Of a DNA stretch of 36,946 nt, positions 1-36,946 are shown in pieces. The notes below the pieces were generated by a model. The model worked only from the letters and a program-made list of their open reading frames with translations. It was not told the origin of the DNA and did no database searches. The first letter of the stretch is position 1. Each line of letters opens with the position of its first letter. The DNA is taken from NCBI GenBank assembly GCA_027483385.1, contig JAIXUT010000090.1:1-36946 (forward strand), given 5' to 3'. Origin of the DNA: Alphaproteobacteria bacterium. Lineage in GTDB: Bacteria; Pseudomonadota; Alphaproteobacteria; UBA2136; UBA6156. The translations under genes and the position numbers were made by a program.

Positions 1-54
1 ACGGGGCAGGGGGTACGGGCCGCGGCTTAGCGTAAGTACCACGCGCTCTGCGCG

Positions 55-174
55 TGTCATCCTGAGCAACGCGAAGGACCCAGGTCTTTTTTTAAAATGT
101 GTGAGGGCTTCGTTGTAAGCAACATGCACGTACGAAATAGCACACCTGGGTCCTTCGCGTTGCTCAGGATGACA
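55..174. repeat. Long perfect inverted repeat (31-bp arms)
   Basis: Positions 55-85 and 144-174 are exact reverse complements, 31 bp each, separated by 58 bp. The arms begin TGTCATCCTGAGC. A transcript would form one very stable hairpin. The layout resembles REP/MITE-type non-autonomous palindromic repeats, of which the TCATCCTGAGC family is common between bacterial genes. No second copy was noticed in this window. There is no T-run after the distal arm, so it is not a standard terminator. Confidence 0.85.
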
Positions 175-244
175 GGAAAAGTTTAGGCCTAAAATGCCGA
201 AGGCCCGCGCGAGCAGGCCTTGGAAGAGTTGGGGTTGCATGCAA

Positions 245-574
245 TCAAGCAGCAGATTTCTTGGGAAGAAGAACACCACGGACAGTAGTAGGGGCGCCGC
301 TTTGATTCAGCATAACGCTGAAAACCACGCCTGAGCCATCTGCGAAGTTCACCTGATATCGGGCAAAGATAGGCTCTTCCTTGGGCAGCTGATACACTGT
401 GGCGATATCTTGATCATGCAAAGCACGACGGATCAAGGAAGCCATATGTTCAAGCTTTTCGTGTGGAGCAACGCCCACAACGCCGTGCAGGAAACCGATA
501 CACAAAGCTTCAGTGATTTGCCGGACAACTTCAACCTTGTTGTTATCCTCGGCATAGAAACGAACTTCCGTCAT
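245..574 (-). CDS. Small conserved-looking hypothetical protein
   Basis: The gene encodes 109 residues starting MTEVRFYAED. The start at 574 is chosen because AAGGA lies a few bases upstream, and the residues further upstream in the open frame look non-coding. The protein looks soluble: no signal peptide or membrane segment, a mixed alpha/beta pattern, a helical middle and a basic end (LLPKKSAA). It is divergent from the aconitase gene with about 190 bp between them. A TTGACA hexamer on the minus strand at 644-649 may be a -35 element, but a good -10 at normal spacing is not evident. I do not recognise a family and assign no function. Confidence 0.7.
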   Translation of the reverse strand: MTEVRFYAEDNNKVEVVRQITEALCIGFLHGVVGVAPHEKLEHMASLIRRALHDQDIATVYQLPKEEPIFARYQVNFADGSGVVFSVMLNQSGAPTTVRGVLLPKKSAA

Positions 575-764
575 GGTGATGTTCCTTGAGGTCTGAAGCG
601 CCCCGGGCTTTTCATAAAGAACTAAGTATACATTCATACCATTTGTCAACCCCAAAGCCACAGGTGGCACCCAAAGTGGGCGGCGGGTGGGCAGGGGCCT
701 TGGCAGCACAACCATTCTGGGCGTAGAGTTTTGGCATTGAATGCCTAACAAGAAAGAGAATTCT

Positions 765-3071
765 ATGGCCCCCGTACTCCAGTCTCCCAGCATTGAACTC
801 ACCCCTGCCCAGGTGCAGCAGGTCTTTGAAACCACTGCCAAAAACCTGGCTGTGGTACGGGGCCGCCTGAACCGGCCTTTAACCCTGGCCGAGAAAATTC
901 TGTACGGCCACCTGCATGATGCCGCCGGCGCCGACCTGACCCGCGGCGAAGCGTACGTGGAATTCCGCCCCGACCGTGTAATTTTGCAAGATGCCACCGC
1001 CCAAATGGCAATTCTGCAGTTCATGCAGGCGCAGAAGGACCACGCCGCGGTGCCCGTCACCATCCATTGCGACCACCTGATTCGCGCCTACCAAGGCAAG
1101 CGCGCCGACATGGCGGTGGCCGAAAGTGAAAATGCCGAGGTGTATCAGTTTTTAAGCGACGCCGGCCAGCGCTACGGCTTTGGTTTCTGGAAGCCGGGGG
1201 CGGGGATTATTCACCAAGTTGCTTTGGAACAATACGCCTTCCCAGGCCTGATGATGCTGGGCACCGACAGCCACACGCCCAATGCGGGTGGCCTTGGCGC
1301 CTTTGCCTGCGGGGTTGGCGGGGCTGACGCCGTGGATGTGATGGTGGGCCTGCCGTGGGAAGTGCTGCACCCCTTTATTGTGGGCGTGAAGCTTACGGGC
1401 AAACTGCAGGGCTGGGCGGCGCCGAAGGATGTGATTCAGAAGCTGCTGCACATTCTCACCTGCGAAGGCGGCACCAACCGCGTGATTGAATATTTTGGCG
1501 AAGGCTGTGCCAGCATCAGCGCCACCGGCAAGGCCACGATTTGCAACATGGGCGCGGAACTTGGCGCGACCACCAGCGTGTTTCCGTACGACAGCCGCAT
1601 GGATACCTATTTCAAGGTAACAGGGCGCGAGAACCTGCTGCCGCTGTTGCATCAGTACCAAGGCCAATTGGTGGCCGACCCTGAAACCGCCGCCACCCCC
1701 ACCAAGTACTACGACCTGGTGATTGAGATTAACTTAAGCGACTTGCAACCCAGCCTGGTGGGGCCTCACAGCCCCGATGCTTGGGCCAATGCCGCCGATA
1801 TGGCCGCCCACTTGGGCAGCGACGTGGTGAAAGGCCTGAACAAAGGCCAAGCCGCGCCTGCGAACCTGACCTATGCTTTGATTGGCAGCTGCACCAACAG
1901 CAGCTACGAAGATATGGGCCGCGTGGCCTTGCTCGCCGACCAGTTGCTGGAAAAGGGTGTGAAGCTGCAGTGCCCGCTGATGGTGACCCCTGGCAGCGAG
2001 CAGGTGCATGCCACCATCAAGCGCGATGGGATTATGGAAAAGCTGGAAAAGCTCGGTGCGATTGTGCTGGCCAATGCCTGCGGGCCGTGCATCGGCCAAT
2101 GGCAGCGCGACGATGTAAAAGAAGGCACGGTGAACAGCATTATTTCCAGCTACAACCGCAACTTCCCCAAGCGCAACGATGGCTTTGCCAGCACCTGCAG
2201 CTTCATTGCCAGCCCTGAAACGGTACTGGCTTACGCGGTGCTTGGGAGGTTGGACCTTGACCCGTTCAACACCCCCATCAAGGGGGCCGATGGCAAGGAG
2301 TTTAAGTTAAAGGCCCCAACCCCCGTGGCCGAAGTGCCCAGCCTTGGCTTTGTGCCCGATGAACACGGCTACGCCGCGCCGAAAGGCGGCAAACAAGCCG
2401 AAGTGAAAGTGAACCCCGCCAGCGACCGCTTGCAAATTTTAAGCCCCTTCGATGCCTGGAATGGCGCCGACTACACCGCCTTGCCGCTGCTCATGAAAGC
2501 CAAGGGCAAGTGCACCACCGACCATATCTCGCCCGCAGGCCCCTGGCTGAAGTACCGCGGGCACCTCGATAACATTAGCAACAACATGTACCTGGGCGTG
2601 GTGAATGCCTTCAGTGGCAGTGCGGGGAAAGTGACCGTGAACGGGGCCGAAGTTACCCCCGCCGACAAGGCCCGTGCCCTGAAAGCCAAGGGGATTGGCT
2701 GGGTGTTCGTGGGCGACCAAAACGTGGGTGAAGGGAGTTCCCGCGAGCACGCGGCCATGTGCCCGCGCTGGCTGGGGTGCCGCGTGGTCATCACGCGCAG
2801 CTTTGCCCGGATTCACCAGAGCAACCTGAAAAAGCAGGGTATTTTACCGCTTACCTTCGCCAACGGTGCCGACTACGACCTGTTGGAAGAGGCCGATACC
2901 TTTACTTTCCACGAACTCGCCAAAATTGCTCCCGGCAAGCCCCTGCAATGCACGGTGCAGCATGCCGATGGCAGCAACGTCAAAATCACGCTCAACCACA
3001 CCCTGAACGCCGAGCAGATTGCTTGGTTTAAGGCGGGGAGTGCGTTGAATGCGCTGAAGAACGCGGCTTAA
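765..3071 (+). CDS. acn: Aconitate hydratase, mitochondrial-type
   Basis: Aconitase interconverts citrate and isocitrate through cis-aconitate in the TCA cycle, using a [4Fe-4S] cluster in the cytoplasm. The 768-residue product has the full architecture: the GTDSHTPN substrate-binding region, the cluster cysteines in GSCTNSSYEDM (C376) and ANACGPCIGQW (C439, C442), and the swivelling C-terminal domain with GEGSSREHAA (about 655-664). Length and motif wording (GATTSVFPYD, CTTDHISPAGPW) match the ACO2-like group rather than the roughly 890-residue AcnA/IRP group usual in alphaproteobacteria. Start 765 follows AGAAAGAGAA; an in-frame ATG at 741 would add eight residues and has no better ribosome site. 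It is a single gene with no operon partner visible. Confidence 0.96.
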   Translation: MAPVLQSPSIELTPAQVQQVFETTAKNLAVVRGRLNRPLTLAEKILYGHLHDAAGADLTRGEAYVEFRPDRVILQDATAQMAILQFMQAQKDHAAVPVTIHCDHLIRAYQGKRADMAVAESENAEVYQFLSDAGQRYGFGFWKPGAGIIHQVALEQYAFPGLMMLGTDSHTPNAGGLGAFACGVGGADAVDVMVGLPWEVLHPFIVGVKLTGKLQGWAAPKDVIQKLLHILTCEGGTNRVIEYFGEGCASISATGKATICNMGAELGATTSVFPYDSRMDTYFKVTGRENLLPLLHQYQGQLVADPETAATPTKYYDLVIEINLSDLQPSLVGPHSPDAWANAADMAAHLGSDVVKGLNKGQAAPANLTYALIGSCTNSSYEDMGRVALLADQLLEKGVKLQCPLMVTPGSEQVHATIKRDGIMEKLEKLGAIVLANACGPCIGQWQRDDVKEGTVNSIISSYNRNFPKRNDGFASTCSFIASPETVLAYAVLGRLDLDPFNTPIKGADGKEFKLKAPTPVAEVPSLGFVPDEHGYAAPKGGKQAEVKVNPASDRLQILSPFDAWNGADYTALPLLMKAKGKCTTDHISPAGPWLKYRGHLDNISNNMYLGVVNAFSGSAGKVTVNGAEVTPADKARALKAKGIGWVFVGDQNVGEGSSREHAAMCPRWLGCRVVITRSFARIHQSNLKKQGILPLTFANGADYDLLEEADTFTFHELAKIAPGKPLQCTVQHADGSNVKITLNHTLNAEQIAWFKAGSALNALKNAA

Positions 3072-3173
3072 AAATCTTGGCGGAATTGGTCTTCTCGGCT
3101 AGATTGAAAGGGTAATAAACGCTTTTTCCCTAGCCTTCCACGTAGTGGGTCAGGCCAACTCTGGAGTGTGACG

Positions 3174-3539
3174 ATGACAACGCTTTCGCGGCGGAGTATC
3201 CTACTTGGAACAACGGCAGTGCTTGTCGCAACAAAACTGACGCAGCCTTTGGCTGCGGCCCAACTGCCAATCTACGATGGTTATGGTTGGGGTGCCTTGA
3301 GTGCAGTTGAAAATGGTGAAATCAATCCCTTGCAGGTGAGGTTCATTCATTTTCGCTCGGTGCTGATGTCGGCTGTGAAGCTGCTCAGCTGCAACAGCTA
3401 CATCTTCGATGGACGAAACACGCCTGTTCACAATTACCAAGGGCGCGATATGTTTAATTGGCTGGAGGCTTCGGGCAGCTTGGTTTTCACTCGTGAACAG
3501 CCCGACCCGAACCAACCGATGTGGGTTCGTGTGGCTTAA
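3174..3539 (+). CDS. Small exported protein with Tat-like signal, unknown function
   Basis: This 121-residue protein opens with MTTLSRRSILLGTTAVLVAT, a twin-arginine n-region (SRRSILLG) followed by a hydrophobic stretch and an AAA-type cleavage region near residue 28-30. It is therefore probably exported by the Tat pathway. The mature part of about 90 residues has one cysteine and no recognised domain. ATG 3174 is preferred over GTG 3168 because GGAG at 3163-3166 is correctly spaced only for 3174. A terminator follows, so it appears monocistronic. Small Tat substrates often carry a cofactor or travel with a partner, but nothing here shows either. Confidence 0.72.
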   Translation: MTTLSRRSILLGTTAVLVATKLTQPLAAAQLPIYDGYGWGALSAVENGEINPLQVRFIHFRSVLMSAVKLLSCNSYIFDGRNTPVHNYQGRDMFNWLEASGSLVFTREQPDPNQPMWVRVA

Positions 3540-3572
3540 CAGGCTAGCCGGCCTGTTGATGAAAATTCCCTT

Positions 3573-3600
3573 CGCACCAGTCTGGTGCGGAGGTTTTTTT
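3573..3600 (+). terminator. Rho-independent terminator after the Tat-signal gene
   Basis: A 7-bp stem (CGCACCA / TGGTGCG) with a 3-base loop is followed by GAGG and seven T residues, 34 bp after the stop codon. Confidence 0.85.
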
Positions 3601-3736
3601 ATGACAAACAAATAAATCTCTCCGCCACCCGAACTTGGCTTTGGCCAAGCGCGGGTTTCATCGCGCTGCCCGCTAACTTTTCATGGGGCCATGCCCCCTG
3701 CACCCCCCTTAGGGTTATTCACCTGAGGTGAAATAG
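3601..3736. other. Intergenic region with small hairpins, no gene seen
   Basis: The stretch between the terminator and the tRNA region has several short inverted repeats (for example CTTGGC-TTTG-GCCAAG and GGGG-CCAT-GCCCC). I see no convincing start codon plus ribosome site, and no T-tract. Confidence 0.5.
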
Positions 3737-3833
3737 TGCCCATGGTCAGATTCGAACGGGCGCTGTAAGGATGTTGCGCCACCGGCGCACAACTGAAATT
3801 TTGTCCTCTTTCTCTGATAAGGAAGAATTGCTC
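3737..3833 (-). pseudogene. Degenerate copy of the neighbouring tRNA
   Basis: This segment repeats blocks of the tRNA at 3846-3921: the 3' acceptor plus part of the T arm (3736-3750), TCGAAC, CTGTAAGGAT (3764-3773ff) and GTCCTCTTTCTCTG (3803-3816). The copy has lost the 5' acceptor strand, the D-loop GG and T-stem pairing, and its 3' end reads CTA instead of CCA. About 24 bases that can form a GCGCC/GGCGC hairpin (about 3773-3797) interrupt the anticodon loop. It is most simply a decayed tandem duplicate. Confidence 0.75.
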
Positions 3834-3845
3834 GCAAGCAGAGAA

Positions 3846-3921
3846 TGGTGCCCATGGTCAGACTCGAACTGACACTGTAAGGATTTTAAGTCCTCTTTCT
3901 CTGCCATTGGAATACATGGGC
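3846..3921 (-). tRNA. tRNA with UAA anticodon, short variable loop (Leu by anticodon)
   Basis: The minus strand gives a complete cloverleaf of 76 nt including an encoded CCA. The acceptor GCCCATG/CATGGGC is perfect over 7 bp with A73. T8 A9 are present, and the D arm (stem TTC/GAA) has a loop containing GG. The anticodon stem GAGGA/TCCTT carries loop CTTAAAA, so the anticodon is UAA. The T arm is GTCAG-TTCGAGT-CTGAC. The variable loop is only 5 nt (ACAGT), whereas bacterial tRNA-Leu is normally class II with a long variable arm, as in tRNA-Leu(CAG) at 24080-24164. A73 fits leucine; the arm does not. Charging identity is uncertain. Confidence 0.85.
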
Positions 3922-4082
3922 GCCGAGGTGCTTTTAGCCGAAGTTAGGGGTGTCGTCTAGCGTGGCTTACCGGTTCATTGGCGCTGGCTACTTTTTAAGC
4001 ATGGGCCAACGGCTTTTCGTGAGGGTTTGTGTGGCCTTTGGGCGGGCCTTATGTTAAGTTTTGCCCGTTAAGGGAGATAACC

Positions 4083-6716
4083 ATGGCCACCGATTCCGGA
4101 AACCCACTGCTGAGCCTTTCCGTGCAGCCCATCACCATTGAAGCGGAAATGCGCAAGAGCTACCTCGATTACGCCATGAGCGTGATTGTGAGCCGCGCCT
4201 TGCCCGACGTGCGCGACGGCCTGAAGCCCGTCCACCGCCGGATTTTGTACGCCCAAAGCCTGATGGGCAACGAGTGGAACCGTAAGTATTTAAAGTCGGC
4301 CCGCGTGGTCGGGGATGTGATGGGTAAATTTCACCCCCACGGGGATAGCGCCATTTACGACGCCATGGCGCGGATGGCCCAGCCCTTTAGCCTGCGCCTG
4401 ATGCTCGAAGACGGCCAAGGGAACTTCGGCAGCATGGACGGCGATAGCCCAGCCGCCATGCGTTATACCGAAATTCGGCTTTCCAAAGCGGGCAGCGCGA
4501 TGCTGGCCGATATTGAAGAAGATACCGTCGACTTCCAGCCCAACTACGATGGTAGCGAAATCGAGCCCCGCGTGCTGCCGACCCGCATCCCCAACGTATT
4601 GGTAAATGGTGCGGGCGGGATTGCGGTGGGGATGGCGACCAACATTCCGCCCCACAACCTGGGCGAAGTGATTGACGCCTGCCTGCATCTGCTGAAAAAC
4701 CCCACCGCCACCACCGAAGACCTGAACCAGTTCGTGCTGGGGCCGGATTTCCCCACGGGCGGGATGATTGTGGGCCGTGGCCCGATTTTAAGCGGCAACG
4801 CGATTGGCCGCGGCAGCCTGGTGTTGCGCGGTAAAGTCCAGATTAAAGACCCAGACACCAAGCCGGTGCTGATTATCAGCGAAATTCCGTACCAGGTGAA
4901 CAAGGCCACGTTGGTGGAAAATATCGCCGCCTTGGTGAAGGATAAGGTGATTGAAGATATTTCGGAAGTCCGGGATGAATCGGACCGTTTTGGCGTGCGG
5001 GTGGTGATTGAATTGAAGCGCAACGCCAACGCCGACGTGGTGTTGAACCAGCTGTACAAGCACACCAGCCTGCAAACGGGCTTCAGTTACAACATGGTGG
5101 TGCTGGATGGCGGCCTGCCCAAGTTGTGCGGGATTGGCGAAATCCTGCGCGCCTTCTTGGCCCACCGCGAAGAGGTGGTGACCCGTCGTACCACCTTCCG
5201 CCTGAGCAAAGCCCGCGACCGCGCGCATATATTGGTGGGGCTTGGGGTTGCGGTGGCGAACATTGATGCGGTGATTAAAATTATCCGTAATGCGCCCGAT
5301 GCGGCCACCGCCAAGGAACTTCTCATCGCCACGCCGTGGGCGGCCGAAGCCGTGGCGCCGCTGCTGGCGTTGTTGGGGGAAGGGGTTAAGACCGCCGCCT
5401 ACCAGCTTTCCCCCGTGCAGGCGCAAGCGATTTTAGACTTGCGTTTGCAACGCCTGACCGGCCTTGAGCGCGAGAAAATTTTGAACGAAGCTGCCGAAAT
5501 TGCCGAAACCATTCGGGGGCTGCTGGCAATTCTGGCCGACCGCGCGATTTTGGTGAACGTGATGACCGAAGAGCTGATTGAGGTAAAGGAACAGTTCGCC
5601 ACCCCGCGCATGACCGAGATTATTGACGGTGGTGCGGATATGGATATGGAAGACCTGATTCCGCCCGAAGATGTGGTGGTGACCATTTCTTCCGATGGCT
5701 ACGTCAAGCGGATGCCGCTGTCGGCGTTCCGCGCCCAGCGCCGTGGTGGCAAGGGCAAGGGCGGTGCAAACCTGCGCGAAAATGAGGAAATGGCCAGCCT
5801 GTTTGTGGCCAATACCCACAGCCCGATTTTATGCTTCACCAACCTTGGCAATGTATTTAAGTTAAAGGGCTATATGCTGCCGCAAGCCAATGCCACCAGC
5901 CGCGGTAAGGCGTTCATTAACCTGCTGAAGCTGGAGCAGGGCGAACAGGTGGCTGCCGTGGTACCTGTGCCCCGCGATGAAGCGCTGTGGCCGCAGCACT
6001 TCCTGGTGTTCGCCACGCAAAAAGGCGTAATTCGGAAAACGCCTTTAACCGCCTACGCCAACGTGCGCCAAACGGGCATTTACGGCATGGGCCTGACCGA
6101 TGGCGACCGATTGCTGGCCGTACACCTATTGGATAGCGCCAAGGCGGGCACCAGTGTGATCATGAGCAGCCAAAACGGCCAGGCCGTCCGCTTCAGCGCC
6201 GCTGAAGACGAACTGCGCCCCGTGGCCAGCCGCACCAGTACGGGCGTACGCGGGATGAACCTGAAGCCCAAAGATACCGTGATGGCCATGCACCTGATTG
6301 AGCCGCATCATACCCATATCTTAACAGTCACCGCCAACGGCTACGGCAAGTTAACCCCGCAGGCCGACTACCCCGAAAAGGGCCGTGGCACCATGGGCGT
6401 CATTAGCATCCAAACCACCATGCGGAACGGTGGCGTTGTCTGTGCCGTACCCGTGACAATGGAAGGAGAGCTCAGCGATGAAATTATGATCGCCACCGCC
6501 GACGGCCAGATGATCCGGATGCGTATCCCGGATATTTCCATCATGGGCCGTAATACCCAGGGCGTACGGTTGTTTAGCATCGACAGCACCAAGGTAAAGC
6601 TGGTCACGGCGCTGCCTGCCCACATGCTGCATGGCGACGACGAAGCCGAGGCCGACGAGGTATTGCCCGTGAATGAAGAAATGCCGTTGGCGGCAGAACC
6701 GTTGCCAGAGGCATAA
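4083..6716 (+). CDS. gyrA: DNA gyrase subunit A
   Basis: GyrA is the DNA breakage-reunion subunit of gyrase, which works with GyrB to introduce negative supercoils. The 877-residue product has the N-terminal winged-helix/tower region with catalytic tyrosine Y128 in AMRYTEIRL and a beta-pinwheel C-terminal domain. The GyrA box QRRGGKG (near residue 560) separates gyrase from ParC. The quinolone region reads [10 protein letters not shown], with S89 and D93 equivalent to E. coli S83 and D87, so it is of the wild-type susceptible form. Start 4083 follows AGGGAG at good spacing. The tail is acidic ([15 protein letters not shown]). A strong terminator follows and the gene looks monocistronic. Confidence 0.98.
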
Positions 6717-6733
6717 GCAGAGGGCAAAAAATT

Positions 6734-6762
6734 GCCCCTGGGATGAACCCAGGGGCGTTTTC
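6734..6762 (+). terminator. gyrA terminator
   Basis: A 9-bp perfect stem GCCCCTGGG / CCCAGGGGC with a 5-base loop is followed by GTTTTCGTT, 17 bp after the gyrA stop. Confidence 0.85.
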
Positions 6763-6786
6763 GTTGCGAGGCTATAGAGACAAGAG

Positions 6787-7041
6787 TCACTCTTCCGTCT
6801 CGTGGGCCTTCTTGTAGTAAGCGAGAGCCTTCGCCCGCTCCTGCTCCAGTTGCCTGTAGCCCTCCCGCAAAGAAGGGTAGCAGGTGATGACGCAGGCGAG
6901 GGTGATGCCGACCACGCCGAGGGAGAGGAAGGCTGAGACCCAGAAGCCGATGGTGTTGGGCACCATCTTCACGCCGAGCTGCAGCAGCATCAGGAACGCA
7001 ATGCCACCAAGAGCCAGGGCCGCACTGCGCAGAACGATCAT
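6787..7041 (-). CDS. Small two-span membrane protein, unknown
   Basis: The 84-residue protein has two hydrophobic segments (about residues 3-26 and 31-54) and a charged helical C-terminus rich in Glu, Lys and Tyr (QLEQERAKALAYYKKAHETEE). It lies 24 bp downstream of the 284-residue membrane protein gene on the same strand and is probably cotranscribed with it. I do not recognise a family. The two proteins may form one membrane assembly, but that is inference from proximity only. Confidence 0.65.
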   Translation of the reverse strand: MIVLRSAALALGGIAFLMLLQLGVKMVPNTIGFWVSAFLSLGVVGITLACVITCYPSLREGYRQLEQERAKALAYYKKAHETEE

Positions 7042-7065
7042 TCGCGCAGGCTCGGTGAGGAGTTT

Positions 7066-7920
7066 CTAAGCCGATTCGTTAAGGTCGTAGGTGTAGACAG
7101 GCATTTGATCATGCTGCCGCTTAGCCTCCAATCTTGCCCGCTTGACATGCGTCGTCATCAAATACTGCAACCCCGCGATGGGAGCCGCAAAAATAACGAG
7201 CATGAGAACCAAGCTTTCATAGAACGCATCTGGGCGATCGACCGCCAGTGCGAATACCTGCTTCAGGATTGGCGCCGTCAACATATAGGTCACCCCAGTG
7301 AAAAGGTGTACGAGAAAGATTGTCGCCATCACGCAAGGAATTGCCCATGTGAACATGAACGACGTGAACTCTTTCCAATCGTCACCCTTCCAGTGGGTGG
7401 CTTTCCACCAGCAGATGATGCGGGCTACGACCCACACCACACCGATGAGTACCAGCAGCCATTCAGCTGCGACGATCGCCCCATAAACTCCCGATGCCGG
7501 GAAGTGAGTGGAGGTGGTGCCGTCGCAGAGTTTCGACTTGACATCCTTGCCTTCAACCGAATTCGTCACTTCTCGGCAAGCAGTGATTGTGAACTCCAGC
7601 ACTCCTGGCAACAGCCGTTGGGTGAGGGCGTAGGCTCCGTTGGCTGTTGCGACTGCGGTATTCCAAATGAGGACCACCGTAGCGCCGATGAAGGCAATCA
7701 CTTGGCCGAGGTGGAGAAAACCAATCACTGCCCAGAAGACCGTGTTGATAGCGCGCCAGATGGCCCCACCGAACTGGAGGAAGAACGCGACGACGGCGAT
7801 AATGGCCAGCAGAACACCAGCGACCATACCGTACATCCGGCTGTAAGAAATCATGCACGAGCGGAAAAGGCTCATGAAGGGGAGGGTTTGGGCTTCGAGG
7901 ATTGAAGGTTTTTCGGCCAT
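7066..7920 (-). CDS. Polytopic membrane protein, unknown
   Basis: This 284-residue protein has about five transmembrane segments (near residues 31-51, 61-86, 145-171, 187-213 and 234-256). A polar loop (about 115-143) carries two cysteines, C115 and C132. The basic C-terminus (VKRARLEAKRQHDQ) suggests a cytoplasmic end. The start has AAAGGTAG upstream. A promoter is recognisable at 8006-8034. It is the first gene of a two-gene operon with 6787-7041. No motif identifies a transporter or secretion family. The frame on the opposite strand over the same DNA lacks a ribosome site and looks like a shadow. Confidence 0.75.
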   Translation of the reverse strand: MAEKPSILEAQTLPFMSLFRSCMISYSRMYGMVAGVLLAIIAVVAFFLQFGGAIWRAINTVFWAVIGFLHLGQVIAFIGATVVLIWNTAVATANGAYALTQRLLPGVLEFTITACREVTNSVEGKDVKSKLCDGTTSTHFPASGVYGAIVAAEWLLVLIGVVWVVARIICWWKATHWKGDDWKEFTSFMFTWAIPCVMATIFLVHLFTGVTYMLTAPILKQVFALAVDRPDAFYESLVLMLVIFAAPIAGLQYLMTTHVKRARLEAKRQHDQMPVYTYDLNESA

Positions 7921-8005
7921 GACTGGCTACCTTTCAGTGTGAGGGGGCGAACGCCCTTGTGTGGAAAGAAAGTAGTAAAGTGCAGCGACGCAAGGTCTGA
8001 ACCAG

Positions 8006-8034
8006 TTAATACATAGTGTATTCAATTATGTCAA
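8006..8034 (-). promoter_or_regulatory. Sigma-70-like promoter of the membrane-protein operon
   Basis: On the minus strand a perfect TTGACA (8029-8034) is separated by 17 bp from TATTAA (8006-8011). The start codon is 86 bp further on. Confidence 0.6.
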
Positions 8035-8052
8035 GACTAAGATAATGAAAAC

Positions 8053-8081
8053 TTGACATATCGACCAATTCTCCCCTAAAG
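8053..8081 (+). promoter_or_regulatory. Possible rplY promoter
   Basis: A perfect TTGACA at 8053-8058 faces rplY, with CTAAAG (8076-8081) 17 bp downstream as a poor -10 candidate. This predicts a leader of roughly 85 nt. The divergent promoter at 8006-8034 is 19 bp away, so both could share control. Confidence 0.4.
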
Positions 8082-8173
8082 CCCCTCTATGCCTTCAAGG
8101 TTGCGGGCAACGGGTGGTTGGGCATGGGGCCCAATTGGCCGGATAAGCAGCCATTATATAAGGGAATAGTCTC

Positions 8174-8893
8174 ATGAATAGTCGTCCGCAAGCGCAGCAC
8201 GTGGTGCTGAATGCCGTTGGCAAACCTACCCAAGGCAAAGGGGCCGCTCGGGCGCTGCGCCGTGCTGGCATGGTGCCAGGCGTGATTTACGGCAAGGGCA
8301 CCGAAGCTGGCGAAACCATTGGCGTGAACGGCCAGGATTTGGCCAAGGCCCTGCGCGCTGGCCACTTTTTCACCAACACCCAGGAACTCAACATTGCTGG
8401 TAAAGTGGTGAAGGTGATTGCCCGCGATATCCAGCGCCACCCGGTCAGCGATATGCCCGTGCACATCGATTTCATCCGGTTTGACCCAAGCCGTATCATG
8501 AACGTGAACGTGACTGTGAACATCGTTGGTGCCGACAAGAGCCCCGGGATTAAACTGGGCGGGGTGCTGCAGCTGGTGGAAGCCGAGCTGGAAGTTGTCT
8601 GCCGCGCCGACAGCATTCCGCAAGAAATTACCGTGGATATCAGTGGTCTGGATATTGGTGACAGCGTCCACTTAAGCGAAATTAAGCTGCCTGAAGGTGT
8701 GAAGAGCGCCGTGACCGACCGCGACCTGACGATTGCCAGCGTGGTCAGCACCCGCACCAGCAAGATGGAAGAAGATGAAGCCGCTGTGGCAGCGCCCGTC
8801 AGCGCCGAAGTTCCTGCGGCCTCGCAAAAGAACGATGGCAAGCCTGCGGCGGCACCTGCAGCCCCCGCCAAGGATGCCAAAAAGGGCAAGTAA
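8174..8893 (+). CDS. rplY: 50S ribosomal protein L25, general stress protein Ctc type
   Basis: L25 binds 5S rRNA in the large ribosomal subunit. The 239-residue product has the N-terminal L25 domain (about 8-95, with RALRRAGMVPGVIYGKG and HVDFIRF-like HIDFIRF) and the C-terminal TL5/Ctc beta domain (about 100-190, with DISGLDIGDSVHLSEIKLPEGV). A tail of some 45 residues rich in Ala, Pro and Lys follows, as in other alphaproteobacterial L25 proteins. AAGGGAA precedes the ATG. pth, the frequent partner of rplY, is not downstream; a terminator follows directly. Confidence 0.97.
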   Translation: MNSRPQAQHVVLNAVGKPTQGKGAARALRRAGMVPGVIYGKGTEAGETIGVNGQDLAKALRAGHFFTNTQELNIAGKVVKVIARDIQRHPVSDMPVHIDFIRFDPSRIMNVNVTVNIVGADKSPGIKLGGVLQLVEAELEVVCRADSIPQEITVDISGLDIGDSVHLSEIKLPEGVKSAVTDRDLTIASVVSTRTSKMEEDEAAVAAPVSAEVPAASQKNDGKPAAAPAAPAKDAKKGK

Positions 8894-8904
8894 GCCTGCC
8901 TACC

Positions 8905-8937
8905 AAAAAAAATGGCCCCTGCGTGGGGTCATTTTTT
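8905..8937. terminator. Bidirectional terminator between rplY and the convergent stress gene
   Basis: An imperfect stem, ATGGCCCC / GGGGTCAT, with a TGCG loop is flanked by a run of eight A on one side and six T on the other. It can therefore end both rplY and the minus-strand gene ending at 8953. Confidence 0.8.
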
Positions 8938-8952
8938 GAGATATTTATTGTT

Positions 8953-9501
8953 TTACATATTCATCGAAGTTGCGGCGCTTGGGCGTTGGCGATAGGTGCC
9001 CAGGCCCTTGGCCAGTTCTTCGTTTTGGTGATTGGTCAGGATTGCCTGAATCCGCTCGGCGGGAATATCGTCGCCGCGCACACTCACCAGCGTGCCGCCT
9101 TGCCGGATATGGTCGGCGTAGCGGTCGGCATCTTCACGCGTCACGGTTTCGCCTTCCCAGAGGCTCATCAGGCTGCCCGCCGTGGCGCCGATGACCGAAC
9201 CTGTCACCATTCCTGCCAGGGCTGTGGTCAGCCAACCTGCGGCAATCAGGGGCCCAATGCCAGGAATGGCAATGATGCCAAGGCCCGCCATCAGGCCACC
9301 GGCGGCCCCCAAGGCGCCGCCCATGGTGGTGCCTTTTCCCGCGTCTTCGAGGGTGGCCGAGACTTGCTCCATTTCGTAAACCTTTTCGGCGTCGTTGGAG
9401 ATAAAGCTAAGGTTGCTTTCGCTCACTCCCGCTTCCCGCAGCGCCATGACGGCGGCGTTGGCATGATGATAGGTGTAAAAGCTGGCGGTTTGCATGCTCA
9501 T
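8953..9501 (-). CDS. General-stress (YflT/GSP17M-like) glycine-zipper protein
   Basis: The 182-residue protein begins with a short alpha/beta domain (about 5-45, SFYTYHHANAAVMALREAGV). A hydrophobic glycine-zipper block follows (about 58-115, with GGALGAAGGLMAGLGIIAIPGIGPLIAAG split by GSVIGATAG), then a C-terminal domain with YADHIRQGGTLVSV (about 128-143). This pattern matches proteins annotated as general stress protein 17M/YflT-like or DUF1269-like. The glycine-rich block is likely membrane-embedded. AAAGGA lies upstream of the start. It sits in a run of stress-related genes; biochemical function is unknown. Confidence 0.8.
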   Translation of the reverse strand: MSMQTASFYTYHHANAAVMALREAGVSESNLSFISNDAEKVYEMEQVSATLEDAGKGTTMGGALGAAGGLMAGLGIIAIPGIGPLIAAGWLTTALAGMVTGSVIGATAGSLMSLWEGETVTREDADRYADHIRQGGTLVSVRGDDIPAERIQAILTNHQNEELAKGLGTYRQRPSAATSMNM

Positions 9502-9565
9502 GGTGGGTATCCTTTATATTGTGTGGTTAATTAGCGGCCCGAGGTACTGCATGTGGATTGGCTAT

Positions 9566-9976
9566 TCATTTGCCCCGAGAGGTATGGCCTGAGGCGTGGA
9601 TATTGCCCTGATAATCGAACTGGACAGGGGTGCGGATGCCGCCGCGCATGGTGTCGGCTTGCCAGACGCCGTTCTCGTTTAGGCGCAGATTGTTGACGTT
9701 TTCATAACCCATATTTTGCAAGCGTTCCTGCACTTGGCTGCGGGTAAAACTGTTGCGGCCAGGCACTGGGGCGCTGGGGTTGGTGGTGCCCGACATCGCC
9801 ACGGCGGGGTACTTGGTGAGGGTGTGGCTGACGCTGCGGGCGGTATCATCCATGGCAGAGTTTTGCATGCGCAGCGAGTTGTTGCCGTCTTGAGTCATGT
9901 TATTTTGGGCCATGGCTGCGGCGGCAGAGGTCACCGCCATTATGGTTATGAAAGCAGGAATATAATACCGGTTCAT
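9566..9976 (-). CDS. Secreted PepSY-like protein
   Basis: The 136-residue product starts with a clear signal peptide (MNRYYIPAFITIMAVTSAAA, cleaved near AMAQ). The mature C-terminal half (RSQVQERLQNMGYENVNNLR, then GVWQADTMRGG) has the pattern of a PepSY_2-type domain, often found in small periplasmic proteins that bind or inhibit other proteins. Start 9976 is chosen because AGGAG lies 7 bases upstream and the signal peptide begins there; an in-frame ATG at 10003 lacks this. It is probably a separate transcript from its neighbours. The domain call is by pattern and is moderately sure. Confidence 0.72.
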   Translation of the reverse strand: MNRYYIPAFITIMAVTSAAAAMAQNNMTQDGNNSLRMQNSAMDDTARSVSHTLTKYPAVAMSGTTNPSAPVPGRNSFTRSQVQERLQNMGYENVNNLRLNENGVWQADTMRGGIRTPVQFDYQGNIHASGHTSRGK

Positions 9977-10141
9977 GAAGATTCTCCTAGGTTGGGTTAA
10001 CATTGAAGTCGTGCATCACGACCGTGCAGCATTATGGTGCCGCCGTAGGGTTAAAACTTCCATGCGGGAATGCACCTGCAGTGTGTGAAAGCCATAAAAG
10101 TTTAAACCAAGTCTTAACCAAATTTTTGGCCAAGTTATTGA

Positions 10142-10516
10142 TTAGCGGCTCCGCCGCGACCAGCCGCGCATGAAGGCCTGCATTGCATCGTGTGGCAAAC
10201 CAGCCTTGTGCGGTTTTTCGGGCACCAACGGGTTCATCTGCAGCGCCGCACCAATCAGCAGGGCGCAACCCAGCGAAAGTGCCGCCAGTATCAACAGCAG
10301 GTCATCGGGCTGCAGGGTAGGCCAGCCCAAATAAATCAAAGCCGCAATGATCAAAAACACCGATTGCGCCACTAGCCACCCCGCCAATAAAATCAGCCCA
10401 CCATAGATGGCCATTTTTTTGGGGATTGGCCAGCCAGATCGTCCTGATTCGGCAGGCATCAGGTAGCGTTGCAAAAGCCAGGTTGCGATCACCCCGCCAA
10501 GTTGTGGAAGCGCCAT
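10142..10516 (-). CDS. YqjE-like holin-family membrane protein
   Basis: The 124-residue protein has two central hydrophobic segments (about 36-62 and 72-94) between a short N-terminus and a basic C-terminus (FMRGWSRRSR). It follows the YqjD/ElaB-like gene by 20 bp on the same strand. In many proteobacteria a DUF883 gene is followed by a DUF1469/YqjE-type membrane gene, and both context and topology fit. Sequence similarity to YqjE is not strong by eye. Role unknown; probably an inner-membrane stress protein. Confidence 0.62.
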   Translation of the reverse strand: MALPQLGGVIATWLLQRYLMPAESGRSGWPIPKKMAIYGGLILLAGWLVAQSVFLIIAALIYLGWPTLQPDDLLLILAALSLGCALLIGAALQMNPLVPEKPHKAGLPHDAMQAFMRGWSRRSR

Positions 10517-10536
10517 GTGAATAGGCTTCGATTGCT

Positions 10537-10851
10537 TTAACGCCGGCCCATCATGCGGCTTAACAGCACGCCTGCCATGAAGGCGCCGGCGAGCATGATG
10601 AGGGGCCGATCCTGGGTGCGACCTTCTATCTCACGCCCAACGCTGCTCAGGGCCTCGCCGGTGCGGTCGTAGGCATCGCGCAGCACCTCGCCGCCGCGTT
10701 CGGCCAATTCAGTCATCCCGCTGCCCACATCATCGCGCACGTCCTCGGCAAAGTCGGCGGCTGTTTGCTTGGCTTCCCGAACTTTGCGTTCGGCACGCAT
10801 CATGGTTTTACGGGGCTCTTGAGTGGCTTTACTTTGGGTATCGCGTGGCAT
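10537..10851 (-). CDS. DUF883/ElaB-YqjD-like membrane-anchored protein
   Basis: The 104-residue protein has a long charged amphipathic helix (about 15-78, with KVREAKQTAADFAEDVRDDV). It ends in a single C-terminal membrane span (LIMLAGAFMAGVLLSRMMG) and RR. This is the layout of ElaB/YqjD/YgaM proteins, which anchor at the inner membrane and, for YqjD, bind ribosomes in stationary phase. AAGGATC precedes the ATG. It is the first gene of a likely two-gene operon with the YqjE-like gene. Confidence 0.8.
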   Translation of the reverse strand: MPRDTQSKATQEPRKTMMRAERKVREAKQTAADFAEDVRDDVGSGMTELAERGGEVLRDAYDRTGEALSSVGREIEGRTQDRPLIMLAGAFMAGVLLSRMMGRR

Positions 10852-11159
10852 GGTTATGATCCTTTATAATGCTGGTTAAAAATCTGTTTGATGCGGTACC
10901 TGGGAATTTGGCGCCGGTTAAAAATAAATAGAGCACCTCGGGATAAAAAAGCTGTACCCGCTCGCGCTTGAAATATCTAAATTTGATAGAAATTAGTGGA
11001 ATTTTATTTGCTGTGTGATTAAAAAACAGGCACATCGGCGATTTTAAAAATCTTTAAACCTCTTTAAGCCTTTTTTTATGGCGCATGCGCCATGGTTACG
11101 ACGTGGAGAGCACCATGGTCTTCACAAGAAAAACCATTGGTAAAAAAGGAAGCCATACC
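10852..11159. other. AT-rich intergenic region with a 16-bp palindrome
   Basis: This 308-bp gap separates divergent genes and is AT-rich (several TTTAAA motifs). It contains a perfect 16-bp palindrome at 11078-11093 (ATGGCGCATGCGCCAT) preceded by seven T, and a smaller palindrome GATTTTAAAAATC near 11040. It probably carries both promoters. I see no convincing gene here; the short open frame across 10829-11035 has no ribosome site. Confidence 0.5.
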
Positions 11160-11354
11160 ATGCGCAAAATCTACAGCACGATCCCGATGAATGCTTTGGC
11201 CCGTAGCCAGCCACTTAATAAAAAAAGTCAGCGTAACGAGGATTACGATGACGGCACCGACGAAGACTTGGGCCGCCAGCGTCAGCGTCAACGCACCCCG
11301 CGCCAACGGCCGGTGGATGTTTACGACAACGAACAGGATGTCTGGCAAATGTAG
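11160..11354 (+). CDS. Small highly charged hypothetical protein
   Basis: This 64-residue protein starts MRKIYSTIPMNALARSQPLN and continues with an acidic patch (NEDYDDGTDED) and an Arg/Gln-rich patch (GRQRQRQRTPRQRP). It looks disordered. The start at 11160 is chosen because AAGGAAG lies 8 bases upstream; the longer frame from 11085 lacks a ribosome site. A strong terminator follows 18 bp after the stop, which supports a real small gene. No family recognised. Confidence 0.65.
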   Translation: MRKIYSTIPMNALARSQPLNKKSQRNEDYDDGTDEDLGRQRQRQRTPRQRPVDVYDNEQDVWQM

Positions 11355-11372
11355 TTGGCCAACCTCCGCAAC

Positions 11373-11400
11373 AACCCTTCGGCAACGAAGGGTTTTTTTT
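11373..11400 (+). terminator. Terminator of the 64-residue protein gene
   Basis: The perfect 9-bp stem AACCCTTCG / CGAAGGGTT has a GCAA tetraloop and is followed by a run of T. Confidence 0.92.
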
Positions 11401-11508
11401 GGCATCATGCACGTGTGCCTGACCCACCCGTTTGCAGGCTGCTTGGCTGCGTATAAAAGTATTAGGCATAGTAAGAGGCAAGCCTTTTAAGTGATGTAAC
11501 CCATGCTG

Positions 11509-11535
11509 AAAAAAATGGCCCGAAATTTTCGGGCC
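11509..11535 (-). terminator. Terminator of the YciF-like gene
   Basis: On the minus strand the stem GGCCCG / CGGGCC around an AT-rich loop is followed by A and then seven T. It lies about 23 bp past the stop at 11558. Confidence 0.85.
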
Positions 11536-11557
11536 AAACTTTGAGTAATAAACCCAA

Positions 11558-12361
11558 CTACTTTTTAGGCGTGATTTTCTTTCTGGCTTTGCCACCCGTT
11601 GCCTTGCGGCCATTGGCCGATTTGGAGCTGGGGCGTATGCTGCCACTGCTTTGCTCGGTGGTTTCGGGAGTGCCGCCTTTGACCGACTTGCTTGGGCCAG
11701 TGGCGGTGCGGGTGGTTTTGCGTTGCGCGGCCATGCGCTTGGGCGAAGGATTGCCTTGGGTGCTGGATTTGCTGCGCGTGGCAGGCGTTTCATCTTCAGT
11801 GAAATCGATGATGGTTGTGCTATCATCTTCATCGTCTTCTTCAGCAGTATTGCGTTGGTAATCTTCCAGCAATTCCAGCGTCTCATTTTCATCGGCCAGA
11901 TTGAGTTCCAGCAGCTCGGCCACTTTGGGCTCCAGCAATTGCTCGGCCCATAAAATCATGGTGTCGTAGCGGCCAATTTCATAGTGTTCTACGGCCTGGG
12001 CTGCGAACACAATGGCGGTGTCGCGCAGCTCATCGGAAGTATTGCCCACCAGGTGGTTGCCTTCGGCCAGAATGCCTTTCATGGCTTGGCAGGTTTCGGT
12101 GGTGGGTTCGATACCCAGCAGGGTAAAGACTTGTTCGAGTCGTTCGATGTGCATGCGGGTCTGGCTGTGGTGGGTGGCAAGCATTTCGTGCACTTGGGCG
12201 TCTCGTGCCAGCGGTTCCATTTCTTCCAGCATGGCGAGAATTTGGTGTTCGGCCCAGTAAATATCTTTCAAGGCATGAACAAACATTTTCGCTTTGGTAT
12301 CAATTTTGGGCTGTGGAGAAAGCATATTTTTAAGGTCGTCGAAGGTGGATGAGAGTGCCAT
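11558..12361 (-). CDS. YciF/DUF892 ferritin-like protein with long basic tail
   Basis: Residues about 22-170 form a DUF892 (YciE/YciF) four-helix ferritin-like domain, with ALKDIYWAEHQILAMLEEM, a HHSQTRMHIERLEQVF helix and AVEHYEIGRYD carrying the usual Glu/His ligands. An acidic linker (AEEDDEDDS) is followed by about 95 residues rich in Lys, Arg, Ser, Thr and Pro, ending KARKKITPKK. Ordinary YciF proteins are about 165 residues, so the tail is extra and resembles histone-like or DNA-binding low-complexity tails. The family is induced by osmotic and general stress. AAAGGAA precedes the ATG and a terminator follows. Confidence 0.9.
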   Translation of the reverse strand: MALSSTFDDLKNMLSPQPKIDTKAKMFVHALKDIYWAEHQILAMLEEMEPLARDAQVHEMLATHHSQTRMHIERLEQVFTLLGIEPTTETCQAMKGILAEGNHLVGNTSDELRDTAIVFAAQAVEHYEIGRYDTMILWAEQLLEPKVAELLELNLADENETLELLEDYQRNTAEEDDEDDSTTIIDFTEDETPATRSKSSTQGNPSPKRMAAQRKTTRTATGPSKSVKGGTPETTEQSSGSIRPSSKSANGRKATGGKARKKITPKK

Positions 12362-12540
12362 GGTGCGATTCCTTTATTATGGTTGGCAGAAGGTGTTGAA
12401 CACCGTCTTTTGTAAGGCGGCTTGGGCTTAATCTGCGGGTAGTACTCGATAAAGGTCGATACGAACTGCCGCGAGAGTTATAAAAATATTAAAATGCGCA
12501 GGCGGTATTTTTAGGTTTTTTATACAATTTTTATACAAGC

Positions 12541-12580
12541 TGCCGCTTACGCAATGGTTTTTTCGTAAGGTTTGGCGGCA
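12541..12580 (+). promoter_or_regulatory. Hairpin in the probable 5' leader of the OmpA-family gene
   Basis: TGCCGC (12541-12546) pairs with GCGGCA (12575-12580) and TTACG (12547-12551) with CGTAA (12564-12568), leaving a one-sided bulge. It lies 43 bp before the start codon and downstream of AT-rich, -10-like sequence (TATACA near 12520-12535). It could stabilise the mRNA, but this is inference. Confidence 0.45.
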
Positions 12581-12623
12581 CAACTGGGTATGTTTTTGCT
12601 TTAACCCACAGAAAGACCACACC

Positions 12624-13598
12624 ATGAAAAAATTTAACCCGAAAACAATGAAACTGATGATTCTAAGCTCGGCGCTGGTGGGGCTTGGTTATACCAGCGT
12701 AAGCTTCGCTGCAGGCGGCGGAATTGTGGCGCCGTATTCCAGCAGTTACGCCGCGATGCTTGCAAATGCGTACAGTAACTTTGCGCATCTCGAAAACAAT
12801 GACCGCACCGACCAAATTGATGCCGATGAACTAAAGACGCGGGCAGTGGCCGCCTACAACGGTAATAATGTGTTGCCACTGCGGCCCGATCAAGTCCGCA
12901 GCGTGCAGGCCAGCCCCGCGCAATTGCAGGCCGATTACCAAGCCATCAACCGCGCGACCATGAACCCCGAGAACCTGCAACAATACCCGCGCGACGTGGC
13001 AATGGCGCAGGCCGCTTACGATTGTTATGCGCTTCAACAGCAATCGGAACCCTATGCCTCGCACAACCTGCGCCGTTGCGAGCCGACCTTTCGATATTTA
13101 ATGAGTAAGCTTGACAGGCCCATGGCCGCCGCCGAGCCCGCGCCGCAACCCAAAATGGCTGCCGCCCCTGTGGTGGCGCCCGTGCTGGTGCGTTACGATG
13201 TGGTGGAAACCCAGGTGGTGTACTTTGATTGGGATAAAGCCACCCTGACTGAAGCCTCCCGCAGCAAGTTAAATGAGGTGAAAGCCGGCATGGCGGGCGA
13301 GGAAAATACCTGGAAGCGGATTGCGCTGACTGCCCACACCGACCGCAGTGGGAAAGAGCTTTACAACCAAGGGCTTTCCGAACGCCGCCTGCGCGCCGTG
13401 CGCGAGTACTTGCAAATTATCCCCGTTGATACTGCCGAAGTTGATACCCGCGCGCTGGGCGAAAACAACCCGCCAGTGCCGACCATCGACGGCGTACGCG
13501 AACCGCGTAACCGGGTAGTGGAAATTATGGTCGTGAAAGAAAAGGCCGAGGCTCAGATGCCGGCCACCGAAGGTAACCCGAGCCCGACCGATTACTAA
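12624..13598 (+). CDS. OmpA-family outer-membrane/peptidoglycan-binding protein
   Basis: The 324-residue product has a signal peptide (about 1-29, ending YTSVSFA-AGG). An unfamiliar N-terminal half (about 30-170) contains two cysteines near YDCYALQQ and LRRCEPT and is followed by a Pro/Ala linker. A C-terminal OmpA-like domain (about 190-305) has VVYFDWDKATL, TAHTDRSGKELYNQGLSERR and the closing EPRNRVVEIMV, including the Asp and Arg that bind diaminopimelate. It likely ties the outer membrane to peptidoglycan. The N-terminus does not look like the eight-strand OmpA barrel. It is adjacent to the KdpD-like kinase gene, 124 bp upstream of it. Confidence 0.9.
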   Translation: MKKFNPKTMKLMILSSALVGLGYTSVSFAAGGGIVAPYSSSYAAMLANAYSNFAHLENNDRTDQIDADELKTRAVAAYNGNNVLPLRPDQVRSVQASPAQLQADYQAINRATMNPENLQQYPRDVAMAQAAYDCYALQQQSEPYASHNLRRCEPTFRYLMSKLDRPMAAAEPAPQPKMAAAPVVAPVLVRYDVVETQVVYFDWDKATLTEASRSKLNEVKAGMAGEENTWKRIALTAHTDRSGKELYNQGLSERRLRAVREYLQIIPVDTAEVDTRALGENNPPVPTIDGVREPRNRVVEIMVVKEKAEAQMPATEGNPSPTDY

Positions 13599-13722
13599 CA
13601 ACCGCGCTGGCACATACCCGCAGCAGTCACCAAGTCAAGCTGCAGGCCGCGCGCTGGCCAACCATCGGTTAGGCTGCGTGCGGCAGCTGTGCTAGGCTTA
13701 GAGCAGGAAAATACACAGACCC

Positions 13723-15930
13723 ATGTCTCCTTCATCAAAAACACGCAGCCCAGGGCGCCTTAAGGTGCACTTGGAAGTGTTGCCCGGGGTTGCCGCCTGG
13801 GGGTTGCTGGTGAATCAGCTGAACCGCTTGCCCGTTGGCCGAGGCCTGGTTTTTTTAACGGCAGGAAGCATCGATACCGAAGCTTTGGATAAATACCATT
13901 TAAAGCCGGTGCTGGTGAAAAGCTTGCTGGATGAAGGCGTGCTGAAGGAGCTGAATGAAGCCAACCCCCAGGTGGTGGTCGTGCCACGGCTGGTGGCACG
14001 GGAACTGGAGCCCGCGGCCCATGAAATCTATACCCAGCGCCTGATTGCGGTGCTGGAAGCTGGCTACACCATTGAAACCACCCTGCCGATTATTGCTTAC
14101 GAAGGCGTGAAGGATTTACTGAAACCGCCGATTCCGTGGCCACTGCACGCGCAAGTGAACGGGACTTTTCTGCGCCATTACGTCGGCCAATATGTGCTGT
14201 GCGATATTTCCCCCCAAGCCATTATTAACCGTTTGTCGCGGGGGATTATTGAGCAACCTCACAAAGGCCAAAACGGCCTCACCAATTACGGCGTGAATTT
14301 GGCTAATATTCACCGTCTACGCGAACTGATGCTGCGCTTGGCCACGGCCCACGCCACCGATACCACCCGCCAGGCAACCTTGGCCCCTTTAACCCTGCCC
14401 GATGACAACCCGTGGTCGTCGGCCTCATGGCGATTTTCAGTCACTGAAGTGGGCCAGGGACTGCTTTCGCTGGCGGTCACGGCGGGGGTGCTGGGGTACT
14501 TTTTTATGCAAGGGTATATCAGCCTTACGGCGATGGCCATGGGGCTGCTTGGGGTAATTCTGGTGGTATCATTCAACAGCAATGTGCTGACCACACTGAT
14601 CAGTGGTATTGCGGCTTCGTTTTGGCTGGCGTGGCTGGCGGGCTATGCCGAATTTAATTTACAAAATTCATCGTTGCTTAATGGCGATATTGTACTGATT
14701 TTGGCAATTATTTGGGTAGCACTTCTGGCACTTAAATTACGTTTTCGGCAGGAACATCGGCAAACCGTTGAAGAAAGCCAGACCCGAACTTTATTGCGGC
14801 TGGTTTATGATGTCGGCGCCATTCGATTGCCCAAGGATATTTTAGAGGAGGCGCTGCTTAATTTACAAAATAGCCTAGGGCTGCAAACGGTTTACTTGCC
14901 CCTGGAAAACAGCGAACTGGTCTTTCCAACCAAGCGCGGGTTGACTGAGCTTGAATTGAGCAGCGCCCAAGAAGCGATGCAGAGCGGGGCGATTCAGGCC
15001 CCACAAGCCCTTGGGCAATACCTGTGGTGCCCAGTGCTTTCGGGCGATGATATGCTGGGCGTGCTTGGTGTGCGCCACAAACACCAGCAGCAGTCGTTGC
15101 TGGAACCAGGCTACGATTTTCTCGCGTTTATCCGAACTTACAGCCGTCTGCTGGGCGGGGCGATGCGGCGGGCATTTTACGATATTGAACGCACCGAAGC
15201 CGGCCATTTGGCCAGCCGCGAAAGTCTGCGGTCGTCGTTATTGGCCAGCGTGTCGCATGATCTAAAAACGCCGTTGGTCAGCATTATCGGCAGCCTTTCA
15301 ATGCTCGATTACGTCGGCGATGGCCTCCCGGCCGCCCAACGGCAGGAGCTCATCGGGGCCGCCCTGCACGAGGCTGAGCGTTTGCACCGTATCGTACATA
15401 ATGTGCTGGAGATGGCCAAGCTGGAATCGGGGGCCAACCTTTCTAGCCGCACCCCGATTGATGCGGTGGATACGCTCAAGCTCGCGGCCGCCCGCTTACA
15501 GCCATCCTACCCGCAGTTTAAACTTGAACTTCGCGATTTCAGCCAAGGCAAGCTGGTGTGGGGCGATGAATTGCTGCTGTCGCAAGTCTTTACCAATCTG
15601 CTGGAAAACGCCGCCAAGTACGGGTTGGCAGGGCACGCCGTGGTGGCCCGCTTCCAGGCCGACCACGCCAATCAGCGCCTGATGATCGAAATCAGCAGTG
15701 TTGGCAACCCGGTGGCCCCCGAGGATTTACCGCGCATTTTTGATAAGTTTTACCGCAGCAACTACACGGACACAAAAATGGCAGGCAGTGGCCTTGGGCT
15801 TGCCATCTGTAAAGCAATTGTGGAAGCCCACGACGGCACCATCGAGGCCGAAATTGTTGAAAATGAACCCGGTGGCATGTTGTTTCGGGTCTATTTACCT
15901 ACCACCAAACTGACCGGCCCCATTACCTAA
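13723..15930 (+). CDS. KdpD-like sensor histidine kinase with degenerate N-terminal ATP site
   Basis: The 735-residue kinase follows KdpD order. The KdpD sensor domain (about 10-205) retains LCDISPQAIINRLSRGII. Four membrane spans (about 240-345) follow, then a GAF-like region (about 365-485), HisKA with H512 in SVSHDLKTPL, and HATPase_c with LLENAAKYG, DKFYRSNYTD and GSGLGLAI. The usual Walker A (GxxPGVGKT) reads VLPGVAAWG (19-27) with no Lys, and the usual VDELAHTN reads VPRLVARE, so this domain probably does not bind ATP as in KdpD. The response-regulator gene is 22 bp downstream. No kdpFABC potassium-pump gene is nearby, so the signal may not be potassium. Confidence 0.9.
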   Translation: MSPSSKTRSPGRLKVHLEVLPGVAAWGLLVNQLNRLPVGRGLVFLTAGSIDTEALDKYHLKPVLVKSLLDEGVLKELNEANPQVVVVPRLVARELEPAAHEIYTQRLIAVLEAGYTIETTLPIIAYEGVKDLLKPPIPWPLHAQVNGTFLRHYVGQYVLCDISPQAIINRLSRGIIEQPHKGQNGLTNYGVNLANIHRLRELMLRLATAHATDTTRQATLAPLTLPDDNPWSSASWRFSVTEVGQGLLSLAVTAGVLGYFFMQGYISLTAMAMGLLGVILVVSFNSNVLTTLISGIAASFWLAWLAGYAEFNLQNSSLLNGDIVLILAIIWVALLALKLRFRQEHRQTVEESQTRTLLRLVYDVGAIRLPKDILEEALLNLQNSLGLQTVYLPLENSELVFPTKRGLTELELSSAQEAMQSGAIQAPQALGQYLWCPVLSGDDMLGVLGVRHKHQQQSLLEPGYDFLAFIRTYSRLLGGAMRRAFYDIERTEAGHLASRESLRSSLLASVSHDLKTPLVSIIGSLSMLDYVGDGLPAAQRQELIGAALHEAERLHRIVHNVLEMAKLESGANLSSRTPIDAVDTLKLAAARLQPSYPQFKLELRDFSQGKLVWGDELLLSQVFTNLLENAAKYGLAGHAVVARFQADHANQRLMIEISSVGNPVAPEDLPRIFDKFYRSNYTDTKMAGSGLGLAICKAIVEAHDGTIEAEIVENEPGGMLFRVYLPTTKLTGPIT

Positions 15931-15952
15931 CTTAAACCAGGAAACCCAGACC

Positions 15953-16684
15953 ATGCACAACAAAATCAAAATCCTGATTATCGATGACGAACCCCAAATT
16001 CGGCGCTTTTTAAGCATTGGTTTAAAACATGCTGGCTACGATACCGAAGAGGCCGTCGATGGTGCCAGCGCCATCCGCCTCACCCGGGCGATCCGGCCCG
16101 ATTTAATTCTGCTGGATTTGGGACTGCCGGATATGGACGGCCAGCAGGTGGTGGTGCAACTGCGGGCGGAAAAGATTTTAGCGCCTATCATGATCCTTTC
16201 GGTGCGGAACGATGCAGTGGATATTATTACAGCGCTGGATAGTGGCGCCGATGATTACTTAACGAAACCCTTTGGCATGGAAGAATTGCTGGCGCGGTTA
16301 CGCAGCCTGAAACGCCGCGCGGTACAAACCCAAACAGGCGGGCAGGACGTGCTGGAAATTGCCAACTTAAAAATCGATTTGGCGCGCCACGAAGTGCTGG
16401 TGAATGGCCAGCTGGCCGAGCTTTCGCCCAAAGAATTTAAAATACTCTACGAATTGGCCCTTCACCCCAACCGTGCCCTCACGCACCGGCATTTGCTGAT
16501 GAAAGTCTGGGGCCCCGCCCAGGCCGATGAAGCGCAGTATTTGCGGGTGTACATGGGCCAGCTGCGGAAAAAGTTGGCGGTGAATGGCTTGGAACCGAAT
16601 TATATCCGTACCTTGCAAGGCGTTGGTTATATGCTCGATACCGAAGTTGGCGTGGCAGGGGAGCCGAATGCGACAGAAGCTTAG
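15953..16684 (+). CDS. KdpE/OmpR-family response regulator
   Basis: The 243-residue regulator has a receiver domain (about 5-120) with acidic D11/D12, phospho-acceptor D55 in LILLDLGLPD, the conserved Ser in MILSVRNDA and Lys in YLTKPF. A C-terminal OmpR/PhoB winged helix follows (about 135-232; LSPKEFKILYELALHPNR, VYMGQLRKKL, YIRTLQGVGYML). The start follows AGGAAA and lies 22 bp after the kinase gene, so the two are surely one operon and a cognate pair. Targets are not evident; the neighbouring OmpA-family and stress genes are reasonable guesses only. Confidence 0.94.
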   Translation: MHNKIKILIIDDEPQIRRFLSIGLKHAGYDTEEAVDGASAIRLTRAIRPDLILLDLGLPDMDGQQVVVQLRAEKILAPIMILSVRNDAVDIITALDSGADDYLTKPFGMEELLARLRSLKRRAVQTQTGGQDVLEIANLKIDLARHEVLVNGQLAELSPKEFKILYELALHPNRALTHRHLLMKVWGPAQADEAQYLRVYMGQLRKKLAVNGLEPNYIRTLQGVGYMLDTEVGVAGEPNATEA

Positions 16685-16699
16685 GATTTTTACAGTTTT

Positions 16700-16727
16700 T
16701 TTACATATAATTGATTAATTTTATTAT
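16700..16727 (+). promoter_or_regulatory. Sigma-70-like promoter for the structured RNA
   Basis: TTTACA (16700-16705), a 16-bp AT-rich spacer and TATTAT (16722-16727) match consensus at five of six positions each. The predicted transcript would start near 16734, where the first long stem begins. Confidence 0.6.
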
Positions 16728-16733
16728 GACGTT

Positions 16734-16959
16734 GAGTCGGTACACTGTTTGACTCAATCAACCGGCTCACGTTTTCCCGAAACCCCCGTAACGAAGGAGG
16801 CCACCATGGGTGGAATCTAACTGTTCGGGGGCACAAACTACCAACGACGCCACATGTGGGAGCCCATTAGTTCATTAGGTTATCAGTGAATGGCCGGCCA
16901 AACCCCTTCTTGTAGTGGCACTGAAAAAGAGGGAAGGGCGGCGCGCGAGTGCCGCCCTT
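16734..16959 (+). ncRNA. Candidate structured RNA with a four-codon ORF
   Basis: Downstream of the promoter no ordinary gene is present, but nested stems are. GAGTCGGT (16734-16741) pairs with ACCGGCTC (16761-16768), or GAGTC pairs alternatively with GACTC (16751-16755). CCCCCG (16783-16788) pairs with CGGGGG (16826-16831) and encloses a strong ribosome site (GAAGGAGG, 16793-16800). Stem CCACC/GGTGG (16801-16805, 16809-16813) follows, with the triloop being the ATG itself. The ORF at 16806-16820 encodes only M-G-G-I. The stretch ends in a GC-rich hairpin (16934-16959). I do not recognise a known RNA family. The RNA and its limits are inference from pairing and the promoter. Confidence 0.45.
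16924..16959 (-). terminator. Terminator of the DUF1328 gene, possibly bidirectional
   Basis: The perfect 9-bp stem AAGGGCGGC / GCCGCCCTT with an 8-base loop is followed on the minus strand by CCCTC and five T. On the plus strand it is followed by TTTCTGTT, so it may also end the candidate RNA. Confidence 0.7.
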
Positions 16960-16981
16960 TCTGTTGAAGGAATACTTAGGC

Positions 16982-17164
16982 TTAATCGCGCCGAATCATC
17001 GACATAATAAAGGCAATGACTGCCAATACAATCGCCACCCAAAACAGCATACGGGCGCCGGTCATCGCTGTACCTGCCACGCCGCCGAAGCCAAAGAAGG
17101 CCGCCACCAGCGCCACGATGATAAAAATAATCGCCCACTGCAGCATATTTCCAAATTGTAGCAT
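16982..17164 (-). CDS. DUF1328/YtjA-family small membrane protein
   Basis: The 60-residue protein has two hydrophobic helices (about 9-30 and 37-56) with the family pattern MLQWAIIFIIVALVAAFFGFGG, here after a six-residue extension MLQFGN, and ends MIRRD. DUF1328 proteins are short inner-membrane proteins of unknown function, often in stress regulons. AAAGGA lies 8 bases before the ATG at 17164; starting at the internal Met would give the 54-residue form typical of the family. Confidence 0.92.
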   Translation of the reverse strand: MLQFGNMLQWAIIFIIVALVAAFFGFGGVAGTAMTGARMLFWVAIVLAVIAFIMSMIRRD

Positions 17165-17354
17165 TGTTCTATCCTTTCCAGTTTAAGGCGCCATTGTGGC
17201 GGCCTCTGGTTTGAATTTGCAGATAATTCTTTAAAAAAGCCGTACATTTCATACAAAATATTTATAAAAATCTTCGTAAAATAATTTGAATAGATGGCGA
17301 TTGGGCCAGCTAAATGAATCAGCTATAACGAAAATTCCAACGAAAGCTAACATC

Positions 17355-17594
17355 ATGAACAATACCTTAACCCTAATGATGATGGTGGCTGTCGGCCTTG
17401 TGGTTGCCGTTGTTGCCTTTAACTACTTCAATACCCCTGAGCCGTTAAGTAACCGGATGGAAGGTGCCGTCGATAATCTCGGCGCTGGCCGCATGGGTGA
17501 GGCCATGGATGAATTAAATAACCAAACCCGCGGCGAGGCGATTGCCGATGACATGAACGATTTGCTGACCCCTTCGCCAAGCAACGCCAACTAG
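17355..17594 (+). CDS. Small single-span membrane protein, unknown
   Basis: The 79-residue protein starts MNNTLTLMMMVAVGLVVAVV, a membrane anchor or uncleaved signal. A soluble tail follows with two similar amphipathic stretches (NRMEGAVDNLGAGRMGEAMD and NQTRGEAIADDMNDLL). Start 17355 is chosen because the hydrophobic segment begins there; the upstream ribosome site is weak (GAAAG). Two terminators follow. No family recognised; location suggests an envelope-stress role. Confidence 0.62.
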   Translation: MNNTLTLMMMVAVGLVVAVVAFNYFNTPEPLSNRMEGAVDNLGAGRMGEAMDELNNQTRGEAIADDMNDLLTPSPSNAN

Positions 17595-17627
17595 TTGCGC
17601 AGCCCAAGCTAAGCGAGGCCTAAACCC

Positions 17628-17661
17628 GGCCCCAAACCTTTTGGGCCTTGCTGGTTTTTTT
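17628..17661 (+). terminator. First of two tandem terminators
   Basis: The stem GGCCCcAAA / TTTtGGGCC has one internal mismatch and is followed by TTGCTGG and seven T. Confidence 0.7.
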
Positions 17662-17694
17662 AGAAGTTGCGGCTGGTTCGTAACTTCTTTTTTT
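17662..17694 (+). terminator. Second of two tandem terminators
   Basis: The perfect stem AGAAGTT / AACTTCT (17662-17668 and 17682-17688) is followed by six T. It begins right after the first T-tract and insulates the next gene. Confidence 0.75.
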
Positions 17695-17742
17695 ATACGT
17701 GGTTGGGTTAGATTGGCTTGGTCATCAACAAGGAGAATTTAT

Positions 17743-18015
17743 ATGAAGCTATTAAAAAACTTAACGTTGTCACGTGTAATCATTGCAACATGTGCACTTT
17801 CAGGCCCGCTTTTGTTAAGCGCGTGCGGTGAGACTCGCACCGACCGCGCCCTCAGTGGCGCTGGGATTGGTGCTGCGGCTGGTACCGTGGGCGGCATCAT
17901 TACGGGTGTTAACCCAGTGACTGGCGTCGTAATTGGCGGTGCGGTAGGTGCAGCAACCGGCGCTGTGACCGATTCGGACGATGTTAATTTGGGAAAGCCT
18001 ATCTGGAACCGCTAG
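17743..18015 (+). CDS. Glycine-zipper lipoprotein (OsmB-like)
   Basis: The 90-residue product carries a lipoprotein signal with lipobox LLLSAC (Cys at about residue 28) after a basic n-region (MKLLKNLTLSR). The mature part is a glycine-zipper membrane segment (about 38-78, GAGIGAAAGTVGG, GAVGAATGAV). This is the layout of OsmB-type osmotically induced lipoproteins. Start 17743 follows AAGGAG. The remaining upstream frame holds a terminator and is not coding. It lies 43 bp before the coiled-coil gene, probably cotranscribed. Confidence 0.8.
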   Translation: MKLLKNLTLSRVIIATCALSGPLLLSACGETRTDRALSGAGIGAAAGTVGGIITGVNPVTGVVIGGAVGAATGAVTDSDDVNLGKPIWNR

Positions 18016-18058
18016 TTTATTTCTTAGAGCTTAAAGCAGCATAACAGGAGATACCATC

Positions 18059-18346
18059 ATGGCTGATTTAGAAAAAGACATGAACGAGGAGCTTGATGAA
18101 CAAGCGCAGGCCGAAGCCAACGCCCAAGCCCAGCGCGAAGCTGAAACCGCCGAAGCCGATGCACAGGCCGAACGTGAGGCCGAGGAGCGCGAAAAGGCGC
18201 GCGAAGCAGACCTTGCTGCCGCCGAAAAGCGCCTTCAAGAAAACTTGCAGCTCGATGAAGAAGAACGTGCCGTGGCACAGCAAAAACAAGAGCTGTTGCA
18301 GAAGGAAGCAGAGCTGAGCACCAAGCGCATGAATACCGCGATATAA
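18059..18346 (+). CDS. Charged coiled-coil protein, unknown
   Basis: The 95-residue protein is almost wholly Glu/Ala/Gln/Lys/Arg helix (for example EANAQAQREAETAEADAQAE) and is predicted to be one continuous coiled coil without signal peptide or membrane span. It has AGGAG before the start and a terminator 22 bp after the stop. Probably cotranscribed with the upstream lipoprotein. The low-complexity composition prevents family assignment. Confidence 0.68.
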   Translation: MADLEKDMNEELDEQAQAEANAQAQREAETAEADAQAEREAEEREKAREADLAAAEKRLQENLQLDEEERAVAQQKQELLQKEAELSTKRMNTAI

Positions 18347-18367
18347 CGCCGCCTGGTAACACTTTGG

Positions 18368-18400
18368 GCAAGCCAGATATTTAACTTGGCCTGCTTTTTT
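18368..18400 (+). terminator. Terminator after the coiled-coil gene
   Basis: The stem GCAAGCCA / TTGGCCTGC (one mismatch) is followed directly by TTTTTT. Confidence 0.75.
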
Positions 18401-18409
18401 GTAGCTACA

Positions 18410-19111
18410 TTATTTTCCAAATTCATGGCGTTGAACCGGTTTGCGGGCCTTTGGGGGCACCCCGTTTAATGCCAACGGTGCCGACACAATTTCCTGCTGC
18501 TCCAACCCCTGCTGCAACAGCTTTAAAGCCGCCTGAAGCTGCCGCCAGATGGTGGCCTTGCTCAACCCTGCAAGCGTCGCCAATTGTTCCAAGCTGTAGC
18601 GGTAACTGAGCCGCACCCGCACCCCTTGTTGGCGCAATTTTTCCTGATGCACTTGTGCGGCGTGCAGGCGGGCTTCATCGGCCCAGTCGCCCCAGGCCCA
18701 GAGTTTTAACAGCCGGGCAGCTTCAGGCGGTAGCGTTGCCATGGATTGTTCAATCTGGAGGGCCAAGCTTAAGCGGCCAGCAGCATCGTGCGGCAAGTGC
18801 GGTTGAAAGCGTCCGCCCCATGTTGCCGCCACTTGGGTGGCCTCGGCGGCGAGATTAAGTCTCGCCAAATCTGTGGCCATTTTTTGCCGCGCACTCAGGG
18901 CCACCCGATTGGTAAGTGTGCCACTGTGGCGTGGCAGGCGCCGCCGCCGCAACACTTCCACCGCCCAGTGCAGGGCGTCTTGTGCGGATTCAAAGGGCGG
19001 CAGGGCAGGTGCTTCGGCAAAGGTGGGTAAGGCGGCGAGGGGCTGTGACATGGGGCGTGCTTTCATTGCCTGCAAATTGGGCAATGCATCGGCTGTTTTG
19101 TCAGCACTCAT
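18410..19111 (-). CDS. Putative HTH DNA-binding protein
   Basis: The protein is about 233 residues from the Met at 19111 (MSADKTADAL). The open frame extends to 19156, and starts at 19068 or 19052 are also possible; none has a good ribosome site. The centre carries RLSLALQIEQSMATLPPEAARL, and residues about 180-205 form a helix-turn-helix (YSLEQLATLAGLSKATIWRQL) like sigma region 4 or DUF6362-type proteins. A Lys/Arg-rich end follows. It is probably a transcription regulator, but no effector domain is visible. It is divergent from glyA with about 210 bp between them. Confidence 0.65.
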   Translation of the reverse strand: MSADKTADALPNLQAMKARPMSQPLAALPTFAEAPALPPFESAQDALHWAVEVLRRRRLPRHSGTLTNRVALSARQKMATDLARLNLAAEATQVAATWGGRFQPHLPHDAAGRLSLALQIEQSMATLPPEAARLLKLWAWGDWADEARLHAAQVHQEKLRQQGVRVRLSYRYSLEQLATLAGLSKATIWRQLQAALKLLQQGLEQQEIVSAPLALNGVPPKARKPVQRHEFGK

Positions 19112-19168
19112 GCATTTTTGCTGCCAAATGGTTGTAAAATAGTTTAATAAAAACAAATATTAAATATC

Positions 19169-19198
19169 TTGAAAATCGGTGAGCGGTTGTTTTTATAT
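19169..19198 (+). promoter_or_regulatory. Possible glyA promoter and structured leader
   Basis: TTGAAA (19169-19174) lies 18 bp before TTATAT (19193-19198). The resulting leader of about 115 nt holds a hairpin with CGGGG (19221-19225) and CCCCG (19245-19249). I do not recognise a glycine, tetrahydrofolate or SAM riboswitch core in it. Confidence 0.35.
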
Positions 19199-19320
19199 CC
19201 GATGTTTAATGTCAGACAATCGGGGTTATGGCAGAGAAAAATTGCCCCGTTTGCTGCAAGAGTCGCTGGCATCTTCTGAATGGCTTTGCTAGGTTTGCAG
19301 GGTAACAATTGAGGTGCCCG

Positions 19321-20586
19321 ATGAGCTTTTTTACCCAAAACTTAGCAGCGACCGACCCCGCCATTGCCAGCGCCCTGCAAGCCGAGCTGGAGCGCCAACG
19401 GGTAGGGATTGAGCTGATTGCTTCGGAAAACTACACCAGCCGCGCGGTGCTGGAAGCGGTGGGCAGCACCGCCACCAACAAGTACGCCGAAGGCTACCCA
19501 GGCAAGCGCTATTACAACGGTTGTGCGGAAGTCGATAAACTGGAGGCACTGGCCATCGAACGGGCCAAGCAGCTGTTTGGCGCATCCTACGCCAACGTGC
19601 AGCCGCACAGCGGCAGTACGGCCAATCAGGCAGTGTTTTTGGCGTTGCTCAACCCTGGCGATAAAATTTTGGGCCTGCGCTTAGACCAAGGTGGGCACCT
19701 GACCCACGGCAGCCCGGTGAATCTTTCAGGCAAATGGTTTGAAGCGCATTTTTACGGCGTGCGTGAAGAGGATGACCTAATTGATTACGACGCGCTGGAG
19801 GCCCAAGCCCATGCGTTGAGGCCTAAACTCCTCTCTGCGGGTGCCAGTGCCTACCCACGCAAAATCGATTTCACCCGCATGGCGAACATTGCCCACAGCG
19901 TGGGTGCCCTGTTCATGGCCGATATTGCCCACATTGCGGGCCTCTGTGCGGTGGGGCTGCACGAAAACCCGGTGGGCGTGGCCGACGTGGTGACCACCAC
20001 CACCCATAAAACCCTGCGCGGCCCGCGCGGCGGGATGATTTTAAGCCGCGATGAGGCCATTGGCAAAAAGCTGAACAGTGCGGTGTTTCCTGGGATTCAA
20101 GGTGGCCCCTTGATGCACGTGGTGGCGGGTAAAGCGGTGGCCTTTGGTGAAGCGTTGCAGCCGGCATTTAAAATGTATCAGCAGCAGGTTATCACCAACT
20201 GTCAGGCGATGGCCAAGGCCGCCGCCGATGGTGGCGTACGCTTGGTGAGCGGCGGGACTGATAACCACTTGGCTCTGTTGGATATGCGTCCGTTGGGCCT
20301 GACTGGCGCTGTGGTGACCGATTTGCTGGAAGCCGCGCACATCACGGCCAATAAAAATATGGTGCCCTATGATACCCAACCGCCCGCCACCACCAGCGGC
20401 GTGCGGGTAGGCAGTGCGGCGGGTACCACGCGTGGCTTTGGCGTGGCTGAATTTACCCAAATCGGCGCCTGGATTGCCGAAATTGCCCAGGCCACCAAAG
20501 CAGGTAACGGTGAAGCCAAAGCCGCCAGTGTGGGCGCGGAAGTAAACGCGCTCTGTGCCAAATTCCCGCTTTACGAACAGTTTTAA
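19321..20586 (+). CDS. glyA: Serine hydroxymethyltransferase
   Basis: GlyA converts serine and tetrahydrofolate to glycine and 5,10-methylene-tetrahydrofolate with pyridoxal phosphate, supplying one-carbon units. The 421-residue product has the N-terminal [12 protein letters not shown] and [13 protein letters not shown] motifs and [11 protein letters not shown]. The PLP lysine K230 lies in [14 protein letters not shown], and the C-terminal [14 protein letters not shown] is present. Start 19321 follows TGAGGTG. It is full length and alone between convergent or divergent unrelated genes. Confidence 0.98.
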
Positions 20587-20612
20587 GCCTGCTGTTTGCG
20601 GTAACATAATAC

Positions 20613-20640
20613 AAAAAATGTAGGCCGCCCAAGGGCGGCC
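20613..20640 (-). terminator. Terminator between glyA and the 77-residue protein gene
   Basis: The perfect 9-bp stem AGGCCGCCC / GGGCGGCCT has a 2-base apex. On the minus strand it is followed by ACA and six T; on the plus strand by TGTGTTT, so glyA may also end here. Confidence 0.78.
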
Positions 20641-20658
20641 TGTGTGTTTCGTTCAAGT

Positions 20659-20892
20659 CTAGTAATTGGCCTGTAATAGGCCACCGCTCATGGCATCAAG
20701 TTTGTCGCCGATGGTGTGCAGCAGCTTGCTGAGGGCCGCCTCCCTGGTATCGGGGTTGCCTGCCAGCTGTACGCGTTGGGCTTGCCGTACCAGCTGAAAA
20801 ATTTCAGCCAGGTCGGCCATTTTGGCCATGTGCGAAGGGTATTCGCGGTATAAGTGCGGCAGAGTGGCGACGGCCGAAGATTCAGGGCTCAT
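20659..20892 (-). CDS. Small hypothetical protein
   Basis: The 77-residue soluble, helical protein (AEIFQLVRQAQRVQLAGNPD, then AALSKLLHTIGDKLDAMSGG) has AAGGAAG before its start and a terminator after its stop. It is divergent from argR. No family recognised. Confidence 0.65.
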   Translation of the reverse strand: MSPESSAVATLPHLYREYPSHMAKMADLAEIFQLVRQAQRVQLAGNPDTREAALSKLLHTIGDKLDAMSGGLLQANY

Positions 20893-20985
20893 GGTGGCTT
20901 CCTTACAAACGTAATGGGTGACGAGGTGAAGGTAGTACTTGCGGCAAGGAAAGACAGCTTGATGGCAATGAATATGCTTTTCAAG

Positions 20986-21015
20986 TACATATATACGCTA
21001 TAATATACATATATA
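20986..21015 (+). promoter_or_regulatory. argR promoter with repeated TACATATATA operator candidate
   Basis: TACATATATA occurs at 20986-20995 and again at 21006-21015, exactly 20 bp apart, flanking TATAAT at 20999-21004. Two helical turns between repeats places both on one DNA face, as expected for autoregulation. The sites are AT-rich like ARG boxes but do not match the classical palindrome well. Confidence 0.5.
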
Positions 21016-21037
21016 ACTTACAGAAATATGCTAAGCC

Positions 21038-21535
21038 ATGGCCATGCCCAAAACCCGCGGAACGCGTGACTTGCTGGAAGAGATTCTGCAAACCCGTATT
21101 TGCCAAACCCACGCCGACGTCCAGCGCGAATTGGCCAAGCATGGCGCCCAGATTACCCAGGCCAGTGTTTCCCGCGCCTTGGCACGGGTGGGGGCGGTGA
21201 AAACCAACCTGCCCAATGGCCAAACCCCCTATCACCTGCATAAAGGTACGGTTCTGTATCGTGGCCAAAGCCCGCGCGTAACGCGGCAGGCGATTGCCCA
21301 ACACCTGGCCGAGCGGATTATTGCCAACGGGACGGCACTGGTGGTTTTAGGTAAGCCCGACAGTGGCCGCTATTTAGGAACATTTGTGGATGACGCGGCA
21401 CTGCCGCATGTGGCGGGTACGATTGCCGGCGGCAATACCTTGTTGGTACTGCCGCTGGCACAAAAAAATTACCAAAAAACCTGTGCCGAAATCCAGCAGC
21501 TGTTCCCGGCAACCCCATTTATCAATCACGCATAG
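21038..21535 (+). CDS. argR: ArgR-family transcriptional regulator
   Basis: ArgR hexamers normally bind ARG boxes when arginine is present. The 165-residue product has the N-terminal winged helix (about 8-70; HADVQRELAKHGAQITQASVSRALA) and the C-terminal oligomerisation/effector domain (about 90-160; GTFVDD, GTIAGGNTLLVL). The motif normally reads GTIAGDDT, and the two Asp residues contact arginine; here they are Gly132 and Asn133. Arginine sensing may therefore be changed or lost. No arg biosynthesis gene is adjacent. An alternative ATG lies two codons later. The ribosome site is weak. Confidence 0.9.
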   Translation: MAMPKTRGTRDLLEEILQTRICQTHADVQRELAKHGAQITQASVSRALARVGAVKTNLPNGQTPYHLHKGTVLYRGQSPRVTRQAIAQHLAERIIANGTALVVLGKPDSGRYLGTFVDDAALPHVAGTIAGGNTLLVLPLAQKNYQKTCAEIQQLFPATPFINHA

Positions 21536-21545
21536 TATAGCGCAT

Positions 21546-21570
21546 AAAAAAACCCGCCAATGGCGGGTTT
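21546..21570 (-). terminator. Terminator of the Met/His-rich protein gene
   Basis: On the minus strand AAACCCGCCA / TGGCGGGTTT is followed by a run of T (21546-21552). It may also weakly end argR on the plus strand. Confidence 0.85.
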
Positions 21571-21586
21571 GCATCACGAATCACAA

Positions 21587-21952
21587 TTATTGGGCGGCGG
21601 GTACAGCGTTGGCGGCGTCGCGCTTCATTTTCATGTCTTCGCGCTTGGCTTTCCAGTCTTCGCGCTTTTTCATCCGCTCGGCTTTTTTATCCATTTTTTT
21701 CTCTTGATACGCTGCCTTCTTGTCTTTCAGGTTGCTTTGCATCTCGGCCTTCATTTCCTTGTGGTCGGCATGCATTTCCTTCATCTCGGCGCGGTGTTCC
21801 GTGCGCTTGGCCTTCATGTCTTCGTGTTGGGCTTTCATTTCGCCGCGCATTTCTTTGCGGTCGGCCTGGTGTTCCTGATGCATGGCGCCAGGTTCGGCAA
21901 AAGTAGGGATGGCCAATGCCAACAGGGCAGTGGTGAGGAGGGCGGTTTTCAT
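21587..21952 (-). CDS. Periplasmic Met/His/Lys/Glu-rich helical protein
   Basis: The 121-residue product has a signal peptide (MKTALLTTALLALAIPTFA, cleaved before EPG). The mature chain is almost all charged helix with repeated EM, HE and DMK units (RKEMRGEMKAQHEDMKAKR). It has at least 15 Met and several His and no Cys. The pattern recalls CpxP/Spy-like periplasmic helices or metal-buffering proteins, but the LTxxQ motif of CpxP/Spy is absent. An inverted repeat lies just upstream. Confidence 0.7.
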   Translation of the reverse strand: MKTALLTTALLALAIPTFAEPGAMHQEHQADRKEMRGEMKAQHEDMKAKRTEHRAEMKEMHADHKEMKAEMQSNLKDKKAAYQEKKMDKKAERMKKREDWKAKREDMKMKRDAANAVPAAQ

Positions 21953-21971
21953 AGAGCTTCTTTTCCTTGGT

Positions 21972-21992
21972 TTAACTTAATTATCAAGTTAA
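21972..21992. promoter_or_regulatory. Inverted repeat upstream of the Met/His-rich gene
   Basis: TTAACTT (21972-21978) and AAGTTAA (21986-21992) are separated by 7 bp and lie about 20 bp upstream of the start at 21952. It could be an operator for that gene. Confidence 0.4.
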
Positions 21993-22052
21993 GCGAGGCA
22001 TCGCCAAAACACAATCCCACCAGCAGCAAGCCGCAAGGTTGGGGTGGGGTTC

Positions 22053-22081
22053 TTGACAGCAACTTGTGTACACCTTAAGTA
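22053..22081 (+). promoter_or_regulatory. Possible promoter of the 104-residue membrane protein gene
   Basis: A perfect TTGACA (22053-22058) is followed after 17 bp by TAAGTA (22076-22081), a weak -10, 40 bp before the start codon. Confidence 0.45.
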
Positions 22082-22121
22082 ATATTACCGCCCTGTTCTG
22101 GGCTCACGTTTGGAGGCGACG

Positions 22122-22436
22122 ATGGCCGAAATTCTGTTTCAGGTGGCTGTGGTGTATATAATTGGGGCTCTTTACAGCCTTTACCTCAGGCTTGCGAGCA
22201 CCTACATTTTCTATGGTGACATCAATTCCTATCTCGATGCACGCTGGAATCTCCGTGATGCTTTATTCAGAATGTGGTTCTGGGTTCACCCCGTGGAATT
22301 ATTCGTTCTGATGTCGGCTACTTATGTAACTTTTCGTGATGTTATCCGTACACGAAGTGTCTATTTTCTTAACCCGATGAATACGCTTGGTTCTCTCCGA
22401 TACTGGCAATATTGGGGAGAAAAAAATACCAAATAA
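22122..22436 (+). CDS. Small membrane protein rich in aromatic residues, unknown
   Basis: The 104-residue protein has a first membrane span (about 3-27, QVAVVYIIGALYSLYLRL) and a second (about 50-68, MWFWVHPVELFVLMSATY), with many Tyr, Phe and Trp residues. Start 22122 is chosen for the GGAGG just upstream. It is monocistronic between a promoter and a terminator. No family recognised. Codon usage is more AT-rich than its neighbours, which may indicate recent acquisition. Confidence 0.65.
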   Translation: MAEILFQVAVVYIIGALYSLYLRLASTYIFYGDINSYLDARWNLRDALFRMWFWVHPVELFVLMSATYVTFRDVIRTRSVYFLNPMNTLGSLRYWQYWGEKNTK

Positions 22437-22456
22437 CACCGAAATAGTTCAATTAG

Positions 22457-22484
22457 AAAAGCCCGCCATCTCGGCGGGCTTTTC
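22457..22484. terminator. Bidirectional terminator before atpD
   Basis: The perfect stem AAAAGCCCGCC / GGCGGGCTTTT with an ATCTC loop serves the plus-strand membrane gene and the convergent atpD. Confidence 0.85.
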
Positions 22485-22495
22485 TTGTTGCGCAC

Positions 22496-24076
<1,581 letters not shown>

Positions 24077-24079
24077 TTA

Positions 24080-24164
24080 TGGTGCCCAAAAGAGGACTCG
24101 AACCTCCACCCTGTTACAGACGTGGACCTGAACCACGCGCGTCTACCAATTCCGCCATCTGGGC
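24080..24164 (-). tRNA. tRNA-Leu(CAG)
   Basis: An 85-nt class II tRNA with encoded CCA. The acceptor GCCCAGA pairs with TTTGGGC, the D arm contains AATTGGTAGAC, the anticodon loop TTCAGGT lies on stem GTGG/CCAC, and a long variable arm (CTGT/ACAG) precedes the T arm GGTTCGAGTCC. It is the normal leucine form, useful for comparison with the UAA tRNA at 3846-3921. Confidence 0.97.
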
Positions 24165-24240
24165 ATTAATTTGTCGGCTTAGTCTTAACCTCGTGGCCAG
24201 CTGTCGGGTACTTCGTTTCCGCCAGTCTAGGGCGCTTCGC

Positions 24241-24253
24241 GCCCAGATGGCGG
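24241..24253 (+). repeat. 13-bp inverted copy of the tRNA-Leu 5' end
   Basis: GCCCAGATGGCGG at 24241-24253 is the exact inverse complement of 24152-24164, the first 13 bases of tRNA-Leu(CAG) as plus-strand sequence. It lies 76 bp upstream of the mature 5' end, so a long precursor could fold its leader onto the tRNA. It could be a remnant of a tRNA fragment or an attachment-like duplication. Confidence 0.6.
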
Positions 24254-24378
24254 GTTCTCCGCCTACGGCTCCGATTCCGCCTAGGCAAAATCAGCATTGT
24301 AGGCCTTGAACCATCTCTGGTGCAGCGTTGCTTCGGCGTCTTAAAGCCCAGGCCGAATACTGTCAAGCACTATCCGCT

Positions 24379-24627
24379 TTAACGTTTGGGCAGCGCCAAG
24401 ACCTTGCGCGGGCGATTGAAGCGCTGGGTTTTAAGGGAAGGCTCCATATTTGGGGGGGGGGCATGGGCCGGTTCGGACTGCCGCGCCTGCCGATTGGCTT
24501 GGCGCTGGCAGGCGTTGCTGCAGTACTTGACCGTTTCCCAACAGTTACGCCAGGCTTTACGCCAGACCATCGGTTTTTGGCAATGAACGCAGATTTTCTC
24601 GGCGAGGTTAGGTTTGCTGTGGGCCAT
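24379..24627 (-). CDS. DUF2256-family zinc-binding protein
   Basis: The 82-residue protein has CVHCQKPMVWRKAWRNCW followed by KYCSNAC (residues about 13-39). This is the DUF2256 signature with two CxxC/CxxxC pairs likely to bind zinc. The C-terminus is basic and Pro-rich. AGGAAC lies 10 bases before the start. The family is short, widespread and uncharacterised. A run of nine G at the plus strand near 24453-24461 lies in the tail and is a slippage-prone spot. The opposite-strand frame over 24328-24681 is a shadow. Confidence 0.85.
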   Translation of the reverse strand: MAHSKPNLAEKICVHCQKPMVWRKAWRNCWETVKYCSNACQRQANRQARQSEPAHAPPPNMEPSLKTQRFNRPRKVLALPKR

Positions 24628-24690
24628 AATAGCCCGTTCCTAGCACAGTTGGCTTGCGGGCGGAAGGGTTGCGCGGCATAGGATTAACCT

Positions 24691-25536
24691 ATGATTGGCG
24701 TGTTTGACAGTGGCCACGGCGGCCTGACGATTTTTCGGGAACTGACCGCGCGGTTCCCGAAGCTTAGTTGGATGTACTACGGCGACCACGCCAACGCGCC
24801 TTACGGCAACCGCGCGGGCACTGAAGTGGTGGATTTAACCCAGGCCGCGGTGGCCAAGCTGTTTCTGGCGGGCTGCAAGCTGGTGATTTTAGGCTGCAAT
24901 ACTGCTACCGCGGTGGCGGGAAAAACCTTGCAACAAACCTGGTTGCCGCACGTGAACGCGCAGCGGCCTGGGCACCGCGTGTTGGGGATTATCGCGCCGA
25001 CCGTGGAAGCCGTCACCCAGACCCCTTGGCACGTCAAGGAGCCTGTGTTTCCGCAAAAATATAACACCGATACTGTGGCCTTGTTTGCCACCCAAGTCAC
25101 AGTCAACAGCGGCGTGTACGAGGCCGAAATTGCCAAGCGCTGCCCGCAGGTGCGGGTGCTGAAAATGGCCTGCCCGAAGCTGGTGCCGCTGATTGAAGCG
25201 GGGGCGCCGCAGGCCGACCTTGCCGCCGCTGTGACCGACTACGTGGTGGCTTTGCTGGCAACTACCGAGATTGCACCCGCCTACGCCATTTTGGGCTGCA
25301 CGCACTATCCTTTAGTGGCGCAGCATTTTCGGGCCGCATTACCGCCGGCCACCCGGTTGCTGAATCAGCCTTTGGCGGTGGCCAATGCGCTGGAAGATTA
25401 CTTTGTCCGCCATCCCGAGGTGGCCAGCGGTGCCCATGCGGGGCTGATTCAGTACTTTACCAGCGGCGAAGTAGGGGAAGTTTCCCGCGTGGCGGAACTG
25501 TTTTTGGGGGCGCCCGTGCGGTTTGGGAAGTTGTAG
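24691..25536 (+). CDS. murI: Glutamate racemase
   Basis: MurI converts L-glutamate to D-glutamate for the second residue of the peptidoglycan stem peptide, which MurD adds. The 281-residue cytosolic enzyme has the N-terminal VFDSGHGGLT with catalytic D6/S7, catalytic C69 in GCNTATA and C203/H205 in GCTHYP. A longer loop than usual (about 112-140, HVKEPVFPQKYNTDTV) lies between the lobes. The start has AGGATT upstream. It is convergent with bamD, with only 9 bp between the two stops. Confidence 0.97.
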   Translation: MIGVFDSGHGGLTIFRELTARFPKLSWMYYGDHANAPYGNRAGTEVVDLTQAAVAKLFLAGCKLVILGCNTATAVAGKTLQQTWLPHVNAQRPGHRVLGIIAPTVEAVTQTPWHVKEPVFPQKYNTDTVALFATQVTVNSGVYEAEIAKRCPQVRVLKMACPKLVPLIEAGAPQADLAAAVTDYVVALLATTEIAPAYAILGCTHYPLVAQHFRAALPPATRLLNQPLAVANALEDYFVRHPEVASGAHAGLIQYFTSGEVGEVSRVAELFLGAPVRFGKL

Positions 25537-25545
25537 GGGTTAAGC

Positions 25546-26358
25546 CTAAAACAAATCTTCCACGCCGCGTTTTAACTTTTGGGCCCAGGTGGCGCGTTGG
25601 CCTTTGGGGGCGAGATTTTGGCCCGTAAGCAGGTCGTAGGCTTTGGCGTACCAGTCACTGTTGGGGTAGTTATAGCCCAAAATTGCGCCCGCCCGCTGGG
25701 CTTCATCGGTTACGCCTAAGCTCAGGTAGCTTTCCACCAGGCGGTACAGCGCTTCTGGCGCTTGTGTGGTGGTTTGGTAATCCTTCACCACGGCCTTGAA
25801 GCGGTTAATGGCGGCCAAGGGCTGCTGCTGTTGTTGGTAAAAGCGCCCCACCACCATTTCGCGGCCTGCCAGGTGGTCTTCAGTCAGGGTAAGTTTTAAT
25901 TTGGCATCTTGGGCATATTTGCTGGTCGGGAAGCGGTTCACCACTTCCTGAAACGCATCGCGCGCCAGGCGGGTTTGCGCTTGGTCGCGCATCACGTCGG
26001 TGAGGCGGTTGTAGTGGTTCAGGCCCTTTAAGTAGAACGCGTAGGGCAAGTCGGGGTGGCCAGGGTTTTGCCGAATAAAGCGCTCGAGGCTGACGTTGCT
26101 TTCCTCAAAATTACCGGCCTTGTATTCGGTGTAGGCCTCCATAATTTGCGCCCGGGTGGCCCAGCCGCTGTAGGGGTATTGGCGCTCCAGCTCGGCGAAC
26201 TGGTGGGCTGCAGCGTCGTAGTTGCCTTTTTGCAGGGCGTCCATGCCATCGTTGTACAGGCTGCCGATGGTCCCCGTCAGCTCGCCTTCGGGCTTGGCGG
26301 TGGCGCACCCCACGAGCAGGCAAGCAACCATGGATACACCCATAAGTTTAAAAAACAC
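25546..26358 (-). CDS. bamD: Outer-membrane assembly lipoprotein BamD
   Basis: BamD is the essential lipoprotein of the BAM complex that inserts beta-barrels into the outer membrane. The product has lipobox LLVGC (Cys about residue 18). About five TPR repeats follow (YNDGMDALQKGNYDAAAHQF, RFIRQNPGHPDLPYAFY, FQEVVNRFPTSKYAQDA, EALYRLVESYLSLG). The start is uncertain: GTG 26358 gives MFFKLMGVSMVACLLVGC, ATG 26343 is shorter and the open frame reaches 26496. The longer versions would run through a 10-bp hairpin at 26402-26429 and put extra residues before the signal, so I prefer 26358. It ends beside convergent murI. Confidence 0.93.
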   Translation of the reverse strand: MFFKLMGVSMVACLLVGCATAKPEGELTGTIGSLYNDGMDALQKGNYDAAAHQFAELERQYPYSGWATRAQIMEAYTEYKAGNFEESNVSLERFIRQNPGHPDLPYAFYLKGLNHYNRLTDVMRDQAQTRLARDAFQEVVNRFPTSKYAQDAKLKLTLTEDHLAGREMVVGRFYQQQQQPLAAINRFKAVVKDYQTTTQAPEALYRLVESYLSLGVTDEAQRAGAILGYNYPNSDWYAKAYDLLTGQNLAPKGQRATWAQKLKRGVEDLF

Positions 26359-26473
26359 ATCAGGCCGAGAAAATTTTTCATGTTTCTCCGCAGCCTGAGC
26401 ACCGCAAGCGTACAAATAAGTACGTGCGGAGCGGAGGGCAAGGAAAACTGAAAAATTAGCCGGCATCATGTGT

Positions 26474-27253
26474 TTAAGAATAGAAGCGGTACGCATTACG
26501 GCCTGCCTTTTTCACGGCATACATGGTTTCATCGGCGGCCTGCATCAGGGCTTCCACCGTGGCGCCATCGGTCGGAGCCACGGTAATGCCGATACTGCCA
26601 CCGATTTTGATGCGGGTATTGTTCACCCACATCGGTTCGTTCAGTAAATCCAGCACCTTTTGGGCCCGTTCTTCGATCAGGGCTTTATCGTTCATGCCGT
26701 AAAAGACAATCAAAAATTCATCGCCGCCCAAGCGGGCCACGGTGTCGTTTTCGCGCACGCAGCTGTTCATCAGCTCGGCCACTTTCAGCAGCACGGCATC
26801 GCCCATTTCGTGGCCGTACTGGTCGTTCACGGGTTTAAACTTGTCGAGGTCGATGTAAAACAGTGCCAGCGGTTGATTGCGCTTGAAGGCACTTTCGAGC
26901 TTGCTAAGCACCCCACGGCGGTTGGCGAGGCCCGTTAAGGGGTCGGAATTGGCTTGCTGGGTGGCTTTGTCGTGCTTGCCCAGGCGGTTGATGGCGGCAG
27001 TCAGGTTGCCGAGCTCATCGATGCGCGGAGTGGCCACCGCTTCAGGCTGCAGACCGCTTTCCAGCTTTTCCACCTGTTGGCGCAGCTGACGGGCCAAGGC
27101 AGCGTCGGCCTGCACCAGCAGCAAGGCCACGCCGTACATGCCGCCTGCAGTGACCAATAAGCCTAGCAGAGGATGCGTGAATAACCCGAGCGCAATCCCC
27201 ACCAGTGCGGCTGCGCCCATCGGCACGGAAAGCCGCTGTACCATCGTTTTCAT
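26474..27253 (-). CDS. Diguanylate cyclase (GGDEF) in the division cluster
   Basis: The 259-residue protein has two membrane spans (about 12-27 and 30-47), a helical linker (about 50-100) and a GGDEF domain (about 101-259). The catalytic motif GGDEF is at 176-180, FYIDLDKFKPVND binds metal and nucleotide, and the inhibitory I-site REND is at 167-170. It is therefore predicted to make c-di-GMP with product inhibition. It lies 74 bp downstream of ftsQ and upstream of bamD on the same strand, probably read from the division transcript. No ribosome site is clear. No sensory domain is visible beyond the membrane part. Confidence 0.94.
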   Translation of the reverse strand: MKTMVQRLSVPMGAAALVGIALGLFTHPLLGLLVTAGGMYGVALLLVQADAALARQLRQQVEKLESGLQPEAVATPRIDELGNLTAAINRLGKHDKATQQANSDPLTGLANRRGVLSKLESAFKRNQPLALFYIDLDKFKPVNDQYGHEMGDAVLLKVAELMNSCVRENDTVARLGGDEFLIVFYGMNDKALIEERAQKVLDLLNEPMWVNNTRIKIGGSIGITVAPTDGATVEALMQAADETMYAVKKAGRNAYRFYS

Positions 27254-27327
27254 GAAAACAAGCTAACGAATCGCGCCTTGGGCTGCAAGCGGCAAAACGG
27301 TCACGCTGCCGAGGCGTAAGGCATCGT

Positions 27328-28284
27328 TTAGTTGGCGCTGGAGGCGCTGACGTGAGAGGCAGGCTTCAGGTTGGTCACGGGGGTGACCGCCACAGTGGCA
27401 GGCAGGCGCAGAATAATCCGATCCGGCAGGCGTAAATCTACCACACCGTCATTTAAGGTTAACACATGCCGCGCAGCTTCGAGGCGCACCAGCAATTCAA
27501 TGCCTTCCTGTACGCGGCCTGCTGGCAGCATCACTGTCACGCCGCTGACAAAGCGTAAATCCCAACGGCGTTCGCCCACCCAGCTGGCTTCGCGCAGTTG
27601 TAGCAATAAATTGGGGTATGGTTGCAGGCGGGCAAAAAGCTCGCTGGCGTGGTTGGGTGCGCCTTCGCCTTGTAATAACGGCAGCCCGACAAACGCGTTG
27701 GCGGTATCGGCCACCACCGGCGCGCCCTGCGCATTGAGCACAAAAACCACACTGCCTGAAATTGCGCGCGCCAGCGGCACGTGTTCGTAAATTTGTACTT
27801 TCACCGTGGCAGGCAATTGGCGCTCCACGCTGGCCAGCCGCACCCAGGGCAACTGCTCGATGCGCGCCTTGGCGGCGCTGGCATCGAAGCCTACCAGGCT
27901 GCTGCCACGCCCGAGGCCCAAGCTGTTTAATAAATCGGCCTGGGCGGTATGGGTAAGGCCTGTCACTTCAATTTTTTGTACCGTGGCGCCCGTGGCTTCG
28001 GCGATGGCGGTGGTAACTTTATCGTTTAGCCAACTGCGGTTATCCCACGCCCAAAAGCCGCCCCCCAGCAGTGCCAGTAACAACACCGATTGCCGAATGC
28101 TGGCCCAAGGCCATTGGCCTACGCGGGCTTCCAATCCTGCCAAGCGTTGCCGCCAGGCGGGCAGGGGTTTGGGTGCCGATTTATCGAGGCGCGTTTCGCC
28201 TGTGGCGGCACTCATGGCTTCGCGCCGAATTTCGGCATTTTGGAAGAGATCGCCTAAACTTTCGCGCTCGAATGGTTTGGTCAT
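27328..28284 (-). CDS. ftsQ: Cell division protein FtsQ
   Basis: FtsQ is the bitopic inner-membrane protein linking early and late division proteins. The 318-residue product has a long cytoplasmic N-terminus, one membrane span (about 65-81), a POTRA domain (about 100-172; VQKIEVTGLTHTAQADLLN, ARIEQLPWVRLASVERQLP) and a beta domain to residue ~290. The start overlaps the murB stop by 4 bases (ATGA), indicating coupled translation. It is normally followed by ftsA; here the next gene is a GGDEF protein. Confidence 0.93.
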   Translation of the reverse strand: MTKPFERESLGDLFQNAEIRREAMSAATGETRLDKSAPKPLPAWRQRLAGLEARVGQWPWASIRQSVLLLALLGGGFWAWDNRSWLNDKVTTAIAEATGATVQKIEVTGLTHTAQADLLNSLGLGRGSSLVGFDASAAKARIEQLPWVRLASVERQLPATVKVQIYEHVPLARAISGSVVFVLNAQGAPVVADTANAFVGLPLLQGEGAPNHASELFARLQPYPNLLLQLREASWVGERRWDLRFVSGVTVMLPAGRVQEGIELLVRLEAARHVLTLNDGVVDLRLPDRIILRLPATVAVTPVTNLKPASHVSASSAN

Positions 28285-29282
28285 GCCATACTTCCCCCCA
28301 CACGTTCTCCGACAAACCTTACCTCACGTTGCATGGTGATGCCAAGGGTTGCCAGCACGGCGGCTTCCACGCGCACCGAAAGCCGTTCCATCTCGGTGGC
28401 TGTGGCGCTGTGGCCTTCTTTGAGGCCAAGGTTGACAAAAAAATTGCAGTGCTGCTCGCTCACTTGCGCGCCACCTTCGCGCCAGCCACGGCAGCCTGCG
28501 GCTTCCACCACCCGCCAGGCATTGATGACCTCGCCGACGTTGCATTCAGGCCAAAACCGTTGCAACTGCAGGTGGTTTTCGGGCGTGACTGGTACGTTTT
28601 TAAACCAGCTGCCCGAGGAAGGCAGGTGCAGTGGCTGGCTGGTGCTGCGGGCGTGGTTAATCTCGCGCATCTGTTGCCGAATGGCTTCCTTATCGCCCAC
28701 CGTAAGCTGCCACCGCGCCGCCTTGTACAGCCAGCCTTCAGGCAACACCGTGCCACGGTAGCGGGGCTGCACAAAACTTGGGGCTTCAACGATTTCTTGG
28801 CCACGGTCATTGAGTAAAATAACTTCCGCAATGGTGTTGAAAGTTTCGTGGCCATAGGCCCCTGCGTTCATGCGCAACGCACCACCAATGCTGCCTGGAA
28901 TGCCACCAAAAAATGCCAGCCCCGCCAGCCCGGCTTCGCGCGCCGCCCGTGCCACGGTGCCGCAGGCGGCGCCAGCTTCGGCATAGATGCTGGTGCCCTG
29001 CACCTCTATTGAATCGCAGCCCTTGCCCAGTGGCACCACCAGCCCGGCAATGCCGCCATCATTCACGACCATGTTGCTACCTTTTCCAAGCAGCGTGAAG
29101 GGGATGGCATGCGTGGTGACAAAGGCCCGCAGCGCTGCCACTTGCGCCCAATTTTCACATGGTGCCCACACCTGGGCAGGGCCACCGACTTGAATGGTGG
29201 TTTCGGGCGCCAACGGGTAATTGCACACATAAGCTGGGCCAGCAGGTAGTTCGACAAACCAGGGGGGTGTGGGCCAGTTCAT
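28281..29282 (-). CDS. murB: UDP-N-acetylenolpyruvoylglucosamine reductase
   Basis: MurB uses FAD and NADPH to reduce UDP-GlcNAc-enolpyruvate to UDP-MurNAc. The 333-residue enzyme has the FAD domain (TTIQVGGPAQVW, LLGKGSNMVVNDGG, FFGGIPGSIGGALRMNAGAYG) and the C-terminal domain with SSGSWFKN and GGAQVSEQHCNFFVN. A roughly 20-residue insert (about 240-262, ENHLQLQRFWPECNVGEV) separates them compared with shorter family members. It is tightly packed: the start is 15 bp after the murC stop, and ftsQ overlaps by 4 bases. Confidence 0.97.
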   Translation of the reverse strand: MNWPTPPWFVELPAGPAYVCNYPLAPETTIQVGGPAQVWAPCENWAQVAALRAFVTTHAIPFTLLGKGSNMVVNDGGIAGLVVPLGKGCDSIEVQGTSIYAEAGAACGTVARAAREAGLAGLAFFGGIPGSIGGALRMNAGAYGHETFNTIAEVILLNDRGQEIVEAPSFVQPRYRGTVLPEGWLYKAARWQLTVGDKEAIRQQMREINHARSTSQPLHLPSSGSWFKNVPVTPENHLQLQRFWPECNVGEVINAWRVVEAAGCRGWREGGAQVSEQHCNFFVNLGLKEGHSATATEMERLSVRVEAAVLATLGITMQREVRFVGERVGGSMA

Positions 29283-29297
29283 GGTTTGGTTTATATT

Positions 29298-30698
29298 TTA
29301 GTGCGCGTGCGGGGCGGCCAAGTGCTTGGCGTAGTCGGTAATGTTCCCTGCGCCGAGGCACAGGATGGCATCACCAGTTTCCAGCCCTAAGCTATGCAAG
29401 GCGGTATTGAGGCCCGCTTCGTCATTCACCACCATCACGTGGTCGGGCAGGCCTGTGGCTTCCATGCGTTCGGCCAGGGCGGTGTGGGTGATACCAGTAA
29501 TTGGCGCTTCGCCCGCGCTGTACACGGGCAAAAGAATTGCCACGTCGGCCACCTTGGCGCAGGTGGCAAATTCGTCGATTAAATCGCGCAGGCGGGTAAA
29601 GCGGTGAGGCTGAATTACGGCCACCACGCGGCCTGGATAAACCTGTTTGGCGGCGGCAATGGTGGTGGCAATTTCGGTGGGGTGGTGGCCGTAGTCATCA
29701 ATCACGGCCGCGCCATGGAAGGTGCCGACCAAGCTAAAGCGCCGCCCCACGCCTTGAAAGGTTTTCAGCCCCTCGGCGGCCTTGGTTAAGTCGGTGCTCA
29801 GGTACTGCGCCACCGCCAGGGCGGCCAGGCTGTTGAGCACATAATGCGTGCCTGGCAGGGCAATTTCCACGTTATCCAGCACGCCGCCACGCAGGGTGCA
29901 ATCCATCACCATTCCCGCCTTACGTGGGTGGAATTCATTCACGACACAGTCGGCCAGTTCGTCTTGGCCGTAGGTGGTCACGTCGTTGCTGAGCAAGCTT
30001 GCCATAATTTGCAGGTTGGGGTCATCGGCACAGAGCACGGCCAGTTCGGCACTGGCAGCAAATTGGCGAAACGCTTCAATCAATTTGGCTTCCGTACCAT
30101 AGGTTTCCATATGTTCGGGTTCGATGTTGGTGACCACCGCAATGGTAGGTGCAAGTTTAAGAAAACTGGCGTCGCTTTCATCGGCTTCTACCACCAGCCA
30201 ATCGCCAACTTTGGGGGGTAATTTTGCGTTGGTGCCAAGGGCGTTTAGCACGCCGCCATTGATGATGCCGACAGCCACCCCTGCCGCCTGCAGCACAGAG
30301 AAAATTAAAGCCGTGGTGCTGGTTTTGCCGTGGGTGCCAGAAACTGCCACGGTTTGATAATTTTGCATAATCGCAGCAAGCACTTCGGCGCGGTGCACCA
30401 CGGTTTGGCCCCGGGCCTGGGCCTGCACCAGTTCTGGGTTGTTGGCTTGAATGGCGGTGCTGACCACCACCGTGGCGTTGGCGGACACTTGGGCTGCGGC
30501 GTGGCTGCGGAATACGTTCACGCCGTGTTGTTCCAGCCGCGCGTAATCGGCTTTGCTGCCGCTGTCGGAACCCGACACCACGGCGCCTTGCTGGGCCAGC
30601 ACTTCAGCCAGGCCACTCATGCCAATGCCGCCCACCCCAATGAAGTGCAGCACTTGCCCGCGGGCGGGCTTGCCAAACAGATTAAATACCTTCGCCAT
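29298..30698 (-). CDS. murC: UDP-N-acetylmuramate--L-alanine ligase
   Basis: MurC adds L-alanine to UDP-MurNAc with ATP. The 466-residue product shows the N-terminal HFIGVGGIGMSG nucleotide-sugar fold, the ATP loop GTHGKTST (121-128), EADESDASFL, DDYGHHPTEI and QPHRFTR. Start 30698 is chosen because AAGGAAC lies upstream and the length is normal; the open frame continues into murG. It overlaps the murG end by 17 bp. Confidence 0.97.
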   Translation of the reverse strand: MAKVFNLFGKPARGQVLHFIGVGGIGMSGLAEVLAQQGAVVSGSDSGSKADYARLEQHGVNVFRSHAAAQVSANATVVVSTAIQANNPELVQAQARGQTVVHRAEVLAAIMQNYQTVAVSGTHGKTSTTALIFSVLQAAGVAVGIINGGVLNALGTNAKLPPKVGDWLVVEADESDASFLKLAPTIAVVTNIEPEHMETYGTEAKLIEAFRQFAASAELAVLCADDPNLQIMASLLSNDVTTYGQDELADCVVNEFHPRKAGMVMDCTLRGGVLDNVEIALPGTHYVLNSLAALAVAQYLSTDLTKAAEGLKTFQGVGRRFSLVGTFHGAAVIDDYGHHPTEIATTIAAAKQVYPGRVVAVIQPHRFTRLRDLIDEFATCAKVADVAILLPVYSAGEAPITGITHTALAERMEATGLPDHVMVVNDEAGLNTALHSLGLETGDAILCLGAGNITDYAKHLAAPHAH

Positions 30699-31791
30699 AT
30701 GCGGTTCCTTCCATAACTTCCTCAATGTGGTTGGCGACAGTGCGCACGGCCTCTGGGCGGCCCAGAGTGCGCGCAGCGGCGGCCATTTGCTGTAATTTGG
30801 CCTCTTCTTGCCATAAAGCGCGTAAATGCACCAGCAGGTTGGCAGGGGTAAAATAGGCCTGCGGCAGCACCAGGGCTGCGCCCGCGCTTTCGGCCACGGC
30901 GGCATTTAGCTTTTGGTGGCCGTCGGCCAGTTCCAGCGGCACGTAAATGGCAGGCAGGCCAAACAGCGCGGCCTCCAGCAACGTGCCCGTACCGCTGCGC
31001 GCCACCAGCAGGCTGGCGGCCTGATAGAGTTTGGGCATATCGGTAAAAAAGGGTTGCACGGTCAGGCTTTTCAGCGGCAAGCCCGCGTATTGCTGCGCCA
31101 CTTGGGCGGCATCTTCAGCCCGCACTTGCTGGGTAATATGCAACCGTTGCTGTTCGGCGGGGCTTAGGTGGCGTACTGCTTCGGGCACCACTTCGCTGAG
31201 GATCCGTGCGCCTTGACTGCCACCGAGTACCAGCAGGTGAAACTCGCCGTTGGGCAGGGCGGGCTTGGGCGTGGCCGCCACTGCTAGCAGGCTGGCGCGG
31301 AGTGGCGTGCCCGTGGTGATCATCGGCACATTAAGTTTGGGCAGGTAGCGGAGGGTTTCTTCAAACGTTAATAAAATGCGGCTGGCAAACCGTGCCAGCA
31401 GCAGGTTAGCTTTGCCAGGCAACACGTTCTGTTCGTTCAGCACAATCGGGATTTTTTTAAAACGGGCGGCAAACACCAACGCCGCACTGCCGTAACCGCC
31501 GGCACTGAACACGAGGCTGGGACGATGCTTGGCCAGTAGCCGCAGTGCTTGTAAAAACCCCCACGCCAAATAGAGCACGGCCACCCCGCGGCTCAGCCAG
31601 CTGCGGTCGTTGAAGGGGGCGGCAGCCAATTGGCTTAACGGGATTTTTTCGGCCTCCACCAGTTCGGCAAATTTGGGCCCACCCAGCACAAAATGCACGC
31701 TGTGGCCGCGCCGTTGCAGTTCCTGCGCGGTGGCGATAGCGGGGAAAATATGCCCGCCACTGGCGCCGGCGGTGACAAAGATTTTGGCCAT
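30682..31791 (-). CDS. murG: MurG glycosyltransferase (lipid II synthesis)
   Basis: MurG transfers GlcNAc from UDP-GlcNAc to lipid I, making lipid II at the inner face of the membrane. The 369-residue GT-B enzyme has the N-terminal TAGASGGHIFPAIA loop (usually GGTGGH; here GASGGH), FSAGGYGSAAL, GGSQGARILSE, ARSGTGTLLEA and the UDP-GlcNAc-contacting DGHQKLNA. It starts 6 bp downstream of the ftsW stop and its last 17 bp overlap murC. Confidence 0.96.
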   Translation of the reverse strand: MAKIFVTAGASGGHIFPAIATAQELQRRGHSVHFVLGGPKFAELVEAEKIPLSQLAAAPFNDRSWLSRGVAVLYLAWGFLQALRLLAKHRPSLVFSAGGYGSAALVFAARFKKIPIVLNEQNVLPGKANLLLARFASRILLTFEETLRYLPKLNVPMITTGTPLRASLLAVAATPKPALPNGEFHLLVLGGSQGARILSEVVPEAVRHLSPAEQQRLHITQQVRAEDAAQVAQQYAGLPLKSLTVQPFFTDMPKLYQAASLLVARSGTGTLLEAALFGLPAIYVPLELADGHQKLNAAVAESAGAALVLPQAYFTPANLLVHLRALWQEEAKLQQMAAAARTLGRPEAVRTVANHIEEVMEGTAYGEGI

Positions 31792-31797
31792 CGGTGC

Positions 31798-32910
31798 TTA
31801 TATCCGCCGCGATTGTTTGCGCAACAGAGCTAATAAAAAGCCAAACACCAGGGCCATCGCAAAGGTGCTGCTACCGCCGTAACTAATGAATGGCAGGGTC
31901 ATCCCCGTGGTGGGCACGAGGTGCAATGCCACGCCGATATTCACGCAGACATGCAACGAAACCAAGGTAAGCAGGCCGCCCACCGCCAGCACCACAAAGC
32001 GGTCTTCGTGGCCCGCCACCCGCCGAAAGCCGCGTACCAGCAAGGTTAAAAACAGCGCCATCACAATCAGGCCGAGTAAAATACCAAATTCTTCCACCAG
32101 CACGGCAAAGATGAAGTCGGTATGGGCATCGGGCAAGGTTTGCTTCACCACGCCTTCGCCCGCACCACGGCCAAACAGATGGCCGCTGGCAATGGCTTCG
32201 CTGGCTTGATCTATCTGGTAGGTATCGGAGCTGTCGGGGTTGATGAAGCGGTCGAGCCGGTCGCGAATGTGCGGAAACAATACGTAGCTTAAAGCGGCCA
32301 CGCACAGGCCGAGACCGACCAGTGGCGCAAGCCACAGTAGTGGCATTCCAGCCAAAAATACTTGCGCAAACCACACCACCCCCATCGCCAGCGCCATGCC
32401 GAAATTGGGCTGCATGATGACGGGGATCCCCACCAGTGCCATCAGCGCAATGCTGATAAAAAAGCCGCGCGTGCGCTGCTTCATACCATCGGCGGCCAGC
32501 AGCCAGGCGGTGGTGAGAATCAGGCCCGGTTTTAAAAATTCGGTGGGCTGCACTGTCTGGCCAAACAATGAAAGCCAGCGGCGCGCGCCTTTGACCTCCA
32601 CACCCATCACGAAGGTTAGAACCAACCCTACGTAGGCCAATAGCAGCAACATGAACCCTACCCGCCGCACGCCGTGGGGCCGCAGTATGGTCATGGCCAG
32701 CATGGCACCGAGCGCCGCCAGTAAAAACAGGTAATGCCGCAGGCCAAAGTAATAGGGGCCCACACTGTAAGTTTTACTGACCGCCACGCTGGCGGTGGTG
32801 ACAGCCAAGGCGCCGACCGCCATGATAAGAATGAGTACGAGTACGCTGACGCGATCCATTTCCCACCACCATTTTACCAAGGGGTGCCGACTTTGCCGAA
32901 ACAAACTCAT
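31798..32910 (-). CDS. ftsW: Lipid II polymerase FtsW (SEDS family)
   Basis: FtsW is the septal peptidoglycan glycosyltransferase that works with the transpeptidase FtsI. The 370-residue protein has about ten membrane spans. It carries the SEDS motifs GARRWLSLFGQTVQPTEFLK, a large loop with DAHTDFIFAVLVEEFG containing the conserved Asp, and the C-terminal PFISYGGSS. The start overlaps the murD stop by 4 bases. The cluster position (murD-ftsW-murG) supports FtsW over RodA. Confidence 0.96.
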   Translation of the reverse strand: MSLFRQSRHPLVKWWWEMDRVSVLVLILIMAVGALAVTTASVAVSKTYSVGPYYFGLRHYLFLLAALGAMLAMTILRPHGVRRVGFMLLLLAYVGLVLTFVMGVEVKGARRWLSLFGQTVQPTEFLKPGLILTTAWLLAADGMKQRTRGFFISIALMALVGIPVIMQPNFGMALAMGVVWFAQVFLAGMPLLWLAPLVGLGLCVAALSYVLFPHIRDRLDRFINPDSSDTYQIDQASEAIASGHLFGRGAGEGVVKQTLPDAHTDFIFAVLVEEFGILLGLIVMALFLTLLVRGFRRVAGHEDRFVVLAVGGLLTLVSLHVCVNIGVALHLVPTTGMTLPFISYGGSSTFAMALVFGFLLALLRKQSRRI

Positions 32911-34280
32911 GCTTTTTCCTTATCGGCCAAGGCCCGCACGCAGTTGGCAAACACATCGCCACGGTGTTCGAAGTTGCGGAACTGGTCGAAGCTGGCGCAG
33001 GCTGGCGAGAGCAGCACCACGGCACCTGTAAGCCCCTCGGTGCGGGCGGCTTGGTAAGCCTGGGCCACGGCAACTTCCATGGTTTTGCAATCGAAGGCAG
33101 GGGTGCCGTGGGCATTTAAAGTTGCGGCAAAGGCGGGGCCCGCTTCGCCAATGGTAAAGGCGGCACGTACGGCCCCGAGATGCTGCAGGCAGGGGCCTAG
33201 GCCATCAGTTTTGGGTTTGCCGCCACATATCCAGTAAATATGGGAGTAGCTTTGCAGGGCGAACACGGCGCTGTCGCCATTGGTGGCTTTGCTGTCGTTT
33301 AAAAACCGAATGCCTTGCAAAGTGCCGACTTGCTCGAGGCGATGCGGCAGACCTTTAAAGGTTTTGGCACCTGCGGTAAATTCGGCGGCACTTAGCCAGC
33401 GTGGCACCAACAAAGCGTAGGCCGCCATAATGTTTTGCGCGTTGTGCGGCCCAGGTAAGTTCGGGAAATCGGCCAGGTTCAGTACGGCGGTGCTGCCTTG
33501 AAAGAGCTTGTCCTCGCGAATAGTAAAATCGGGCACTGGGCCAGGTGCCGATACATGACTGGATATGGTGGTCGCGCTCAGGCGCGGCGCAATTTCGGCC
33601 AGCACGGCTTGGTCGGTACCCAGTACCTTGCTGGCCGTGGGCTTGGCCATTTCAAACAGCTTTAACTTGGCAGCGCGGTAGGCTTCCATGGTGCCGTGGC
33701 GTTCCAGATGGTCGGGCGTGAGGTTCAGAAACACTGCACCATCGGCGGCCATTTCCTGCATTAGCTCCAGCTGGTAGCTGGAAAGTTCCAGCACGTAAAA
33801 GCCTCCTGCGCCGACATCGGGCAGATACAGCGCGGGCGTGCCGAGGTTGCCGCCCATCGCCACCTTTTTCCCCGCTTCCTTCAGCACATGGCCTATGAGA
33901 GACGTGGTGGTGCTTTTGCCATTGGTGCCAGTAATGCCAAGCCAGATGGAGCCACTTTGGTGGGCGCGGCGCCAGAGCAAATCGACTTCGCCCATGACAT
34001 GCACGCCAACCTCGCGTGCGGCGGCAATGAGGGGGCTATGCATGTCAATCCCCGGCGCTTTAATCACGGCCTGCACATCGGGCCATTCGGCCCCCGTGGG
34101 CTGGCGGCGCAGCACGTTAGGGCGAGCCATAATTTCGGGCGGCACGTTGCCTTCGCCGTCATCCCAGGCCCAGACCAATTGGCCGACCTCGGAGAGCTTT
34201 TCCACCACCGCACGGCCACTGCTGCCCAGGCCGTACACCAGCACGGGGCGCGTGGAATCGAAGTCGTATTGGTTTTGCAT
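32907..34280 (-). CDS. murD: UDP-N-acetylmuramoylalanine--D-glutamate ligase
   Basis: MurD adds D-glutamate, the product of MurI encoded at 24691-25536, to UDP-MurNAc-L-Ala. The 457-residue enzyme has the N-terminal Rossmann region (VLVYGLGSSGRAV), ATP loop GTNGKST (118-124), LELSSYQLE, NLTPDHLERHG, LPHRLEQVG, NDSKATN and the C-terminal LLSPACASFDQF. Its start overlaps the mraY stop by one base and its end overlaps ftsW by 4, so expression is coupled. Confidence 0.97.
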   Translation of the reverse strand: MQNQYDFDSTRPVLVYGLGSSGRAVVEKLSEVGQLVWAWDDGEGNVPPEIMARPNVLRRQPTGAEWPDVQAVIKAPGIDMHSPLIAAAREVGVHVMGEVDLLWRRAHQSGSIWLGITGTNGKSTTTSLIGHVLKEAGKKVAMGGNLGTPALYLPDVGAGGFYVLELSSYQLELMQEMAADGAVFLNLTPDHLERHGTMEAYRAAKLKLFEMAKPTASKVLGTDQAVLAEIAPRLSATTISSHVSAPGPVPDFTIREDKLFQGSTAVLNLADFPNLPGPHNAQNIMAAYALLVPRWLSAAEFTAGAKTFKGLPHRLEQVGTLQGIRFLNDSKATNGDSAVFALQSYSHIYWICGGKPKTDGLGPCLQHLGAVRAAFTIGEAGPAFAATLNAHGTPAFDCKTMEVAVAQAYQAARTEGLTGAVVLLSPACASFDQFRNFEHRGDVFANCVRALADKEKA

Positions 34281-35362
34281 TAGCGTAACTTCAGGGTTGC
34301 GAGGCCAATCAGGGCCAGGACCAAACTAATAATCCAGAAGCGTACCACAATGGTGCTTTCGGGCCAGCCCTGTTGTTCGAAGTGGTGGTGCAGCGGGGCC
34401 ATTTTAAAAATCCGTTTGCCTGTGAGTTTAAAACTGAGCACCTGCAAAATTACGCTCACGGTTTCCAGCACAAACAGCCCGCCGATAATAAGGAGCGCAA
34501 ACTCCTGCTTAATCAGTACCGCAATCCCGCCCAACATGGCGCCCACGGGCAGGCTGCCGGTATCGCCCAGAAAAATCCGCGCGGGTGGCGCATTAAACCA
34601 CAAAAAGCCCAGCATCGCGCCCGCCAGCGCGCTGGCCATGACGGCAATTTCCCCCGCGCCAGCAATGTGCGGCAGATGTAAGTACGCAGTAAAATCCACG
34701 CGACCAATAATGTAGGCCAGAATCGCCAAAGTAATGGCCACAATCACGGTCGGGATGCTGACCAGGCCATCGAGCCCGTCGGTCAGATTTACCGCGTTGG
34801 CGGTGCCAACAATTACCAATACGCCAAACAGCACAAAGCCCGCGACACCCATGCCCACCACCAACCATTTCAGAAAGGGGAAGTAGATTTCAGTCGCCAC
34901 CGCGGTGGCATTGATCTGGATAAACCCAAGCACAAACGCGCCGGCAATCAGGGCGCCTAACAGCAGGCGCAGGCGGCCTGGCAGGCCTCGGCGCCAACGG
35001 CGCGTGAGGTTGAGGTAATCATCGGCCAGCCCAATGCCAAAAAAGCCCAACACCAAAAACAGCAATAACCAGACGTAGCCATTGAACGGGTTGGCCCACA
35101 GTAAAGTAGAAGCCACCAACGCGCCCACCACCAGCACGCCACCCATGCTGGGCGTGCCCGCTTTGCCATGATGGGGGAGGATATCTTTCACCGTCACGCC
35201 GCCCTTTTGCCAGGCGCGCATGCTGGCAATGAACCACGGGCCCGCACATAACCAAATAAAAAAGGCTGTCAGCATTGCGCCACCGGCCCGTACGGTTAAG
35301 TACTGCAACACATTCAGGGCGCGAATGTAGTGTTCGAGCAGGTCGGCCAGCAGAAAAATCAT
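34280..35362 (-). CDS. mraY: Phospho-N-acetylmuramoyl-pentapeptide transferase
   Basis: MraY attaches phospho-MurNAc-pentapeptide to undecaprenyl phosphate to form lipid I. The 360-residue product has about ten membrane spans. It carries GTPSMGG, ADDYLNLT with the catalytic Asp pair, NAVNLTDGLDGL, LGDTGSLPVGA and MAPLHHHFEQQGW. Start 35362 gives MIFLLADLLEHY and the standard length; the open frame upstream of it adds about 38 residues that overlap the murF end and is not family-like. Confidence 0.97.
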   Translation of the reverse strand: MIFLLADLLEHYIRALNVLQYLTVRAGGAMLTAFFIWLCAGPWFIASMRAWQKGGVTVKDILPHHGKAGTPSMGGVLVVGALVASTLLWANPFNGYVWLLLFLVLGFFGIGLADDYLNLTRRWRRGLPGRLRLLLGALIAGAFVLGFIQINATAVATEIYFPFLKWLVVGMGVAGFVLFGVLVIVGTANAVNLTDGLDGLVSIPTVIVAITLAILAYIIGRVDFTAYLHLPHIAGAGEIAVMASALAGAMLGFLWFNAPPARIFLGDTGSLPVGAMLGGIAVLIKQEFALLIIGGLFVLETVSVILQVLSFKLTGKRIFKMAPLHHHFEQQGWPESTIVVRFWIISLVLALIGLATLKLR

Positions 35363-35414
35363 TAACCCCAAACTGCGCCAGCTTGGGCCAAAAGAAAAGC
35401 CCCGCGCCCGTACT

Positions 35415-36707
35415 TTAGGCGCCCGCCTCGGCGTCTGGCTGTGCTCCGTGCAACGCACTGAGCAGGCGTGGTGCATGCTGACGGGTAAAGGTGATGCTCT
35501 TGCTGCCTTTGATAAGTACTGCGTCGCCTGTGCGTAACTGTGTGGCCAGGGCGGCGGGGTTGAAGTCGTCGGGGTTAGGAAACGCGCCCCACAGCTGCGT
35601 CGCAGGCAGTAAGGGCGCCAAATGCTGCATCAGGGGCCCCACCAATACCACGCCAGCCAGCCCCTCTAGCTGGGGCGCCAAGTCGGTATGAAACTTTACT
35701 TCAGCGTGGCCGAGTTCGCGCATGTCGCCCAGCACCGCAATGCGCCGAGTAGCGGGCCGCTGGTGCAGGGCCGTTAAGGCGGCGGCCAAACTCGCCGGAT
35801 TTGCGTTGTAGCTGTCGTCAATCACCGTCACGCCCTGTACCACCTGCACCTGCCCACGGCCGATAGGCGGCGCTACATTTGCCAATCGGGCCAAGCCGTT
35901 GGCATCGGGCATTATTTTAAGTGCCGCAAGTACTGCCAAGGCCGCATTGGCACAGGCGATACGGGCGGGGGTGGGCTCGATAATGTGGATGTTTAGGGCC
36001 GCCTTTGGATTAAAGCGCTGCACCTGCCCGTGCCAGCCGCTGCCCGCAATATCTAAATCCTCCGGCACGACCAAAATGCCATCGGGCGCCAAGCCCTGCA
36101 CGATGCTCAGTTCTTCCAGCCGCACCGCTTCAAGGCTCCCGAGGCCTTCTAAGTGTTCTTCCACCACGTTGGTGATTAGTGCCACGTGGGGCCGCACTTG
36201 CTTGGCCAGAGGCGCAATTTCGCCCACGTGGTTGGTGCCGATTTCGCTGATGCAGGCGAGTGCCGCTGGCGGCAACCGCGCCAAGGTTAACGGTACGCCG
36301 ACGTGGTTGTTCAGGCTGCCAAGCGGGGCGTGGGCATTCAGCAAAGCCGCCAACATGGCGGTGGTGGTGGTTTTGCCCACACTGCCGCCCACGCCCACCA
36401 CGGGGCCAGTGTAGCGTTGCCGCGCGGCTTGGCCCAACATAACCAGTGCCGCCAGGACATCGGGCACCACCAGTTGCGGAATGTTCACATGGGGTACGGC
36501 CCGCGTGGTCAGCGCGGCTACGGCGCCGTTTTGCGCAGCAGTTTGCAGATAATCGGCACCATCGGAATGGGCGCCGCGCATGGCTAAAAATATATCGCCC
36601 GGGGTCACGGCGCGGCTATCGAACTGCAGGCCGTCTATCGCCACTTCGCTGGCGGGCGCTGGCAGCCCTAAGGCTGATGCAATGGCGGAAAGGTGCCAGA
36701 GGGTCAT
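35415..36707 (-). CDS. murF: UDP-N-acetylmuramoyl-tripeptide--D-alanyl-D-alanine ligase
   Basis: MurF adds D-Ala-D-Ala to the UDP-MurNAc-tripeptide. The 430-residue enzyme has the N-terminal DSRAVTPGDIFLAMRG, the ATP loop GGSVGKTTT (107-115), EIGTNHVGEI, DDSYNANPASLAAAL and a C-terminal domain with GDAVLIKGSKSI. Its start overlaps the upstream gene stop by two bases. mraY starts 52 bp after its stop. Confidence 0.97.
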   Translation of the reverse strand: MTLWHLSAIASALGLPAPASEVAIDGLQFDSRAVTPGDIFLAMRGAHSDGADYLQTAAQNGAVAALTTRAVPHVNIPQLVVPDVLAALVMLGQAARQRYTGPVVGVGGSVGKTTTTAMLAALLNAHAPLGSLNNHVGVPLTLARLPPAALACISEIGTNHVGEIAPLAKQVRPHVALITNVVEEHLEGLGSLEAVRLEELSIVQGLAPDGILVVPEDLDIAGSGWHGQVQRFNPKAALNIHIIEPTPARIACANAALAVLAALKIMPDANGLARLANVAPPIGRGQVQVVQGVTVIDDSYNANPASLAAALTALHQRPATRRIAVLGDMRELGHAEVKFHTDLAPQLEGLAGVVLVGPLMQHLAPLLPATQLWGAFPNPDDFNPAALATQLRTGDAVLIKGSKSITFTRQHAPRLLSALHGAQPDAEAGA

Positions 36708-36946
36708 GCAGTTTTTTCCAAAATTAATCCCATGAACTCGTCGGCTACCACGGTTGGTTGCCAGATGGCCTGATGCTTTATTTGGTACTGGGGCAGGGCA
36801 CCGGTAAAGATTTCAGGGCGATGAAAGTACATCTCGCGCGGGAGGTCTTCGCCTAAGTTATGGTAGGTGGCTTGCCCTTCGCCGTGTTTGGTGAGAATAA
36901 CAATTTGCCCACCAACATTGAGCCAACTATCCCACTGCTTCAAAAT
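36704..36946 (-). CDS. C-terminal end of a gene running off the window, methyltransferase-like
   Basis: Only the last 80 codons are in the window; the frame is still open at 36946. The segment WDSWLNVGGQIVILTKHG resembles the strand and GG turn after motif III of class I SAM-dependent methyltransferases, followed by the polar EDLPREMYFHRPEIF. It is not MurE, whose C-terminus would normally precede murF, because the MurE GKGHE-type motif is absent. The stop overlaps the murF start, so the two are cotranscribed. The family call is tentative. Confidence 0.55.
   Translation of the reverse strand: MLKQWDSWLNVGGQIVILTKHGEGQATYHNLGEDLPREMYFHRPEIFTGALPQYQIKHQAIWQPTVVADEFMGLILEKTA

Follow-up and report, generated by a model that had tools for sequence, protein, structure and literature searches.

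In alphaproteobacteria, the dcw cluster usually runs in the order murB-ddl-ftsQ-ftsA-ftsZ-lpxC-bamD. Individual genes are documented to be lost or delocalized from dcw in bacteria (PMC8871954). Another described system that resembles part of the locus studied here is the Rickettsia palindromic elements (RPEs), which are dispersed hairpin repeats that are read in frame inside conserved genes (PMC2229807).

The window analyzed here, a stretch of 36,946 nucleotides, is a complete contig (C146) of a fragmented draft MAG (1.94 Mb, 233 contigs, 89% complete). Minus-strand ORF calls, checked against Pfam and NCBIfam profiles, confirmed the order murB, ftsQ, GGDEF diguanylate cyclase gene, bamD (Table 1), with murF-mraY-murD-ftsW-murG-murC upstream of murB. 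As in the usual alphaproteobacterial cluster, the genes from murF to ftsQ are co-linear on one strand and keep the conserved dcw order. The window differs from that cluster in that ddl, ftsA, ftsZ, and lpxC lie elsewhere and a GGDEF gene is placed between ftsQ and bamD. Neither ORFs nor profiles revealed any of these four genes between murB and bamD in the window; contrary to the usual order, ftsA and ftsZ are thus not directly behind ftsQ. An earlier sequence-only reading had described this gene order from murF to bamD together with a 4-base overlap of murB and ftsQ and a 74-bp gap between ftsQ and the GGDEF gene, all of which agree with the ORF coordinates and, for the order, with the profiles. 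The GGDEF and bamD genes overlap by 23 bp, such that bamD starts within the 3' end of the cyclase gene. On the other side of bamD, a glutamate racemase gene (24691-25536) is convergent with it; at this place, one congener (G002) and one genome of the sister genus (G007) have an apparent recN after bamD.

Table 1. Features of the 3' part of the cluster in the window, with the profile or search that identified each
Feature	Position	Strand	Evidence
murB	28281-29282	-	PF02873 and PF01565; NF010480 above cut-off
ftsQ, last remaining division gene of the cluster	27328-28284	-	PF08478 (POTRA_1) and PF03799
ftsQ-GGDEF spacer, 74 bp, with promoter-like dyad TTGCAG-N17-TAGCTT near the GGDEF ATG	27254-27327	-	
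Diguanylate cyclase gene, product predicted to be membrane-anchored	26474-27253	-	PF00990, E=6.8e-47, 159.7 bits
bamD, BAM lipoprotein	25546-26496	-	TIGR03302, 269.6 bits (cut-off 81.4)
Dispersed hairpin repeat in the bamD frame, ahead of the lipobox	26356-26469	-	Own-genome search and folding

A profile search of the genome's own contigs located all four missing genes outside the window, so that loss of ftsZ, ftsA, lpxC, or ddl is rejected and the earlier suggestion that ftsZ had moved elsewhere holds. The ftsZ gene lies on contig C22, near nusB, a DUF84 gene, greA, and dnaG; ftsA lies on C143, with dut on one side and a very long ORF on the other; and lpxC adjoins dnaN on C8. A protein with both the N- and C-terminal domains of Ddl is encoded on C139, with NCBIfam scores under the curated cut-offs, so that the name ddl is given by domain architecture. 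The reading frame of this protein (L013, G000:C139, 8529-9965) spans 478 aa; the Ddl homology begins after about 69 residues, and extra sequence separates the two matched stretches of the C-terminal domain. A second ATP-grasp candidate for ddl, on C94, proved to be a biotin carboxylase and was rejected. Separately, a copy of the repeat family described below (L015, G000:C8, 3601-3675) is found 57 bases upstream of the start of the lpxC ORF (3733).

The absence of ftsZ and ftsA from the cluster is the one observation that would fit an organism lacking both genes and dividing by some other mechanism, which had also been proposed from the window. FtsZ and FtsA are, however, both encoded at full length (397.5 and 400 bits, respectively) and are 92-96% identical among congeners, which leaves an alternative mode of division with next to no probability. 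The neighbors of ftsA (dut and the long ORF) are the same in the congener G001, and those of ftsZ (greA and dnaG) are the same in the congener G003, indicating that the relocated positions are settled in the genus.

The same junction was found in a close relative. G001 (JAIXXE010000017.1), a second species of the genus and an independent MAG, carries the GGDEF-bamD pair behind ftsQ after a spacer of 77 bp, with an FtsQ that is 70% identical to that of the window. As the genome is a fragmented MAG, assembly or binning could in principle have joined stretches that do not belong together at the ftsQ-GGDEF junction; the shared junction and similar spacer in an independent MAG make such an artifact highly improbable, and an assembly join at 27254-27327, which the sequence-only reading had raised, is rejected on the same ground. 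In the sister genus (G004-G010), ftsA directly follows ftsQ in all seven genomes, and ftsZ and lpxC are located further downstream of ftsA in G005, G006, G007, and G009, while the contigs of G004 and G010 stop shortly after ftsA. Across the wider comparison, 49 of 56 stretches (47 of 53 with three repeated contigs removed) have ftsA behind ftsQ. G008, unlike its congener G005, shows neither ftsZ nor lpxC in the 7.7 kb past ftsA (L072, G008:C50, 8031-17001), suggesting that the dcw cluster has apparently been broken more than once in the family, independently in this case. Among the genomes compared, no ddl was detected between murB and ftsQ in any member of the family, and several other families of the order do have it at this place. 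The congener G003 is about as near to the window genome as G001, and the genus tree, with a bootstrap of 54, gives no order of rearrangements; the compared genomes are fragmented MAGs, and the G003 contig ends within ftsQ.

The cyclase gene itself has a different conserved neighbor. Its best orthologue adjoins bamD or lies at most 1.3 kb away from it in the congeners G001-G003, in the sister-genus genomes G005-G010, and at the order level in G012, with one gene for a Cytochrom_C_asm membrane protein between the two in G005, G008, and G012. The 23-bp overlap of the GGDEF gene with bamD is common to the window genome, G001, and G003. The gene that precedes the cyclase is variable: it encodes a ParA-like protein in G002 and G005 (and, by the look of the sequence, in G007) and an MFS protein in G003, and among the genomes examined it is ftsQ only in the window genome and G001. 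The GGDEF gene is therefore ancestrally a neighbor of bamD and not of ftsQ. A search of the literature returned nothing relevant on an operon that joins a cyclase to bamD. G011, which belongs to another family of the order, has a GGDEF gene beside bamD as well; this gene is a different one (32% identity) and lies in divergent orientation (L187, G011:C6, 3790-5289).

The spacer ahead of the cyclase contains a candidate promoter. A standard sigma-70 scan returned no site in the ftsQ-GGDEF spacer. Comparison of orthologous upstream regions revealed a −35/−10-like pair of hexamers at the same distance from the GGDEF ATG in nine of nine family genomes, whatever gene lies upstream, the nine sequences being related and the dyad a weak consensus match (6-8 of 12). 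The first hexamer is found about 36 bases before the ATG and the second ends about 7 bases before it. At this shared offset the summed dyad score reaches 65, compared with a maximum of 52 at any offset in 300 shuffles and up to 42 at the next best offsets. Because the dyad keeps a fixed distance to the ATG in all nine genomes regardless of the preceding gene, the cyclase probably has its own promoter. With the second hexamer so close to the start codon, the mRNA would begin at or near the ATG, and the transcript is perhaps leaderless, a type of mRNA known in alphaproteobacteria (PMC7566282). In G007, G009, and G010, inspection by eye of the upstream region showed an inverted repeat rich in GC with a run of T behind it, resembling a terminator of the preceding gene.

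These observations bear on a further reading, in which the division operon has taken in the cyclase, a single transcription unit runs from ftsQ through GGDEF-bamD, and c-di-GMP levels track division-gene expression. Consistent with such a unit, the genes lie on the same strand with a spacer of 74-77 bp, and ftsQ and the GGDEF gene are adjacent in two species of the genus. Moreover, a standard scan detected no terminator on the minus strand between the two genes, so that some read-through from ftsQ into the cyclase gene is possible. However, the spacer motif also occurs where ftsQ is not upstream, other genes precede the cyclase in G002 and G003, and the ancestral partner of the GGDEF gene is bamD. 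We therefore regard recruitment into the division operon as unlikely, and, as the main reading, the earlier proposal that division-gene expression governs c-di-GMP synthesis lacks support.

The layout is instead that of a known cluster which has been secondarily rearranged, and the adjacency of ftsQ and the GGDEF gene is best read as recent. We propose that chromosomal rearrangement in one genus of this uncultured alphaproteobacterial family split the dcw cluster at its 3' end. It would have sent ftsA, ftsZ, and lpxC to separate sites, ddl having gone earlier, and would have brought a long-standing unit of diguanylate cyclase and bamD directly behind ftsQ. The cyclase gene would have a promoter of its own immediately before the ATG, its mRNA perhaps lacking a leader, and would be translationally coupled into bamD through the gene overlap, with the adjacency to ftsQ incidental and read-through optional. 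Taken as a whole, this account of a split dcw 3' end and a relocated cyclase-bamD unit, with a probable promoter of its own and ftsQ next to it by chance, appears to us quite likely to be correct.

The cyclase comprises 259 residues, with two hydrophobic helices in the hydropathy profile, a linker that appears HAMP-like by eye, and a GGDEF domain. An alignment of nine orthologues showed that the GGDEF motif (residues 176-180) is invariant, as are R167 and D170 of the I-site RxxD (REND, starting at residue 167), which is located five residues before GGDEF; the intact catalytic site and I-site noted earlier were thus found at residues 176 and 167, respectively. The AlphaFold model has a mean pLDDT of 73.5. 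Between congeners, dN is 0.07-0.19 and dS is at or near saturation, indicating that the gene is under purifying selection. The protein is expected to be an inner-membrane enzyme that would synthesize c-di-GMP subject to product feedback at the I-site. With its intact motif and RxxD I-site it is similar to membrane-anchored GGDEF cyclases and resembles many solved GGDEF chains; it differs from them in its linkage with bamD across the family and in that no sensor domain was recognized.

The bamD product is a TPR lipoprotein that scores above the TIGR03302 cut-off and carries the lipobox LVGC. A hairpin repeat lies in frame between its start and the lipobox, in the signal-peptide region, and the surrounding region (26350-26475) folds at −51.3 kcal/mol (z −7.0). 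The repeat is absent from bamD of G001, G002, and G003, and without it the leader would resemble an ordinary lipoprotein signal peptide such as G001 and G003 have. The repeat family has 20 matches in the genome, including the bamD copy, and most of the other copies examined are located between long ORFs. Eight of ten other genomes of the family contain matches, and the seven genomes taken from other families of the order contain none. A sample of 385 genomes across the class gave 6 with matches, and the three of these that lie outside the family matched more weakly. The repeat is thus found mainly in the bacterial family of the window genome. Similar to RPEs as they are described, the bamD repeat (~115 bp) is a dispersed hairpin that forms part of the reading frame of a conserved gene; it differs in belonging to another lineage and in that the other copies examined look mostly intergenic.

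What looked like a loss of ftsZ thus turns out to be ordinary gene relocation. As the cyclase accompanies bamD across the family and probably has its own promoter, the arrangement reflects mostly ordinary gene shuffling and not a new form of division control, and attention shifts from ftsQ to bamD as the conserved neighbor of the cyclase. Further-reaching, and in our estimate rather improbable, is the idea that a membrane cyclase is co-expressed and functionally tied with BamD throughout the family, so that c-di-GMP would be coordinated with envelope assembly, with read-through from the division cluster in addition in this genus. The family-wide linkage of a small diguanylate cyclase to bamD nevertheless gives a starting point for testing a link between c-di-GMP and outer-membrane assembly.
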